This document shows, in pieces, positions 1 to 64,000 of a stretch of 64,000 nt of DNA. Within the stretch, counting starts at the first letter, position 1; every line of letters begins with the position of its first letter. The notes under the pieces are model-generated. The model saw only the letters and a list, made by a program, of their open reading frames with translations, was not told the origin of the DNA and searched no databases. The position numbers and the translations under genes are program-made. This DNA comes from Cetobacterium somerae (GTDB taxonomy: Bacteria; Fusobacteriota; Fusobacteriia; Fusobacteriales; Fusobacteriaceae): NCBI RefSeq assembly GCF_022430525.1, contig NZ_CP092519.1, positions 1,242,454 through 1,306,453 of the forward strand, in the 5' to 3' direction.

Positions 1-743
1 CCACCATTTTCAATGTTATTTTCTAATTTTTCTAAATCTCTAACAACACTTAATTCTGGATTTTTCTTAATTTTTTTAGCATAATTTAATATATAAATAT
101 TTGTTACAACTAAAAATACAACTAAACAAAAAATTCTATAACCTAATCCAGAAAACATTGGTAATCCTGCTAAGGCCTGAGCTACACCTGTTGTAAAAGG
201 ATTAAATGTTCCTGTACTAAATCCAATTGCTCCTCCTAAAGCTACCATAGAGATTCCTACTATTGCATCATACCCCATAGATCTTGCTAAAATTATTGCA
301 ACTGGTGCAAATCCAATAAATGTATTAACTCCCATACTCATACATGCTACTGCAAACACTGTTGTAAAAGCTGGTATTAATAACTCATCTTTATTAGAAA
401 ACACTTTAGTTACTTTAGCTGTTAATGCTTGGAACATACCTGTTTTTATAATTACATGGAATGCTCCTCCAACTATTAAAACTAAAAATATTATACTACT
501 TGATTTATTTAGTGCATCTACAATTTTAAATGGAATATCTAAAAAACTAACTGGTGTATTTTCTATAAAAGCAAATTGATCTGCAACAATAACAGTCTTT
601 CCTGTTACAGCATCCTTTATTCTTGGGAAATGTCCTGCTGGAACAACCCAAGTTAATAACGCAGCAAAAATAATTAATCCAAAAATAATTACATACGTAT
701 GTGGAAAGCTCATTTTACTTCCACTTTTTTCTTTTTTACTCAT
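1..743 (-). CDS. YfcC-family anaerobic C4-dicarboxylate/arginine-type carrier, C-terminus cut by window edge
   Basis: The reading frame runs leftward off the window, so only the N-terminal 247 residues are visible. The start ATG (741-743) follows an ideal GGAGGG box. After a short charged N-terminus the protein has a membrane segment (about residues 14-33, ending WVVPAGHFPR), a loop, then several more hydrophobic segments with the glycine-rich GGAFHVIIKTGMF and FTTVFAVACMSMGVNTFIGFAP stretches. This pattern is typical of the YfcC/ArcD-like branch of the DcuC superfamily, which are inner-membrane carriers of dicarboxylates, basic amino acids or peptides; the substrate cannot be read from the sequence. 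It is divergent from the RpiR regulator at 949, which may control it (inference). Confidence 0.85.
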   Translation of the reverse strand, partial: MSKKEKSGSKMSFPHTYVIIFGLIIFAALLTWVVPAGHFPRIKDAVTGKTVIVADQFAFIENTPVSFLDIPFKIVDALNKSSSIIFLVLIVGGAFHVIIKTGMFQALTAKVTKVFSNKDELLIPAFTTVFAVACMSMGVNTFIGFAPVAIILARSMGYDAIVGISMVALGGAIGFSTGTFNPFTTGVAQALAGLPMFSGLGYRIFCLVVFLVVTNIYILNYAKKIKKNPELSVVRDLEKLENNIENG

Positions 744-805
744 TTTACCCTCCAAAATGTTTTTTAAAAATTATTTTAAATAAAAAATGTTTATTTACAA
801 TCATA

Positions 806-834
806 AATATACTACGATATTTTTTTATAGTCAA
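806..834 (-). promoter_or_regulatory. Sigma-70 promoter for the YfcC-type gene
   Basis: On the minus strand TTGACT (829-834) is followed after 17 bp by TATATT (806-811), about 63 bp upstream of the YfcC-type start codon. The 744-948 gap holds nothing else I can support. Confidence 0.6.
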
Positions 835-948
835 GTTTTTTTTGAACTATATGTTCTATTTATTCGTATTTTTTTCAGGATTTTACATATTTATATATTT
901 TAAAAAATATGGTAAGCTATATTATAAATATTTTTTAAGGAGATTCCT

Positions 949-1785
949 ATGATTGATTCTTTACAAAAAAGAGTTGCAAATAAAAGTTTAACAAAAACTG
1001 AAACTATTATTGCAGATTTCTTTTTCCACAATGAAAATAGAATATATTTTCTAACATCTAGCGATATTGCAAAAGAATTACAAATAAGTGATACTTCAGT
1101 AATTAGATTTGTTAAATCTCTAGGATTTAATAATTTTAAAGAGTTTAAAGATAGTTTAAAGCAACAAGTAAGCGATAAAATTCTTACTCCATCTGAAAAA
1201 TTAAGTTTAAACGAAGAACTTTTAAAGAAAAATAATTTAATCGAAACATTTACTAACTCAATCTTTAAAAATATTGAAGAAACAATAAATATAAATTCCT
1301 ATGATAAAATTTCAAAAATAATTGATATACTTTTTAACTCTAATAAAAAATATATTATAGGTTTTAAAAGTGTCTCTGGAGCCACATCATTTTTCGGCTT
1401 ACGTTTAGGTTTTATATTAAAAAATGTTATTACACATAATCAAAATAATTCTGAACTTATAAAAAATATAGTTGATATTCAAAAGGATGATTGTTTGTTT
1501 TTAATTGCTCATCCTAAATATTCAAAAACTTATCCACTATTAATTGAAATTGCAAAAAAAGCTGAAGCAAAAATTATTATAGTTACTGATAAATCAACAT
1601 CACCTGTTGCTAATACTGGAGATATAACTGTATTTACAGATATACGAGGTATTAGTTACTTTAATTCAATTATTTCTACTCAAGCACTACTAGAATTTAT
1701 ACTAACTTCTATGAGTAAAAATTTAGATGATGACTCTAAAAAGCGTCTAGCTTATATTAATGAACTTTTAAATGAAAATAAATAA
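949..1785 (+). CDS. MurR/RpiR-family transcriptional regulator (HTH_6 + SIS)
   Basis: The 278-residue length is normal for the family. Residues about 1-77 form the RpiR helix-turn-helix (SDIAKELQISDTSVIRFVKSLGF), and residues about 120-255 form a SIS phosphosugar-binding domain (KKYIIGFKSVSGATSFFG...). Such regulators sense a phosphorylated sugar or amino sugar and control adjacent catabolic or transport genes. The start ATG has a good AAGGAG box 7 nt upstream. The next gene follows 12 nt downstream and is probably cotranscribed. The effector is unknown; the divergent YfcC-type transporter is the obvious candidate target. Confidence 0.9.
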   Translation: MIDSLQKRVANKSLTKTETIIADFFFHNENRIYFLTSSDIAKELQISDTSVIRFVKSLGFNNFKEFKDSLKQQVSDKILTPSEKLSLNEELLKKNNLIETFTNSIFKNIEETININSYDKISKIIDILFNSNKKYIIGFKSVSGATSFFGLRLGFILKNVITHNQNNSELIKNIVDIQKDDCLFLIAHPKYSKTYPLLIEIAKKAEAKIIIVTDKSTSPVANTGDITVFTDIRGISYFNSIISTQALLEFILTSMSKNLDDDSKKRLAYINELLNENK

Positions 1786-1797
1786 TTTGGAGGATAT

Positions 1798-2331
1798 ATG
1801 AAAAAATTAATACTTACAGGATTTTTGCTTAGTAATTTAGTTTATGCTAACTCATTACTTATAAATCAAGAACAATTAAAAGAACAACTTATCCCTTCTT
1901 TAAGAAATAGTATTGTTTTTGAAAAATTCAAACCTATTTTAGCTAGAGAAGGAAAAATAGGAGAAACTATAAAAACATTCACTAAAGATGGGTTAGAAAC
2001 AATAAATCAAGTTACAGTTCCTAGCTATATTGTTAAAAATACAACAGATGCTAAAGAGGAATATATTGTAACTAAAGAAAAATTTGAACAAAGATATACT
2101 TTTTTAAAAAAAGAAAATAAAACTTGGAGCTTTTTTAAACCTGTTGGAGAAATTAAAGTTGTTAAAATTAAAAATAATAATGATTTTTTTATTATAGCTC
2201 CATGGGGAGAAAAAATGATTGTTAAAAAAGATGACTTTTTAGTTTCTCCTCTTGATTATTCTGAGATATATAGAATTGCTAATAAAGAATTCTTTGAAAC
2301 ATATAAACCAAAAGATATTTTACAAAAATAA
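1798..2331 (+). CDS. Exported protein of unknown function
   Basis: I do not recognise this 177-residue protein. It starts with a clear Sec signal peptide (MKKLILTGFLLSNLVYANS, cleavage near residue 17-19). The mature part is charged and mixed alpha/beta with no cysteines or obvious catalytic motif; it contains a WSFFKPVGEIKVVKIKNNN strand-rich stretch. It follows the RpiR gene by 12 nt with a TTGGAGG box, so the two are probably cotranscribed. No strong terminator follows it. Confidence 0.75.
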   Translation: MKKLILTGFLLSNLVYANSLLINQEQLKEQLIPSLRNSIVFEKFKPILAREGKIGETIKTFTKDGLETINQVTVPSYIVKNTTDAKEEYIVTKEKFEQRYTFLKKENKTWSFFKPVGEIKVVKIKNNNDFFIIAPWGEKMIVKKDDFLVSPLDYSEIYRIANKEFFETYKPKDILQK

Positions 2332-2400
2332 AAATTATAAAAGGATTTTTTTCTTTTTTTAGTATTTCATTATATAATTTAATTTTAAGAGGTGATTTTT

Positions 2401-2958
2401 ATGTGGAAAAATTTAGGACCTATTGTCGCTTTATATCCTACTCCAACCGTTATTGTTGGTATGATTGATGAGTATGAAAAAGTTAATTGGATCAATATTG
2501 CTCATATTGGTATAATTGGAAATGACTCTATTTTATTAAGTGTACATAAAAATCATTTTAGTAATGAAATTATCAAAGATAAGCTTGCTGTTTCTGTTAA
2601 TATTGTAACAGAAGATATGCTTGAAGCTGCTGATTTCGTTGGAATTGTTAGCGGTAGAAAAGTGGATAAATCAAATGTTTTTGACTATACTATAGGAATA
2701 AGAAACGTTCCTATGATAAATATTTCTCCTATTGTTATGGAATGTGAAGTTACTGACAATTATGAAACAAAGGAACATAATCAATATATTTTAAAAATCA
2801 GACATACTCATATTAAATCTGAAGTTCTTGATTCTGAAGGAAATATTAATTATGATATTTTGAAACCTATTCTTTTTGAAATGCCTACTAAATCCTATTA
2901 TAAATTAGGAGAAAAAGTTGGTAAGTGTTGGAAATTAGGAGAAAATTTTTCAAAATAA
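2401..2958 (+). CDS. Flavin reductase family protein (FMN-binding split barrel)
   Basis: The protein has 185 residues and no cofactor-binding cysteines. The N-terminal pattern (LYPTPTVIVGMIDEYEKVNWINIAHIG followed by ILLSVHKNHFSNEII and LAVSVNIVTEDM) matches flavin-reductase-like split-barrel proteins that bind FMN and use NAD(P)H or pass electrons to partners. The ATG at 2401 is chosen because AAGAGGTG lies 7 nt upstream; a GTG at 2392 is inside that ribosome binding site. A strong terminator directly follows. The precise partner is unknown; the nearby exported FMN protein and siroheme reductase make a redox role plausible. Confidence 0.85.
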   Translation: MWKNLGPIVALYPTPTVIVGMIDEYEKVNWINIAHIGIIGNDSILLSVHKNHFSNEIIKDKLAVSVNIVTEDMLEAADFVGIVSGRKVDKSNVFDYTIGIRNVPMINISPIVMECEVTDNYETKEHNQYILKIRHTHIKSEVLDSEGNINYDILKPILFEMPTKSYYKLGEKVGKCWKLGENFSK

Positions 2959-2981
2959 AAAGCCCTTTTGGGCTTTTTTTA
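2957..2981. terminator. Bidirectional intrinsic terminator
   Basis: AAAAAGCCC and GGGCTTTTT arms with a TTTT loop and a run of T lie between the convergent flavin reductase and FMN-binding genes. Confidence 0.9.
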
Positions 2982-3488
2982 TTTTTTAAATGTATCTTTT
3001 TTAGATTCAAAAGCTTTTAGAGTATTTCTAAGCTCTCCGTTTACACTATTTGCATGAAATGTTGACCCTGCTAAAGAATCGATTGGTAACTCCTCTGCAT
3101 TTTTTCCTTTATATTTATTTATCCATTCTTTATCATGGACATTTTGATGTTTATCATTTGCATCTGGTAAATAAAAACCTAAAAGTTTTCCTTCTGGTGA
3201 AATAATTGTTATTAATGCCTCATGTTTATTGTATGATTTTACATGTGTTAATCCTGCATATGCAACTACTTTTCCACTATTTTCGATTGTTGTAAAATTA
3301 TAATACCCTAGGTTTGGTGCTTCATAAATTTCTCCTAATTTATCATATTTTACTCCCGAATCTTTAATAGCTTTTTGAATTTGAAGATTATAGTTCTCTA
3401 TTGAATACTTTGATAAATCCTCTGATTTAGCTTTATATGCAAAAGCTAATTGTGACAAACAAAAAATCATAAACAATACTTTTTTCAT
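2979..3488 (-). CDS. Exported FMN-binding domain protein, candidate for covalent flavinylation
   Basis: This 169-residue protein has a signal peptide (MKKVLFMIFCLSQLAFAYK) and an FMN_bind-like domain. Residues 137-143 read DSLAGST, which fits the ApbE flavinylation signature seen in NqrC/RnfG (D-x-L-S-G-A-T); T143 would carry the FMN phosphoester. Proteins of this class shuttle electrons outside the cytoplasmic membrane. It is a single gene with a GGAGGAAAAA-ATG start, divergent from the siroheme reductase at 3657. No ApbE, Rnf or Nqr gene lies within the window, so its electron donor is not visible here. Confidence 0.75.
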   Translation of the reverse strand: MKKVLFMIFCLSQLAFAYKAKSEDLSKYSIENYNLQIQKAIKDSGVKYDKLGEIYEAPNLGYYNFTTIENSGKVVAYAGLTHVKSYNKHEALITIISPEGKLLGFYLPDANDKHQNVHDKEWINKYKGKNAEELPIDSLAGSTFHANSVNGELRNTLKAFESKKDTFKK

Positions 3489-3656
3489 TTTTTCCTCCCG
3501 TTTTTAATATGATCTGATCTATTATAACATAAAAAATATAATGTGTAATTTTTATATCTCTTTTTCTTAAAAGCTATTTTTATAAAATAGTTGAATTAAT
3601 ATTCAAAAAGTTGTAAAATACTAAAATCGGATATGTTCGAATAAAGGAGATAGAAA

Positions 3657-5279
3657 ATGGAAAGAATCACAAAAAAACTGAACGAAATTGAAAATCAATA
3701 TTTAGAACTTGAAAACGGTATTATCGATTATACTAATAATATCATTAAGTCACCTGATTTAAAGAAAAAAGGTTCTAAATTTGGAATTTACGAACAAAAA
3801 GGTAAAAAAATGATGTTAAGACTTAAAGCTGTTGGTGGAGAACTTTCTACACAAAATTTTAAAGATTTAGTAGATATTATGTTTAAACAAAACATCCCTT
3901 TTTTACATCTTTCAACAAGACAAAATTATCAACTACACGAAGTTGATTTTGATAAAGTTAAATCTACTATTGAGCTTTGTAATAATAAAGAGATGTATTT
4001 CAGAGGTGGTGGAGGAAATACTTTCAGAAGTATTTTAGTCTCTACATATACAGGTGTTGATAAAAAAAGTAATTTTGATGTTATTCCTTATGCTAAAATG
4101 ATTGAAAATGAAGTTTTTTTTATTGATAAAGCTTTTGATTTTGGAAGAAAATTAAAAATTGGATTTTCTAATAGTTCAGATGATGAATTTGTAATGGCTG
4201 TACAAGATATGGGATTTGTAGCTAAAGAAATTAATGGTAAAAAGGGATTTAAAGTTTTTGCTGGTGGAGGTATGGGAAGAGGAAGTAAAATTGGACATAT
4301 TTTACTTGAATTTTTACCTGAAGAGGATTTATTAAAAGCAGTTAAAGCTATGATTGAACTTTTTTACGATCGTGGTGATAGAGTTAATAGGATGCAAGCT
4401 AGACTTAGATTTTTAGTTGAAAAGATTGGAATAGATGGATTTAGAAAACTTTTCTTAGAATACTTTAATAAAGAAACTACTGAAAATGGTATTATTAAAA
4501 CTATTGATTATGCTAATTTTATTCCTAATTTAACTAAATTTGAAATAAATAATACTGATGAAAACTATAACCAATGGATTGACCTATGTGTAAAAGAAAC
4601 TAAATTTAAAGATATTGTTTCTTTAGTTCTTTATGTAAAAAATGGAGATTTATCAAAAGAGCATGCTCAAAAATTAGCTAATCTTTTAGATAATATAAAT
4701 TCTCCTATTGTTAGAGCTACTATTAATCAAAATCTAGTTGTTCCTATGGTACATAAGTCAGCTTTACCATATATTTATGAGTTTTTAAATAATGAAATTC
4801 CTGAAATTGTAAGTGAATCTTTTTCAATAAGAGGTCAAATTAGAGCTTGTGTTGGATCTACAGTTTGTATGATTGGAGTTCAAGATTCTGTTTCTATAGC
4901 TGATTCAATTGCTGTTGAATTAGATAATTTAGCTAATCTTTATCCACAATATAGAAAAATTATATTTAAAGAAGCTAAGAACATAAGAATCTCAGGATGT
5001 CCTAGTTCATGTGCTGGTATTCCCGTTGCTCCTTTAGGATTTATTGGTTTAAAAAAGAGAATAAATGATGTTTTAACAGACTGTATGCAAGTTTATATGG
5101 GTGGAATTTTAACTGAATCTATTCAGTCTCTTGCATTTGAAATACCTAACTTAATTATTCCTATTGATGAAATTCCATTACTTGTTAGAAGATTATTTGA
5201 AGACTATCTAGAGATGTTACAAGTTTATGATTTAACTTTCACACAGTATATGTATGAAAGAAGACTAGAAGAATTTTAA
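3657..5279 (+). CDS. Nitrite/sulfite reductase (siroheme, [4Fe-4S])
   Basis: The 540-residue protein carries the siroheme/[4Fe-4S] ligand set C398-x5-C404 (RACVGSTVC) and C448-x3-C452 (SGCPSSC). It has the doubled ferredoxin-like and hemoprotein domains of the family, including LHLSTRQNYQLH near residue 85 and RMQARLRFLVEKIG near residue 245. The reaction is six-electron reduction of sulfite to sulfide or nitrite to ammonia in the cytoplasm; sequence alone does not decide which. The start has an AAAGGAGATAGAAA-ATG site. It stands alone, with a terminator right after it. Confidence 0.9.
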   Translation: MERITKKLNEIENQYLELENGIIDYTNNIIKSPDLKKKGSKFGIYEQKGKKMMLRLKAVGGELSTQNFKDLVDIMFKQNIPFLHLSTRQNYQLHEVDFDKVKSTIELCNNKEMYFRGGGGNTFRSILVSTYTGVDKKSNFDVIPYAKMIENEVFFIDKAFDFGRKLKIGFSNSSDDEFVMAVQDMGFVAKEINGKKGFKVFAGGGMGRGSKIGHILLEFLPEEDLLKAVKAMIELFYDRGDRVNRMQARLRFLVEKIGIDGFRKLFLEYFNKETTENGIIKTIDYANFIPNLTKFEINNTDENYNQWIDLCVKETKFKDIVSLVLYVKNGDLSKEHAQKLANLLDNINSPIVRATINQNLVVPMVHKSALPYIYEFLNNEIPEIVSESFSIRGQIRACVGSTVCMIGVQDSVSIADSIAVELDNLANLYPQYRKIIFKEAKNIRISGCPSSCAGIPVAPLGFIGLKKRINDVLTDCMQVYMGGILTESIQSLAFEIPNLIIPIDEIPLLVRRLFEDYLEMLQVYDLTFTQYMYERRLEEF

Positions 5280-5280
5280 A

Positions 5281-5317
5281 AAATAAAGAGAGAGTGCGCT
5301 TTCTCTTTATTTTTTAT
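5281..5317 (+). terminator. Intrinsic terminator after the siroheme reductase
   Basis: Arms AAATAAAGAGA (5281-5291) and TCTCTTTATTT (5302-5312) are followed by a T run. Confidence 0.85.
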
Positions 5318-5376
5318 TCTTTTTTGAAAAATTTTTTTTATTTATATTTTTATTTAAAATATTTTTCTAAATTATC

Positions 5377-5405
5377 TTGACTTATATATTTTTTTAATTT
5401 AAAAT
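5377..5405 (+). promoter_or_regulatory. Sigma-70 promoter for the aminotransferase gene
   Basis: TTGACT (5377-5382), a 17-bp spacer and TAAAAT (5400-5405) lie about 30 bp upstream of the start codon. Confidence 0.6.
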
Positions 5406-5436
5406 TACATTAAAAGAAATTTAAGAGGTGATTATT

Positions 5437-6666
5437 ATGTTAGCTGAACATTCTAAAAGTAAAAAAATTTTCGATAATGGTTTTCAAATCGCTAAAAATG
5501 CTGATTTAGCATCTAAAATATACGGTAAAGAAAATGTAATTAATGCAACTTTAGGAATCTTTTATAATGATAATGAAGAAATGCACACTTTAGATATTGT
5601 TAATAATGAATATAAAAATTTATCAGACAAAGATCTTTTCAATTATTCTTCAAGTATAAATGGTGAAGAATTATTTATCGACGCTGTTAAGCAATATATT
5701 TTTGGTAAAAATCATATTAATATTCTTAAAAATAATTTTTGTGAAGTCATTGCAACACCTGGTGGTAGTGGTGCTATATATAATACTTTTAAAAATTATA
5801 TAAATCCAGGTGAAGTGGTTCTTCTCCCTAACTATATGTGGAGCTCTTATAAGCTTATGAGTAAAGAAGTTGGTGGTGGATATCAAACTTACTCTCTTTT
5901 TAATAAAAAAGGGAAATTTGATTTAATTAATTTTAAAAATTCAGTTATAGAATTAGCTAAAATTCAGAAGAATTTGGTTGTTGTTCTTAATAATCCCTGT
6001 CATAATCCTACAGGATATACTTTATCATCTTATGAAATAAAATCTCTTATGAATATTTTAAAAGAGGCATGTACTCTTTGCAATATCATTTTAATTAATG
6101 ATATTGCCTACATGGATTTTAACAATAAAAAAAATGATTTAAGTGTATTTTATCAAAATCTTCCCACTAATCTTCTTATGATGATTACATTTAGTATGTC
6201 AAAATCTTTTTGTTGTTATGGTTTAAGAGTTGGAGCACAAATAGCAATCTCTTCATCAAAAGACACTATAGATAATTTTACAGATGCAAGTCTTTATACT
6301 TGTAGAAGCGTTTGGTCTAATATCTCAAAAGGAGGAATGACTCTATTTAGTAATATTGTCTTAAACAAAAAAAAATACAAACAACTTTTATTAGAACAAA
6401 GCTATATGAAAAATATGATTAAAGAACGTTCTGAAATCTTTTTAGGTGAGGCTGCAGCTGTTGATCTTAATATTTTACCTTATAAAAGTGGATTTTTCAT
6501 AACAATACCCTTTTCAAAAGGTTTAGAAAAAGAAATTGAATTAAAATTAAAAAATGAAAATATTTTTGCAATAATTATTCCAGGTGGTATTAGAATAGCT
6601 ATTTGTAGTATACCAAAGCATAAAGTTTATAATCTCGCAAAAAAAATAAAAATAGCAATTTCTTAA
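5437..6666 (+). CDS. Class I/II PLP-dependent aminotransferase
   Basis: The 409-residue protein shows the fold-type I aminotransferase pattern: TPGGSGAIYNTF near residue 105, NNPCHNPTGYTLS near residue 185, and the Schiff-base lysine K256 in SMSKSFCCYGLRVG. It would transfer an amino group from an amino acid to 2-oxoglutarate, and is most like aspartate/aromatic-type enzymes, but the substrate is not determinable. The ATG at 5437 follows AAGAGGTG by 6 nt; a GTG nine bases earlier overlaps that box. It is a single-gene unit with its own promoter and a long downstream hairpin. Confidence 0.88.
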   Translation: MLAEHSKSKKIFDNGFQIAKNADLASKIYGKENVINATLGIFYNDNEEMHTLDIVNNEYKNLSDKDLFNYSSSINGEELFIDAVKQYIFGKNHINILKNNFCEVIATPGGSGAIYNTFKNYINPGEVVLLPNYMWSSYKLMSKEVGGGYQTYSLFNKKGKFDLINFKNSVIELAKIQKNLVVVLNNPCHNPTGYTLSSYEIKSLMNILKEACTLCNIILINDIAYMDFNNKKNDLSVFYQNLPTNLLMMITFSMSKSFCCYGLRVGAQIAISSSKDTIDNFTDASLYTCRSVWSNISKGGMTLFSNIVLNKKKYKQLLLEQSYMKNMIKERSEIFLGEAAAVDLNILPYKSGFFITIPFSKGLEKEIELKLKNENIFAIIIPGGIRIAICSIPKHKVYNLAKKIKIAIS

Positions 6667-6712
6667 AAATAAAACAGGAGATAGTTTTTAAATTATCTCC
6701 TGTTTTATTTTA
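6667..6712. terminator. Bidirectional terminator
   Basis: A 17-bp inverted repeat (AAATAAAACAGGAGATA and its complement) with an AT-rich loop separates the convergent aminotransferase and CstA-family genes. Confidence 0.9.
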
Positions 6713-8119
6713 TATAATTATTTTATCTGGTTCTTTGTTTACTTTAGCGTTTTTTAAACTAATAACTATCAATGCCAAAATAAAATTTAAAATTCCTATA
6801 CTATATACCAAGTACATATTATCTAATTTTAATCCTTCTGGTGCAACTAAAAAATAACAAGTAATCATTGCACTCATAAAAGCTGCTGGTATCCCTGCCA
6901 CCCAATAATTTCTTTTTTTCTCTATAAAATAATATGTACATGTCCATAAACCTAATGTTGCTAGCAATTGATTTGTAGATGCAACATATCTCCAAAGAGT
7001 ATTAAATCCAAATTGTGATAAAAAACCAGCTAATAAAAATAATGGAGTAGCTACTATTAATCTATTTTTCAATGAGCTTTGATTATAATTTAAAACTTCA
7101 GCAATTGTAACTCTTGCACTTCGAAAAGCTGTATCTCCTGTTGTAATAGGTAAAGCAATTAGCCCAAACAGTGTAAATACAAGTCCATATTTTCCTAAAA
7201 GTCCAGTGATCATTTTGCTAACAGCTACCATTCCCCCTCCACTTCCTGCTAACCCTTCTACTCCATTAAAAAATCCTAAAGATATAGCTGCCCATGTCAA
7301 AGCTACAAAGCCCTCTAAATACATAGCTGCCATAAATGATTTTCTTCCATCGTTCTCGTTTTTTAAACATCTTGCTACTAAGACTGATTGTGTCGAATGA
7401 AATCCAGAGATTGCTCCACATGAAATAACAACAAACATATAAGGAAATATTGGTAATTTTTTAGGATGCATATTTTCTAAAGTTACTTCTGGTATTTTTA
7501 CTCCTTTTATTAGCATTGCTCCAATTAATAAAAACATCATTAAAACTAAAGCTCCTCCAAACAAAGGATATACTCTTCCTATAATTTTATCAATAGGTAG
7601 AAGTGTTGCTACTATATAATACCCTACAATCAAAGTTAACCAAATCTCTTTGTTAATTCCTGTAAATGATTGTAAAATCTCTGCTGGACCTGTAATAAAA
7701 GCTACTCCAACTATAATTAATAATATAATTAAAAAATATTTAGTAAAAAGCTTTGCTCTATTTCCCAAATATTTTCCAATTAACTCCTGCATATTTTCAC
7801 CATTATTTCTCATAGAAATCATTCCCGTATAATAATCATGAACTGCTCCTGCAAAAATAGTTCCAAATACAATCCATAAAAAAGATGAGCTTCCCCACAT
7901 AGCTCCTGCTACGGCTCCAGTAATTGGCCCTAAACCTGCTATATTTAAAAATTGAACTAGAAAACTTTTAATCCAATTCATTTGTACAAAATCTACTCCA
8001 TCAGCCTTTAATAAAGCTGGTGTCTCTCTATTATCTACCCCAAAATTCTTTTCCAAATATTTTCCATATGTTAAATATGCAACAATTAAAATAACTACAC
8101 CAATAAAATAACTTTTCAT
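6710..8119 (-). CDS. CstA-family transporter (short form)
   Basis: The 469-residue, many-membrane-segment protein has the CstA signatures GPITGAVAGAMWG and FAGAVHDYYTGMISMRNNGENM near residues 65-105. It is shorter than the 700-residue E. coli CstA, as is common in clostridia and fusobacteria. CstA relatives import pyruvate or peptides; the substrate here is unknown. The ATG at 8119 is used because AAGGAGG lies 8 nt upstream; a TTG eight codons earlier overlaps that box. It begins 16 nt after ilvE and so should share the branched-chain leader control described at 9196-9267. Confidence 0.88.
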   Translation of the reverse strand: MKSYFIGVVILIVAYLTYGKYLEKNFGVDNRETPALLKADGVDFVQMNWIKSFLVQFLNIAGLGPITGAVAGAMWGSSSFLWIVFGTIFAGAVHDYYTGMISMRNNGENMQELIGKYLGNRAKLFTKYFLIILLIIVGVAFITGPAEILQSFTGINKEIWLTLIVGYYIVATLLPIDKIIGRVYPLFGGALVLMMFLLIGAMLIKGVKIPEVTLENMHPKKLPIFPYMFVVISCGAISGFHSTQSVLVARCLKNENDGRKSFMAAMYLEGFVALTWAAISLGFFNGVEGLAGSGGGMVAVSKMITGLLGKYGLVFTLFGLIALPITTGDTAFRSARVTIAEVLNYNQSSLKNRLIVATPLFLLAGFLSQFGFNTLWRYVASTNQLLATLGLWTCTYYFIEKKRNYWVAGIPAAFMSAMITCYFLVAPEGLKLDNMYLVYSIGILNFILALIVISLKNAKVNKEPDKIII

Positions 8120-8135
8120 AATTTCATCCTCCTTT

Positions 8136-9056
8136 TTACTCAACTATAGTTAACCACTCTCGATACTTTTCATTTTCGCCCTCAACTATTTTAAAAAACT
8201 CCTCTTGAATTTTTTTAGTTATCTCACCTCTACTTCCACACCCAACCTTTATATTATCTACAGAACTAACTGGTGTTATCTCCGCTGCTGTTCCTGTCAG
8301 AAATATTTCATCAGCTAAATATAAAAATTCACGAGGTAAAGTTTCATATTTTACTACTAAGCCTAAATCTTTAGCTATTTTAACTACTACATCTCTTGTT
8401 ATTCCTGCTAAAGATGAAGATGCCATTGGTGGTGTTAAAAGTTCTCCATTTTTTACAAGAAAAATATTTTCTCCACTTCCTTCACTTATATTTCCAAAAT
8501 AATCTAATGCTAAGCCCTCTTCAAACCCCATGTCTAAAGCTTCCATCTTTATCAGTTGAGAACTTAAATAATTTCCAGAAGCTTTAGCCAAAGCTGGTAA
8601 AGTATTTGGTGCCGGTCTTCTCCATGAAGATACACATACCTTTATTCCATTTTTCAGTCCTTCCTCGCCTAAATAAGCACCCCACTTCCAAGCTGCTATT
8701 ATAGCCTCTACTGGATTACATGTTGGATTTACTCCAAGTTGATTATAACCTCTAAAAATTAGTGGTCTAATATACCCAGCTTCTAATTTATTTATCTTTA
8801 TTGTATCTAAAACACCTTTTATAAATTCATTTTTAGTGTAAGGAACTTCCATTTTATAAATTTTACAAGAATCATATAATCTATCCACATGTTCTTTTAA
8901 TCTAAATACCGCTGACTTTCCATTCTTTAATTTATATAATCTTATTCCTTCAAAACATCCTGAACCATAGTGCAGCACATGTGATAATACATGCACTTTT
9001 GCATCATCATGCTCTTTTAATTCTCCATTAAACCAAATTTTTCCTGTCTCAATCAT
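8136..9056 (-). CDS. ilvE: Branched-chain amino acid aminotransferase
   Basis: The 306-residue fold-type IV PLP enzyme shows typical IlvE blocks: IWFNGELKEHDDAKVHVLSH, LHYGSGCFEGIR near residue 33, and the C-terminal GLALDYFGNISEGSGENIF and LTGTAAEITPV. It catalyses reversible transamination of Leu, Ile and Val with 2-oxoglutarate. The ATG at 9056 has GGGAGGAG upstream; a TTG five codons earlier sits in that site. It is the first structural gene of a unit with the CstA-type transporter and has a 240-nt leader encoding a Leu/Ile-rich peptide and a terminator. Confidence 0.95.
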   Translation of the reverse strand: MIETGKIWFNGELKEHDDAKVHVLSHVLHYGSGCFEGIRLYKLKNGKSAVFRLKEHVDRLYDSCKIYKMEVPYTKNEFIKGVLDTIKINKLEAGYIRPLIFRGYNQLGVNPTCNPVEAIIAAWKWGAYLGEEGLKNGIKVCVSSWRRPAPNTLPALAKASGNYLSSQLIKMEALDMGFEEGLALDYFGNISEGSGENIFLVKNGELLTPPMASSSLAGITRDVVVKIAKDLGLVVKYETLPREFLYLADEIFLTGTAAEITPVSSVDNIKVGCGSRGEITKKIQEEFFKIVEGENEKYREWLTIVE

Positions 9057-9080
9057 ATTAACTCCTCCCAAATTTTATAA

Positions 9081-9120
9081 ATAATAAAAAAGGCTTGAAA
9101 TCTATATAGACTCAAGCCTT
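9081..9120 (-). terminator. Attenuator terminator in the ilvE leader
   Basis: Reading leftward, AAGGCTTGA (9120-9112) pairs with TCAAGCCTT (9098-9090), an inner TCTAT/ATAGA extends the stem, and TTTTATTAT follows. It lies between the leader peptide and ilvE. Confidence 0.85.
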
Positions 9121-9139
9121 AAAATACTTTTTTTATCGC

Positions 9140-9173
9140 TCAAGCCTTAAATTTGTACTAAAATAAGGCTTGA
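9140..9173 (-). promoter_or_regulatory. Upstream hairpin repeating the terminator stem (possible antiterminator arms)
   Basis: TCAAGCCTT (9173-9165 read leftward) and AAGGCTTGA (9148-9140) form a hairpin with the same stem sequence as the terminator at 9090-9120. The four arms are therefore mutually interchangeable, which permits alternative folds. Which alternative prevents termination is not clear from inspection. Confidence 0.6.
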
Positions 9174-9195
9174 ATACTTAGAAGAAAAATTTCGT

Positions 9196-9267
9196 CTAAC
9201 ACCAAACCATAGAGCTTATTATTATTATCAGTATTAATAAAAAGTTTATTTTAAATTTAGTGTTCAT
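9196..9267 (-). CDS. Branched-chain leader peptide (23 aa) for attenuation of ilvE
   Basis: An ATG at 9265-9267 with AAGGAGG upstream (9274-9280) opens a 23-codon frame ending in TAG at 9196-9198. Residues 10-17 read LLILIIII, followed by one Val at 21, so eight consecutive codons specify Leu or Ile. It lies about 28 nt after the predicted transcription start and upstream of two related hairpins, the second with a T run, before ilvE. This is the standard arrangement of ribosome-stalling attenuators of branched-chain amino acid genes. No peptide product is likely to function by itself. Confidence 0.75.
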   Translation of the reverse strand: MNTKFKINFLLILIIIISSMVWC

Positions 9268-9301
9268 TTTTTTCCTCCTTTTGTTTTTTTTATTAAGACA
9301 A

Positions 9302-9330
9302 ATAATAAACTATTTTTTTATAATTGTCAA
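9302..9330 (-). promoter_or_regulatory. Strong sigma-70 promoter of the ilvE leader transcript
   Basis: On the minus strand TTGACA (9325-9330), 17 bp, TATTAT (9302-9307). The spacing and -35 are consensus; transcription should start near 9295. Confidence 0.75.
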
Positions 9331-9398
9331 CTTTTTTTGAAAAAATATTTTTATTTTTATTTTAACTATAATTTTTTTGTTATTTTTTTAACAATATC

Positions 9399-9427
9399 TT
9401 GCACAAAAAAGAATTTCTTGATATTAT
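9399..9427 (+). promoter_or_regulatory. Promoter of the nucleosidase riboswitch transcript
   Basis: TTGCAC (9399-9404), 17 bp, TATTAT (9422-9427), placing the transcript start within a few bases of the riboswitch P1 helix. Confidence 0.6.
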
Positions 9428-9431
9428 TTAT

Positions 9432-9500
9432 TTAGCTCATATATACCTCAAATACGGTGAGGAGTCTCTACAATCAACCTTAAATTGATTACTATGGCTT
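9432..9500 (+). ncRNA. Purine riboswitch, guanine/hypoxanthine class
   Basis: All aptamer parts are present in order: P1 (AGCT / GGCT), J1-2 ATATATA, P2 CCTCA/TGAGG around loop AATACGG, J2-3 GTCTCTAC, P3 AATCAA/TTGATT around loop CCTTAAA, and J3-1 ACTATG. The ligand-pairing base in J3-1 (position 74 of the usual numbering) is C, which selects guanine or hypoxanthine rather than adenine. CTCTAC in J2-3 (9466-9471) can instead pair with GTAGAG at 9529-9534, and TATACC at 9442-9447 with GGTATA at 9540-9545, so a mutually exclusive long hairpin ends just before the ribosome binding site AGGAGG at 9554-9559. Confidence 0.9.
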
Positions 9501-9571
9501 ATTAATATAAAAGTTAATAACTATTTATGTAGAGTTTTGGGTATACTTTATTTAGGAGGCAACACAAAACT

Positions 9572-10357
9572 ATGAAAAAATTTATCACAACTTTTTTACT
9601 ACTATCTTCAATCACTTTTTCAAAAGAAACTATTTTAATTCAAGGTGCTATGGATATGGAGGTTGATTATTTAATAAAAACTCTAAAAAATCCAACTAAA
9701 CAGCATATAGGTTCTTGGACATTTTGGAAAGGAAACCTTGGAAAACATGAAGTTATTGTTTCTAGAACAGAAGTTGGCTTAGTTAATGCTGCAGCTGCTA
9801 CAACTATTGGTATTGAAAAATATAAACCAACAATTATAATTAATCAAGGAACTTCTGGTGGACATGATTTTTCTTTACATACTGGAGATATAGTTTTAGG
9901 AACTGATATTATAAACATTGGAGCTATTCGAACAGAAAGAAAAGAAGAGGGCGTTCCAGAAAATATAAGAGATGGGATATTTTTTGATGTAGTTCAAAGA
10001 CTTAGAGATTCTAATAATAATCTTGTTACATATAAAAATTTTTCAAGCAACTCAAATTTAATTGAAATTGCTCAAAAAACTAGTTATTCTAATGGAAAAA
10101 TCTCTTTAGGTGTTATCGGTTCCGCTGATCAATGGAACAGAGAAATCGAAAGAATTAAATATTTAAATACAACATTTAAAACTCAAACTGAAGAGATGGA
10201 GTCAGTTGCAGTAGCTCAAATTGCGAAAGCTTATGATATTCCTTTTTTAGCTATAAGAGTTTTATCAAATACAGAAATACACAATGAAGAATTTAATCCT
10301 AAGACAGCTCTTTGGTGTCAAGAGTTTACTGTTAATGTTATAAATAATATACAATAA
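9572..10357 (+). CDS. Secreted nucleoside phosphorylase/MTA-SAH nucleosidase-family protein
   Basis: The 261-residue protein has a signal peptide (MKKFITTFLLLSSITFSKE) and then a PNP/MTAN fold. The pattern includes IQGAMDMEVDYLIKTL, VGLVNAAAATTIGIEKYKPTIIINQGTSGGH, TEEMESVAVAQIAKAYDIPFLAIRVLSN. EEMES near residue 209 is the ribose-binding glutamate motif of MTAN-like enzymes. It probably cleaves purine nucleosides to free base outside the cytoplasmic membrane. Control by a guanine-class riboswitch directly upstream supports a purine-salvage role. The exact substrate (MTA, SAH, inosine, guanosine) is undetermined. Confidence 0.88.
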   Translation: MKKFITTFLLLSSITFSKETILIQGAMDMEVDYLIKTLKNPTKQHIGSWTFWKGNLGKHEVIVSRTEVGLVNAAAATTIGIEKYKPTIIINQGTSGGHDFSLHTGDIVLGTDIINIGAIRTERKEEGVPENIRDGIFFDVVQRLRDSNNNLVTYKNFSSNSNLIEIAQKTSYSNGKISLGVIGSADQWNREIERIKYLNTTFKTQTEEMESVAVAQIAKAYDIPFLAIRVLSNTEIHNEEFNPKTALWCQEFTVNVINNIQ

Positions 10358-10384
10358 AAAAAGTCGCAATTGCGACTTTTTATT
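10355..10384. terminator. Bidirectional terminator
   Basis: The palindrome AGTCGCAATTGCGACT is flanked by A and T runs between the convergent nucleosidase and BMP genes. Confidence 0.9.
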
Positions 10385-11348
10385 TTATTATTATTTCATT
10401 TAATTTTATTTTTTCTATTATAACTTCTAATTTTTTTAAATTCTCGTCACCTATTATCTCTTTTGTATTTCTAAAATCTGTTGTTCCTACACCATTTTCG
10501 GATAATCCGTAATAAGAATCTCCTCCTTGAAACTCGTTATTCAAGATAGATTTAACTGTATTATAAACTGCTATATCTACATTTTTCATCATAGATGTTA
10601 ACACTGTTCCTTTTATAAAATCATCTTGATCTGAGTCAACTCCTATAGCATATATGTTATTATCTTTAGCTGCTTCTAAAACACCTAAACCACTTCCACC
10701 AGCGGCATGGTATAATACATCTGCTCCTTGCTTTATTTGAAGGGTTGCCATCTCATTTGCCTTCAAAGGATCATTAAAAGCTGTTGTTCCACCAATATAT
10801 GCACTCAAAACTTTTATATTTGGATTTATATACTTTGCACCTTGCTCATAACCATTTTTAAATTTATTAATTAAAGGCATATCTATGCCTCCCACAAAAC
10901 CAATTACATGATTCTTACTCATCATGGCTGCTAAAGATCCCATTAAAAAAGAACCTTCATTCTCCTTAAATAATAAATTTTTAATATTTTTTTCATTTGT
11001 TGTATTATCAATCATCGCAAATTTTATATCTGGATAGTCTCTCGCTACATTTTCTACAGCATCTTTCATAGGAAATCCTACTCCTATTATAAAATCATAC
11101 TCTGCATCTGCATATTCTCTTAAAAACTCTTCATCCTCTAAAGATGATTTTGGCTCAACATACTTAAAATCTATTCCTAAATCTTTTTTAGCTATTTCTA
11201 ACCCTCTATATGCTGAATCATTAAAAGATTTATCTCCCAATCCTCCTGTTGATAATACTAATCCAACTTTTATATTAGCAAAAATCTCAGTTTTTTGCCA
11301 TGTAAACACAATAAAAACAATTAATAAAAGCTTAAAAATATTTTTCAT
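10380..11348 (-). CDS. BMP-family substrate-binding protein (PnrA/TmpC-like nucleoside receptor)
   Basis: The 322-residue protein begins with a hydrophobic export segment (MKNIFKLLLIVFIVFTWQKTEIFA) and then the BMP-family binding fold: VGLVLSTGGLGDKSFNDSAYRGL, YDFIIGVGFPMKDAV, NHVIGFVGGIDMPLINKFKNGYEQGAKY, ADVLYHAAGGSGLGVLEAA. Members bind purine nucleosides for ABC import. There is no lipobox cysteine, so it is probably soluble or signal-anchored. The ATG at 11348 has GGAGG upstream. No permease or ATPase is adjacent. A guanine-class riboswitch precedes it, which supports a purine ligand. Confidence 0.88.
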   Translation of the reverse strand: MKNIFKLLLIVFIVFTWQKTEIFANIKVGLVLSTGGLGDKSFNDSAYRGLEIAKKDLGIDFKYVEPKSSLEDEEFLREYADAEYDFIIGVGFPMKDAVENVARDYPDIKFAMIDNTTNEKNIKNLLFKENEGSFLMGSLAAMMSKNHVIGFVGGIDMPLINKFKNGYEQGAKYINPNIKVLSAYIGGTTAFNDPLKANEMATLQIKQGADVLYHAAGGSGLGVLEAAKDNNIYAIGVDSDQDDFIKGTVLTSMMKNVDIAVYNTVKSILNNEFQGGDSYYGLSENGVGTTDFRNTKEIIGDENLKKLEVIIEKIKLNEIIIK

Positions 11349-11430
11349 AAAAATAAAAACCTCCAATATTGATTTAATCCATAATTTATATGAACTTAAA
11401 TAAAAATTGAAAGTTTTCAACTTTAAAATA

Positions 11431-11497
11431 AGCCCATAGTAAGTTATTTACGGTAACTTGTAGAGACGTTTCACCATATTTGAAACATATATAGGAT
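11431..11497 (-). ncRNA. Purine riboswitch, guanine/hypoxanthine class (second copy)
   Basis: Read leftward: P1 CCTAT, J1-2 ATATAT, P2 GTTTCA/TGAAAC around loop AATATGG, J2-3 GTCTCTAC, P3 AAGTTA/TAACTT around loop CCGTAAA, J3-1 ACTATG, then GGGC. The ligand-pairing base is again C. Downstream, TTGAA-AACT-TTCAA followed by a T-rich stretch (about 11396-11419) is a weak candidate terminator serving as expression platform. Confidence 0.9.
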
Positions 11498-11668
11498 TTG
11501 TTATTATTATATATTATATTTATAAAAAAGTATAGTATTTTAATATACTCAATTTTTGTTAAATTATTTTTATTTTATTTATTTTTAAAAATATTTTTTT
11601 ATTTTTTCTTGACTTATTGAGTTTTTTTTCATAAAATTTAACTAACCAATATATCTTAGGAGGATTTT

Positions 11669-13387
11669 ATGAATCAAGAAATTTTTATAGGTAGAAATAG
11701 TGCGATTTTAAATTTTTCAACAAAATATTGTGATACTTCTGAAAATCTTTTATCAAGCTTAGCTTTTAAAAAGGTTCTTTCTAAATATATATATCTAATT
11801 AACACTAAAAATACATCTATTTATCAATTTTTGAAAAAAAGTTGTGAAGATGATATCAGTGAAACTCTAGTTAAATTTTTTAAACTTCTTATCGTTTTAG
11901 ATAAATCTGAAGTTTCTAAATTAAACCCAGTTTACGCTAATCTTTTATTAAACGAAACAATTCTTTTTGAATTTATTGAAGGTCTATATTCTTATTGGAG
12001 AAAATTTGAAAGATATGCTATTATTCGTAATAAAAATACAAGCTTAGGATTACAAAATATTAATTTTATTGACTCTATGAATAGTTTTACAAATTTAATT
12101 TTAAAAACTTACAGATTAGTTGAACAAAATATTTTAGGTGAAAATCACAGAGTTTATAGACAACTAAATGCAGGAGTTAATGCAGGACTTATCTTAAATA
12201 ACGCTCCTTGGAAATGTCCTAAAGAATATTCTTTTTTAGAAAAAATTCCCTTCACTGAATCAATAGTATTACAGCCACCTTTTATAACTTATCCTAGAAA
12301 AAATACACGAAAAGGTATTTTTTGTGAAAATAGAGAAAATCCTATTGAAAATTTAACTTTAAATTTAGATAATTGGATTTGCTTTCCCGCTAAAGTTGGT
12401 GAATTATTAGCTTTTGTATATTTTGATATGAATTTTATGGCTCAAGGCGTTACTCTTTGTAATCTTTTTGAATTAGCTAAAAAAGAGGAATATCTTAATA
12501 AAAAACCCGATATTATATATATGTATGGAGTTAAAGACTTCCATGCAGAGATGAGAACTGAATTTTTTAAAGATTCACAAAATGATATTATGATTGGATA
12601 TGTAAATTTTAATGAAGGTATTGATTATTTTGGGTATATGAAAAAAATGATTTTAACACTTCATAATTTAAAAATGATTGATGCTGGGTATCTTCCAGTA
12701 CATGGTGCTATGGTAAATTTAACATTTAAAAATGGATTAGAAAAAAATGTTATTATTATGGGAGATAGTGGTGCTGGAAAGTCTGAAAGTTTAGAAGCCT
12801 TTAGAAAATTAAGTGAATCTTATATCAAAGAAATGAAAATTATATTTGACGATATGGGAGTCTTAAAACTTGATGAGAATACTTTAACTGCTTCTGGAAC
12901 AGAGATTGGAGCTTTTATACGACTTGACGATTTAGATATTGGATATCCTTATAAAGAAATTGATCGAAGCATTTTTATGAATCCTGATAAAATAAACTCT
13001 CGGATTGTTATTCCAATATCCACCCACTCTGATATTATAAAAAAATATAAAGTTGATATGTTTTTATATGCTAATAATTACGAAGATGGAGAAATTTTAG
13101 AATTCTTTAATTCCTCTTCTATTGCTAAACCTATATTTATTCAAGGTGCACGAAATGCTAAGGGAACTACTAATGAAATTGGAAAAGTAACATCTTATTT
13201 TGCTAATCCATTTGGGCCTCTACAAAGAAAAAATGAAACCGATATATTAATTAATAAATATTTTGAAAAAATGTTTGAAGATAAAATTTTAGTAGGACAG
13301 ATTAGAACATGTTTAGGTATTCATGGACTAGAAAAGGAAGGACCTGAAAAGGCAGCTAAAAAATTATTTGAGTTTATTATTAAATAA
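11669..13387 (+). CDS. Large P-loop protein of the PEPCK/HPr-kinase fold, function unassigned
   Basis: This 572-residue protein has a long N-terminal region without a motif I recognise (about 1-345). It then carries VHGAMVNL, the Walker A GDSGAGKSES near residues 370-379, a FDDMG acidic pair near residue 397, ASGTEIGAFIRLDDLD, and NSRIVIPIS near residue 450. The HG...GDSGxGKSE combination resembles HPr kinase/phosphorylase, while the spacing of the acidic pair and SRIVIPI resembles ATP-dependent PEP carboxykinase. The protein is near PEPCK length. It could be a divergent PEPCK or a kinase. It is a single gene with GGAGGA-ATG start and its own terminator. Confidence 0.65.
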   Translation: MNQEIFIGRNSAILNFSTKYCDTSENLLSSLAFKKVLSKYIYLINTKNTSIYQFLKKSCEDDISETLVKFFKLLIVLDKSEVSKLNPVYANLLLNETILFEFIEGLYSYWRKFERYAIIRNKNTSLGLQNINFIDSMNSFTNLILKTYRLVEQNILGENHRVYRQLNAGVNAGLILNNAPWKCPKEYSFLEKIPFTESIVLQPPFITYPRKNTRKGIFCENRENPIENLTLNLDNWICFPAKVGELLAFVYFDMNFMAQGVTLCNLFELAKKEEYLNKKPDIIYMYGVKDFHAEMRTEFFKDSQNDIMIGYVNFNEGIDYFGYMKKMILTLHNLKMIDAGYLPVHGAMVNLTFKNGLEKNVIIMGDSGAGKSESLEAFRKLSESYIKEMKIIFDDMGVLKLDENTLTASGTEIGAFIRLDDLDIGYPYKEIDRSIFMNPDKINSRIVIPISTHSDIIKKYKVDMFLYANNYEDGEILEFFNSSSIAKPIFIQGARNAKGTTNEIGKVTSYFANPFGPLQRKNETDILINKYFEKMFEDKILVGQIRTCLGIHGLEKEGPEKAAKKLFEFIIK

Positions 13388-13475
13388 TTCTTGCTTTTTT
13401 ATAAAATTTGAATTATAATTCAAGTGTTGAATTTTAATTCAGTTTTGTCTTGAATTCACATTGTTCATTGTTTTT

Positions 13476-13499
13476 GGGGTTATGTAAATAACCCCTTTT
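13476..13499 (+). terminator. Intrinsic terminator
   Basis: GGGGTTAT-GTAA-ATAACCCC followed by TTTT, downstream of the PEPCK/HPr-kinase-fold gene. Confidence 0.8.
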
Positions 13500-13510
13500 C
13501 TATTTTTTGT

Positions 13511-13549
13511 AAAAAAAAAGTAGATACTTTTCTTGTATCTACTTTTTTA
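13511..13549. terminator. Bidirectional terminator for the DAACS gene
   Basis: GTAGATAC (13520-13527) and GTATCTAC (13535-13542) are flanked by an A run and a T run; the leftward transcript of the symporter ends here. Confidence 0.85.
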
Positions 13550-13553
13550 TTTT

Positions 13554-14912
13554 TTAGATTTTAATTTTTTCTTCTTTATTTTCTAAAGAATGGTATGTAT
13601 CATGATCTAATTTCCCCTCACTTTTTGAAACATACACTGCTATAGCACTATCTCCTACAACATTTAGTGATGTCAACAACATCTCTAATGGTCTATTTAT
13701 TCCTAAAATTATTGCATAAGCTGATACCGCAATTTCATTACTATATCCCATTCCTGTTAAAATAGTAAATAGAATTATAGCTCCGCTACCTGGTGCTGCA
13801 GGTGTTCCAATTGATGCTAATAATGCTAATAATGATATTGTTGCTAAATTAAATACTGTAATTTCATAACCTGCTACTCCTGCTATAAATAAAGTTGCTA
13901 AAACTTGCATTATTGCAGTTCCATTCATATTTACAGTCATTCCCATTGGTAATACAAATGACGTCGTTGTTTCATCTACTCCCAATTTTTCAATTGTTGT
14001 TTTAGTATTCAATGGTAATGATGCCGCTGACGATGATGTTGAAAAAGCAAACATCGCAACATTAGATATTTTTTTCATAAAATGAATTGGATTTAATCCT
14101 GTTGAAATCCATATGATAAATGAATAACCCAATATAAGGAATACAATTAAAGTTATAGCTGTTAAAACAAAATATATACTAGCAATTTGTAAATATCCTA
14201 TTCCATAAATTGCAAATGTTCTCATTAATAATGAAAATATGGCTATTGGAGCAAATTTATTTATTATAAATGTTAAGAATATCTGTGATATTTTATTCAA
14301 TTCTAATATCCCTTTTTTTACAACTGAATTTTCATCATTCATAGTATTTAAAACTAACCCTACAGAAATTCCTAAAAATACTGCCACTAAAACATTTCCA
14401 TTATTTGATAATCCCGCTATTATATTTTGTGGAATAGCTTTTATTATTATTAATAATGGATTTGATGATGTTGCTCCTCCAGCTCCAGAAACTTTATTTA
14501 TTGCTACTGAAAATAAATTAGCTTTATAAGCTACCATTCCTACTATTGATGCATATAGAAGAGCTAACACAGAACTTAATCCAAATCCTAAGAAAGTTTT
14601 ATAAGATATTCTTTTTAAACTTTTCGAATCTTGAATACTTGTTACAGCAATAATTATTGATGTAAATACCATTGGTATAATAACTAATTGTAACGCATTT
14701 ATAAATAATTGCCCTATTATATAGAAAATTCCAAAAGATTTAGCTCCCTCTGTTTTTGTTATATCTTGGAATAAAATTGAATTTATAGTATTCCAAACAC
14801 TTTCTTTTCCTTGAGCAATTAAATTTTCTCTTAAAAAAAGAAATGCAACTCCCATAGTAACACCTAAAACTAAAGCATAAAATATTTTTTTTGTTAAATT
14901 ATTTTTTTTCAT
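13554..14912 (-). CDS. Dicarboxylate/amino acid:cation symporter (DAACS family)
   Basis: The 452-residue multi-pass protein has the serine-rich hairpin AFSTSSSAASLPLNTK near residue 280, the cation-site motif MNMNGT variant (MTVNMNGTAIMQ), and the second re-entrant loop ASIGTPAAPGSGA. These are the glutamate-transporter-fold signatures; the family moves acidic or neutral amino acids or dicarboxylates with Na+ or H+. The ATG at 14912 is preferred because AGGAGAG lies 5 nt upstream; a GTG two codons earlier is less well spaced. A long leader with a small frame and a terminator precedes it. Confidence 0.9.
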   Translation of the reverse strand: MKKNNLTKKIFYALVLGVTMGVAFLFLRENLIAQGKESVWNTINSILFQDITKTEGAKSFGIFYIIGQLFINALQLVIIPMVFTSIIIAVTSIQDSKSLKRISYKTFLGFGLSSVLALLYASIVGMVAYKANLFSVAINKVSGAGGATSSNPLLIIIKAIPQNIIAGLSNNGNVLVAVFLGISVGLVLNTMNDENSVVKKGILELNKISQIFLTFIINKFAPIAIFSLLMRTFAIYGIGYLQIASIYFVLTAITLIVFLILGYSFIIWISTGLNPIHFMKKISNVAMFAFSTSSSAASLPLNTKTTIEKLGVDETTTSFVLPMGMTVNMNGTAIMQVLATLFIAGVAGYEITVFNLATISLLALLASIGTPAAPGSGAIILFTILTGMGYSNEIAVSAYAIILGINRPLEMLLTSLNVVGDSAIAVYVSKSEGKLDHDTYHSLENKEEKIKI

Positions 14913-14931
14913 TTTCACTCTCCTATTTTTT

Positions 14932-14980
14932 CTAAAAAAAATAGGAATAGCAACTATATAATATAGTTACCATTCCTATT
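14932..14980 (-). terminator. Attenuator-like terminator in the DAACS leader
   Basis: Arms ATTCCTATT/AATAGGAAT (14972-14980 and 14940-14948) and TATAGTT/AACTATA (14962-14968 and 14952-14958) form one long interrupted hairpin. On the minus strand it is followed by a run of eight T, before the symporter ribosome binding site. Confidence 0.8.
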
Positions 14981-15082
14981 TATAAATATATAATAATTAA
15001 AAGAAAAGAACAAAGAATTAAAAAATGAAAAAAATGAAAATGATGTAATTTTTCTTTTCTTTTTTAGCCTTTTTCTTAACAT
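14954..15082 (-). CDS. Phe-rich leader peptide (42 aa) upstream of the DAACS symporter
   Basis: An ATG at 15080-15082 preceded by AGGAGGG opens a 42-codon frame whose stop TAG (14954-14956) lies inside the terminator hairpin. After a basic start (MLRKRLKKKRK) residues 15-33 contain nine Phe and two Tyr (for example FSFFSFF). The frame begins about 25 nt after a plausible promoter. This is consistent with ribosome-mediated control of the terminator. The caution is that TTT codons are common in AT-rich DNA, so the Phe enrichment may be partly compositional. Confidence 0.5.
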   Translation of the reverse strand: MLRKRLKKKRKITSFSFFSFFNSLFFSFNYYIFINRNGNYII

Positions 15083-15112
15083 TGTTCCCTCCTATTTTTT
15101 TACACTTTTGTT

Positions 15113-15141
15113 ATTTTAGCATATTTTTTATTTCTTAGCAA
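15113..15141 (-). promoter_or_regulatory. Promoter of the DAACS leader transcript
   Basis: On the minus strand TTGCTA (15136-15141), 17 bp, TAAAAT (15113-15118). Confidence 0.55.
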
Positions 15142-15203
15142 CTCTTTTTATTTTAAAAGGAAATTTATTTTTTTTAAGAATTAAATACTATAGAGGTGAT
15201 TTT

Positions 15204-16085
15204 ATGGAAGAACATTACAAAGGATTTTTAGCACAAGTTATGTACACTTTTACAAACGAAGAGTTTTTAGTTAATTTAACTAATAGTCTTATAATATTTT
15301 TTTTTAGATTTGCTATTGCTTTATTATTCTTTATAATTGGACGGAAGATTTTTAAAAGTTTTTTATCTAAGTATTATCAAACTCATGCTTTTAAAGCTAT
15401 CGATTCATCTTTTAGAACTTTTTTATCTTCAATTATAGATACTGGTTCTATTGTCATACTCCTTATTATTTCACTACTTATAATGGGATTTCAACATACA
15501 TCCCTAATAGCTTTTCTAGGAAGTATCGGAATAGGTGTAGGATTAGCCTTAAAAGATAATCTTTCAAACTTTGTTGGTGGATTAATAATTTTAATTTTTA
15601 AAACCTACTCTGTCGATGATGAAGTAGAAGTCATTGGTAACTATGGTCTTATTTCATCTATTGATGTCTTCTCTACTACCATTACTACTTTTAGTGGTGA
15701 TATCGTAACTATTCCAAATGGAAATGTTATAACTAATCAAGTTATTAATTATTCAAAGACGCCAAACCGAAGAATGAAAATTGTAATTTCTGTAGCTTAT
15801 GAAACAAATATTGATCAAGTTTTTCAAGTTTTAAATGATTTAGTTAAAAATAATAAAAATATTTTAAAAAATCCTGCACCCTTTATCAATATAGAAAAAT
15901 ACAATAACAGCTCTATTGATATTGCATTAAAAGTTTGGACAAAAAATGAGGTTTATTGGGATACATATTTTGAAATTTTAAAAAATATCAAACCTTCCCT
16001 TGATTCAGTTAATATTGTTATTCCATTTCCACAAATGGATATTCATATTAAGCATCAAAACCTATATAATAATAAAAGCAGCTAG
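15204..16085 (+). CDS. MscS-type mechanosensitive ion channel
   Basis: The 293-residue protein has about three membrane segments (residues 25-45, 75-95, 100-120). Then follows the pore helix and MscS beta-domain signature: LGSIGIGVGLALKDNLSNFVGGLIILIFKTYSVDDEVEV, then TTFSGDIVTIPNGNVITNQVINYSKTPNRR. It would open under membrane tension to release solutes on hypo-osmotic shock. The start has AGAGGTGATTTT-ATG. It is a single gene ending in a bidirectional terminator shared with the L,D-transpeptidase. Confidence 0.92.
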   Translation: MEEHYKGFLAQVMYTFTNEEFLVNLTNSLIIFFFRFAIALLFFIIGRKIFKSFLSKYYQTHAFKAIDSSFRTFLSSIIDTGSIVILLIISLLIMGFQHTSLIAFLGSIGIGVGLALKDNLSNFVGGLIILIFKTYSVDDEVEVIGNYGLISSIDVFSTTITTFSGDIVTIPNGNVITNQVINYSKTPNRRMKIVISVAYETNIDQVFQVLNDLVKNNKNILKNPAPFINIEKYNNSSIDIALKVWTKNEVYWDTYFEILKNIKPSLDSVNIVIPFPQMDIHIKHQNLYNNKSS

Positions 16086-16101
16086 TAATATAGCTGCTTT
16101 T
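16074..16101. terminator. Bidirectional terminator
   Basis: AAAGCAGCTA and TAGCTGCTTT arms overlap the end of the MscS gene and are followed by a T-rich stretch. Confidence 0.75.
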
Positions 16102-16105
16102 ATTA

Positions 16106-16804
16106 TTATACATAGTTACTTCTCTCTAAATAATTTGTATCATTTCCATATACAAATAAAACTGAACCATTTTTTATCATATCTATTGCTTTTTTTGAGA
16201 TATCCTTTGGCAATGCTGGGCATCCTAAACTTCTTCCTAATCTTCCTTGTGATTTAGCAATTTTAGGATTTGCATAATCTGCTCCATGTATTACTATATA
16301 TCGATCTTTTGCTTTATCATTAATCCCTTTTTCTAACCCATTCAAAACTAATGAATACCCATTTCCACCCATATATGTATTCTCAGTTAAAAAGAATCCT
16401 AAAGAACTTTTATATGAACTAACTTTATTTGAAAAAGATGTTGCTATGTTTCCACCACTGTTTTTACCATGAGATACATGTGAATATACAAGTAGTTCTT
16501 TCTTATCCATATCAATTACAAAAAATCTCTTTTCTGTTGATGGCTTTGAATAATCTATTATTGTTAATAACTCTTTTTTTCTTCCATCAATTTTGTTATA
16601 CCCATTTAAAGCTGTTTTGAAAACATCATAATTTAATTTTCCATTTAATCCAATCTCTTCATATAATCTTTTTTCATTATCTTCTAATACTGCTTTTGAT
16701 AATTTTAACTCTGTTTTTGTAGGATTCTTTAATGTAAAACCAAATGATGTTGTTGATATTGAACCTAAAATAAGAGCTAACATTAAATACTTTTTCCCTA
16801 ACAC
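16106..16804 (-). CDS. Exported murein L,D-transpeptidase-family protein (copy 1)
   Basis: The protein has a signal peptide (LGKKYLMLALILGSISTTSFG) and a C-terminal catalytic region with YIVIHGADYA and GRLGRSLGCPALP, the His and Cys motifs of the YkuD-related L,D-transpeptidase catalytic family. Such enzymes form or trim 3-3 crosslinks in peptidoglycan, or anchor proteins to it, in the periplasm. I take the GTG at 16804 as the start because GGAGG lies 5 nt before it; an ATG four codons upstream overlaps that box. A close paralogue lies at 55753. Gene order places it beside a second, different L,D-transpeptidase. Confidence 0.85.
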   Translation of the reverse strand: MLGKKYLMLALILGSISTTSFGFTLKNPTKTELKLSKAVLEDNEKRLYEEIGLNGKLNYDVFKTALNGYNKIDGRKKELLTIIDYSKPSTEKRFFVIDMDKKELLVYSHVSHGKNSGGNIATSFSNKVSSYKSSLGFFLTENTYMGGNGYSLVLNGLEKGINDKAKDRYIVIHGADYANPKIAKSQGRLGRSLGCPALPKDISKKAIDMIKNGSVLFVYGNDTNYLERSNYV

Positions 16805-16868
16805 AAAAACCTCCATTTAATACTTTTTTCCTAATAAAACCCATTTTATTCTATCATTTTACATAAAA

Positions 16869-16900
16869 AAAGTCAAGAATTTCACATTCTCGACTCTATT
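16869..16900 (-). terminator. Intrinsic terminator
   Basis: AGTCxAGAAT and ATTCTxGACT arms are followed leftward by a T run, just downstream of the 16909-17847 gene. Confidence 0.75.
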
Positions 16901-16908
16901 TATGTCTT

Positions 16909-17847
16909 TTATTCAATTACTATAACTAATCCTTTATTTGTCTCTGCCCACTCATAAACATACTTAGCATGAGAAGTTGCATTTCTAACACACATATGAG
17001 ATCTTGGAGTCGTTCCTAATGTTGGACTATATTCAATCATTTCTGTTCTTGGCAAATTAACTGGAACTCCATGAATATATCCACCACCTGAAAATCTACT
17101 TGCATATGGTGCATATCCATCAATCTCTGTATGACTTCCATCTTTTAGATATTCCATCTTATATTTTTTTCCTTGAACTACAAATACACCAAGAGGTGTC
17201 GGTAATTGATAAGGAGGTCTATCAAGTCCTGTAGAAGCCGGATTCATACTTCTTACTTTCCAAACATCTCCAACTTTTTCCAAAGTTGCTATATTTTGAT
17301 TTTTTCTATCTACAACCACTACTCTTGGAAAACTATTTGCTTGTATCTCTTTTACATATCTAGCTGGAACTATCCATTCTCCATCCATATTTTCAACTTT
17401 AATTTTATAATTTTCTAAATCTCTTGATATAATAGAAATTAAAGACCCATCTGGAGCATATCTTTCTGGTCTATCCATCTGTCCTTCTATATATAATGGT
17501 ATTCCTTGACTTCTTCTATTACCAAATTTATCTTTTACTGAAGGTCTTGAACCATCACTATATTTCTCCATTGCTATTTGTCTTGCTACAGGTGGTAATC
17601 CATTTATATTTTTGTAATTTTTTAACGTTCCAAATCTAATATTTTCCCCTTGAAAACTATCTAATCGATCTAAATATCTAGATATTTTATCCCATTGAAA
17701 TTCTCTCGTAGTTTTGCCATACTTATAAGTATCTTTCAAAGTATACTTATTATAAGTCAAATCCTTTTCAATAGTTGCTGCACTAGATATTAAAAAGCTA
17801 AAAATAGAAAACATTCCTAAAAGTAAATATCTAAATTTATTTTTCAT
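16909..17847 (-). CDS. Exported L,D-transpeptidase (YkuD domain)
   Basis: The 312-residue protein has a signal peptide (MKNKFRYLLLGMFSIFSFLISSAA) and an N-terminal extension. A YkuD domain starts near residue 190 (VVVVDRKNQNIATLEK) and includes YIHGVPV and the catalytic SHMCVRN at residues 283-289 with C286. The usual motif is SHGC; the Gly-to-Met change is notable, but the His and Cys are retained. It acts on peptidoglycan in the periplasm. The start has GAGGGGT upstream. The RND efflux operon ends about 38 nt upstream, so readthrough from that operon is possible. Confidence 0.88.
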   Translation of the reverse strand: MKNKFRYLLLGMFSIFSFLISSAATIEKDLTYNKYTLKDTYKYGKTTREFQWDKISRYLDRLDSFQGENIRFGTLKNYKNINGLPPVARQIAMEKYSDGSRPSVKDKFGNRRSQGIPLYIEGQMDRPERYAPDGSLISIISRDLENYKIKVENMDGEWIVPARYVKEIQANSFPRVVVVDRKNQNIATLEKVGDVWKVRSMNPASTGLDRPPYQLPTPLGVFVVQGKKYKMEYLKDGSHTEIDGYAPYASRFSGGGYIHGVPVNLPRTEMIEYSPTLGTTPRSHMCVRNATSHAKYVYEWAETNKGLVIVIE

Positions 17848-17884
17848 AACATACCCCTCTAATCAATTTTTATGAAACTATATA

Positions 17885-20800
17885 CTAGATATACTTTGAA
17901 ATTTTCTTTTTTCCTACTTCATAAACATAAAAGAGTACAGGAATTAAAATTAATGTTAATAATGTTGAGAAAATTAATCCAAATATAACTGCTATGGCCA
18001 TTCCCTTATACATTTCACTACCTTGCCCTATTCCTAAAGATAAAGGAACCATTCCAAACACTGTTGTCATTGTTGTCATAAAAATTGGTCTTAATCTTGT
18101 TTTTCCTGCTTCTACTATAGCCTGATCTAAAGGTAACTCTCTTTCTAAAAGAATCTTTATATAGTCTATTAAAACTATTGCGTTATTTACAACTATTCCC
18201 GCTAACATAATGATTCCAACAAAAACCATCGTATTTGTTTTTTGTCCCGTTACTAATAATCCACTATAGACACCTATTATTGACAACGGAACAGTTCCCA
18301 TTACTATTATTGGAAGTATATATGATTCAAATTGAGCAGCTAATATAAAGTAAACTAAAAACATTGCAACCATAAATGCAAACTTTAGTTGTTCATTTAC
18401 TTCTGCCATATTTCTTCCACTTCCACCAAAAGAATATGTTATTGTTTTTGGTAGCCCTACCTCATCTAAAATCTCTTTTATATACTTTTGACCTGTTACT
18501 AAATCTAAACCATTAGAAGCATTCGCGTCAATAGTTACCATTGTAATTTTATCCTCTTTATCAATTCCATATGCTCCTTCACCAATTTCAAAAGTAGCTA
18601 TATCTTTTAATTTTACAACTCCACCATTTTGAGATTTTATTCTCATCTCCTTTATTTTTTCAGGTGAATTTCTAAACTCTTCAGCAAGTCTTAAACTTAC
18701 ATCTACCTCTTCATTTGCTGTCTTTATCTTTATTGGAGCTCCACCTAAGATTTGATAACTTACAGAAAGTGTTAAGTCATTAACTTTAACTCCATAATAC
18801 TCCATTTTTTTTCTATCTAAAAGTATTCTCACTTCTGGATTTCCGTTAACCATAGAGTTATTTATATCTGTAAACCCTGGATTTGCTGCCATTTTTTCTG
18901 AAATTACTTTCGAAACATAGCTTAATTGATTTAGATCATCAGATTTTAAAATTAAAGATATATCTCTTCCTGTTCCTCTTCCAAAAGCCATTCTAGGAAC
19001 TAAATTTAATTTTACATCTGGAATATGTGATATCTTTTTTCTTGTCTCTCCCATTATTTGTTGCACTTTTTTATCTCTATCACTTTTAGGTCCTATATCT
19101 ACAATTATTGAGACCGCTTCTTTCCCTACTGAAGATATAAATTTTTTCGTTTGAGAATCCTTTTCTACAATAGATTCCAACTCTTTTGCTACTCTATTAG
19201 CTTTTTCAATCTCCATTCCACTTGGGAGTTCAGCTATAATACTATATATTCCATCATCAGTTGTTGGCATAAACTCTCCACCAATATTTCTAGCTCCATA
19301 TCCTACAACTCCTATAAATAAAGCTATCATACTTATAATAACTATCGCTTTATGTTTTAAAGAATTTGATAATATCTTTGAATAATATTTTTTTATGTAC
19401 TTTAAAATTCTTCCTTCTTCATGTACTGTATTTTTAGATTTTAAAATTCTACTTGATACCATTGGTACAAAAGTTATAGCTATTATCAGCGATGCTAATA
19501 AAGAAAATGTTATTGAATATGCCATATCTTTATAAATCTCTTTCGCTCTTCCCTCTCTTATAACTATAGGAATAAACACAGCGATTGTTGTTGCTGTTGA
19601 AGCTATTATTGGAATAATAACTTCTGTAGCTCCATTTTCAGATGCTTCCATTCTATCTTGCCCTAACTCAGTTAAATGTCTAAAGATATTATCTAAAACA
19701 ACTATTGAGTTATCAACTAGCATTCCCACACCTAAAGATAATCCCATTAAAGATATTATATTTAACGTCATTCCTTTAGCTCCAAAGAATCCAAATGTTG
19801 CAATTATTGAAACTGGTATAGCCACTGTTACAACTAACGTTGCTCTCCAGTCTCTTAAAAAAATAAATAGTATTATTCCAGCTAATACAAGGCCTGTTAT
19901 AGCATTATTTTCAACTGTATTTATAGATTTCGTTATATCCACAGCAGAATCTCTATTTATAGTAAAAGATGCCCCTTTAGGTAAAAGTGGCTCCATTTTT
20001 TTTAACTCCTCTTTTGCTACCTTAGATATTTCAACAGTATTTCCAACATCACTTTTCTCTATATTTATTATTATATTTTCAATTCCATCAGTTCTACCAT
20101 AACTACTTCTATCTTTTATTCCTAAATTAACATCTGCTATATCTGTTAAATATAGGGTATCTCCATTTGAATTTTTTAAAACTATTTCTTGAATATCTTC
20201 TAAAGTTTTAGCTTCCCCTGATACTTTTACCAAGTATTCTTTATCACCTTCTCGTATATATCCAGATGGAAAGTTTAAACTAGCACTTTTTAATGTGCTA
20301 TACAAATCTGTAACTGTAAGATTATATGCCTCTAATTTCTCCGGATCAATATTTATACTTATTTCCTTTTCTAAACCACCAAAAACACTTACAGTTCCGA
20401 CACCTTCTATTCTTTCTAATCTTGGTATAACAACATTATCTGCAAAGCTTTTTAAGTTTATTAAATCATCTCCTCTTAATCCAATAAGCATTACTCTATC
20501 TCCAGAAGATGAAGTTTTTCTTATAATTGGTTCATCAATATCATCTGGTAAACTGTTTCGTATTCTACTAACAGCTGTTACTAAATCATTAACTTTATTA
20601 TCTATAATAACACCGTATTCGAATTCAACTGTTAGTGCTGATTTTCCCATGGTAGATTTTGTTGTTATTCTTTTTATTCCTTCCACACTTGTTAAACCTT
20701 TTTCAATTTCTTTTGTAACTAACTTCTCCATATCATCTGGAGAGGCGCCTTTCCAACTTACTCTTATAGCTGCCATCGGCATATTATAATTTGGCATAAG

Positions 20801-20905
20801 TTGTGTTTTTAAGTTAACTAATGTTAATATTCCTAGTATAACCATTGATATTATTATCATCATAGTGACAACAGGACGTTTTATTGAAAATTGTGCTATA
20901 TTCAT
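17885..20905 (-). CDS. RND-family efflux pump, inner-membrane permease (AcrB/MexB type)
   Basis: The 1006-residue protein begins MNIAQFSIKRPVVTMM and shows duplicated RND architecture with about 12 membrane segments and two large periplasmic loops. The TM4 motif LGVGMLVDNSIVVLDN carries the proton-relay Asp, and the second half repeats it as MLAGIVVNNAIVLIDY. It exports drugs, lipophilic compounds or metabolites by proton antiport. It is translated 10 nt after the adaptor gene. No outer-membrane TolC-type factor is adjacent, so an unlinked one is needed. Confidence 0.95.
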   Translation of the reverse strand: MNIAQFSIKRPVVTMMIIISMVILGILTLVNLKTQLMPNYNMPMAAIRVSWKGASPDDMEKLVTKEIEKGLTSVEGIKRITTKSTMGKSALTVEFEYGVIIDNKVNDLVTAVSRIRNSLPDDIDEPIIRKTSSSGDRVMLIGLRGDDLINLKSFADNVVIPRLERIEGVGTVSVFGGLEKEISINIDPEKLEAYNLTVTDLYSTLKSASLNFPSGYIREGDKEYLVKVSGEAKTLEDIQEIVLKNSNGDTLYLTDIADVNLGIKDRSSYGRTDGIENIIINIEKSDVGNTVEISKVAKEELKKMEPLLPKGASFTINRDSAVDITKSINTVENNAITGLVLAGIILFIFLRDWRATLVVTVAIPVSIIATFGFFGAKGMTLNIISLMGLSLGVGMLVDNSIVVLDNIFRHLTELGQDRMEASENGATEVIIPIIASTATTIAVFIPIVIREGRAKEIYKDMAYSITFSLLASLIIAITFVPMVSSRILKSKNTVHEEGRILKYIKKYYSKILSNSLKHKAIVIISMIALFIGVVGYGARNIGGEFMPTTDDGIYSIIAELPSGMEIEKANRVAKELESIVEKDSQTKKFISSVGKEAVSIIVDIGPKSDRDKKVQQIMGETRKKISHIPDVKLNLVPRMAFGRGTGRDISLILKSDDLNQLSYVSKVISEKMAANPGFTDINNSMVNGNPEVRILLDRKKMEYYGVKVNDLTLSVSYQILGGAPIKIKTANEEVDVSLRLAEEFRNSPEKIKEMRIKSQNGGVVKLKDIATFEIGEGAYGIDKEDKITMVTIDANASNGLDLVTGQKYIKEILDEVGLPKTITYSFGGSGRNMAEVNEQLKFAFMVAMFLVYFILAAQFESYILPIIVMGTVPLSIIGVYSGLLVTGQKTNTMVFVGIIMLAGIVVNNAIVLIDYIKILLERELPLDQAIVEAGKTRLRPIFMTTMTTVFGMVPLSLGIGQGSEMYKGMAIAVIFGLIFSTLLTLILIPVLFYVYEVGKKKISKYI

Positions 20906-20914
20906 CTGTTCCCC

Positions 20915-21979
20915 CTACTCTATAATATTAACTTTATCTCTATCTTCTAATAAAAATTGTCCCTCTGTTACAAGTTTCATATTCGAATAAAGCTCATCAC
21001 TTATTATCTCTTGTTTTTCATTATTTGAGTATCCTCTCTCTACCTTTATCCTCTTAGCCTCTCCATTTTCTACTACGAAGATATATGAATATAGTTCCTT
21101 TATAACAATCGTATTTTTAGGAACTAGGTATCCTCTTTTACTTCCTGTTTCAACTAAAACCTTAGAGTACATTCCTTTTTTTATTTTCCCCTCTGGATTT
21201 TCAATTTCTACCTTTATTTGATATTTTTTATTATCTTTATTTGCTACAGGGTTTATTTCATATACATTACCAAAATAGTTATTTTCAATTCCTTCTAAAT
21301 CTATTTCTGCTTTATTCCCAACAGATAATTCACTTATTTCATGGACTGATACTCCAGTTTTTACAAGCATTTTACTGTCATCAACAACTGTTACCAAATC
21401 ACTATTTGGTGTTATTTTTTCATAAAGCTTTAAATCTAAATCTGTAATAATTCCATCAAATTTAGATTTCACAACTAAGTCTTCAAAATCTTTTTTAGCT
21501 GATAAATACGTTGCTTCTGAATTTTTCAAAGCACTTTCTCCTTGAAGAAAATTAATTTTTTTCACTAAATACTCCTCTTCAGATATAAGTTGTTTTTCAT
21601 AAAGTTGCTTAAATTTTTCATAATTTTTTTTCTTTATTTCAAAATCTGCCTTATTAGAGATATATGTTGCTTGAGCTTTTAAATAAGCTGATTGCACTTC
21701 TTGATCCTCTAAAACTAATATAATTTGACCTTTTTTTACTTTATCTCCATTTTTAAAGTTTATCCTTTTTACAGTTCCACCCGTTTTAGTTATAACTTTA
21801 ACCTCATTTAAAGGTTCCGTTACTCCACTTGATATATTTAGACGTACTATTGATTCTGGTTTTATCTCAGATATTTTAATATTTTTTCCTAGCTTTTCTT
21901 TTGATTTCTGTTTTCCATTGCTACTACCACATCCAAATAATATTAATGATATTGATATTATCAGTAACTTTTTTATCAC
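20915..21979 (-). CDS. RND efflux periplasmic adaptor lipoprotein (membrane fusion protein)
   Basis: The 354-residue protein has a lipoprotein signal with lipobox LFGC (Cys near residue 17). A biotinyl-lipoyl-like half (VKVITKTGGTVKRINFKNGDKVKKGQIIL), an alpha-helical hairpin (about residues 100-160), and beta-barrel segments (LVKTGVSVHEISELSVGNKAEIDLEG) follow. It links the RND permease to an outer-membrane channel. The start codon is GTG at 21979 with GGAGGAAAAAA upstream. It is the promoter-proximal gene of the efflux pair. Confidence 0.93.
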   Translation of the reverse strand: MIKKLLIISISLILFGCGSSNGKQKSKEKLGKNIKISEIKPESIVRLNISSGVTEPLNEVKVITKTGGTVKRINFKNGDKVKKGQIILVLEDQEVQSAYLKAQATYISNKADFEIKKKNYEKFKQLYEKQLISEEEYLVKKINFLQGESALKNSEATYLSAKKDFEDLVVKSKFDGIITDLDLKLYEKITPNSDLVTVVDDSKMLVKTGVSVHEISELSVGNKAEIDLEGIENNYFGNVYEINPVANKDNKKYQIKVEIENPEGKIKKGMYSKVLVETGSKRGYLVPKNTIVIKELYSYIFVVENGEAKRIKVERGYSNNEKQEIISDELYSNMKLVTEGQFLLEDRDKVNIIE

Positions 21980-22168
21980 TTTTTTCCTCCACCTATTATT
22001 ATTTTGTATATAAAACTATTTTATCATATTTCATATTTATTTGCATCGCTTATATTCAATTAATATTATACTATATTTTAAAAAATATATTCACTTTTAT
22101 CAACCAAATATAACTTTTTTTATATTGTTATGTTATAATAATAAACATACTATTAGGAGGTACTTTTT

Positions 22169-23266
22169 ATGAATCATATAAATCTTTTAATCAAGCCATC
22201 GTCAAGTCTTTGCAATATAAATTGTGATTACTGTTTTTATAGTGATGTTGCATTTAATAGAGCTCACCCAAGTTTTGGATTTATGAGTATAGAAACTTTA
22301 GAAAAATTAGTAAAAGAAAGTTTCTTTACCGCAAAGAATTCTATTACATTTTCTTTTCAAGGTGGAGAGCCTACTTTAATAGGAATTGATTTTTATAAAG
22401 CATTTCATAATTTTATAAAGAAATACAATACAAATAATATTTCTGTTAACTTTTCTATTCAAACTAATGGAATTTTGTTAAATAAAGAATGGATTAATTT
22501 ATTTAAACAAGAAAAATATTTAGTTGGTATTTCTTTAGATGGATATAAAGAACTACATAATTTTTTTAGAAAAGATAAATTAGGAGTGGGAACTTTTAGT
22601 CAAACTTTTAAGAATATTAAGCTATTACAAAAAAATAATATCGATTTTAATATTCTTTGTGTAGTTAATAAAAAAACTGTTGAAAATTTAAAAGATATCT
22701 ACCTTTTTTTTAAAAACTCTAAGTTTAAATACTTGCAATTTATTCCTTGTTTAGATAAACTTGATAATTCTACTGGAGATTATTCTTTAACAGAACAAGA
22801 ATATGGATTTTTTTTAGATGAACTTTTTAAATTGTGGAATAATGATTTAAAAAATAAAAAATATATTAGTATTCGTTTTTTCGATAATTTATTAGCTATT
22901 ATTTTAAATAATCAAGCTGAATCTTGTGATATGAACGGACATTGTAGTGTTAATACTGTCGTTGAAAGTAATGGTAATATCTATCCTTGCGATTTTTATG
23001 TTTTAGATGAGCTTCTATTAGGAAATATTCATTCTACCTCTTTAAAAGAGATTCTTACTTCTGAAAAAGCTTATAATTTCGTTAAGAGTTCATTAAAGTT
23101 TGATTCAGAATGTAAAACTTGTAATTATTTCAATCTTTGTAAAAGTGGATGTAGAAGACATAAAAATTTTCAAGATGGAACTTTTAAAAATAGATTTTGT
23201 AATTCATTTAAGTATTTTTATTCTAAAAATATAAAACAACTTTTAGAGATTGCTCATTCGTTTTAA
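22169..23266 (+). CDS. Anaerobic sulfatase-maturating enzyme (radical SAM, SPASM)
   Basis: The 365-residue protein has the radical-SAM cluster C15-x3-C19-x2-C22 (SSLCNINCDYCFY), the FSFQGGEPTL block near residue 60, and the C-terminal cysteine-rich SPASM segment (ESCDMNGHCSVNTVVESNGNIYPCDFY, then CKTCNYFNLCKSGCRR). Such enzymes oxidise Cys or Ser of sulfatases to formylglycine. No sulfatase lies in the window, so its client is elsewhere. The neighbouring polysaccharide genes suggest sulfated glycosaminoglycan or mucin use. A strong AGGAGGT site and its own promoter (TTATAAT near 22133) precede it. Confidence 0.9.
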   Translation: MNHINLLIKPSSSLCNINCDYCFYSDVAFNRAHPSFGFMSIETLEKLVKESFFTAKNSITFSFQGGEPTLIGIDFYKAFHNFIKKYNTNNISVNFSIQTNGILLNKEWINLFKQEKYLVGISLDGYKELHNFFRKDKLGVGTFSQTFKNIKLLQKNNIDFNILCVVNKKTVENLKDIYLFFKNSKFKYLQFIPCLDKLDNSTGDYSLTEQEYGFFLDELFKLWNNDLKNKKYISIRFFDNLLAIILNNQAESCDMNGHCSVNTVVESNGNIYPCDFYVLDELLLGNIHSTSLKEILTSEKAYNFVKSSLKFDSECKTCNYFNLCKSGCRRHKNFQDGTFKNRFCNSFKYFYSKNIKQLLEIAHSF

Positions 23267-23296
23267 TATTTCTAACTAAATTGAGAAGGAGTTTAT

Positions 23297-25222
23297 ATGA
23301 AAAAATATAAAAAATTTGAAAAAATTTTATTTTTATTTTTTATTCTTACTAATATTTTAATTATATCTTTAGTTTATAAAAAAGAAGAAAAAAATTATAA
23401 CAAATACTTAATAAGTCAAATTGAAGAAAAAAAAAGAATATTTCAATTAAAAACTGATTTGTTATATTCTTCTATTTTAGATTTAAAAAATGAAAATACT
23501 TTTTTAGAGTATGAGTCTAATCCAACACCATATAACCTTCTAAAAGTTTTTAAAACTTTAAAAATTAAAAATAGTTTTTTTAGTAAATTTGGTTATAAAA
23601 TTTCCTTTGGAAATAGTGACTCTAATATTTTTATTACTCCTGAAGAAACTGTAAATAAAAATGATTTTTTTACTACTTTAAAGTTTCAATTAAATTCAAA
23701 GGATAATCTTCAAATAACTGATGATGAGTCTACAATGTATCTTCTCAATTTTCCATCTAAACTTGAAACTTTACAAAAAAGTTTATGGTTAATTACTATT
23801 GATAAAAGCATCTTTTTTTCTGATATTAAAACAAAAGATATTGGACAATGGGCAATCGAAAAAAATAATAATTTTTATTCAATTATGCCATCTCTTGAAA
23901 AACTTAAACTATCAAATAAAAAAAAATTATATATTTTCAAAGATAATGCTTTTGACTTTAATTTAATTTTTCAACAAAAAAAACATAATCTATTTCCAAA
24001 TATTTTTTTTGATATTCTTAAAATATTAATTTTGACTACAGCTATATTTATTTGTATTCTTAAAATATTTAATTTTTTTCAAAATCCCATTATTTATATC
24101 AATCAGCGAAAAAATCTTAAGGATTATATTTTAGGAATTAAATCTGTTAAAGATATTGATAGTTTTACTGAAAAATTTGAAAACTTAAAATTCCCACTAA
24201 GACTGGTTTTAATTGAACTTTTTGACTCTGATACCCCTGAACTTTATACGGATACTTTACCTATTGTTAAAGATTATCTAATAACCTCTTTAAATAACTC
24301 TTCTCAATATGAATATGTTGACATTGATTATAAAAGTATTCTTTTTATAGTTTCAGAAGAAGCATTAACAGATATTGACGATGGATTTTCATTTTTATTA
24401 GAACATGTTCAAAAGAAATATAATTTAAAATTAACTGCTTCTGTATCCAATGAAATTTTATATCTAGATACACTTCCTAAAGAATATATAAAATGTAAAA
24501 GAATATTAAATTTTAAATTTTTATATAGTAGTTATTTTGTTATTTTGGAATCTTTTACAAATAAAAATAATCCAAGCTTCTTTTATTCTATTGATATTGA
24601 AAATAAACTAGCAAATAGACTTTTAAATGGTAATTTCTTAGGATGTAAAAAAATAATTGATGAGATTTTCGAAGATATCGATTCTAATTTAGATAAAAAT
24701 AAAGTGAACGATTTCTCCTTACTTTTATGCAATACTTTAGGAAGAGTTACTTCACAATTAGGCGAGTTTGATATAAATAATAAAATAGATATTCATATAA
24801 AAGAAACTAGTATTCCAAATTTAAAAAATACATTTTTAAAATTTTGTAAAGATATTTGTGATCTCAAACAAGTAGAAGAGAATTCTACTAATATTGAAAT
24901 TAAAAATAAAATTCAACAATATTTAGAAGATAACTATTCTAATGATTTCTCTCTTGAAGATTTATCTGAATATTTAGGTTTCTCTTTTAGATACACAAGC
25001 TTACTTTTTAAAAAAAATATGGGTGATAACTTTAAAAATTATCTTAATCTTTTTAGAATAAACAAATCTAAAGAGATTATTCAAAATAATAAAAATATTA
25101 AAATTAAAGAAGTTGCTGAGTTAGTTGGATATAACAGTTCCAACACTTTCATTAGAATATTTAAAAAATATGAAGGAATCTCTCCTGCTAGATTTTTCTT
25201 AGAGAATATAACTGATAACTAA
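23297..25222 (+). CDS. Membrane-anchored AraC-family transcriptional regulator
   Basis: The 641-residue protein has a membrane segment at about residues 9-27, an extracytoplasmic sensor region, a second membrane segment at about 235-260, and a cytoplasmic half. Its last 100 residues are an AraC double helix-turn-helix (FSLEDLSEYLGFSFRYTSLLFKK, then IKIKEVAELVGYNSSNTFIRIFKKYEGISPARF). This layout matches the YesN-linked polysaccharide regulators of Firmicutes that sense an external ligand, often with a solute-binding protein. It starts 30 nt after the maturase gene. Likely targets are the adjacent binding-protein and lyase genes (inference). Confidence 0.85.
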   Translation: MKKYKKFEKILFLFFILTNILIISLVYKKEEKNYNKYLISQIEEKKRIFQLKTDLLYSSILDLKNENTFLEYESNPTPYNLLKVFKTLKIKNSFFSKFGYKISFGNSDSNIFITPEETVNKNDFFTTLKFQLNSKDNLQITDDESTMYLLNFPSKLETLQKSLWLITIDKSIFFSDIKTKDIGQWAIEKNNNFYSIMPSLEKLKLSNKKKLYIFKDNAFDFNLIFQQKKHNLFPNIFFDILKILILTTAIFICILKIFNFFQNPIIYINQRKNLKDYILGIKSVKDIDSFTEKFENLKFPLRLVLIELFDSDTPELYTDTLPIVKDYLITSLNNSSQYEYVDIDYKSILFIVSEEALTDIDDGFSFLLEHVQKKYNLKLTASVSNEILYLDTLPKEYIKCKRILNFKFLYSSYFVILESFTNKNNPSFFYSIDIENKLANRLLNGNFLGCKKIIDEIFEDIDSNLDKNKVNDFSLLLCNTLGRVTSQLGEFDINNKIDIHIKETSIPNLKNTFLKFCKDICDLKQVEENSTNIEIKNKIQQYLEDNYSNDFSLEDLSEYLGFSFRYTSLLFKKNMGDNFKNYLNLFRINKSKEIIQNNKNIKIKEVAELVGYNSSNTFIRIFKKYEGISPARFFLENITDN

Positions 25223-25227
25223 AATAG

Positions 25228-25258
25228 AAAAGGAGATAATAATATCTCCTTTTTTACT
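25228..25258. terminator. Bidirectional terminator
   Basis: AAAAGGAGATA and TATCTCCTTTT arms with a T run lie between the AraC regulator and the convergent binding-protein gene. Confidence 0.85.
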
Positions 25259-25266
25259 TATTTTGC

Positions 25267-26814
25267 TTAAGACTGAACCCTATCATATGCTCTTTGATTT
25301 ATTTCTATAAGTTCTTTTAAACCTAATTTATTAACTCTTTCTACAAATTTTTCATAAGATTTATCAAAATCTTCTGCACCTAATACCCATTTCTGACTCA
25401 TCTCATCTAAAGCCATTGATATCTGTGAGTTAATTTTTTGTACTTTCTTTGCCTCTTCTGGAGTATATTTAAAAAGTGGAACTTGATCCATTATATAACC
25501 ATTTGCCATATACATCTCAGACCATTCAGTTGCTTTTGGATCTCCCCAAGCTTTTTCATATTCATAATCTTGTCGCGCTCCCATTTTAAATTGTAATCCA
25601 TTATCTCTTAACACTTGTAATGCATTTTTTCCTGGAGCTTTCATTACTTTATCTGTATAATATTTTTTTCCATTTTCGTCCTTTGCGAAAGTATCTCCTT
25701 CAACTCCCCAGTTATAAAGCTCATATCCTTTATCTGAGAACCAATAATCCATATATTTAATTATTGTTACTGGATCTTTAGCACTTGCAGAAATTCCCCA
25801 TCCACCTAAAGATGTTGTTCTTGCATCTGGAGCATAACTCTTCCCTTTATATTTAGGCGGTGCAATTGCTATAAATTCAAATTTTTCATTTTGTTTTTTT
25901 AATTCTTCATCATTATTATATCCTGTTGTACTTGCAAACCAATCAAATGTCACTCCTCCAATATCATTACGTAACATATAATCTCTTCCACTAAATCCTC
26001 TTGTATAAATTTCCGGATCTATAAGTCCCTCTTTATACCATTTAATTACTTCAGGCATAGCCTCTTTAAATCTTTCTTGAGTGGGACCATATTTTACTAT
26101 ACCATTATCTAGATAAAAGCCATATTCAGCTCCAAATAATCCAACTAACTCTTTTGTTGCAAATTCAATAGTTCTATCAAAATATGGAATTTCGTCTGCT
26201 TTTCCATTTCCATTTGGATCTTGCTCTTTAAAAGCTTTTAAGACTTTATAAAAATCATCCATATTTTCTGGAGTTTGTAATCCTAACTTATCTAGCCAAT
26301 CCTTTCTTATAAACAATCCTTGTGATGCTTTCATGGCATACCAATCATAATAGCATGGAATATAATATATTTTTCCATCTGCAGCGACAGCATCCATTTT
26401 ATATCTTGGATATTTATCAAAAAAGGCTTTTATATTTGGAGCATGCTTATCTATTAATTCATTTAAAGGCACCATACCCCCTGCCATACCTAAATTTTCA
26501 ATTTTATCTGGATATGCATAAGATATAATATCTGGTAAATTGCCTGAAGATACTGCTAAATTAAAAGCTTGAACTTCGTCAGTTAAATTTTTAGATGTTG
26601 CACTTTCTAATTTTATATTTGTATCTTTGAACGCTTCTTTAAATACTAGCCAATTCTCATCAAAAACTTTTCCATTTTGAATTGCTAAAATTGACAATGT
26701 CACTGGTTTTTCAGATATTTTATAATTTTTATTTTTTTCATTAACATCACTAGAAAAGCTTTTTAATCCTAATAAGGCTAATGATAAAACTAACATAGAT
26801 TTTCTTCTATACAT
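25267..26814 (-). CDS. Extracellular solute-binding protein for oligosaccharide ABC import (orphan)
   Basis: The 515-residue protein has a signal sequence (KSMLVLSLALLGLKSFSS) without a lipobox cysteine and is of the large carbohydrate-binding (LplA/YtcQ-like) type. Motifs include AVSSGNLPDIISY, PLNELIDKHAPNIKAFFDKYP, LFIRKDWLDKLGL, and a calcium-loop-like DPNGNGKADEIPYFD. It would bind oligosaccharides in the periplasm. The LplB/YtcP-type permeases that usually accompany it are absent here. Strong GGGAGGT site before the ATG. It is transcribed divergently from the lyase at 27109; the 294-bp gap between them holds promoters but no other feature I can identify. Confidence 0.87.
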   Translation of the reverse strand: MYRRKSMLVLSLALLGLKSFSSDVNEKNKNYKISEKPVTLSILAIQNGKVFDENWLVFKEAFKDTNIKLESATSKNLTDEVQAFNLAVSSGNLPDIISYAYPDKIENLGMAGGMVPLNELIDKHAPNIKAFFDKYPRYKMDAVAADGKIYYIPCYYDWYAMKASQGLFIRKDWLDKLGLQTPENMDDFYKVLKAFKEQDPNGNGKADEIPYFDRTIEFATKELVGLFGAEYGFYLDNGIVKYGPTQERFKEAMPEVIKWYKEGLIDPEIYTRGFSGRDYMLRNDIGGVTFDWFASTTGYNNDEELKKQNEKFEFIAIAPPKYKGKSYAPDARTTSLGGWGISASAKDPVTIIKYMDYWFSDKGYELYNWGVEGDTFAKDENGKKYYTDKVMKAPGKNALQVLRDNGLQFKMGARQDYEYEKAWGDPKATEWSEMYMANGYIMDQVPLFKYTPEEAKKVQKINSQISMALDEMSQKWVLGAEDFDKSYEKFVERVNKLGLKELIEINQRAYDRVQS

Positions 26815-27108
26815 ATTTTAGACCTCCCAAAAATCTTTCTTATTTTCAGTATACCTCTACTTACTTTTGTTTTTCAATGGCTGTTTTTCCAACTATATGC
26901 TTTTTTCCTGTTTTGAATATACTATTTTTTAATATTGAAAACTGTATATTTACTTTTTTTATAACTAAATGTATTATTAATTATATAAAAGAATTATTAC
27001 TTATTAAAAAGAAAAAATTCTTTTAAAATACTATAATAATGGTAATTTTTACTTGTATTTAAATATTCAATTGAAAAAGTAAAATTATTTAATTAACTGG
27101 GAGGAACT

Positions 27109-29043
27109 ATGAAAAATGAACTATTCAAAGAGAATAGTAAAAAAATAATTGAAACTTGTGATTTACTTTGCAAAAATACATTTATTTTTAATCATAAGTG
27201 GGATATGGAAGTTTGTAAAGTTCCATATACTTTTTCTGAAGAAATTATTTGGAACAAAATTCCTTTTGAAGATCCTGAGTGGACATTTATGCTAAATCGT
27301 CATAAATTTTGGATTTATTTAGCTAAAGCTTATACTTTAACCTCTGAAAAAAAATATTTCGACACTTTTATCTCACAGGTTAACTCATGGATTAACACTG
27401 TAGATGTTTTCAAAGATGAATATTTCAATTGTTCTAGAACTATTGAAATAGGAATTCGATGTTTAAATTGGATAAAAGCTATTAAAATTTTTAAAAATAG
27501 TTCTTGTAATTTAAACTTTATTGAAAATAAAATGATTGAATCCCTTATATATCAATGTGAAATTCTAATTAAAACTTATGATGATTTTAGAACTCTTAGT
27601 AATTGGGGAGTTATGCAAAACTGTGGATTAATTTCTCTAGCTTTAAATTACCAAGAACAATATCCTATTCTTAAGAAACACTTAGTTATCGGATTAGAAC
27701 GTTTGGAGCATCAATGTAAAATTCAAATTTTGCCTGATGGAGTTCACTGGGAGCAATCCCCTATGTACCAAAATGAAGTTTTAAATTGCCTACTTGATGT
27801 TGCATTTGATTTTGAAAAATTAAATTTAGATATACCTACTTTTATTCTATCTAGTATAAAAAAACTAGCTTATAGTAATGCTTATATGAAAAAACCAAAT
27901 CATAATCAACCTATGCAAGGAGATAGTGATGAGACAGATTTAAGAGATATTATTACTCGATCAGCTTATATTTTAAAAGATCAAAATTTAAAATACTTTG
28001 GATATAATTTTGTAGACTTTGAATCTATTTGGGATATTGGAGACTCTAATGTTTCTAGATATGAAGAATTACCAACTAAAAAACCTAATTTTACTTCAAT
28101 CGCTCTAAAAGAAAGTGGAAACTTTTATCTAAGAGACTCTTTTGAAGAGAATAGTAATTATCTTTGGTTTAGATGTGGAGCTCTTGGTAGTGGTCATGGA
28201 CACGGAGAACATCTACACTTTGATTTAGTATCTAATGGAGAGGATTTTATAAGTGATCCTGGAAGATTTACTTATGTTGAAGGCAATAGAGATCGAGAGT
28301 TTTTAAAAAGTTGTTTTGCTCATAATACTACTATTGTTGACAATCTTCCATTTAGTAAATTTAATGGAGCGTGGGGTATTGTTGAATCTGCTTTAACTCT
28401 AAATACACACCACTCTTTTAATACAAACTTTGATTTTGTAGAAGGTGGACACTTGGGGTATATCTCTTTAGAATCTCCTGTTGTTACTAATCGAAAAATC
28501 TTATATTTAAAAAATGATTTGTGGATTATTATTGATGAATTTTTAACTGAAGGTGCTCACGAATATTCTCAAATCTTTAATTTTTATCCAGATAAAAAAC
28601 CTACTATAATTAATAATCAAAAAGCTTTTATTAAAGGAAAAAATAGCAATCTTTTCATGTATTGGATCGACAAAAACTTAGACTTAAATTTAAAAAATAG
28701 TATTTTTTCTACTGAATATAATAAAAAAAATTCTAATTTTCAATTAGTTAGCTCTATAAAAAGCGATAAAAGTAAAACACTATTTACTGTAATATCTTCT
28801 AAAGAACTTACTATCAAAGAGACTTCCATTTTAAGAGGAGACGGATCTTTTGTTCCCTCTTATGAGGCTCAGGCAATTGAAATCACTTTAACTTCAAATA
28901 ATAAAATCATTGTTTTTAACTCAATGATTGATATAAACAATCAGAAAAAAAGTTATTTAGTTGATAATATTTTATTTTATGGAAAAACTGGATTTATTAA
29001 AAAGTGTGACAATACTACATCTTTTGAAATTATTAAATATTAA
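27109..29043 (+). CDS. Heparinase II/III-family polysaccharide lyase, cytoplasmic
   Basis: The 644-residue protein has no signal peptide. An N-terminal alpha/alpha toroid (about 1-330) includes RTIEIGIRCLNW, SNWGVMQNCGL and ILPDGVHWEQSPMYQNEVL. A C-terminal beta-sandwich of the heparinase II/III type starts with GALGSGHGHGEHLHFDLV and ISDPGRFTY, followed by HNTTIVDN. Such lyases cleave uronic-acid glycosidic bonds in glycosaminoglycans by beta-elimination. The lack of export implies action on imported oligosaccharides. The substrate (heparosan, hyaluronan, chondroitin or alginate-like) is not determinable; the adjacent AgaS/KbaY genes favour galactosamine-containing chondroitin or dermatan. 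Confidence 0.87.
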   Translation: MKNELFKENSKKIIETCDLLCKNTFIFNHKWDMEVCKVPYTFSEEIIWNKIPFEDPEWTFMLNRHKFWIYLAKAYTLTSEKKYFDTFISQVNSWINTVDVFKDEYFNCSRTIEIGIRCLNWIKAIKIFKNSSCNLNFIENKMIESLIYQCEILIKTYDDFRTLSNWGVMQNCGLISLALNYQEQYPILKKHLVIGLERLEHQCKIQILPDGVHWEQSPMYQNEVLNCLLDVAFDFEKLNLDIPTFILSSIKKLAYSNAYMKKPNHNQPMQGDSDETDLRDIITRSAYILKDQNLKYFGYNFVDFESIWDIGDSNVSRYEELPTKKPNFTSIALKESGNFYLRDSFEENSNYLWFRCGALGSGHGHGEHLHFDLVSNGEDFISDPGRFTYVEGNRDREFLKSCFAHNTTIVDNLPFSKFNGAWGIVESALTLNTHHSFNTNFDFVEGGHLGYISLESPVVTNRKILYLKNDLWIIIDEFLTEGAHEYSQIFNFYPDKKPTIINNQKAFIKGKNSNLFMYWIDKNLDLNLKNSIFSTEYNKKNSNFQLVSSIKSDKSKTLFTVISSKELTIKETSILRGDGSFVPSYEAQAIEITLTSNNKIIVFNSMIDINNQKKSYLVDNILFYGKTGFIKKCDNTTSFEIIKY

Positions 29044-29084
29044 AAAAGTATCCCTTAGAATAATTCTAAGGGATACTTTTTATA
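29042..29084. terminator. Bidirectional terminator
   Basis: A long inverted repeat (AAAAGTATCCCTTAGAAT and complement) sits between the lyase and the convergent catabolic operon. Confidence 0.92.
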
Positions 29085-29997
29085 TTTTCTCTACTTTTAC
29101 TTTATCAAATAATTCCTTAACAACACCTAAATCAATATTTCCTGTTTCATCCATCATTGCATTAGATATTCCACAAGCCATTGCTAATTTTAATATTTCC
29201 TCTATTGATTTCTTTTTATTTAAACCATATGCAAATCCAGCAATTGTCGAGTCACCACTTCCTACCGGATTTTTTATATTTACTGTAGGTATATTTACTC
29301 TATAGATATCATTTTTCTCATCAATGAAAATAGCTCCATCTTTTCCTAAAGAAACTAATAAATTTTTACAACCTCTATTTTTTATCTCTTTAGCACCTTC
29401 TAAAAGTTCTGAAAAAGTTAACAGTTCTCTTCCTAACATTCCTTCTAGCTCTTCTTTATTAGGTTTTATAAGGTATGGATTCCCTTCGATACCTTTTAGT
29501 AAAAATTTACCACTTGTATCAAGTATCACTTTTTTATTATTAGCTATTTCACATAAAATTTTGTAAATATCATCTTGAACTCCTTGAGGAGCACTTCCAC
29601 TAATACAGATTGTTTCAAATCTATCAAAATTATTTTTAAAGAACTCTAAAAATTTATCAATATAATTTGATGAAATTTTTTCTCCAGGTTCTAATATTTC
29701 AGTTTGTGTCCCTTTTCCTAATACGGCTATACAACTTCTTGTTTCTACATCTGTTTTTATAAATCTATCTTTAATTCCTATACTTTCTATTTTACTACTT
29801 ATCCACTCACCACTATTTCCACCTAAAAAACCACTTGCTTCAACATTTTCTCCAAGTAATCTTAAGACTCTTGAAACATTCAATCCTTTTCCACCAGCTG
29901 TTTTAGATGCTTTTCCTCTAAAAATACTATTTATTTCAAAATTATCTATTTCATATCTTATATCAATTGCAGGATTTAAAGTTATTGTTAATATCAT
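29080..29997 (-). CDS. PfkB-family hexose-phosphate kinase (tagatose-6-P kinase or 1-phosphofructokinase type)
   Basis: The 305-residue protein begins MILTITLNPAIDIRYEI and carries both PfkB signatures: GGKGLNVSRVL near residue 36 and NPVGSGDSTIAGF near residue 245 with the catalytic Asp. The family includes LacC and FruK. Its place directly after the tagatose-bisphosphate aldolase and AgaS genes makes tagatose-6-phosphate the likely substrate (inference). Last gene of the leftward catabolic operon, separated by 2 nt from the aldolase. Confidence 0.88.
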   Translation of the reverse strand: MILTITLNPAIDIRYEIDNFEINSIFRGKASKTAGGKGLNVSRVLRLLGENVEASGFLGGNSGEWISSKIESIGIKDRFIKTDVETRSCIAVLGKGTQTEILEPGEKISSNYIDKFLEFFKNNFDRFETICISGSAPQGVQDDIYKILCEIANNKKVILDTSGKFLLKGIEGNPYLIKPNKEELEGMLGRELLTFSELLEGAKEIKNRGCKNLLVSLGKDGAIFIDEKNDIYRVNIPTVNIKNPVGSGDSTIAGFAYGLNKKKSIEEILKLAMACGISNAMMDETGNIDLGVVKELFDKVKVEKI

Positions 29998-29999
29998 GA

Positions 30000-31972
<1,973 letters not shown>

Positions 31973-32908
31973 TTATTTATTCTCCTCCCATAATTTTAAT
32001 GCATAAAGTGCTGATCCATAAACTGGTGTGTATTTTGGTTCAAGTATTACCGCATCAATTTTATTATTTTTTAAATAATTTTTTAAATTATCAAAAATAT
32101 ATTTCGAAGCTTTAAATACACCACCTACATAAGAAACCTTTATTGGCTTTTCAATAAAATCTATTTTTTCAGATATAGCTTTTATCATAAGCCCGATTTC
32201 TATTGATGCTTCTTTAAATATTTCTATACAATATGGATCATTTTTTTCTGCTGCTTTATAAACTATCATTGATAATTGAGCTATTTTTCCTCTATCAAGA
32301 GAATATTGATTGTAAATTAAATCTATTAAATCAAAATCTTCTTTTAAATTTAATTCATCTCTCATAGTAGTATATAAAGTTGTTTTAGGATATCTTCCAT
32401 CTGCTTGTTTCGTAAATATTTCAATTCCTTTTTTAGCAATCCAATAAGCCGATCCTTCATCGCCACATGCATGCCCCCAACCACTTGTTCTTGCTTCTTC
32501 CCCTAATTCATTTATTCCGTATCCAATAGCTCCTGTTCCAGCTATTATATTAATTCCTGGGTTACACCCCAACGATCCAGCCCAACCAGCTTTCATATCA
32601 TTTCCTAATTGAAATTTTATACTTCTCCATGATTTTTTAGCAACATCTTCAATTATTTTTTGATCCTCTTTTATTTCTCCATACCCTGGAATACCTGCAA
32701 ATATATAACCTATATCGTCTTTAGTTATATTTAACTTTTCTAAAACTTCCTCTAATATAGATATCAATAGTTCTTCTAATCCATTGAAACCAATTTGTAA
32801 ATAATGACCAGTTCCTTTTTGAAAACTCAAAACCTCATTTTTATCTTCATCTATAACTGAAACAGCTGTTTTTGTTCCACCGCTATCTATTCCTATAAAA
32901 AATTTCAT
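31973..32908 (-). CDS. BadF/BadG-type ATPase, N-acetylhexosamine kinase-like
   Basis: The 311-residue protein has the sugar-kinase ATP motifs FIGIDSGGTKTAVSVID at the N-terminus and NIIAGTGAIGYGI, GWGHACGDEGSAYWIAKKGI near residues 115-150. This is the pattern of GlcNAc-kinase-like BadF/BadG/BcrA/BcrD ATPases. It probably phosphorylates an amino sugar released inside the cell, complementing the PTS. The ATG at 32908 is used; a TTG five codons upstream is less plausible. It is the first gene of the leftward catabolic operon, with a consensus promoter and a palindromic operator just upstream. Confidence 0.85.
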   Translation of the reverse strand: MKFFIGIDSGGTKTAVSVIDEDKNEVLSFQKGTGHYLQIGFNGLEELLISILEEVLEKLNITKDDIGYIFAGIPGYGEIKEDQKIIEDVAKKSWRSIKFQLGNDMKAGWAGSLGCNPGINIIAGTGAIGYGINELGEEARTSGWGHACGDEGSAYWIAKKGIEIFTKQADGRYPKTTLYTTMRDELNLKEDFDLIDLIYNQYSLDRGKIAQLSMIVYKAAEKNDPYCIEIFKEASIEIGLMIKAISEKIDFIEKPIKVSYVGGVFKASKYIFDNLKNYLKNNKIDAVILEPKYTPVYGSALYALKLWEENK

Positions 32909-32932
32909 TATGTACCACCCCAATATTTTTTT

Positions 32933-32948
32933 ACTGGTACATACCAGT
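32933..32948. promoter_or_regulatory. GntR-type operator
   Basis: ACTGGTA-CA-TACCAGT is a 7-bp perfect dyad with a 2-bp centre. It lies 7 bp downstream of the -10 of the kinase-agaS operon, where a repressor would block transcription. A further TGGTAC half-site lies at 32911-32916 just before the start codon. Confidence 0.75.
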
Positions 32949-32955
32949 TAAGATG

Positions 32956-32984
32956 ATTATAGTTAATTTTTTTTATTTTGTCAA
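32956..32984 (-). promoter_or_regulatory. Consensus promoter of the kinase-agaS-kbaY-pfkB operon
   Basis: On the minus strand TTGACA (32979-32984), 17 bp, TATAAT (32956-32961): both hexamers and the spacing are perfect consensus. Confidence 0.85.
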
Positions 32985-32995
32985 TTATTTTTATG

Positions 32996-33028
32996 AAAAA
33001 AGTCTTAGAAAATTTCTAAGACTTTTTA
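32996..33028 (-). terminator. Terminator of the PTS operon
   Basis: AAAGTCTTAGAAA/TTTCTAAGACTTT arms with T runs lie after the IIA gene and upstream of the promoter of the next operon. Confidence 0.85.
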
Positions 33029-33031
33029 ATA

Positions 33032-33457
33032 CTATATTCCATCATCGTTTTGAAAATTATCATTTAGCTCTTTTTTTTGAAATGTAACTATAGATTCTTT
33101 TCCATGATTTATTATATCACCTACTGTTTTTTCTAAACTTTCTTGGTCTCGATATTCTATCGCTGCTAAAATTGTAGGAATATTTATACCACCTAACACA
33201 TATATATCTTTCATACTTTGAGACAAAGTTACTGCTGTTGAAAACGGAGTTCCACCTGCTAAGTCTGTTAAAAAAAGAGTTTCTCTATCTTCATTCTTTA
33301 AAACAGATTCAATATATCTTTCCTCTAACTCTTTAATTCCCATTCCATTATTAAAGTTTATATAGTCTATATTTTCTTGTTTACCTATAATATACTCTAA
33401 TGTTTTTTCGATAGCAGAAGCAAACTCTCCATGACCACTTACAATAATTTTAAACAT
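33032..33457 (-). CDS. Mannose-family PTS enzyme IIA
   Basis: The 141-residue protein has the IIA-Man fold with the phospho-accepting His9 in IIVSGHGEFASAI and the FLTDLAGGTPFSTAV block near residue 63. It takes phosphate from HPr and passes it to IIB. I use the ATG at 33457, which is 8 nt from GGGAG; an ATG two codons earlier abuts that box. It is the last gene of the PTS operon. Confidence 0.9.
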   Translation of the reverse strand: MFKIIVSGHGEFASAIEKTLEYIIGKQENIDYINFNNGMGIKELEERYIESVLKNEDRETLFLTDLAGGTPFSTAVTLSQSMKDIYVLGGINIPTILAAIEYRDQESLEKTVGDIINHGKESIVTFQKKELNDNFQNDDGI

Positions 33458-33477
33458 ATTCATCTCCCTGTAATTTT

Positions 33478-34299
33478 TTAAAGTATTCCTATCAAACTTC
33501 CTATTATTCCAATAGCTAATGTCAACATAATTAATGTTATTGGTGTTTTCTTTTTCTTTAATAAGTAAAACATAAGAAGAGTATATAATAAAGGCAGCAT
33601 ATTTGGCATTATCTTATCAATTACATCTGTTTGAATATTTACTGTTGTATTACCCATTTCTATAACGTACGGTATACTTAATCTAACAAAAGAAGCTATT
33701 AATCCACCTACAACTGTTAATCCTAATATTAACGAACCTTTTGTTACATACTCTGTATCTCCTTGCAATTTTTCTATAGCCTCTACTCCCATTTTATAAG
33801 AATAATGCATTAAGAAAAATCTTAAGAAAATATGAACCGAGTTAAATATCAATAGAAAAATAATAGGTCCTGCTATACTTCCTTCTAAAGATAAAGAAAC
33901 TCCTATACTCGCAGCTATTGGTAATAATGTAAACCAAAATAAAGCGTCTCCTATTCCACCTAAAGGTCCCATAAGTGCAATTTTAATTCCCCGTATAGCC
34001 TCTTGACTCTCTTTATTTTCTTCCATTGCAGTTACAATTCCTTGTACAAAAGTTACTAGAAATGGGTGAACATTGAAAAACTCCATATGTAATTTCATTG
34101 ATCTAGATAAATCTTCTTTATTTTTATGAATTTTTTTCAATGCTGGTATCATGCTATATAACCAACCACACGCTTGCATTCTTTCATAGTTAAATGACGC
34201 TTGTAATAAAAATGATCTCCAAACCATATGATTTAAATCTTTTTTTGTTATAACTTTTTCCTGACTACTATCTACATATCCATTATTATTATATTCCAT
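33478..34299 (-). CDS. Mannose-family PTS enzyme IID
   Basis: The 273-residue membrane protein shows the IID signatures: TKKDLNHMVWRSFLLQASFNYERMQACGWLYSMIPALKK near residues 18-57, FFNVHPFLVTFVQGIVTAMEE, and IKIALMGPLGGIGDALFWFTLLPI. With IIC it forms the sugar channel in the inner membrane. It overlaps the IIC gene by 11 nt. Confidence 0.93.
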   Translation of the reverse strand: MEYNNNGYVDSSQEKVITKKDLNHMVWRSFLLQASFNYERMQACGWLYSMIPALKKIHKNKEDLSRSMKLHMEFFNVHPFLVTFVQGIVTAMEENKESQEAIRGIKIALMGPLGGIGDALFWFTLLPIAASIGVSLSLEGSIAGPIIFLLIFNSVHIFLRFFLMHYSYKMGVEAIEKLQGDTEYVTKGSLILGLTVVGGLIASFVRLSIPYVIEMGNTTVNIQTDVIDKIMPNMLPLLYTLLMFYLLKKKKTPITLIMLTLAIGIIGSLIGIL

Positions 34300-35074
34300 C
34301 GCTATAATCCTCCTCTGTAGAAGATGTTAAAGATAATTTTTTAATTTTATCAACACTTTTACTCTTCTGATAATCATATATAGCTATTATAAATCCTATT
34401 GCTGCAATGGCTATTACTGGTAAATTTAAATATGTTGCTAGTATAAATCCCAATACAAAGAATATTATATATTCTTTTTTAAACATTATATTTAATAAAA
34501 GAGCAAATCCTATTGCTGGCATCATTCCACCAGCTACTCCAAATCCTTTAATTAACCACGGTGGTAATAAAGAAACAATTCCTTGAGCTGCTTCCGCACC
34601 TATTGATATTGGTAAAAATACTACTGTAAAGTAAAAAATAAATAGAATACCCATTCCTAAATAGTTTATTCTCTCAATTCCTTTTGTATTACAACTTTCT
34701 GCATACTTATCTGCCTTATGCATAACTGGAGAAAAAAATGTAAATAATAGTGTTATACATGCTTGAACTGCCACTGCAAAAGGAATGGCAATTCCAACAG
34801 CAACAGTCGGATCTTGCTTAGCCATAATTGCAAACGCTGATCCAATTATTCCTCCTACAACTACATTTGGTGGTTGAGCTCCACCAACAGGAACAGCTCC
34901 CATCCAAACTAGTTCTAATGTTGCTCCTGCAATTAATCCCATTTTCATATCACCTAAAATCAACCCCACTATTAATCCACTTACTAATGGTCTATGAATA
35001 TGTGATAGTCCATCAAATAAATCTATTCCAGCTAATCCTGCATAAATGGCAACTAAAAAAGCTTTTAATAACAT
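34289..35074 (-). CDS. Mannose-family PTS enzyme IIC
   Basis: The 261-residue multi-pass protein has the IIC-Man/Aga pattern: HRPLVSGLIVGLILGDMKMGLIAGATLELVWMGAVPVGGAQPPNVVVGGIIG, near residues 27-80. It transports the sugar together with IID. It follows IIB by 11 nt with AGGAGGGG before the ATG. Gene order IIB-IIC-IID-IIA resembles hyaluronan/GalNAc PTS systems. Confidence 0.93.
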   Translation of the reverse strand: MLLKAFLVAIYAGLAGIDLFDGLSHIHRPLVSGLIVGLILGDMKMGLIAGATLELVWMGAVPVGGAQPPNVVVGGIIGSAFAIMAKQDPTVAVGIAIPFAVAVQACITLLFTFFSPVMHKADKYAESCNTKGIERINYLGMGILFIFYFTVVFLPISIGAEAAQGIVSLLPPWLIKGFGVAGGMMPAIGFALLLNIMFKKEYIIFFVLGFILATYLNLPVIAIAAIGFIIAIYDYQKSKSVDKIKKLSLTSSTEEDYSDGI

Positions 35075-35085
35075 CTACACCCCTC

Positions 35086-35568
35086 CTATTTTATCAATTC
35101 TAGAATATTTTCCTTTCCTTCTGTTGGAACTCTTTGAATTTCCAATTCAATACCTAATTCTGATAATTTTTTGAATGTTGATATATCATTTTCATCTACA
35201 CAAACAGCTTTAGATATTTGTTTTTTTCCCTCAGCCATATGCATATTTCCAATATTTACTTTTTTTATTGGCACTCCCCCTTCAACTAACTTTAATACAT
35301 CTTGAGGTGTTTCAGCTATTATTGCTATAAGTTGTCTCGGTGCAGCTTTATGAATAATATCTATAGTTTTTTGGATAGAAAAATATCTTGTTTGAGCTCC
35401 TTTAGGCGCGGCTAAGTTCATTAAACTTTGTCTTGTAGGATTTTGTGCTACATCATCATTTGGAACTAATAATAGATTAGCTCCTGAATGTTGAGCCCAC
35501 GCAGTTGCAACTTGTCCATGAATTAATCTGTTATCAATTCTCACTAAAACAATATTTGGTTCTGACAT
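35086..35568 (-). CDS. Mannose-family PTS enzyme IIB
   Basis: The 160-residue protein carries the IIB-Man active-site motif RIDNRLIHGQVATAW with phospho-His17, followed by LLVPNDDVAQNPTRQSLMNLAAPKG. It phosphorylates the incoming sugar as it crosses the membrane. First gene of the PTS operon, with GAGGGGT before the ATG. Confidence 0.93.
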   Translation of the reverse strand: MSEPNIVLVRIDNRLIHGQVATAWAQHSGANLLLVPNDDVAQNPTRQSLMNLAAPKGAQTRYFSIQKTIDIIHKAAPRQLIAIIAETPQDVLKLVEGGVPIKKVNIGNMHMAEGKKQISKAVCVDENDISTFKKLSELGIELEIQRVPTEGKENILELIK

Positions 35569-35592
35569 AAAAACACCCCTCTTTTTTATTTT

Positions 35593-35618
35593 TTGTACGT
35601 ACCACTTTTATTGGTACG
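35593..35618. promoter_or_regulatory. Candidate GntR operators at the PTS promoter
   Basis: CGTACCA (35598-35604) and TGGTACG (35612-35618) form an inverted repeat just downstream of the -10. The left part, GTA-CG-TACCA, also fits the GGTA-NN-TACC spacing of the dyad at 32933-32948. A partial GTATACC overlaps the -10 itself. Confidence 0.6.
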
Positions 35619-35646
35619 AGTATACCTTATTTTTTTTCATTGTCAA
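35619..35646 (-). promoter_or_regulatory. Strong promoter of the PTS operon
   Basis: On the minus strand TTGACA (35641-35646), 16 bp, TATACT (35619-35624). Confidence 0.8.
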
Positions 35647-35796
35647 TATTGGATTTTATTTTTATTTTGTCATTTTTTTATATTCCCCACTAATAAGCAT
35701 TTTATAAAAAAAAATTTAATAAATATTTTTTCAAGACAAATTCTCATAACTTTGATATAATTTGAAAAAATTAAACTTTATTAAGGAGGTAGTATA

Positions 35797-36525
35797 GTGA
35801 TTGATAAATCTTCTACAATACCACTGTATTTACAACTAGTTGAAATAATTTTAGAACAAATCAAAACTGGTCTATACACTGAAGGAGAGAAAATTCCATC
35901 TGAAAGAGAGTTATCAGAGATTTTTAATATTAGTAGAGCTACTGTTCGACAAGCTTTATCTGAACTTGAAAAACAAAAAGACATTTATAAAATACATGGA
36001 AAAGGAAATTTTGTGTCAACTCATAAGATAAATCAAGATTTAAATGGCTTTTATTCTTTTAGTGATGAAATGATTAAATTAGGAAAAATTCCTGGGAATA
36101 AAATTTTAAATTTAATTTTAAAAGAAGCTGGAAATGCTATAGCTACAAAGTTAAATATTCAACCTCATGAAAAAATTTTTATTTTAAATAGAGTTCGTTT
36201 AGCTAATAATGAAGCACTTATGTATGAAACAACATATTTGCCTCAATGGAGATTTGAAAAAATTTTAGAAAGTGATATTGAATTAAACGGATTGTACAAT
36301 CTCATGAAAAATAAATATAATGTTTCTATTTCATATGCAGAAGAGACTTTTTCTCCATGTATTTTAAACGAAAACGATAGTTTATTTTTAAATGCAGTTC
36401 CTGGCGATTGTGGTATGATTCTTGAAAGATATACATTTGAAAAAAATAGTATTATTGAATATACAAAATCAATAGTTAAAGGAAATAGTTTTAAATATAA
36501 GGTTCGTCTTAATAATTTTATTTAA
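35797..36525 (+). CDS. GntR/UTRA-family repressor of the amino-sugar operons
   Basis: The 242-residue protein has an N-terminal GntR winged helix (IPLYLQLVEIILEQIKTGLYTEGEKIPSERELSEIFNISRATVRQAL, residues 8-55) and a C-terminal UTRA effector domain (about 85-235, with ILNRVRLANNEALMYETTYLP). This is the NagR/DasR/AgaR class, which binds phosphorylated amino sugars. The start is GTG at 35797 after AAGGAGGT. It is divergent from the PTS operon; a TATAAT at 35755-35760 is its likely -10. Operators with GGTA..TACC arms at the two neighbouring operons fit its expected dyad site. Confidence 0.9.
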   Translation: MIDKSSTIPLYLQLVEIILEQIKTGLYTEGEKIPSERELSEIFNISRATVRQALSELEKQKDIYKIHGKGNFVSTHKINQDLNGFYSFSDEMIKLGKIPGNKILNLILKEAGNAIATKLNIQPHEKIFILNRVRLANNEALMYETTYLPQWRFEKILESDIELNGLYNLMKNKYNVSISYAEETFSPCILNENDSLFLNAVPGDCGMILERYTFEKNSIIEYTKSIVKGNSFKYKVRLNNFI

Positions 36526-36620
36526 AATATATTTTTACTTCTTCAAGGATTTATATGTTTTTACTTGTAAAACCATTATATTTTAGTCTTAATTCTATGG
36601 TTTTTTAAGGAGGAAATTAA

Positions 36621-37994
36621 ATGAAGAGTAAAAATATATATACTGTAGCCTCTATTGTTGGTATGGCTGGATTTATATTTGTATATGATTCCGCTAATTT
36701 GGGAGGATCTGTTAAATATATTCAACCATATTTTAAATTAGGTCCTAGTCAAGTCGGAATTCTTGTTGCCATATCTCTTATTGGAAACTTTTTCGGAAGT
36801 TTACTTGCAGGATATTTTAGTGATAAAATTGGACGGAAACTAACAATGATTTATGGAGTTATCGTTGGAATAATTGGCCTTTTATTTGCCTCATTCGCTC
36901 CATTTATTATTATTTTTTATATTGGAAGAATTATTTTTGGTTTTTCTATTGGATTAATATTTGTTGCAGCTCCAATGTATATTACAGAAGTCGCACCTGC
37001 TCCTAAAAGAGGTCGAGCTGGCTCTATTCGTCAACTGCTTTTAGCTTTTGGATTAATATTAGGCTATACTATTGGATTTATATTTAACTATTATTTTTCT
37101 TTAGAATGGAATATTAAATTTGGATGGAGAGTTCTAATCTTTATTGAAATTGCGTTATTAATTATTATGCTATTTAGTATGCTCACTCTTGTTGAGAGTC
37201 CTCGTTGGCTTATAATTAAAGGTCGAGTTGAAGAAGCGAAAAAAAGCTTGGAAACTTTTATCGATTCGAAAGAACGGGTAAATATAGTTTTTTCAGAAAT
37301 GCTTACCAATAACTCTCCAGAAATATCTGGAAAAAAAATAAAAATTCGTGGTGGTCTTATTTACGCTCTAACTCTTTGTGTTATCTTTCCAATATTTAGG
37401 CAACTTTCTGGAGTAAATGCTATCACATATTATGCTCAAAAAATATTTGCAACGATTTCTAGTGATACTCCTAGTTTAGCTTATTTCCAAAGTATATTTA
37501 TTGGTGTTTCAGAATTATTAGGTGCTATTTTTGTAGTTACATTTGCTGATAAAATGGGGAGAAAAATTCTTTTACTTATTGGTGTTGCTGGAATGTTTTT
37601 TTCTGAAGCTTTTATAGCTTATTCTCTATATAACTCCCAAGAAGGAATAATATTGTCTTATTTTATATATATTTACAATTTTTTCTTTACTATATCTGCT
37701 GGTGCCATGCTTACTGTATATATATCTGAAGTTCTTCCAACTGTTATCAGATCAAAAGGAAGTTCTCTTACAGGTATGATAAATTGGATTGTTGATGCTA
37801 CTGTAATTTATTCTTTTCCATTACTAAATGCTAATATATACTTAACCGAAAAATTTCATGGTTCAATTTCATTTATCATATTTTCTGTATCTATGTTAAT
37901 ATTTTTTATTATAATTTTATTTCTTCCTGAAACAAAAGATAAAACACTTGAAGAGATTGCAGATTATTGGAAAACAAAAGGTGATTGGGAATAA
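36621..37994 (+). CDS. MFS sugar porter
   Basis: The 457-residue protein has 12 predicted membrane segments and classical sugar-porter motifs: GYFSDKIGRKLT near residue 70, a PAPKRGRAGSIRQLL variant of PExxRG near residue 132, VESPRWLIIKGR near residue 190, RQLSGVNAITYYA near residue 258, and the C-terminal FLPETKDKTLEEI. It probably imports a monosaccharide by proton symport. It follows the GntR gene by 95 bp with AAGGAGGA upstream; a weak ATGGTTTT-type hairpin (about 36570-36607) lies in the gap. Confidence 0.92.
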   Translation: MKSKNIYTVASIVGMAGFIFVYDSANLGGSVKYIQPYFKLGPSQVGILVAISLIGNFFGSLLAGYFSDKIGRKLTMIYGVIVGIIGLLFASFAPFIIIFYIGRIIFGFSIGLIFVAAPMYITEVAPAPKRGRAGSIRQLLLAFGLILGYTIGFIFNYYFSLEWNIKFGWRVLIFIEIALLIIMLFSMLTLVESPRWLIIKGRVEEAKKSLETFIDSKERVNIVFSEMLTNNSPEISGKKIKIRGGLIYALTLCVIFPIFRQLSGVNAITYYAQKIFATISSDTPSLAYFQSIFIGVSELLGAIFVVTFADKMGRKILLLIGVAGMFFSEAFIAYSLYNSQEGIILSYFIYIYNFFFTISAGAMLTVYISEVLPTVIRSKGSSLTGMINWIVDATVIYSFPLLNANIYLTEKFHGSISFIIFSVSMLIFFIIILFLPETKDKTLEEIADYWKTKGDWE

Positions 37995-38019
37995 AAATGG
38001 GCTAATTAGCCCATTTTTA
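37993..38019. terminator. Bidirectional terminator
   Basis: AAAATGGGCTAATTAGCCCATTTT is a near-perfect palindrome with A and T runs between the convergent MFS and aspartoacylase-like genes. Confidence 0.92.
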
Positions 38020-38021
38020 AT

Positions 38022-39107
38022 TTATTTTAAAATTTGATCTTTATCTTTTGAATCGTACTCTATTACTCTTCCTAAAGAATCCCCAGGTTCACTAAAAGGA
38101 TAATCCTTAACACTTGCTACAATTCCATCATTAGGTGATTCATAATTTTTTAAAACTTTTCCAAAAGCATCGTATTGAATAAATAAAATATCTCCTTTTT
38201 TTACTTTATCCATTACATTAACTTTTGCTTCTACAAAACCACCTTTTTCAGCTCGAATACGACTCCATGAATTTCCATAAAACGTTTCTATTTCAGGTGT
38301 AATTTTTTTTCCACTTAAATTATCCCAATAAATAAGATTATTTATAACTCCATTTGTTGCTCTTTCTACTATTAAAGCTTCTTGTGTTTCTGAAGATCCT
38401 AATTCAAACGTAATACTTGGAATTCCCAACTCCACAAAAGATGTTTCAACAGAACCTTTTTCACCATTATCCATTTTTACAACATCCGCTCTTGTTAATT
38501 CTGCCATCTTTTTAATATCTGGATTTCTGAAGTCAGCATAAACAAATAATGGGAATTTACTTCCTTTTCCACTTGTATGTAAATCTATTACTTTATCTGC
38601 ATTTTTTGATAACAAATTATTCCAAAGTAATGTTGAATATTTTTGATCTGATGTTGCTGTCTTTCCCGAATCCATTTGTCTATTCAAATCTGATGTACTT
38701 TCAGAACCTCCTCCAAATGTATAACCTCTATTATTATTTAACAATCCAGGTATATTCATCCCATGAACTATTGTTATTGTTCCCTTCAAATCTTGTGGTT
38801 TTAATTTCTCTTTTATCTTATAAGTAGTTAAAATCGGATTTAATTCATTTCCATGAACACCTGAATTAATCAAAAATTTCTTACCAGATTTTTCTCCTTT
38901 AATTACTGTAACTGGAATATACCATGGATTTCCTAAACTATTCTCTGTTCCTTCAAAGAAAAATTCATATGTTTTTCCATTCTCTAAATCCTCTACATCT
39001 AAATTTGTTATTACATCTTTCCCAAGATATTTTCCTCCAGTATACTCAGTTTTAGCAAGTACTAGTGTAGTTAATGATAAAAAAGTTAATAAAAAAGTTT
39101 TTGACAT
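38022..39107 (-). CDS. Exported succinylglutamate desuccinylase/aspartoacylase-family hydrolase
   Basis: The 361-residue protein has a signal peptide (MSKTFLLTFLSLTTLVLAK) and the M14-like zinc site of the AstE/AspA group: NSGVHGNELNP near residue 78 (His and Glu ligands), HGMNIPGLLNNNRGYTFGG, and KVIDLHTSGKGS near residue 172. A downstream Glu in ITFELGSSETQ could be catalytic. Export separates it from cytosolic AspA or AstE, so it may trim acylated amino acids, peptides or cell-wall fragments in the periplasm. It is a single gene after an unusual structured leader with a terminator. Confidence 0.82.
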   Translation of the reverse strand: MSKTFLLTFLSLTTLVLAKTEYTGGKYLGKDVITNLDVEDLENGKTYEFFFEGTENSLGNPWYIPVTVIKGEKSGKKFLINSGVHGNELNPILTTYKIKEKLKPQDLKGTITIVHGMNIPGLLNNNRGYTFGGGSESTSDLNRQMDSGKTATSDQKYSTLLWNNLLSKNADKVIDLHTSGKGSKFPLFVYADFRNPDIKKMAELTRADVVKMDNGEKGSVETSFVELGIPSITFELGSSETQEALIVERATNGVINNLIYWDNLSGKKITPEIETFYGNSWSRIRAEKGGFVEAKVNVMDKVKKGDILFIQYDAFGKVLKNYESPNDGIVASVKDYPFSEPGDSLGRVIEYDSKDKDQILK

Positions 39108-39140
39108 TTATATCCTCCCAAATTTTAATGTCTACCCCAA

Positions 39141-39170
39141 AAGAAAAAGACATACCAAAATTGGTATGCC
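39141..39170 (-). terminator. Intrinsic terminator within the leader of the aspartoacylase-like gene
   Basis: CATACCAA-TTTTGGTATG hairpin (39151-39168) followed leftward by TCTTTTTCTTTT, only about 35 nt before the ribosome binding site of the gene it precedes. Confidence 0.85.
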
Positions 39171-39171
39171 T

Positions 39172-39311
39172 TCGAGAACTTAATTACAAACTAATAAGCG
39201 TATTGTTATGGCAGCGTCACAATACTTAATTCACAGGGTCATAAAGATTATCGCCGTCGGCCTTAGGCTCCTTTTATGGAAGTGAACTAACCTCTCTTCT
39301 ATTGTTAGAAG
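39172..39311 (-). ncRNA. Structured leader RNA of unrecognised class (candidate riboswitch)
   Basis: Read leftward from 39311, several helices can be drawn. CTTCTA/TAGAAG forms a hairpin (39311-39296). GAGAG (39296-39292) can pair with TTCTC (39178-39174) as a closing stem. TTAGTTCAC (39290-39282) pairs with GTGAATTAA (39234-39226), enclosing a further CATAAA/TTTATG stem and a GC-rich core with GCCTAAGGC and GCCGACGGC. GTATTGT/ACAATAC (39225-39219 and 39206-39200) carries a 12-nt loop. This GC content is unusual for the surrounding 25-30% GC spacer. I could not match it to a named riboswitch. Confidence 0.5.
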
Positions 39312-39422
39312 GAGTATACTATAAATAAAAATTTTATGCAACTATTTTTTATTTTTTAAAAGGATTTAGATTGATATTTTGTAATAGTAGTAATATAATT
39401 GAAATTATTTAAGGAGGAAATT

Positions 39423-40001
39423 ATGAAAATATCAATAATTTTAGATTTTGTATGTCCATATTGTTATGTTGGAGAAAAAATTTTAGAAAAAGCTTTAAAA
39501 GAAAAAAATTTAAAACCAGAGTTTAGATTTTTTCCTTATGAGCTTTCACCTGAACCAAAACCACAACCAATAGTTAACGAAGCTAGCAAAGAATATTTTG
39601 AAAAAAATATAGTTAATTGGGCAAAAGAGGAAAATATTGAAATTAACTTTCCAACAATTAATCCAAAGCCTAGAACATCACTAGCTTTTGAAGGTATATA
39701 TACAGCAGAGAAATATGACAAAGGAATCGAATATGTTAGAGCAGTTCTTGAAGCATATTGGCTACACAATAAAGATATCGGAAACGTTGAAGTTTTAATT
39801 GAAATTGCTGATAATTTATTAATACCAAAATTTGAATTTGCTGATGCTTTATTATCTGGTAAATTTAAAGAAGCTCATCAAAAACTAAATGCTGAAGTTT
39901 CTGAATTTGATTTTGACGTTGTACCTACTTTCTACATCAATGATACTCAACTTGAAACTTTTCCTAGAACAACTGAAAAATGGTTAGAATTATTAAAATA
40001 A
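39423..40001 (+). CDS. DsbA-like (FrnE/2-hydroxychromene-type) thioredoxin-fold oxidoreductase, cytoplasmic
   Basis: The 192-residue protein has no signal peptide and carries the active-site CPYC in ISIILDFVCPYCYVG at residues 11-14, a helical insert, and the cis-Pro segment VVPTFYIND near residue 170. FrnE-type proteins are cytoplasmic thiol-disulfide or isomerase-like enzymes. The ATG at 39423 follows AAGGAGGAAATT; a TTG eight codons earlier overlaps that box. Confidence 0.88.
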   Translation: MKISIILDFVCPYCYVGEKILEKALKEKNLKPEFRFFPYELSPEPKPQPIVNEASKEYFEKNIVNWAKEENIEINFPTINPKPRTSLAFEGIYTAEKYDKGIEYVRAVLEAYWLHNKDIGNVEVLIEIADNLLIPKFEFADALLSGKFKEAHQKLNAEVSEFDFDVVPTFYINDTQLETFPRTTEKWLELLK

Positions 40002-40011
40002 TAAAAATAAT

Positions 40012-40044
40012 AAAAATGGCTATCTAAAAGATAGCCATTTTTTT
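40012..40044. terminator. Bidirectional terminator
   Basis: AAAAATGGCTATC and GATAGCCATTTTT arms with a T run lie between the FrnE-like gene and ilvA. Confidence 0.92.
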
Positions 40045-41251
40045 AATACATTCTATAACCCATATTTGTTAATTTTTCTCTTACTTTTTCTTGATGCTGT
40101 TTATCGAAACATTCCAATACAAAAGTTGCTTCTTGAGAAGTTATTCCTAAATTTTGACTATACATAGTTTGATTTATACTTAAAATATTTGCATTCATTT
40201 CACAAATAGTAGCTACAACTTTTGCCATCTCTCCAACTTTATCTGAAAGTTCTATTGAAAATGCAAATCTTCTTCCTTCAAGTATAAGAGCCTTATTTAA
40301 AACTCTTTCAACAAGATTAATATCAATATTACCACCTGATATTACAGCACAAACCTTTTTATTTTCAGCTTTTATTTTTCCAGCTAAAATTGCTGCAACT
40401 GTAGTAGCTCCTGCTCCTTCAGCTACAACTTTACTTTTTTCCATAAGGAATAATATTGCTTTTGCTATTTCATCTTCTGTTACGGTTACAATTTCATCAA
40501 CACATTCTTGAACTATTTTGAATGGCTCACATCCTGCTTTTCTTACTGCTATTCCATCTGCAATTGTTGGTTTTGTTGAAATTTCACAGATTTCTTTCAT
40601 AGCAACAGCTTCTGCCATTGATGCTGCATGAGCTGCTTCAATTCCAATTACTTTAGCCTCTGGTCTTAATGATTTTATAGCTTTTGCTATACCACCAATA
40701 ATTCCTCCCCCTCCAATTGGAACTAAAACAATATCTACATCTGGGATATCCTCTAATATTTCTAAACCTATTGTTCCTTGTCCTGCCATTACAAATTTAT
40801 CATCAAAAGGGTGTAAAAAAGTGGCTCCAGTTTCTTTTTGAATTTCACAAGCTTTTCTGTAAGCATCATCATAAACTTCACCTTCTAAAATTACCTCTGC
40901 ACCATACGATTTTGTAGCTGCAATTTTTGCTAATGGAGCTGTTGCTGGCATAACTATTGTAGCTTTTATTCCTTGAGCTGCTGCTCCTAGCGCTACTCCC
41001 TGAGCATGATTTCCTGCTGAAGAAGCTATAACACCTGCTGCTCTTTCCTCTGGTGAAAGACTTGCTATTTTATTTAAAGCTCCTCTTAATTTAAACGAAC
41101 CTGTTTTTTGAAGATTTTCTAACTTAAAATACACTGCATTTCCAGTCATCTCTCTAAGAGTTGGACACTCTACTACAGGTGTTCTTTTTAATGAATCCTT
41201 TATAGTTTCATTAGCCTTTAATATATCTTCTAAGGTAAAATTACAATCCAC
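40043..41251 (-). CDS. ilvA: Threonine ammonia-lyase with ACT domain
   Basis: The 402-residue protein has the PLP fold-type II signature with the Schiff-base Lys in LQKTGSFKLRGA near residue 53, SSAGNHAQGVA, and the phosphate loop VPIGGGGIIGG. A C-terminal ACT regulatory domain occupies about 325-402 (AFSIELSDKVGEMAKVVATI). It deaminates threonine to 2-oxobutyrate for isoleucine synthesis or catabolism. The length (single ACT) is that of the clostridial/TdcB-like form. The start codon is GTG after GGAGGGG. Last gene of the long leftward unit, 83 nt after the EamA gene. Confidence 0.94.
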   Translation of the reverse strand: MDCNFTLEDILKANETIKDSLKRTPVVECPTLREMTGNAVYFKLENLQKTGSFKLRGALNKIASLSPEERAAGVIASSAGNHAQGVALGAAAQGIKATIVMPATAPLAKIAATKSYGAEVILEGEVYDDAYRKACEIQKETGATFLHPFDDKFVMAGQGTIGLEILEDIPDVDIVLVPIGGGGIIGGIAKAIKSLRPEAKVIGIEAAHAASMAEAVAMKEICEISTKPTIADGIAVRKAGCEPFKIVQECVDEIVTVTEDEIAKAILFLMEKSKVVAEGAGATTVAAILAGKIKAENKKVCAVISGGNIDINLVERVLNKALILEGRRFAFSIELSDKVGEMAKVVATICEMNANILSINQTMYSQNLGITSQEATFVLECFDKQHQEKVREKLTNMGYRMY

Positions 41252-41334
41252 GGTTTAACCCCTCCAAATTTCATTATTATATAACTTTTTACAACTTTAT
41301 TATATATTTTTAGAACATTTTTTTCAAGAATTTT

Positions 41335-42249
41335 TTAATTTTTTTGATTTCTTGTAATTTTATATATTGTAAATAATAATATACCTGCACTTATAAACTG
41401 AACCGATGTTAACAATCTTCCATTAAAAATATAATCAAATACTATTGATGAAACTGGAAAACACAATTCACACATAGTAGCAATATTAGCTTTTATATAT
41501 CTAAGACCTATATAATAAAGAAGTACTGCTCCACTTCCTGTTGTTAATCCTATAATAATAAAAATCATCCATTGATGTGGAGTCGTTTTTAAAAACCATT
41601 CTAGATTACCATTAGCTACCACTATTAAACCAGTTATAACTGATGTAAACAAATACCGTGTATACAAGGCCGTTCTAAAAGTAGAGTGAGCCAATATTTT
41701 TTTACCAAATACCGTGGAACTACCAAAAGAAAAGGCAGCTAACACAGCGTACATACTTGCTAATCCAATATTATCACCAACTTCAAAATGTGGTAATGAA
41801 AATTGGAATGTTAATAAATATCCACTCATTAATGCAGCTATTGCCCAAAATATAAAGTTTTTTCCTACTTTTTCGCCCAATAATACTCTCGCAAGAATTA
41901 TAGCAAAAACTGGTTGCAATTTCTGTAAAAGAGTAACTACTGTCAAATGATTAAAATTAACTAAGAACAATGCTTTTACTATAGATAGCGTTCCTAATGT
42001 TCCTCCAAATAAAGCTATTAAAAAATAAAAAAATAAATCTTCTTTGCTCAATTTTTTTATATTTGTAATTTCAGATTTCCCAAATAAAATACTCATACCT
42101 ATTAAAGGTAGTAGATGTAATACAAATACAACATATGCTACGTTTAATTGATATAATCTAGGAGTTAACACTATTCCGTCAAATCCCCACATTGTTGCTG
42201 CTAAGCAAACTAACCCTGCTCCTAAATATTGCTTTTTTATATTAAACAC
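41335..42249 (-). CDS. EamA/DMT-family transporter
   Basis: The 304-residue protein has about ten membrane segments in two EamA repeats (AATMWGFDGIVLTPRLYQLN at the start; FGSSTVFGKKILAHSTFRTAL in the second half). It is probably a metabolite or amino acid exporter; substrate unknown. It follows polC by 8 nt and precedes ilvA, so an amino-acid-related role is possible but unproven. Confidence 0.88.
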   Translation of the reverse strand: MFNIKKQYLGAGLVCLAATMWGFDGIVLTPRLYQLNVAYVVFVLHLLPLIGMSILFGKSEITNIKKLSKEDLFFYFLIALFGGTLGTLSIVKALFLVNFNHLTVVTLLQKLQPVFAIILARVLLGEKVGKNFIFWAIAALMSGYLLTFQFSLPHFEVGDNIGLASMYAVLAAFSFGSSTVFGKKILAHSTFRTALYTRYLFTSVITGLIVVANGNLEWFLKTTPHQWMIFIIIGLTTGSGAVLLYYIGLRYIKANIATMCELCFPVSSIVFDYIFNGRLLTSVQFISAGILLFTIYKITRNQKN

Positions 42250-42257
42250 TTTTCCTC

Positions 42258-45200
42258 CTAGAAAAATAAAGTCGTCTGATTTGTTTCACTTAAAGACTCT
42301 ATACAATTAAATTCCTTTAATTTATCTACAGTTGTTTGAGATGTTTTGGTTCTTCTTTTAAAATCTTCATAAGATATGAATCTTCCTAATTCTCTTTCTC
42401 TGACTATATTTTCCATTACTGATGCTCCTAATCCATTTAATCCCATTAATGGAACTCTTATCTTTCCGTCTTCTATTATAAACTTAGAACCATGAGATTT
42501 ATAAACATCTAAATTTAAAAATTCAAACCCTCTTGCATGCATCTCTACTATTATTTCACACACTGCTAATTGAGCTTTTTTCTTAACATCAAGCTTTGGT
42601 TCTCTATTTAATTCTTGAATTTTTTCTTTAACTTTTACTAAATCATTCATTAATTCAAAATCAAAATCTTCAACTTTTCTACTTAAGTATGCTGCATAGA
42701 AAGCCAATGGATAATGAACCTTAAAATAAGCTATTCTCATTGCCATCATAACATATGCTACCGCATGTCCTTTAGGGAACATATACTTTATTCTTCTACA
42801 TGACTCTATATACCACTCTGGAACCCCATGACTTTTCATCAAGTCAGAATACTCTTTCCACTGTGCAACATTTTTACTTGGTTGTCCTTTTCTTACAAAC
42901 TCCATAATTTTAAAAGCAGTTCCTTTTTCAATACCTTGATCTATTAAGAAGTTCATAATATCGTCTCTAACCGATATCACTTGAGATAAAGTTGCTTTTC
43001 CTTCTCTTACAAACTCTTGAGCATTATTTAGCCATACATCTGTTCCATGTGATAACCCTGATATTCTAACTAATTCTGCAAAAGTTGTCGGCATTGTATC
43101 AACTAGCATTTGTCTAACAAATCCTGTTCCAAATTCTGGAACTCCATATGTTCCTACAACTGAACCTATCTGCTCTTGAGTAACACCTAACGCCTCTGTT
43201 CCTGAAAAAATCTTCAATGTTTCAGGATCTCCTAAAGGTATATCATAAACGTCAACTCCTGTATACTCTTGTAATATCTTTATTGTAGTAGGATCATCAT
43301 GTCCTAATATATCTAACTTTACTAATTGTTCGTCCATTACGTGATAGTCATAATGAGTTGTTGTTGAGTCACTATTTTGATCATTTGCAGGTCTTTGAAC
43401 TGGACAAAATTCATATATAGAATTACCTTGAGGAACTACAATCATTCCTCCTGGATGCTGTCCTGTTGTTTTTTTAGCTCCTTCACATTTTTGGGCCATT
43501 CTCATGACTTCAGCTCTTCCTGAGAATATACTATGATCTTCAAAGAATTTCCTTACGTAACCTTCAGCATTTTTTTCTGCTAAAGTAGAAATTGTACCAG
43601 CTTTAAATACATTTGATTTTCCAAATAACTCTTCACAATATCTATGAATTTCCGATTGATACTCTCCTGAAAAGTTTAAATCTATATCTGGAACCTTATC
43701 TCCATTAAATCCCATAAATACTTCAAATGGAATTGAATGTCCATCTTTTTTCATTTGTATCCCACATTTTGGACAAATTTTATCTGGTAAGTCAACCCCT
43801 GCTCCTTCTCTTTCAATAAATTCTGAATGTTTACACTCCGGATTAGTACATAAATAATGTGGATAAAGGGCATTAACCTCTGTTATTCCCATCATGTAGG
43901 CTACAATTGATGAACCTACTGATCCTCTTGATCCAACTAAATATCCATTATCTAAAGATTTTTTAACTAGTTTTTGAGCTGATAAATATAATACTGAGAA
44001 TCCATTTCCTATAATTGCTTTTAACTCTCTTTCTATTCTTGCCTCAACATTTTCAGGCAAAGGATTTCCATACAGCTCATAAGCTTTTGCATAAGTCATT
44101 TCTCTAACTATATTTTCTGCATTATCTATTTTTGGCGGATAAAATCCACTTGGAATAGGTTGAACTTTTTCAATCATCTCGTTTAACTTATTTGTTGCCT
44201 CAACAACAATTTCTTTAGATACATCTTCTCCTAAATAATTAAACTCTTCTAATAACTCATCTGTAGTTCTAAAATAAAAACCATTGTCTACTCTATATTG
44301 GTTTTCTCTAAATACGCTTCCACTTCCATAAAGAAGTATTGATCTTATTTTATGATCCTCTTTTTCTAAATAATGCACATTTGATGATCCCGTAACTAAC
44401 TTTCCTCTTTCTTTCCCTAAATCATAAAGATATCTATTCATCTTTTCAACATCTTTGAAAGAAGCTATGGCTCCAGTTTCATCATTATCTAAAAATTCTG
44501 AGAATCCAATCCTAGGTTGAAGTTCAATATAATCATAAAAATCAATTAATCTTTCAACTTTTGATAGATCATTTCTAAAATACGCTTCAGACAACTCTCC
44601 ACTATTAGAAAAATGAATTGAAGTTGGAGCTCCAATAATCAATCCTTCTCTATTTTCATTTAAAACAGTTTTCAAAATTCTTGGTTTTTTACTTCCAAAA
44701 TAATCAATATGTGCCTGTGAAACTAATTTATATAGATTTTTTAATCCTACTAAATCCTTAACCAAAACCATTACGTTTCTTATGTCCTGTTTTCTATAAT
44801 TCAAAGGAAAAGCTCCTGTCATATCCAACTGATTTGTAATTCCATTTTCTAGATACTTTTCTAAGAATATAGCAAACATAGCTGCTGTAGCTTGCGAGTC
44901 ATCAACAGCCCTATGGTGATTTTCAAGAGCTACTTTTAAAAATTTTGTCATAGGTTTTAATCCGTATCCTTTTTGATCAGGATATAAGTCTCTAGCCATT
45001 TGCAAGGTATCTATTACAGCCGGATTATAATCTATTTCCATATATTTTTTTATATCTCTTTTTAAAAATCCCATATCAAATGGTGCATTATGAGCTACTA
45101 AAGTAGCATCCCCTATAAACTCCATAAAATCTGGTAATATTTTATCTATAGTTGGCATATTCTCAACTAATGCATCATCAATTCCTGTTATATCCTGAAT

Positions 45201-46586
45201 TTTCTTTGGTATTTTTTTTCCTGGATTAATAAGCTGTGAATATCTATCTACTATTCTTCTTCCTTGTAACTTTACAGCTCCAATCTCTATAATTTCATTT
45301 TTATGAGAATTTAAACCTAAAGTTTCTAAGTCAAATACAACATATGTTTCTTCATCTATCAAAACATCTTTAGCATTTTGAACCATTGGCTGTGTATCAT
45401 CTACCATATACATTTCACATCCAAAGATTATCTTTATATCTTTTCCTTTAGCTGCTTTATATGCAAATGGGAAAGCATGAACAACACCATAATCTGTTAT
45501 TGCAACAGCTTTATGACCATATTCTAAAGCTCTTCCAACTATCCCTTTTACATCTTCTACTCCACACATTTCACTCATTTTTGTATGAGTATGAAGTTCT
45601 ACCATTTTTTCATCAGCTGAATCTATTTTTTTAGACTTTACCTTATCTAACTTATTTAATATATTTACTAAAATTATCTCTTCATTATTTTCAAAACTAT
45701 CAATTTGTTTCTTTCCACTAATTTTTATAAAATCTCCAACTTTAACATCAAAATCTTCTGGACTGTTTAAAAATATTTTAGCCGTTATTGAATCTTCTCC
45801 ATCAGTTATTCTTAAAACTTGAAGAATTTTTCCAGTTCTTAACTCTCTTCCTTCTGTAGCAAATAGTTCTCCTTCTACAACTGCTATCTCATTTTCTATT
45901 AGCTCTTTAAACTCTGATATTGGCATACTTGGACTTTTTATATCTTTCTTTTTACTAAATCCACCTCTTCCCATAGGCACAGCTGACTTAATTTCAACTG
46001 GTGGAGCTGGTACTTTTTCTGTTGGTACTTTCTCAGCAACTTTAGAATTTAAAGTTATTATTTTATTTTCTATTTCAGTTTCTATCGATTTTATCTCACT
46101 ATTAAAATCTCCTGATATGAAATTTACTCTAAACCCTCTAATTCCATAGTTTTCTAAAAGAGTTTGTATTTTTATATCTAAATTTGAACTATACAGTGTT
46201 TCTACCGCCATCTCATTTTTCAATTCAATATCAATTACTTCATTTTTTATAGATATTCTATATAGATATAAAAACGATTTTGAAATAGCATTAGTTCTCT
46301 TTAATTTTTCAATAACTCTTTCAATAATTTCTAAAAAATTTTCTTTTGTAATCTCTTTCGTCAAATAATCTATTTTAAAATTAATATCTAACTCATTTCC
46401 AAACTTCTTTTTTAAATTTTCATAAGCCTTATCTAATCCTTTTAAATCCTGAGGAGTAGAAACTACACAGATAAGATCCATTTTTTTATTTCTTTCACTA
46501 AAAACAATCTCTGTTATTTCTATATTTTCAATCCCCATATCTTTAAAAATATTTCTTTGAGGTCTTATTCTAATTTCTCTTCTCAA
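42258..46586 (-). CDS. polC: DNA polymerase III alpha subunit, PolC type
   Basis: The 1442-residue protein has the PolC domain order: N-terminal region, OB-fold (about 235-310), PHP domain (MVELHTHTKMSEMCG near residue 330), and an inserted DEDD 3'-5' exonuclease (YVVFDLETLGLNSHKNEIIEIGAV, near 420-590). The polymerase core follows (VGSRGSVGSSIVAYMMGITEVNALYPHYLC; PDIDLNFSGEYQ; zinc-ligand pairs CTNPEC and CPKCG). This is the replicative polymerase of low-GC lineages. The start codon is TTG at 46586 with GGAGA 8 nt upstream; no ATG with a usable site is nearby. Confidence 0.96.
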   Translation of the reverse strand: MRREIRIRPQRNIFKDMGIENIEITEIVFSERNKKMDLICVVSTPQDLKGLDKAYENLKKKFGNELDINFKIDYLTKEITKENFLEIIERVIEKLKRTNAISKSFLYLYRISIKNEVIDIELKNEMAVETLYSSNLDIKIQTLLENYGIRGFRVNFISGDFNSEIKSIETEIENKIITLNSKVAEKVPTEKVPAPPVEIKSAVPMGRGGFSKKKDIKSPSMPISEFKELIENEIAVVEGELFATEGRELRTGKILQVLRITDGEDSITAKIFLNSPEDFDVKVGDFIKISGKKQIDSFENNEEIILVNILNKLDKVKSKKIDSADEKMVELHTHTKMSEMCGVEDVKGIVGRALEYGHKAVAITDYGVVHAFPFAYKAAKGKDIKIIFGCEMYMVDDTQPMVQNAKDVLIDEETYVVFDLETLGLNSHKNEIIEIGAVKLQGRRIVDRYSQLINPGKKIPKKIQDITGIDDALVENMPTIDKILPDFMEFIGDATLVAHNAPFDMGFLKRDIKKYMEIDYNPAVIDTLQMARDLYPDQKGYGLKPMTKFLKVALENHHRAVDDSQATAAMFAIFLEKYLENGITNQLDMTGAFPLNYRKQDIRNVMVLVKDLVGLKNLYKLVSQAHIDYFGSKKPRILKTVLNENREGLIIGAPTSIHFSNSGELSEAYFRNDLSKVERLIDFYDYIELQPRIGFSEFLDNDETGAIASFKDVEKMNRYLYDLGKERGKLVTGSSNVHYLEKEDHKIRSILLYGSGSVFRENQYRVDNGFYFRTTDELLEEFNYLGEDVSKEIVVEATNKLNEMIEKVQPIPSGFYPPKIDNAENIVREMTYAKAYELYGNPLPENVEARIERELKAIIGNGFSVLYLSAQKLVKKSLDNGYLVGSRGSVGSSIVAYMMGITEVNALYPHYLCTNPECKHSEFIEREGAGVDLPDKICPKCGIQMKKDGHSIPFEVFMGFNGDKVPDIDLNFSGEYQSEIHRYCEELFGKSNVFKAGTISTLAEKNAEGYVRKFFEDHSIFSGRAEVMRMAQKCEGAKKTTGQHPGGMIVVPQGNSIYEFCPVQRPANDQNSDSTTTHYDYHVMDEQLVKLDILGHDDPTTIKILQEYTGVDVYDIPLGDPETLKIFSGTEALGVTQEQIGSVVGTYGVPEFGTGFVRQMLVDTMPTTFAELVRISGLSHGTDVWLNNAQEFVREGKATLSQVISVRDDIMNFLIDQGIEKGTAFKIMEFVRKGQPSKNVAQWKEYSDLMKSHGVPEWYIESCRRIKYMFPKGHAVAYVMMAMRIAYFKVHYPLAFYAAYLSRKVEDFDFELMNDLVKVKEKIQELNREPKLDVKKKAQLAVCEIIVEMHARGFEFLNLDVYKSHGSKFIIEDGKIRVPLMGLNGLGASVMENIVRERELGRFISYEDFKRRTKTSQTTVDKLKEFNCIESLSETNQTTLFF

Positions 46587-47150
46587 TTAATTTTCTCCTA
46601 ATAATCTATCTAAAATTATTGAAACTGCTGATCTAACAGATAAATGATTATATTCTGCATTTCCTCTAATCGGTTCTAATATATAATCTGACATTTCCAT
46701 TACTTCATCTATTAATCCCCAACCTGTTCCAAATAATATTAAATATGGCTGATCATCATTAATCATTTTTTCAGATAAATTTTTATAACTTATTGAGTTT
46801 GGAAATATTTTTGCCGATGTTGTTATTATTAGAGGTTTTTTTCCCTCTCTTTCTTCTATTTCAAAAATACTTTTTTCTATTGATTCATAAACTCTTGTTC
46901 TACCAAAAGCTTCCTCTCTATCTCTATTATATCCTGTTCCAAATCCTTCTTGCCAATATCCAATAATTCTTTCTGTAAGTTTTTTTTGTGCATCTACAGA
47001 TACTATAATATGATACTGATTTACATCGTATGTTCTACAAGTTCTTGAAATATCATGTATATCAAAATTTGTTACCGATGTACAAACCACATCTCCTCTT
47101 TTATTGTAAACTGGTGAGTGAACTAGTCCTAAATATATTGCTTTTCTCAT
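46587..47150 (-). CDS. SPOUT-type RNA methyltransferase domain protein (COG4752 type)
   Basis: The 187-residue protein begins RKAIYLGLVHSPVYNKRGDVVCTSVTNFDIHDISRTCRTY and ends in a glycine-rich knot (LILFGTGWGLIDEVMEMSDYILEPIRGNAEYNHLSVRSAVSIILDRLLG). It matches small trefoil-knot RNA methyltransferases that are commonly linked to trmD and rimM. The RNA target is unknown. It directly abuts polC and lies 9 nt after the carbonic anhydrase-like gene. Confidence 0.85.
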   Translation of the reverse strand: MRKAIYLGLVHSPVYNKRGDVVCTSVTNFDIHDISRTCRTYDVNQYHIIVSVDAQKKLTERIIGYWQEGFGTGYNRDREEAFGRTRVYESIEKSIFEIEEREGKKPLIITTSAKIFPNSISYKNLSEKMINDDQPYLILFGTGWGLIDEVMEMSDYILEPIRGNAEYNHLSVRSAVSIILDRLLGEN

Positions 47151-47159
47151 TAATCTTAC

Positions 47160-47678
47160 CTACCCTATTCTCTCTAATTTTTTGTACATTTCTATTTTTT
47201 CTAAGTAAACTTTATTAGCGTACTTTAAATAATCTATATTTTTATCAGAAAGTTTTTTTACTACTTTTCCAGGAGATCCTATTATTAAATCTCCCTCTTG
47301 TGCTTCTAACTTATCAGTCACTAAACTTCCTGCTCCTACAATACAATTCTTAGGAATTTTAGCTCCATTTAATAAAATTGACCCCATTCCTATTATGACA
47401 TTATCTCCTATTTCACATCCATGTATAATACAGTTATGTCCTATTGTCACATTTTCACCTATTACTACAGGATATGGTGTATCTCCATGAACTGTTGTAT
47501 TATCTTGGATATTCGAATTATTTCCAACTGTTATTTTACTCATATCAGCTCTTAAAACAGTAGAAAACCAAATACTTACATTTTCTCCAGTCTCTACATC
47601 TCCAATTATAGTAGCACTATCAATAATAAGGTTATTTTTCCCAATTTTTGGAACTAACTCTCCTAATTTATATATCAT
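47160..47678 (-). CDS. Gamma-carbonic anhydrase-family hexapeptide protein
   Basis: The 172-residue left-handed beta-helix protein has repeated [LIV]-G-x-x hexapeptides and three zinc-ligand His positions (NTTVHGDTPYPVVIGENVTIGHNCIIHGCEIGDNVIIG). Family members (YrdA, PaaY) bind zinc; carbonic anhydrase activity is not guaranteed. Its start overlaps the trmD stop by 4 nt. Confidence 0.9.
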   Translation of the reverse strand: MIYKLGELVPKIGKNNLIIDSATIIGDVETGENVSIWFSTVLRADMSKITVGNNSNIQDNTTVHGDTPYPVVIGENVTIGHNCIIHGCEIGDNVIIGMGSILLNGAKIPKNCIVGAGSLVTDKLEAQEGDLIIGSPGKVVKKLSDKNIDYLKYANKVYLEKIEMYKKLERIG

Positions 47679-48394
47679 ATCTTTTGCTCCTCTTTTATCT
47701 CTTTTAAAAGTTTTTTTTCAAGTTTACTAAACTCTCTATTCTTTAAAAGTTCTGGTCGTCTTTTCAAAGTTCTTTCCAAACTTTGTTTTAATCTCCACTC
47801 ATCTATATTTTTATGATGACCTGACATCAAAACTTCCGGGACTTTTAAGCCTTCAAATTCAGCTGGTCTCGTATAATGTGGATAATCTAATAATCCATTA
47901 TAAAAAGAGTCATTTTCATAAGATTCTTTTTTTATAACTCCAGGAATAAGACGAATTATTGCATCTGATATTACCATAGCCGGCAATTCACCACCTGTTA
48001 AAACAAAATCACCTAAAGATATCTCTAGATCCACTTTACTATCAATTACTCTCTCATCTATCCCTTCATAATGACCTGCTATTATAGTTATCTCTTTTTC
48101 AGTAGATAATTCACATGCTAACATTTGATTTAATTTTACACCTTGAGGAGAAGTATAAATAACTTTTCCTTTATTTTCTTCTAGAGCTCTTAATAACGGT
48201 TCAGGCTTCATAACCATTCCAACTCCGCCTCCAAAAGGTATATCATCACACTGCTTATGTTTCCCTTCAGCAAAATCCCTTATATTAACTATATTAATTT
48301 CTACTTGCTCTCTTTCCACAGCTCTTTTTATAATACTGTGCTCTTTAAAAGAATTAAAAAACTCTGGAAATAGTGTTAATATATTTATTTTCAC
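47675..48394 (-). CDS. trmD: tRNA (guanine37-N1)-methyltransferase
   Basis: The 239-residue protein shows TrmD blocks: INILTLFPEFFNSF, DDIPFGGGVGMVMKPEPL, ISLGDFVLTGGELPAMVISDAIIRLIPGV (the knot), and the C-terminal PEVLMSGHHKNIDEWR. It methylates G37 of tRNAs reading CNN codons. It follows rimM by 10 nt, the usual order. Confidence 0.97.
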   Translation of the reverse strand: MKINILTLFPEFFNSFKEHSIIKRAVEREQVEINIVNIRDFAEGKHKQCDDIPFGGGVGMVMKPEPLLRALEENKGKVIYTSPQGVKLNQMLACELSTEKEITIIAGHYEGIDERVIDSKVDLEISLGDFVLTGGELPAMVISDAIIRLIPGVIKKESYENDSFYNGLLDYPHYTRPAEFEGLKVPEVLMSGHHKNIDEWRLKQSLERTLKRRPELLKNREFSKLEKKLLKEIKEEQKI

Positions 48395-48404
48395 AACATT
48401 CTCC

Positions 48405-48920
48405 TTAATCTTTCTTTCTTTCTCTCATTCCTTCAATTAAAGAAACCAATATCTCTCTTTTATTGAAATCTATATTCTTTATAAAAACTTCTACATCTGG
48501 AATCATTGTTTCAAACTCTTCATCCTCTATAACATATATATCATGAGCTGCAGTTTCATAGATATCTACAACTTCACCTATATCTTCTCCAGACTCTGTT
48601 ATTACTTTCATTCCCATTACATCATTAGCTAAAAACTCATCTTCCTCAATTCCTAAAAGATCTCTTCTTACTTTTATAACTCCATTTTGAATTAAGCTAG
48701 CATCCGTTTTATTTGTTAGCTCTTCAAATTCTACAATCCATTTTTTATCTATCATACTAGACACTTTTTTTATAGTTAAAATTTTTACTTCTCCTGATGG
48801 TAGCTCAATCATAACTTTATTTCCACTTAAAATCTCTAAATTATCTATATTCGAAGTAACTTTTATTGCTCCCTTTAAGTGGTGAGTTCCCGAAACTCTT
48901 CCAACTGATAATAACTCCAT
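48405..48920 (-). CDS. rimM: Ribosome maturation factor RimM
   Basis: The 171-residue protein has the N-terminal RimM fold (LLSVGRVSGTHHLKGAIKVTSN) and a C-terminal PRC-barrel (DEFLANDVMGMKVITESGEDIGEVVDIYETAAHDIYVI). It assists 30S head assembly. It sits between khpA and trmD, the standard context. Confidence 0.95.
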   Translation of the reverse strand: MELLSVGRVSGTHHLKGAIKVTSNIDNLEILSGNKVMIELPSGEVKILTIKKVSSMIDKKWIVEFEELTNKTDASLIQNGVIKVRRDLLGIEEDEFLANDVMGMKVITESGEDIGEVVDIYETAAHDIYVIEDEEFETMIPDVEVFIKNIDFNKREILVSLIEGMRERKKD

Positions 48921-48948
48921 TAATATTCTCCTTTAATTCTCTTAAATT

Positions 48949-49188
48949 TTAGTCTACAAATTCAACATTTACATTTAATCTGTCTTTAACTCCAGCTGCT
49001 TGCATAACTCCTCTTATTGCATTTGCTGTTAACCCATTTTTACCAATAACTCTTCCCATTTCACCTTGAGCAACACTCACTTTAAAAGTTACAGTATCAT
49101 CTATTAAATCATAACTTATTCTAATTTCCTCTTTTGTTTCTACTAATTCTCCTATAATATAATTAATTAATAACTCTAATTTTTCCAT
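48949..49188 (-). CDS. khpA: KH-domain RNA-binding protein KhpA
   Basis: The 79-residue protein is a single KH domain with the GxxG loop in MGRVIGKNGLTANAIRGVMQ. It is a small RNA chaperone-like protein usually encoded beside rimM, as here. Confidence 0.93.
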   Translation of the reverse strand: MEKLELLINYIIGELVETKEEIRISYDLIDDTVTFKVSVAQGEMGRVIGKNGLTANAIRGVMQAAGVKDRLNVNVEFVD

Positions 49189-49212
49189 AAATATATCCTC
49201 CTGAATTTTTTT

Positions 49213-49452
49213 TTATAACTCTCCTGACCAAGGTCCTTCCCAAACTATTTCAGCTTTTACCCATTTTCTATTTAAATCCTCAACAATCATTCTAACATCA
49301 TCTTTAAAATCTGTCGTAGAAACTATTGTTAAATCTCCTTCATCAGCATTTTTGGTCCTTACAATTCCAACACCCTCATATGCTTCCATTATTTTATTAA
49401 TAAAATCTATATCTTCACGCTTTGTTTTTATTTTAAATTCATAACTGTCCAT
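49213..49452 (-). CDS. Small conserved protein, DUF4911-like
   Basis: The 79-residue protein (start MDSYEFKIKTKRED, end WEGPWSGEL) has no signal peptide or membrane segment and alternating strands and helices like a ferredoxin-type fold. I associate it with DUF4911 from memory, not with certainty. Function unknown. It lies between rsmA and khpA with 24 nt to khpA, so a translation-related role is possible. Confidence 0.75.
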   Translation of the reverse strand: MDSYEFKIKTKREDIDFINKIMEAYEGVGIVRTKNADEGDLTIVSTTDFKDDVRMIVEDLNRKWVKAEIVWEGPWSGEL

Positions 49453-49466
49453 TTTTTACTCCTTAT

Positions 49467-49517
49467 TTAAGCTAAAAGGAGGCTTTCAAAAATTAGGAAT
49501 CCCCTTCTTTTATCCAT
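49467..49517 (-). CDS. Possible 16-residue small frame with a prepilin-like N-terminus
   Basis: Between rsmA and the DUF4911-like gene an ATG at 49515-49517 opens MDKRRGFLIFESLLLA and stops at 49467-49469. KRRG-F-x-x-x-E resembles a type IV prepilin cleavage site followed by the hydrophobic start of a pilin helix, but the frame ends there. The upstream GTGAGG is only 1 nt from the ATG, a poor ribosome site. It may be chance or a decayed pilin start. Confidence 0.25.
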   Translation of the reverse strand: MDKRRGFLIFESLLLA

Positions 49518-49536
49518 GCCTCACTTATTAAAAGTT

Positions 49537-50328
49537 TTATTCTTCTTCAAATATCTCAGCTAAATCTATAAACTGTTCAATTGTTAAATTTTCAGCTCTT
49601 TCTGTCTCTAATATTCCTAATTTTTCTAATTTTTCTCTTATAAAATCTTTAGAATATCCCAAAGTTGTTAGATTATTTATGATATTTTTTCTTTTGTTTG
49701 AAAAAGCCGCTTTTACATATTTAAAAAACAGACTCTCTGAAATTCGATCCTCATATCTTCTATCATTGTAAAACTTTATTGACATAAAAGCCGAATCTAC
49801 CTTTGGTGGTGGTGTAAAAAACGCTTTTGGTATTGTAAACAAGTATTCTGCTTCTCCATAATACTCTACGGCTAATGTCAATACACTTCTCTCTTTTCCT
49901 GATTTTGAGCATACTCTTTCTGCAACTTCTTTTTGAACCATTATAAACATTTCACTTATTATATCTCTATTTTCTATGATTTTATTTATAATTGGTGATG
50001 TTATATAGTAAGGAATATTAGCAACTACTCTTCCTTTACTTAATACATTTTTTAAATCTACTGTTAAAACATCCTGCATTATTAAATTAAATTTAGGATT
50101 TGATGCATATTTTTTTGTAAGTATCTTTTCTAAATCAGTATCAATTTCAATACATGTTACATTTTCAGCTTTTTCTAGTAATAAAGCCGTTAATGCACCT
50201 TCTCCTGGTCCAATTTCAATTATATGCTCATCTTCTTTAACATCTGAAACTTCCATAATTCTATTCAAAACATCATTTTGATCTGTTAAGAAGTTTTGCC
50301 CAAATTTTTTCTTATGTTTAAAGGACAT
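49537..50328 (-). CDS. rsmA: 16S rRNA (A1518/A1519-N6)-dimethyltransferase
   Basis: The 263-residue protein has the KsgA/RsmA pattern: KKFGQNFLTDQNDVLNRI, SAM motif I HIIEIGPGEGALTALLL, VANIPYYITSPIINKI (motif IV, NxPY), and ALTL-type C-terminus with FTPPPKVDSAF. It dimethylates two adenosines of helix 45. It begins about 19 nt after hpt. Confidence 0.96.
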   Translation of the reverse strand: MSFKHKKKFGQNFLTDQNDVLNRIMEVSDVKEDEHIIEIGPGEGALTALLLEKAENVTCIEIDTDLEKILTKKYASNPKFNLIMQDVLTVDLKNVLSKGRVVANIPYYITSPIINKIIENRDIISEMFIMVQKEVAERVCSKSGKERSVLTLAVEYYGEAEYLFTIPKAFFTPPPKVDSAFMSIKFYNDRRYEDRISESLFFKYVKAAFSNKRKNIINNLTTLGYSKDFIREKLEKLGILETERAENLTIEQFIDLAEIFEEE

Positions 50329-50347
50329 CTTTCCTCCTTTTACTTTT

Positions 50348-50872
50348 TTACTTTCTAACTACTTTTCCAATATAAGGAAGGTTTCTATATAGCTCATCGT
50401 AATCTAAACCATATCCAACTACAAACTCATCTGGAATTTCAAATCCAATATACTCTCCAACCATTTCTACTTTTCTTCTACTTGGTTTATCTAATAAAGA
50501 ACACACTTTTAAAGATTTTGGTTGTTTTGACATTAAGAATTTTTTAACTGATTCTAAAGTTAAACCTGTATCGATTATATCCTCTATAATTAAAACATCT
50601 TTTCCTGTTAAATCTTCATCAACATCTTTTAAAATCTTTACTACACCTGTACTATCAGTTCCTCCATGGTAACTAGAGACTTTCATGAAATCCATAGCTA
50701 AATCTAATTCTACATTCTTTAGTAAATCTGCCATGAACATGATTGATCCCTTAAGTAGACCTACACAAATAAGATCTTTTCCTTCATAATCTTTTTCAAT
50801 CTCTTTTGCAACCTCTCTTATTCTAGCTTGTAAATCACCCTCAGAAATCATTTTCTCTATTGTGTAATCCAT
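50348..50872 (-). CDS. hpt: Hypoxanthine phosphoribosyltransferase
   Basis: The 174-residue protein has GLLKGSIMFMADLL, the PRPP-binding VLIIEDIIDTGLTL near residue 98, and the C-terminal FVVGYGLDYDELYRNLPYIG. It converts hypoxanthine or guanine plus PRPP to IMP or GMP, and so completes the purine salvage route suggested by the riboswitch-controlled genes at 9.4-11.5 kb. First gene of the leftward housekeeping unit. Confidence 0.96.
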   Translation of the reverse strand: MDYTIEKMISEGDLQARIREVAKEIEKDYEGKDLICVGLLKGSIMFMADLLKNVELDLAMDFMKVSSYHGGTDSTGVVKILKDVDEDLTGKDVLIIEDIIDTGLTLESVKKFLMSKQPKSLKVCSLLDKPSRRKVEMVGEYIGFEIPDEFVVGYGLDYDELYRNLPYIGKVVRK

Positions 50873-51033
50873 TTTACCCTCCTAATTTTCAAATAATAGT
50901 TTACAAAATATTCTATCATTTAAGCTACTATTTATCAAGTAATTATTGATATTTTAGTGCCACTATGATATTATTTTATAAGTATTTAGAGTATTTTATT
51001 ATTTAATTTCATAGCACCACTTTAGGAGGAAAA

Positions 51034-51735
51034 ATGAAAAAATATTTAGCATATTTGCTATCATGTATACTTATTGTTTTTATCTGTTTTTTTAGTTTTA
51101 ATATATTCTTAAAAACATATTTTAACAAAAGTTTTTATTCTTTACCAAATCTTGTTGGAATGAATCTAAAACAGATAGAAAAAATACCATCTATTGATAA
51201 AGTAAATGTAATCGTTGCAGGAAATGATTTTTCTGATTTACCAATTGGAACTATCTTCAAACAAAATCCAGCTCCTGAAAAAGTTGTAAAAGAGGGAAGA
51301 ACTGTTAGAGTTTGGTTAAGCAAAGGTAAAGATGACTATATTATGCCTGATTTTACAAATAAAAACCTTATCGAAGTTTCAGCTAAACTCCAAGAAGAAG
51401 GAGTTAAAATAAAAAAAGTTTCTTATACATCTTCAAACTTACCATACAATACTGTTTTAGCCACAACTCCATCTTTAGGCCAAAACACTCAAAAAAATAA
51501 AGGAGTATCTCTTTTATTAAGTAATTCTAATTCTGTTGCTTCTGTAGAAGTTCCTGATACAATAGGATTTACATATGAAGAGGCTACCAACGAATTAATT
51601 TCAAAAGGTCTTATTGTTGGTGTTGTTAAAGAAAAAGTAATTCCTAATTTAGAAAAAGGAATTGTTATTGAAACTACTCATATTGGTGAAACTGTCCCTG
51701 CTGGAACTATCATTGATATTGTTGTTAGTTATTAA
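51034..51735 (+). CDS. PASTA-domain membrane protein without a kinase domain
   Basis: The 233-residue protein has one N-terminal membrane segment (about residues 6-28) and then three PASTA repeats (SLPNLVGMNLKQIEK; IMPDFTNKNLIEVSAKLQEEG; VEVPDTIGFTYEEATNELISKG). Each has the typical LSKG-like or VVSY ending. PASTA repeats bind peptidoglycan fragments or beta-lactam-like ligands outside the membrane. There is no Ser/Thr kinase region. It precedes rsgA and rpe, the place occupied by prkC in Bacillus. Strong GGAGGA site; divergent from hpt. Confidence 0.9.
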   Translation: MKKYLAYLLSCILIVFICFFSFNIFLKTYFNKSFYSLPNLVGMNLKQIEKIPSIDKVNVIVAGNDFSDLPIGTIFKQNPAPEKVVKEGRTVRVWLSKGKDDYIMPDFTNKNLIEVSAKLQEEGVKIKKVSYTSSNLPYNTVLATTPSLGQNTQKNKGVSLLLSNSNSVASVEVPDTIGFTYEEATNELISKGLIVGVVKEKVIPNLEKGIVIETTHIGETVPAGTIIDIVVSY

Positions 51736-51752
51736 TTGAAGGAGAGTGAATT

Positions 51753-52637
51753 ATTATCGAAGGAATTGTTATCAATAAAATTCAAGGATTTTATAATATT
51801 GAAAGTGAAGGAAAAGAATATCTTTGTAAATTAAGAGGGATTTTAAAAAGATCGGACAAAAGGGAAAATTGTACAGTGGGAGATTACGTTGTTTTTGATG
51901 CAGATGGCTTTATAACTGAAGTTAAGCCTAGAAAAAATCTTTTAAGAAGACCTTTAGTTGCGAACATCGATTATGGTGTTATTCAATTTGCTGCTAAAGA
52001 TCCCGCTATTGACTATGAAAAAATAAATATTTTAATATTAAATAGCTTATATAATAAAATTAGTCCTGTATTAATAATCAATAAAATAGATCTTTTATCA
52101 GAAGAAGAATTAGAGGAAATTAAATCTAATTTAGAATACCTATCTAAAATAGATATTCCAGTTTTTTATATATCAACTTACAAAAATCTTGGTATGGACG
52201 AATTAAAAGCATTTTTAAAAGATAAAGTTACTGCTTTTGGTGGTCCTTCTGGAGTTGGTAAGTCAAGTATTTTAAATTTATTACAAGATTCAAAAGAATT
52301 AAAAACAGGAGAAACAAGCAAAAGATTAAGAGCCGGAAAACATACAACTAGAGATAGTAAACTTCTTACTCTTCCGAGTGGAGGCTTTGTTATTGATACC
52401 CCAGGATTTTCATCTGTTGATTTACCTCCTACTAGCGATGCTCAAGATTTAATATCACTTTTCCCTGAATTTCATCAATTTGGAGATGAATGTAAATTTA
52501 ATAACTGCGTTCATGTAAATGAACCTCAATGTGGTGTAAAGTCTGCTGTTGATTCAGGAAAAATTACAAAAGAAAGATATGAGTTTTACAAACGTTGTTA
52601 TGATAAATCTAAAAATGAAATTTGGAATAAATATTAG
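51753..52637 (+). CDS. rsgA: Ribosome small-subunit GTPase RsgA, apparent ATT start codon
   Basis: The full protein is about 294 residues: an N-terminal OB fold starting IEGIVINKIQGFYNI, then a circularly permuted GTPase with NKIDLL (G4) before GGPSGVGKSSIL (G1) and DTPGFSS (G3), and a C-terminal zinc knuckle (C-x4-C-x-H-x5-C type, ECKFNNCVHVNEPQC). It aids late 30S maturation. An in-frame TGA at 51747-51749 blocks any earlier start, and the first ATG/GTG/TTG candidate (GTG 51876) would delete the OB fold. ATT at 51753, 6 nt after GGAGAG, restores the normal N-terminal length. Confidence 0.88.
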   Translation: MIEGIVINKIQGFYNIESEGKEYLCKLRGILKRSDKRENCTVGDYVVFDADGFITEVKPRKNLLRRPLVANIDYGVIQFAAKDPAIDYEKINILILNSLYNKISPVLIINKIDLLSEEELEEIKSNLEYLSKIDIPVFYISTYKNLGMDELKAFLKDKVTAFGGPSGVGKSSILNLLQDSKELKTGETSKRLRAGKHTTRDSKLLTLPSGGFVIDTPGFSSVDLPPTSDAQDLISLFPEFHQFGDECKFNNCVHVNEPQCGVKSAVDSGKITKERYEFYKRCYDKSKNEIWNKY

Positions 52638-52684
52638 AGCAATTATTATTACTTAAACTATTACACAAAGGAGTGAAATTTTAA

Positions 52685-53329
52685 ATGATAAAAAAAGATA
52701 TCAAAATAGCACCATCAATTCTTTCAGCAGATTTTAGTCAATTAGGAAATGAAGTTATAGCAATTGATAAAGCTGGAGCCGACTATATACACATTGATGT
52801 TATGGATGGAATGTTTGTACCAAACATAACTTTTGGAGCACCTGTTATAAAAGCTATTAGAAATAAAACTAGTTTAATTTTTGATGTTCACCTTATGATT
52901 GAAGCACCTGAAAGATATATTGAAGATTTTGTTAAAGCCGGTGCTGACATAATTGTTGTTCATGCTGAAGCTACAAAACATCTTCATAGAACTATTCAAT
53001 TAATTAAGTCTTTTGGAGTTAAAGCTGGTGTATCTTTAAATCCTGCTACTCCTGTTGAAGCGATAAAATATGTTATCGATGATTTAGATATGGTTTTAAT
53101 TATGTCTGTTAATCCTGGATTTGGAGGACAAAAATTTATTGAAAATTCAATCCAAAAAATTCAAGAAGTTCGTAATTTAAATAATACTGTTGATATTCAA
53201 GTAGATGGTGGAATAACAAATGAAACAATTGGAAAATGTATAGATGCTGGAGCTAATATTTTTGTTGCTGGTTCTTATGTTTTCTCTGGTAATTATGAGG
53301 AGAGAATTAAATCTTTAAAGGAGAGATAA
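52685..53329 (+). CDS. rpe: Ribulose-phosphate 3-epimerase
   Basis: The 214-residue TIM barrel begins [15 protein letters not shown] and has [46 protein letters not shown] and [11 protein letters not shown]. These include the metal-binding His/Asp set. It interconverts ribulose-5-P and xylulose-5-P. It follows rsgA by 47 nt, as in Bacillus. Confidence 0.97.
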
Positions 53330-53331
53330 TT

Positions 53332-54006
53332 ATGAATAATATAAATAAAGTAAATGATGTCTTAGAAAACTTTTACAAGCTTTTCTACGAAACAGAAGAT
53401 TTAGCATTAAAAAGAGGTATTAAATGTATAACTCATACCGAGTTGCACATAATTGAAGCTATTGGAAAAGAATCACTTAGTATGAATGAACTATCTGATA
53501 GACTTGGAATTACTATGGGAACTGCCACAGTTGCAATCACAAAACTAAGAGAAAAAGGATTCATTGATAGAGTTCGTTCTGATGCCGATAGAAGAAAAGT
53601 TTACGTTTCTCTATCTAAAAAAGGTATTGAAGCATTAAACTATCATAATACTTATCACAAAAATATAATTTCAACTATAACAGAAAATATTCCAGAAAAG
53701 GATTTAAATCATTTTACTGAAACTTTTGAATTGATTTTAAAAAATTTAAAAGATAAAACAGAATTTTTTAAGCCCCATTCTGTTACAGAGTTTCCTGTAG
53801 GAACTGTAGTATCTATTAATGAGGTTAAAGGAACACCTATTATACAGGATTATTTTGCTAATAATGGAATTGAGCATTACTCAACAGTAAAAATTGTAGA
53901 ATCTGAAGAAAAAGATAAGGTAGCACTTGAAAAAGAGGATGGTTCTATTTTAAAAGTTAATCTTTTAGATGCAAAAAATCTTATTGCTATAAAGGTTGAA
54001 GAATAA
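53332..54006 (+). CDS. MarR-type regulator fused to a FeoA-like SH3 domain
   Basis: The 224-residue protein has an N-terminal MarR winged helix (about 1-140; SMNELSDRLGITMGTATVAITKLREKGFIDRVRSDADRRKVYVSLSKKG). A C-terminal beta-barrel of FeoA type follows (about 150-224; FPVGTVVSINEVKGTPIIQDYFANNGIEHYSTVKIVE). FeoA modules occur in DtxR metal regulators and in FeoB partners, so metal sensing is possible; MarR-FeoA fusions are less usual. It starts 2 nt after rpe and its stop overlaps the rqcH start (TAATG). Confidence 0.85.
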   Translation: MNNINKVNDVLENFYKLFYETEDLALKRGIKCITHTELHIIEAIGKESLSMNELSDRLGITMGTATVAITKLREKGFIDRVRSDADRRKVYVSLSKKGIEALNYHNTYHKNIISTITENIPEKDLNHFTETFELILKNLKDKTEFFKPHSVTEFPVGTVVSINEVKGTPIIQDYFANNGIEHYSTVKIVESEEKDKVALEKEDGSILKVNLLDAKNLIAIKVEE

Positions 54007-55634
54007 TGTTGTACCTTGATGGTATATCTTTAAATAAAATTAAAACTGAGCTAGAAACTTCTTTAAAAGGAAAAGGTGTGAATAAAGTAGTTCAAACTAG
54101 TTCCCTTGCTGTAAGTATTAATTTTGGGAAACAGAGATTTATACTCTCTTGTTTCCCTTCTCTTTCATTATGCTACCTATCAGATACAAAAGAGGATAAT
54201 TTATTAGAAGAAAATAGTTCTTTTGCCTTAAACTTAAAAAAATATATTGTTGGTTCAACATTAATATCTATTAATCAATTAGGATATGACCGAATTCTTA
54301 TTTTTACTTTTTCTAAACTGAATGAACTTGGAGAAGTAAAAATTTATAATCTATATTTTGAGATGATGGGAAAGCACTCTAATCTTATTCTTACTACGAA
54401 AGAAAATAAAGTACTAGATTCTATAAAACGTTTTTCTATTGAAGAGAATCCAAGTAGAGTATTATTCCCTGGAATTGATTATTCAACACCATCTCTTGAA
54501 AAAAAACTTTCTCCCTTAAACTTAAACGAGGAGGAGTTTCTTAAAGAGAAAAATGAAAAATCACTTCTTAAAAACATAGAAGGGCTTGGAAAAACTCTTG
54601 CTAATTCACTTACATCATTTGAAAATCTAAAAAATATTTTAAAAGATGAAATAGCTCCTAAAATATTTTTTAATGAACATAATGAAATTATCTTAGCTAC
54701 TGTTTTAAATATAGCGCCTAAAGAATATGACACTGTAATTACATATAATTCATTCCAAGAACTAATAAATTTTTATTTAAACAATCAAAATTTATCTAAT
54801 ACTTTTAAAATTTTAAAAGATAAACTTACATCTTGTATAAAAAAAGAGATTAAAAAATCTGAAAAAGTAATTATTTCTATAAAAAAAGATCTTGAAGAGA
54901 AAAAAAACTTTGATAGATATAGAGAGCTTGGAGATATATTAGCTGCCTCTTTATATTCTTTAAAAAAAGGCATGACTGAAGTAGAACTTTATGATTTCTA
55001 TAATGATTGTATGTGTACAATTCCTTTAGATCCATTAGTTACACCTCAGATAAATTTAGAAAAAATATATAAAAAATATAATAAGTTAAAAAAAGGTATG
55101 GAGTATAATCAAAAAAGATTAATTGAAATATCTGATAATTTAAAATATTTTTTAGGTGTCGAATCTTTTATTAATAATAGTGATTCTAAAGAAAATCTAA
55201 AGTTAATTGAAGAAGAACTTTCTAGTCAAGGTTATTTAAAAGTTCCTTCTAAAACAAAACATAAAAAAAATATTAAAAAACAAGTTATTAAAACTTTTAA
55301 TTTTGGAGAAATTACTATTGATGGTATTTTAGTTCGATATGGTCGAAATAATTTAGAAAATGATGCTCTAACAACTAAGTATTCTCATAGAGAAGATATG
55401 TGGTTCCACTGTAAAGATATGCCTGGAACTCATGCTGTTGTAAATTCTAATGAATCATTATCTGAAAAATCTATTTATAATATTGCTGTATTTTGTGGTC
55501 AACAATCAAAGTTGCCTAAAGGAACTAAACTTACAGTAGATTACACACAAATTAAATATTTAAATAAGCCTAAAGGAGCTAAACCTGGGTTTGTTACTTA
55601 CAAAATTTTTAAATCAATTGTTGTTACTTTATAA
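54006..55634 (+). CDS. rqcH: NFACT/Rqc2-family ribosome quality-control protein
   Basis: The 542-residue protein has the N-terminal NFACT domain (LYLDGISLNKIKTELE; YFEMMGKHSNLIL), a central coiled coil (about 270-360), and the C-terminal NFACT-R/DUF814 domain (DGILVRYGRNNLENDALTTKYSHREDMWFHCKDMPGTHAVV). RqcH recruits tRNA-Ala to stalled 50S subunits for alanine tailing; older annotation calls it fibronectin-binding FbpA. It is translationally coupled to the upstream regulator. Confidence 0.94.
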   Translation: MLYLDGISLNKIKTELETSLKGKGVNKVVQTSSLAVSINFGKQRFILSCFPSLSLCYLSDTKEDNLLEENSSFALNLKKYIVGSTLISINQLGYDRILIFTFSKLNELGEVKIYNLYFEMMGKHSNLILTTKENKVLDSIKRFSIEENPSRVLFPGIDYSTPSLEKKLSPLNLNEEEFLKEKNEKSLLKNIEGLGKTLANSLTSFENLKNILKDEIAPKIFFNEHNEIILATVLNIAPKEYDTVITYNSFQELINFYLNNQNLSNTFKILKDKLTSCIKKEIKKSEKVIISIKKDLEEKKNFDRYRELGDILAASLYSLKKGMTEVELYDFYNDCMCTIPLDPLVTPQINLEKIYKKYNKLKKGMEYNQKRLIEISDNLKYFLGVESFINNSDSKENLKLIEEELSSQGYLKVPSKTKHKKNIKKQVIKTFNFGEITIDGILVRYGRNNLENDALTTKYSHREDMWFHCKDMPGTHAVVNSNESLSEKSIYNIAVFCGQQSKLPKGTKLTVDYTQIKYLNKPKGAKPGFVTYKIFKSIVVTL

Positions 55635-55640
55635 AATATA

Positions 55641-55679
55641 ATAGGAAAATTCTTAGTAAGAATTTTCCTATTTTTTTAT
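55641..55679 (+). terminator. Intrinsic terminator after rqcH
   Basis: ATAGGAAAATTCTTA/TAAGAATTTTCCTAT hairpin followed by a T run. Confidence 0.92.
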
Positions 55680-55752
55680 TTTTTTCTCTACTTTTTGACC
55701 TATTTTTTGCTATAATAAAAAAAACAAAATTCTATTTTTTCAGGAGTGGTTT

Positions 55753-56385
55753 ATGAAACAAAAATTATTATTATTATTTTTTATTCTTTATATGACTGTT
55801 TTTAGCTCTACTTCATCTCTCTATAAATCATTGGAACTAAAAGATAAAATGAATTACAGTGTCTTCAAGCATGCTATAAAGGGAGCTTCTAAAATTAAAG
55901 GAAAAACCTTTCAATTTTTAACAGTTATTGACTTTACTAAACCCTCTACTGAACCAAGATTCTCAGTTATTGACTTAAAGAAAAAAAAGTTACTTTATTA
56001 TACTTATGTTTCTCATGGAAAAAACAGTGGAAAAGTTCTTGCTACAAAATTTTCTAATGCACCTAACTCTTTCCAAAGTTCTCTTGGATTTTTTATTACT
56101 GATACAAAGCCATATTTTGGAAATTACGGTTATTCTTTAAGATTAAAAGGCCTAGAAAATCGTTTTAACTCTAATGCTTATGATCGAGCAATTGTAATAC
56201 ATGGTGCTGATTACGCATCTAAAAAATATATTGATCAAATGGGATTTTTAGGAAGAACTCTTGGATGTCCCGCTATTCCAACTGAACTATCTAAAGAGGT
56301 TATTGATCTTTTATCTAACAACTCAATAATTTTTATAGCTGGTGATGACACTAAATATTTAAAAGAAAGCACATTTATAAATTAA
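55753..56385 (+). CDS. Exported murein L,D-transpeptidase-family protein (copy 2)
   Basis: The 210-residue protein has a signal peptide (MKQKLLLLFFILYMTVFS) and is clearly paralogous to the protein at 16106-16804. Shared blocks include LTVIDFTKPSTEPRFSVID, YTYVSHGKNSGKVLATKFSN, SSLGFFIT, IVIHGADYASKKYI, and GFLGRTLGCPAIP with C172. It acts on periplasmic peptidoglycan. Single gene with CAGGAGTGG before the ATG and a following terminator. Confidence 0.87.
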   Translation: MKQKLLLLFFILYMTVFSSTSSLYKSLELKDKMNYSVFKHAIKGASKIKGKTFQFLTVIDFTKPSTEPRFSVIDLKKKKLLYYTYVSHGKNSGKVLATKFSNAPNSFQSSLGFFITDTKPYFGNYGYSLRLKGLENRFNSNAYDRAIVIHGADYASKKYIDQMGFLGRTLGCPAIPTELSKEVIDLLSNNSIIFIAGDDTKYLKESTFIN

Positions 56386-56417
56386 AAAAGGGGAGAATAT
56401 AATATTCTCTCCTTTTA
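56386..56417. terminator. Bidirectional terminator
   Basis: AAAAGGGGAGAATAT and ATATTCTCTCCTTTT arms between the L,D-transpeptidase and the convergent ABC operon. Confidence 0.88.
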
Positions 56418-56765
56418 ATATTGATTAATTGTTTTTAACCAATTTTCTTCATTATTTAAAAACTTTTCCACATCTAGTTCTCCACTCTTATTCATCTTAA
56501 AATTTACAACTCCATCAATTTGCTTTTCATTTACTAGAATAGAAAATTTATGAGTTACCCCTTTTAAATCAAATACTACTTTTTTATTCTTCCCTATTTT
56601 TTTATCTTTCTCTCCAGAAATTTTTATCACTATATTTGTACTCATATCTTTATTTTTATAATTATTATTTACAATTAGAGTGTGCTCTTGACCTGTTGAA
56701 TATAAAATCCAGCCAATTAAACATACAAGAGATAAAAATATCAATATGCTTAATTTTTTTCTCAT
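56415..56765 (-). CDS. Small membrane-anchored protein of the ABC operon, unknown
   Basis: The 116-residue protein has one N-terminal membrane segment (KLSILIFLSLVCLIGWILYSTG) and a small extracytoplasmic beta-rich domain (TLIVNNNYKNKDMSTNIVIKISGEKDKKIGKNKKVVFDLKG). It is the last gene of the operon and overlaps the upstream permease by 4 nt (ATGA). I do not recognise a function; the tight coupling suggests an accessory role in transport. Confidence 0.75.
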   Translation of the reverse strand: MRKKLSILIFLSLVCLIGWILYSTGQEHTLIVNNNYKNKDMSTNIVIKISGEKDKKIGKNKKVVFDLKGVTHKFSILVNEKQIDGVVNFKMNKSGELDVEKFLNNEENWLKTINQY

Positions 56766-57859
56766 ATAGTTTCCCCCTTGCTATCAGAGATTTCATTTGC
56801 TCTTTCTGCCCGCTTTTCTCGTTCTCTTCTCCATTCATGCATCACTAAAACTAAAGCTATTATTCCATATGATACAAACACTCTAAAATACTCTCCTATT
56901 TGAGCTGATCCCATCAATTCTTTTCCTGCCACAGGAGAAATAATAAACATCATATGAAATAAAATAATTCCCGTTATTGCATTTGGAATACTTGCTTTAA
57001 CAGCTGATGCTCCTCCAATTAATAAAGCAGCAATAGAAAACATCCCTATTTGTTCATGACTATTGTAAGTATTCATAGTTCCTATATTTTGCAAATATAT
57101 AATCTGTCCAAATCCTGCAAGTACAGTTGATATTACAATAGCTAAAACTCTTGTTCTATCCACATTTATCCCTGCTGCTCTAGCTATTTCAATATTTTGC
57201 CCCACTGCCCTCATATCTTGTCCTAACTTAGTTTTTCTAAACCAAACTATAAATATGCATAAAAGACCTACTAATAAAAATGTTGCTACAGGTATTTTTT
57301 GTCCTAAAATATCTATTTCTAATAGGTTGTCTAATCCTCTTCTAATACCTTGTAAATCTATGGCATTTCTTATTCCGCTTCCTCTTGAAAGTATCAATTT
57401 TGGATTTGATATTTTTATTATGCTTCCCATTCCATACAAAACAACTAATTGATAAATTCCATTCATAAATAATCCTAAAATCATGGAAGTTATCATCTCT
57501 TTTCCTTTAGATTTATTTAATATATTTCCACTAAAATATCCCAATGCCATTGCTATAGGAGTTGATAAAATCATAGCTAAAAATACTCCTTGATACCCTA
57601 TTATTCTATACTCTGTTATAAAAATAAGAGCTATTTGTCCCGCCATTGCTCCTAAAACAATACCAAAGTTTAAACCCATTCCAGCTATTATTGGTATTAA
57701 CAACGATAGAACTAAGAATAAATTTCTATCTAATCTTAATATCATCTCTTGAATTAGGTATTGAGGAGTTAATTTAGATATTGGAATTATTGAAGAAATA
57801 AAGATTAAAATAAAAATTGGAACTATATTTTTTTGTAAAAAACTTTTTATTTTTTCCAT
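56762..57859 (-). CDS. ABC transporter permease (BPD_transp_2 type), second subunit
   Basis: The 365-residue multi-pass protein has the ribose/branched-chain-type permease features NFGIVLGAMAGQIALIF and the conserved GQNIEIARAAGINVDRTRVLAIVISTVLAGFGQIIYLQNIGTMNTY, near residues 215-260. It pairs with the permease encoded upstream, sharing one base (TAATG). Transport substrate unknown. Confidence 0.9.
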   Translation of the reverse strand: MEKIKSFLQKNIVPIFILIFISSIIPISKLTPQYLIQEMILRLDRNLFLVLSLLIPIIAGMGLNFGIVLGAMAGQIALIFITEYRIIGYQGVFLAMILSTPIAMALGYFSGNILNKSKGKEMITSMILGLFMNGIYQLVVLYGMGSIIKISNPKLILSRGSGIRNAIDLQGIRRGLDNLLEIDILGQKIPVATFLLVGLLCIFIVWFRKTKLGQDMRAVGQNIEIARAAGINVDRTRVLAIVISTVLAGFGQIIYLQNIGTMNTYNSHEQIGMFSIAALLIGGASAVKASIPNAITGIILFHMMFIISPVAGKELMGSAQIGEYFRVFVSYGIIALVLVMHEWRREREKRAERANEISDSKGETI

Positions 57860-58893
57860 TATCTTTCCCCTCCTTTTCTAGTTAATGCATAGATTATCAT
57901 TCCATTTGATATTATAACCCTTATAGTTTCTGACATATCTGTTTTTATCAATCCACTTATTACTATTGGAGTCATTGTTATCACTCCTTGAAACAAAACA
58001 GTTCCAACAATAACATTAAATATAGAAGCTTTTCTCACTGAAGCTCCCCCAATTAAAATAGCTGCTATAGCGGGAAATGCCATATAAAAAGGTGCTAAAT
58101 ACAATTGTATAAATCCAAAACTTTGTTGGTAAACAATTATTCCAATACCTGCTATCATAGTTGACATTATAACTGAATTTATTCTCGCTTTGTTAATATC
58201 AACACCTATTGATCTAGCAAATTTTTCATTAGCTCCAACAGCTTTCATAGCTAATCCATTTCTACTTTTAAAATATTCTTTTATTAAAAATGCCAATAAT
58301 AAAAAGAATACTATCTCTCCAATATAACTAAAATTTCCTGATGAAGAAAATATTTTACCTAAAATTTTATTCCAATATCCTTCAACACTTATTGTTGTTC
58401 TTAATCCCTCTCCACCATATGCCCAAATCATATCAGGCTTTTTAAAAGGTAATACAAGCCACATAATGCACATAAATGCAACTGATGAAAATCCAACATA
58501 TGTTGCTATCATCATCTCTCCACCTTTAACTCTATTTAATATAGAACCATATCCATAACCAAATAATATTGATATTGGTAATGATATCAATATTGCACCT
58601 AAAAATCCAAGTAGTCCAGTTAAGCCTAGCTCTATACTTAAAACTGCTCCGAGTAATCCTGCTTCTACACCTAAAGGCATACCAAAGTTTAGACCTGTCC
58701 CTCCTTGAATCATTGGAATAAGAGACAATACTAATATTATATTCATTCCTACTCTAATTAAAGTATCTTGAAAAGCTACTTTCAAATTAACTCCCACAAA
58801 AGGTGCTAGTGTATATAGAGAAAGTAGAAACAAAGCTATTATTATTCTTGGTAATCCTATCTCTTTTATTTTTTTTACTATATTCTCATTCAT
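57859..58893 (-). CDS. ABC transporter permease (BPD_transp_2 type), first subunit
   Basis: The 344-residue multi-pass protein is homologous in layout to the next gene: GGTGLNFGMPLGVEAGLLGAVLSIE and GANEKFARSIGVDINKARINSVIMSTMIAGIGIIVYQQ. Its start overlaps the ATPase stop by 8 nt. The two permeases would form a heterodimer. Confidence 0.9.
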   Translation of the reverse strand: MNENIVKKIKEIGLPRIIIALFLLSLYTLAPFVGVNLKVAFQDTLIRVGMNIILVLSLIPMIQGGTGLNFGMPLGVEAGLLGAVLSIELGLTGLLGFLGAILISLPISILFGYGYGSILNRVKGGEMMIATYVGFSSVAFMCIMWLVLPFKKPDMIWAYGGEGLRTTISVEGYWNKILGKIFSSSGNFSYIGEIVFFLLLAFLIKEYFKSRNGLAMKAVGANEKFARSIGVDINKARINSVIMSTMIAGIGIIVYQQSFGFIQLYLAPFYMAFPAIAAILIGGASVRKASIFNVIVGTVLFQGVITMTPIVISGLIKTDMSETIRVIISNGMIIYALTRKGGER

Positions 58894-60478
58894 TTTTATC
58901 CCCCTTAACTCCTGTCATTAATTTTCCAAACTCTAACAGGTCATCCTCTGGAGATAAAATACCTGCAATTTCACCCTCCGTTACTATTGCGATTCTATCG
59001 CAAACTGTTCTTAACTCTTCTAATTCTGATGAAGTTAAAATTATTGTCATTCCACTATTTTTATTATATTCTTTCAATGTTTCAAGAACAATTTTTTTTG
59101 CTCCAATATCAATTCCTCTTGTAGGTTCTGATATAAAAAGTATGTCTGGGTTTATTGTAAAAGCTTTTGCTAAGCATACCTTTTGTTGATTTCCACCGCT
59201 TAGTTCTCCTACCCTTTGACTTCCACTCATACATTTAATCTCTAATTTTTCAATGTAGTGTTGACTATTTTTATCTATTTCTTTTTCATCTATACTTTTT
59301 AATAATCCAAAATATCTTTCTTTTAAAAATTTATTTTTTATATATATTGATGGATAAGCTATATTCATACTTATCTTTTCTTCAAGTATAAGTCCCACTT
59401 CTTTTCTATCTTCAGATACAAAATACATCCCCTTTTCCAAAGGTATTTTGGGATTATTTAAATTTATTTTTTCATTTTTATATATAACTTCTCCCCCTGC
59501 TGGATAAAGTCCCATTACTCCATTAGCTATTCCTACTTTTCCTTGACCAGCCATTCCTCCTAATCCTATTATTTCACCTTTTCGAACTTTTAAATTTATA
59601 TTCTTAGCTTTTTCTCCAGGCATATCCACCCACAACTTTTTCATTTCTAAAATAATTTCTGGGTTATTCTCTTTTTTTTCTTCTTTTTTAGCTTTTTCTC
59701 CTATCTCTCTACCAATCATTAATTTTGTAATTTCATCTACATTAGTTTCTGATGTTTCTAATTCACTCATCATAATACCATCTCTTAAAACTATAATTCT
59801 ATCTGAGACATCCATAATTTCATTTAATCTATGAGTTATAAATATAATTGCTATTCCTTCACTTGCTAACCTTTTCATCGTTTTTAACAAAATTTCAGCT
59901 TCTTTTTCTGTTAAAACTGCTGTTGGTTCGTCTAAAACTAATAACCTTACATTTTCTCTCTCTATTTCTCTTGCAATCTCTGTAAATTGCATATGTGCTA
60001 CAGGCATCTCATTAACTTTAGTATCTACATTCAAATCAACTCCTAAATGTGATATTGCAACCTTTGCCCGTTCTCTATCTTTTTCAAAATCTATTTTACT
60101 TATTCTTTCTCCAAATATCTCTTTTACAAAAGATTTCTTTAAACTTTCTCTATTTAGAACTATATTCTCTGAAGCCTTAAATCCTGGAATTAAAGAAAAT
60201 TCTTGATGAACCATTCCTATTCCCGCATTTAAAGCATCAAAAGAACTTTTAAAATGTACTTTTTTACCTTGAAAAATCATCTCTCCGTTATATCCCCCAG
60301 TTTCTTCTATTAGAGACATTCCAAAAATTATCTTCATTAAAGTAGATTTTCCTGCACCATTTTCTCCAACAAGCCCTACTATTTCTCCCTCTTTTATTGT
60401 AAAATTTATATCTTTTAATACTATGTTTTCTCCAAAACTCTTAGATACTCCTGACATTCTTAAAAGTTCTTTTTGCAT
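58886..60478 (-). CDS. ABC transporter ATPase with two nucleotide-binding domains (RbsA/MglA type)
   Basis: The 530-residue protein has two ABC modules: Walker A GLVGENGAGKSTLMKIIFG near residue 37 with LVLDEPTAVLT, and a second degenerate one with GLGGMAGQGKVGIANGV near residue 287 followed by VGELSGGNQQKVCLAKAFTINPDILFISEPTRGIDIGAKK. This is the sugar/nucleoside importer type, in which one polypeptide powers both sites. The ATG at 60478 with AAAGGGAG is used; an earlier in-frame start would lie within the hairpin at 60511-60547. Confidence 0.93.
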   Translation of the reverse strand: MQKELLRMSGVSKSFGENIVLKDINFTIKEGEIVGLVGENGAGKSTLMKIIFGMSLIEETGGYNGEMIFQGKKVHFKSSFDALNAGIGMVHQEFSLIPGFKASENIVLNRESLKKSFVKEIFGERISKIDFEKDRERAKVAISHLGVDLNVDTKVNEMPVAHMQFTEIAREIERENVRLLVLDEPTAVLTEKEAEILLKTMKRLASEGIAIIFITHRLNEIMDVSDRIIVLRDGIMMSELETSETNVDEITKLMIGREIGEKAKKEEKKENNPEIILEMKKLWVDMPGEKAKNINLKVRKGEIIGLGGMAGQGKVGIANGVMGLYPAGGEVIYKNEKINLNNPKIPLEKGMYFVSEDRKEVGLILEEKISMNIAYPSIYIKNKFLKERYFGLLKSIDEKEIDKNSQHYIEKLEIKCMSGSQRVGELSGGNQQKVCLAKAFTINPDILFISEPTRGIDIGAKKIVLETLKEYNKNSGMTIILTSSELEELRTVCDRIAIVTEGEIAGILSPEDDLLEFGKLMTGVKGDKNE

Positions 60479-60510
60479 TATATCACTCCCTTTTATACCT
60501 CTATCAAAAA

Positions 60511-60547
60511 TTTTGACCACTAGTCAGGTAAAGTCTAGTGGTCAAAA
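60511..60547 (-). terminator. Intercistronic hairpin between binding-protein and ATPase genes (partial terminator)
   Basis: TTTTGACCACTAG and CTAGTGGTCAAAA are perfectly complementary over 13 bp with an 11-nt loop, followed leftward by ATTTTTG. It probably limits readthrough and stabilises the upstream binding-protein mRNA. Confidence 0.7.
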
Positions 60548-60554
60548 ATTTCAA

Positions 60555-61733
60555 TTATTTTATTGAAAAATATTTTTCTGGCACTTCTAGTTCTGTCATT
60601 TTTAAATAACCTTTTCCTAAAACATATGTATCTTGGTATAATAAATAGAAATTCTCTCGCTCTACTCCTCTAACATCTACATAATTACTTCCATTCCACT
60701 GAGCTCCTGGAGTATTTTTTGCTAAAACTTCTTTTAAAGCATCAAAATCATCTATTTGAGCTTTTCCATCTAGTACTTCTTTTGCTAAATCAACTAAAGA
60801 AACTGTAACAGAGAAATTGTATGAATAAGCCCATGTTCCCATTCTTTTTGCTCCACCTTTTTCTCCCACAGTTTTTTCAACTTTTTCTAAAATCTTTGGC
60901 CAATTTCCTTTTTCATCCTCTGTAAATTGTATCCCTAAAGCTCCAGGATATCCCATTGTAGGCGATGGTAAATCTGCCTCAACAAAGTATCCACCCTTTT
61001 CTGCAACTCTTTTTAATAAAGGCTCTGTATGAGCATCATTTGTTGCAAAAAAAGCTGTTTTATCTCCATATTTAGTTATCCAATTTGGAACTTGCTCTAA
61101 GATAAATTGTTGTGCTCCTGCTACTCCTACATCACTTACAGGATCTGGAGCTGTCATTTCAATAAACTCCATTCCTAAATCATTTGCAGCAACTTTCATT
61201 ACATTTCTTCTTTTTGACAAAAGCTCATAGCTCATATGTCTAGGAAATGAAATATGCATAAACTTATCTGCTCCCATCTCTTTTGCTGCTTTTACTATTA
61301 AATAACCTCTTGCTATACTATCTGGATTTACAACTAAATCCGAAACTTCACCAATCATCTCAGGATCTTCGTGCGGTGAATTTGCTAAAAGTAAAATGTC
61401 TGGTCTTTTTTCTCTAATTCTTCTAAACGCTTCCACTGTTCCTGGAATTGCTTCTCCTACAACTATAGCTTTCATTTTAGGATCATCTGCTAAGCTTACC
61501 ATTTGAGATATTGTCGTTTCCATCTCTTGCATAAAATTATCTGGATAAGTTACATGTACTATCTCTCCACCCTTATCTGCTGCTCCATATAATTTTATGG
61601 CCTCTTCAGCTCCTCTTAGTCCATCTTCTGATTGAGAAACTGTCCCTGTTATTACTCCAATATGATATGGTGCTTGTCCCATACTAACTATTGATAATAA
61701 AAAACTCATTAAAATTAAAAAAATTTTTTTCAT
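60555..61733 (-). CDS. Periplasmic binding protein, DUF3798-like, of an ABC importer
   Basis: The 392-residue protein has a signal peptide (MKKIFLILMSFLLSIVSMG) and a type I periplasmic-binding-like fold: YHIGVITGTVSQSEDGLRGAEEAI, PKMKAIVVGEAIPGTVEAFRRI, KTAFFATNDAHTEPLLKRVAEKGGYF, and ADLPSPTMGYPGALGI. I place it in the DUF3798 group, which occurs with RbsA-like ATPases and paired permeases in fusobacteria and clostridia. The ligand is unknown. First gene of the operon with GGAGGG before the ATG. The 234-bp upstream gap is AT-rich; I see no riboswitch in it. Confidence 0.82.
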   Translation of the reverse strand: MKKIFLILMSFLLSIVSMGQAPYHIGVITGTVSQSEDGLRGAEEAIKLYGAADKGGEIVHVTYPDNFMQEMETTISQMVSLADDPKMKAIVVGEAIPGTVEAFRRIREKRPDILLLANSPHEDPEMIGEVSDLVVNPDSIARGYLIVKAAKEMGADKFMHISFPRHMSYELLSKRRNVMKVAANDLGMEFIEMTAPDPVSDVGVAGAQQFILEQVPNWITKYGDKTAFFATNDAHTEPLLKRVAEKGGYFVEADLPSPTMGYPGALGIQFTEDEKGNWPKILEKVEKTVGEKGGAKRMGTWAYSYNFSVTVSLVDLAKEVLDGKAQIDDFDALKEVLAKNTPGAQWNGSNYVDVRGVERENFYLLYQDTYVLGKGYLKMTELEVPEKYFSIK

Positions 61734-61932
61734 AAATTCTTATCCCTCCCTAATAATTTTATTTTAATTTTTATTATTTGAATTAATATATTTTATATTG
61801 TATTTTTTTAAAAATATATTTTTATAATGTATGTATTAATATCATATATAATTATTATTAATATAGATTCTAATTTTTCTCACATACTATTTTTTTAGTA
61901 TTTTTGTCTATTTTTTGATTTTACAAAAAATA

Positions 61933-61959
61933 AAAAAACTGCAACACTGCAGTTTTTTC
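61933..61959 (-). terminator. Intrinsic terminator after the dipeptidase gene
   Basis: AAAAACTGCA-ACAC-TGCAGTTTTT hairpin with a T run, just left of the 61968 gene end. Confidence 0.88.
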
Positions 61960-61967
61960 TTACACTT

Positions 61968-63359
61968 TTATTTTGCTAAATCATATATTGCTTGAACATA
62001 TATTTTTAACCAAGTATCTAATTTATCTAATTCTAAATACTCATTTTTTTGATGCATATTATCCTCTTGATCTTTTAATAAAGCTCCAAATGCAACTCCA
62101 TTTGTTACAGCTCTAGCATAAGTTCCTCCACCAATAGAAACTGGTTCTGCACCTACGTCACCAGTTATATCTTTATATATATCCATTAATGTTGTCACTA
62201 AGAAGCTATCTTTAGGAACATATAGTGGATTCTTTGCTGATCTTACTGTCACATTTAAATTTTTACTTTTTGCTCTTTTTTCTACTTGATCAATTACTTG
62301 TTCTTTTGTAAATGTAACTGGATATCTAATATCAAATCCAAACATTACATTTTTACCTTCACACTCAATTTTACCAATAGTTAATGTTAATACTCCAGAC
62401 GGTTCATCTTCAAAATTAATTCCTAATCTCTCTCCTGAATATTCCATCTTTATATACTCATTGAAGAATTCTACTAAATTTTTTAGTTTTTCATCTTCAA
62501 TTTTTAAAGTTGACAAGAAACTAAATAAAGCTGATATTGCATTATAACCATTTGCTGGTCTAGCTCCATGAGAAGCTTTTCCTAATGAAACTATTTCTAT
62601 TTTTTCATCTTTTTCAGTTGCTGTTATCTTAAATTCTTTTCCTTTATTATATTTTTCTAAATTTAAAAATATTTCATCTTTCATTGACAATGGGAATAAA
62701 CCTATAGCAGAATCTGGAACTGAATTAAATGCTACTCCACCTTTTATTGAAAAACTTAATTCTTCTTGGTACTCTTGACTCAGCATTAAGTGTAAAATTC
62801 CTTTTTCAGCATAAGTTACAGGAAATGACGAATCTGGAGTAAACGCCATTGCTGGTTGTGGCATATTTAATTTTCCAAAATAATGGTTCATACATCCCCA
62901 CCCAGTTTCTTCATTAGCTCCTACTATCACTCTAACTTTTCTATTTAATTTAACTCCTGAATCTTTAATAGCTTTTAATGCATATAAGGCAGCAATTGTA
63001 GGACCTTTATCATCTAAAACTCCTCTTCCATACATTTTCCCATCTACTATTTTTGCTTCATATGGTGGATAATCCCATCCCTTTCCTTCAGGTACAACAT
63101 CCACATGTCCAAGAATCCCTATCATCTCTTCATCTGAACCTACACCAAAATCAATATGACCTGCATAATTATCAAAATTTTCAACTTCAAAACCTAATTT
63201 TTTTCCTAAATCTAACATATGCTCTAGAGCCTTTGCAGGTCCTTCTCCAAAAGGCATTCCTTCTAATGGTGCCTCTTGCACGCTTTTAATTCTAACTGAC
63301 TCCTGAATTGATTTAACAACATCATCTTTGTAATTTAGTACAAACTCTTGTAAATTCAA
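61968..63359 (-). CDS. pepV: PepV/Sapep-type M20 metallodipeptidase
   Basis: The 463-residue protein has the M20 metal-site motifs IGILGHVDVVPEGKGWDYPP near residue 78, GRGVLDDKGPTIAALYALK near residue 112, and VIVGANEETGWGCMNHYF near residue 145. A lid domain and C-terminal VSIGGGTYARAV follow. It hydrolyses dipeptides in the cytoplasm with Zn or Mn. The start codon appears to be TTG at 63359 after GGGGAGAGG; no ATG is available nearby. It begins 2 nt after mlaA. Confidence 0.92.
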   Translation of the reverse strand: MNLQEFVLNYKDDVVKSIQESVRIKSVQEAPLEGMPFGEGPAKALEHMLDLGKKLGFEVENFDNYAGHIDFGVGSDEEMIGILGHVDVVPEGKGWDYPPYEAKIVDGKMYGRGVLDDKGPTIAALYALKAIKDSGVKLNRKVRVIVGANEETGWGCMNHYFGKLNMPQPAMAFTPDSSFPVTYAEKGILHLMLSQEYQEELSFSIKGGVAFNSVPDSAIGLFPLSMKDEIFLNLEKYNKGKEFKITATEKDEKIEIVSLGKASHGARPANGYNAISALFSFLSTLKIEDEKLKNLVEFFNEYIKMEYSGERLGINFEDEPSGVLTLTIGKIECEGKNVMFGFDIRYPVTFTKEQVIDQVEKRAKSKNLNVTVRSAKNPLYVPKDSFLVTTLMDIYKDITGDVGAEPVSIGGGTYARAVTNGVAFGALLKDQEDNMHQKNEYLELDKLDTWLKIYVQAIYDLAK

Positions 63360-63361
63360 AA

Positions 63362-64000
63362 CTATTCACCTCTCCCCTTTACTTTTACATCATTTACATC
63401 TATTAATGTATCTCTATATTTAGTATAGAAATATCTTACATACTCATATTCAAAAGGACTTCCAGTCCCATAGTATCTAAAATTCTGATTTTCTTTTCTT
63501 GCATTAATTGCTCCCATCGTAGTAACTCCTGGGTTATTAACATCAAAACCAACAGGTTGATCATATGGATTTATCTCTGAAACACTTACTATTCCTGCTG
63601 CTTTCCCTGCTGTATCTCTAAGATTGGATGGTCCAAAACCAGGTAATACCAAGTATGGTCCATTTCCAACTCCATATTTTGCTAAAGTTAATCCAAAATC
63701 TTCGTATGTTTTTGGTAATTCCAAAGCAGAAGCCACATCAAATAATCCTAAAATACCAATTGTTGAATTTATTCCAAATCTAACAAAAGTTATTGTAGCT
63801 TTTCTTCCTTCAAGTTGTAATATTGAATTTATAAACGTATTAATTTCTTGTAAATTTGAAAAGAAATTAGACACACCTTTTTGAACAAATTTTGGTGCTA
63901 TAAATTCATAAGTATTAACAGCAGGAATTAAAATATACTTATCTAAATAATAATTAAAATAGTATATTCTTCTATTTAAAGGCTCTAACGGATCATAAAC
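63362..64000 (-). CDS. mlaA: MlaA/VacJ-family outer-membrane lipid-asymmetry lipoprotein, N-terminus beyond window
   Basis: The frame is open to the window edge, so the true start and lipoprotein signal lie outside; 212 residues are visible. They begin VYDPLEPLNRRIYYFN, the diagnostic DPLEPLNR motif of MlaA. ATITFVRFGINSTIGILGLFDVAS, TLAKYGVGNGPYLVLPGFGPSNLRDTAG and a C-terminal YVRYFYTKYRDTLIDVND follow. MlaA removes misplaced phospholipid from the outer leaflet, so the organism has an outer membrane. It overlaps into a unit with pepV. Confidence 0.92.
   Translation of the reverse strand, partial: VYDPLEPLNRRIYYFNYYLDKYILIPAVNTYEFIAPKFVQKGVSNFFSNLQEINTFINSILQLEGRKATITFVRFGINSTIGILGLFDVASALELPKTYEDFGLTLAKYGVGNGPYLVLPGFGPSNLRDTAGKAAGIVSVSEINPYDQPVGFDVNNPGVTTMGAINARKENQNFRYYGTGSPFEYEYVRYFYTKYRDTLIDVNDVKVKGRGE

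Follow-up and report, generated by a model that had tools for sequence, protein, structure and literature searches.

A predicted isoleucine-responsive leader-peptide attenuator family ahead of branched-chain amino acid and transporter genes in Cetobacterium

Leader-peptide attenuators of branched-chain amino acid (BCAA) genes have been established or predicted in several bacteria, among them E. coli. In E. coli ilvGMEDA and his, chains of alternating pairing segments are read by the ribosome on the leader ORF, the his chain being long. In the ilv-leu attenuator of S. aureus, which is not a T-box, a stretch of Ile and Leu codons lies in a leader 26 codons long, with a terminator downstream (PMC5794164). 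An ilvBNC reporter in Corynebacterium gave low expression in rich medium (PMC10272879). For the transporter family that enters the present case, E. coli CstA and BtsT were reported to take up pyruvate (PMC5847655, PMC7730263).

The locus described here lies in a window of 64,000 nucleotides of Cetobacterium somerae DNA (NZ_CP092519.1, positions 1,242,454 to 1,306,453 of the forward strand), and window coordinates are used throughout. An earlier note, made from the letters of this DNA, had described a consensus promoter, a 23-codon frame with a strong ribosome site, two hairpins that share the same arm sequences, the second with a T run, and ilvE and a CstA-type gene behind them. All of these features were located on the minus strand. 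We read the leader as an attenuator of transcription that acts through the translating ribosome and responds to charged tRNA-Ile, with Leu probably contributing; to this reading we assign a probability of about 0.87.

The leader in the window and its Cetobacterium paralogs

The features of the locus, in the order of transcription, are as follows.

9302..9330, minus strand: promoter, -35 TTGACA, 17-nt spacer, -10 TATTAT (11/12 consensus matches)
9274..9280, minus strand: ribosome-binding site AAGGAGG of the leader ORF
9196..9267, minus strand: leader ORF of 23 codons, MNTKFKINFLLILIIIISSMVWC*, with frame and Ile/Leu run conserved
9201..9208, minus strand: segment A (GGTTTGGT), within the last leader-ORF codons, partner of B in the antiterminator state
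9164..9174, minus strand: segment B (TTCAAGCCTTA), partner of A or C
9138..9149, minus strand: segment C (TAAGGCTTGAGC), partner of B or D
9109..9120, minus strand: segment D (AAGGCTTGAGTC), partner of C (antiterminator) or E (terminator)
9090..9102, minus strand: arm of segment E (GATTTCAAGCCTT), with T's onward to 9086
9086..9102, minus strand: segment E with the T run (GATTTCAAGCCTTTTTT), 3' half of an intrinsic terminator
8136..9056, minus strand: ilvE, branched-chain-amino-acid transaminase of 306 aa, ATG at 9056 (TIGR01122, E 5e-127)
6710..8119, minus strand: CstA-family transporter gene, 16 nt after ilvE (PF02554, E 1.2e-56)

The leader ORF of the window carries four consecutive ATA codons, and its RNA folded more stably than 200/200 dinucleotide shuffles (z = -5.0); in the full-length, ribosome-free fold the AAGGAGG site paired with the pyrimidine stretch between A and B. 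The terminator hairpin of this copy was not flagged by a simple terminator scan, which may be due to a bulged U in its stem, and is regarded as real because the leader is conserved.

Leaders were found in a family-wide search in 8 Cetobacterium genomes with the order ilvE-cstA downstream in 8/8, and the ilvE leaders of the seven genomes other than the window's were 81-98% identical to the window copy. A second copy in the window's own genome, 70% identical, precedes ilvD-ilvB-ilvN-ilvC; leaders of this kind stand ahead of ilvD in seven genomes, the window's included, with ilvB and ilvN following and with ilvC behind them wherever the sequence read extends to that point. A BASS/PanS-like transporter gene is preceded by the leader in four genomes, and a lactate dehydrogenase-family protein is encoded behind it in both loci with long enough sequence. 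The Cetobacterium set thus comprised 19 leaders (8 ilvE, 7 ilvD and 4 BASS).

Conservation of the small frame, its codons and its RNA, proposed in the earlier note as a check, was borne out in all three paralogous groups: the start, the ribosome site and the Ile run of the ORF were kept in the 19 leaders, and the TTGACA-type -35 was also present ahead of the ilvD and BASS leaders. The peptides read MNTK(F/L)K...L(I/L)IIII(S/L)SS.., MN(K/R)FKN..TIIIIICFWVWI and MNTNKK..LILIIIICSMV; every group has the Ile run, and the terminal residues vary by group (SSMVWC, CFWVWI, CSMV, SSSV) above an RNA that retains GGTTTG for pairing. Codon differences inside groups were synonymous in 30 cases and not in 62, so that synonymous ones do not dominate. 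In four genomes assigned to the same genus (G008, G011, G012, G013) neither a leader nor a close ilvE was found, which suggests that part of the genus lost branched-chain synthesis.

Other RNA elements were noted in passing. Two purine riboswitches (RF00167) lie in the window, at 9417-9514 (plus strand) ahead of a nucleosidase-like gene (9572-10357, plus strand) whose start resembles a signal peptide, and at 11417-11514 (minus strand) ahead of a gene for a BMP-family substrate-binding protein (11348-10380, minus strand); judged by the C before UAUG, both are apparently guanine-type, and the two genes are possibly a purine salvage pair. Elsewhere in the same genome (C1:1748555-1748601), a terminator-like hairpin AAGGCTTGA..TCAAGCCTT stands between two unrelated genes without a leader ORF and is probably a plain terminator.

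Pairing of the five segments and the proposed mechanism

The conserved switch predicted from all sequences is an alternation between A:B with C:D (antiterminator) and B:C with D:E (terminator). In 19/19 Cetobacterium leaders the D:E stem and T run form an intrinsic terminator between the leader ORF and the structural gene, and duplex energies were -8 to -11 kcal/mol for A:B, -12 to -17 for B:C, -13 to -17 for C:D and -15 to -18 for D:E. The cells of the alignment were paired to 97.8% (A:B), 99.3% (B:C), 100% (C:D) and 98.4% (D:E), and pairing in these four helices dropped sharply once columns were shifted by 1-3. Four pairs of D:E carry compensatory double changes between Cetobacterium groups, and where D varies, C keeps pairing with it via G-U/A-U exchange; double changes in A:B and C:D were absent among the 19 leaders of the genus. 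When the cores of other genera (described below) were added in a manual alignment, the four helices stayed paired to 95.6-98.8%, and double changes preserving pairing were counted at 3 pairs of A:B, 2 of B:C, 1 of C:D (dependent on one sequence, from g13) and 7 of D:E.

Segment A overlaps the leader stop codon or lies within 9 nt of it, and the Ile run precedes A by 10-20 nt. With isoleucine ample, the ribosome would pass the Ile codons, reach the stop codon and mask A, upon which B:C and D:E would form and RNA polymerase would halt at the T run ahead of ilvE. With charged tRNA-Ile scarce, the ribosome would stall at the ATA codons, which lie 10-20 nt before A, and would leave A free; A:B would then form, C would be released to pair with D, and ilvE-cstA would be transcribed for want of the terminator. 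On a ribosome-free leader the start region would pair with the end region, giving B:C and D:E and termination by default. We infer the stalling, the masking of A and the timing of folding from the classical mechanism.

Simulated folds were compared with this scheme. In ribosome-free folds, most representatives paired leader start with leader end and formed the terminator; in transcripts lacking E with A largely free, A:B and C:D folded in four representatives. Stalling was simulated with an assumed ribosome footprint of 15 nt behind the last Ile codon, and folds stalled at that codon gave no A:B with C:D in E_win, E_50, D_04 and D_43; the footprint hid A in the two ilvD cases because the last Ile codon there lies behind A. 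The free RNA of E_win favoured B:D, which in the window copy may act alongside C:D or in competition with it. The terminator state was the equilibrium minimum in every case folded, so that antitermination would have to be a kinetic outcome. A kinetic decision is usual for attenuators.

Leaders in other genera, the sensed amino acid and the transporters

When 98 genomes of the phylum were scanned with a covariance model built from the 19 Cetobacterium leaders, ten further loci were recovered in three more genera (E 4e-7 to 3e-4). A second model including these loci gave E-values of about 1e-8 to 1e-13 (best 7.5e-14) and one more locus; its E-values are inflated for its own training loci, and the independent values are those of the first model. 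Matches in G003:C6 and G054 (E 0.004-0.04) were taken as chance, there being no BCAA gene nearby. In other genera a leader ..NIIIIISSQVWTV precedes ilvA, a leader ..FFLIIILICSQV precedes ilvB-ilvN and a leader ..YVLISIIISGRLEE precedes ilvE-ilvD-ilvB, while in some large Fusobacteriaceae genomes (g4) a leader MSSNTLKTVIIYIHILLIS precedes an oligopeptide/nickel-type binding protein gene. The g4 loci (L064, L065, L066, L086) have Ile, Leu, Tyr and His codons in the leader and encode downstream the binding protein, a 393-aa membrane protein without an NCBIfam match and a gamma-glutamyltransferase. Upstream of ilvE in genus g14 (L217, L221, L229, L230, L231), a conserved leader of another type was seen (MRSIINISIVIIIIIISIINNISCDLYSTNS..), Ile-rich and followed by a terminator of its own; it was not recovered by the covariance models and for that reason may be a second, independent BCAA attenuator of the family.

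Taken over all genera, the element combines a conserved translatable ORF, a ribosome site and 3-6 near-consecutive Ile codons with an antiterminator that excludes the terminator and lies near the end of the ORF, its dependence on the ribosome being presumed. The genes downstream of the leaders are mostly BCAA genes (ilvE, ilvD-B-N-C, ilvA, ilvB-N, ilvE-D-B). The leader-peptide attenuator and the branched-chain link of the earlier note are strongly supported by the conserved ORF, run and RNA and by the ilvA, ilvB and ilvE leaders elsewhere. As to the signal, given there as Leu/Ile, the codon evidence favours isoleucine over an equal share of the two. The Ile run in other genera is written in mixed synonymous codons (ATT ATA ATA ATA ATT; CTC ATT ATC ATA CTG ATT), and in the ilvA leaders it consists of five Ile codons in a row without Leu; from these Leu-free runs we infer isoleucine as the common signal. 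IlvA catalyses the first step of Ile synthesis, which the Ile-only run of its leaders fits. Judging from the sequences, we propose that ilvE-cstA, ilvD-B-N-C and, in some species, the BASS transporter with the lactate/hydroxyacid dehydrogenase form one Ile-responsive regulon.

The window CstA-family protein scored 193 bits against PF02554 (gathering score 27) and belongs to the family; against the E. coli-type CstA equivalog NF011590 it scored 96.4 bits, short of the cut-off of 1188 (470 aa vs a 701-position model), so that pyruvate is only suggested as its substrate. The window copy shares about 50% identity with the CstA that is common in Fusobacteriaceae. In a tree, the ilvE-linked CstA of the 8 Cetobacterium genomes formed a separate, fully supported clade together with three proteins of 63-64% identity, which come from three genomes in another genus, one from each. 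Two of these three genomes were read, and in both the gene directly follows ilvC within an ilvD-ilvB-ilvC cluster. Two different BCAA neighbourhoods thus argue for a function of the clade in BCAA supply, and the tie drawn in the earlier note between the CstA-type transporter and branched-chain supply is supported by the ilvE-cstA order in 8/8 genomes, the separate clade and its kin behind ilvC.

Pyruvate is a BCAA precursor and is the compound taken up by E. coli CstA and BtsT, which makes its import the simplest guess for the window CstA. Branched-chain keto acids would be a bolder guess. Under the latter, the switch-controlled transporters (the CstA clade beside ilvE or ilvC, and BASS beside the lactate/2-hydroxyacid dehydrogenase) would import branched-chain 2-keto or 2-hydroxy acids from which IlvE and the dehydrogenase yield Ile, Leu and Val; we hold this to be tentative and rather unlikely. 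If true, transporters, IlvE and dehydrogenase would constitute a salvage route induced by isoleucine starvation. Behind the leaders at L036 (106-2061) and L039 (2107-4078), the BASS transporter is followed by the lactate dehydrogenase-family protein, for which L-lactate dehydrogenase scored highest and L-2-hydroxyisocaproate dehydrogenase (1hyh) stood lower in the list.

The earlier note had seen in the two hairpins a set of duplicated, interchangeable arms (1:2, 1:3, 2:4, 3:4), the duplication itself being the switch and 1:3 (B:D) competing with the terminator; the antiterminator A:B with C:D was absent from that scheme. In the window copy B:D reaches -16.7 kcal/mol, equal in strength to D:E, and was seen in simulated folds prior to synthesis of E, and C:E (2:4) pairs in 96.7% of cells. 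In the ilvD and BASS paralogs, however, B:D amounts to only -3.6 to -6.5 kcal/mol; their terminator arms differ in sequence, and C:D is retained in all. Pairing of B:D is 82.9% overall, with some pairs broken in about half of the sequences, and C:E would itself put a hairpin ahead of the T run. A strong B:D is confined to the ilvE copies, in which C and D happen to be alike, and the interchangeable arms, which these comparisons leave unsupported, are improbable as the basis of the switch.

T-boxes and riboswitches control BCAA genes in other phyla, and the leader RNA is well conserved, but a ligand-binding riboswitch or T-box in place of a translated leader is very improbable: Rfam searches with curated and loose thresholds returned chance matches and no credible family at the leader, RF00230 (T-box) matched neither there nor anywhere in the window's genome with control genomes positive, and the conserved Ile-codon ORF with its ribosome site, expected of an attenuator, would go unexplained. 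It is scarcely credible that a constitutive terminator stands between promoter and ilvE, with a functional small membrane protein expressed from the ORF and amino acids playing no regulatory role. Being hydrophobic, the peptide might enter membranes, but its C-terminus changes from group to group above an unchanged GGTTTG, and neither the recurrent association with BCAA genes across genera nor the alternating pairings would be accounted for.

Relation to described attenuators

The type of regulation is classical, and the sequence family is apparently new and undescribed in Fusobacteriota; a search of the accessible literature turned up no account of it for Fusobacteriota or Cetobacterium, and older papers on predicted attenuators may hold an earlier prediction. 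The attenuator reading gives Fusobacteriota a branched-chain attenuator family, in a setting where the one genome tested lacks T-boxes, and outlines a small regulon in the gut-bacterial genus Cetobacterium. By marking genes as isoleucine-controlled, the element ties two transporter families of uncertain substrate, one a CstA clade and the other a BASS protein, to the metabolism of branched-chain amino acids and makes their substrates testable. For the evolution of attenuators, the chain of five segments, with compensatory changes across genera, offers a clean comparative case.

The leader resembles S. aureus ilv-leu in its Ile/Leu run, the downstream terminator and the control of BCAA genes. 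The proposed S. aureus antiterminator spares the terminator stem and pairs with the poly-U tail, whereas here C sequesters D. CodY also acts in the S. aureus case (PMC5794164), and the likeness noted here is one of design. With the Corynebacterium ilvB-II motif and ilvBNC (PMC10272879) the present family shares a BCAA-rich upstream ORF and a terminator/antiterminator; unlike P1/P2 of Corynebacterium, where the ORF spans most of P1, the five-segment chain of Cetobacterium lies at and beyond the ORF end and occurs at several paralogous loci. The gene that follows ilvE shares its Pfam family with E. coli CstA and BtsT (PMC5847655, PMC7730263), but its product is far shorter and lower-scoring against the CstA model (470 aa vs 701 positions, 96 vs 1188 bits). 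In contrast to E. coli ilvGMEDA and his, the Cetobacterium attenuators belong to another phylum, are built from other sequences and stand ahead of transporter genes as well.
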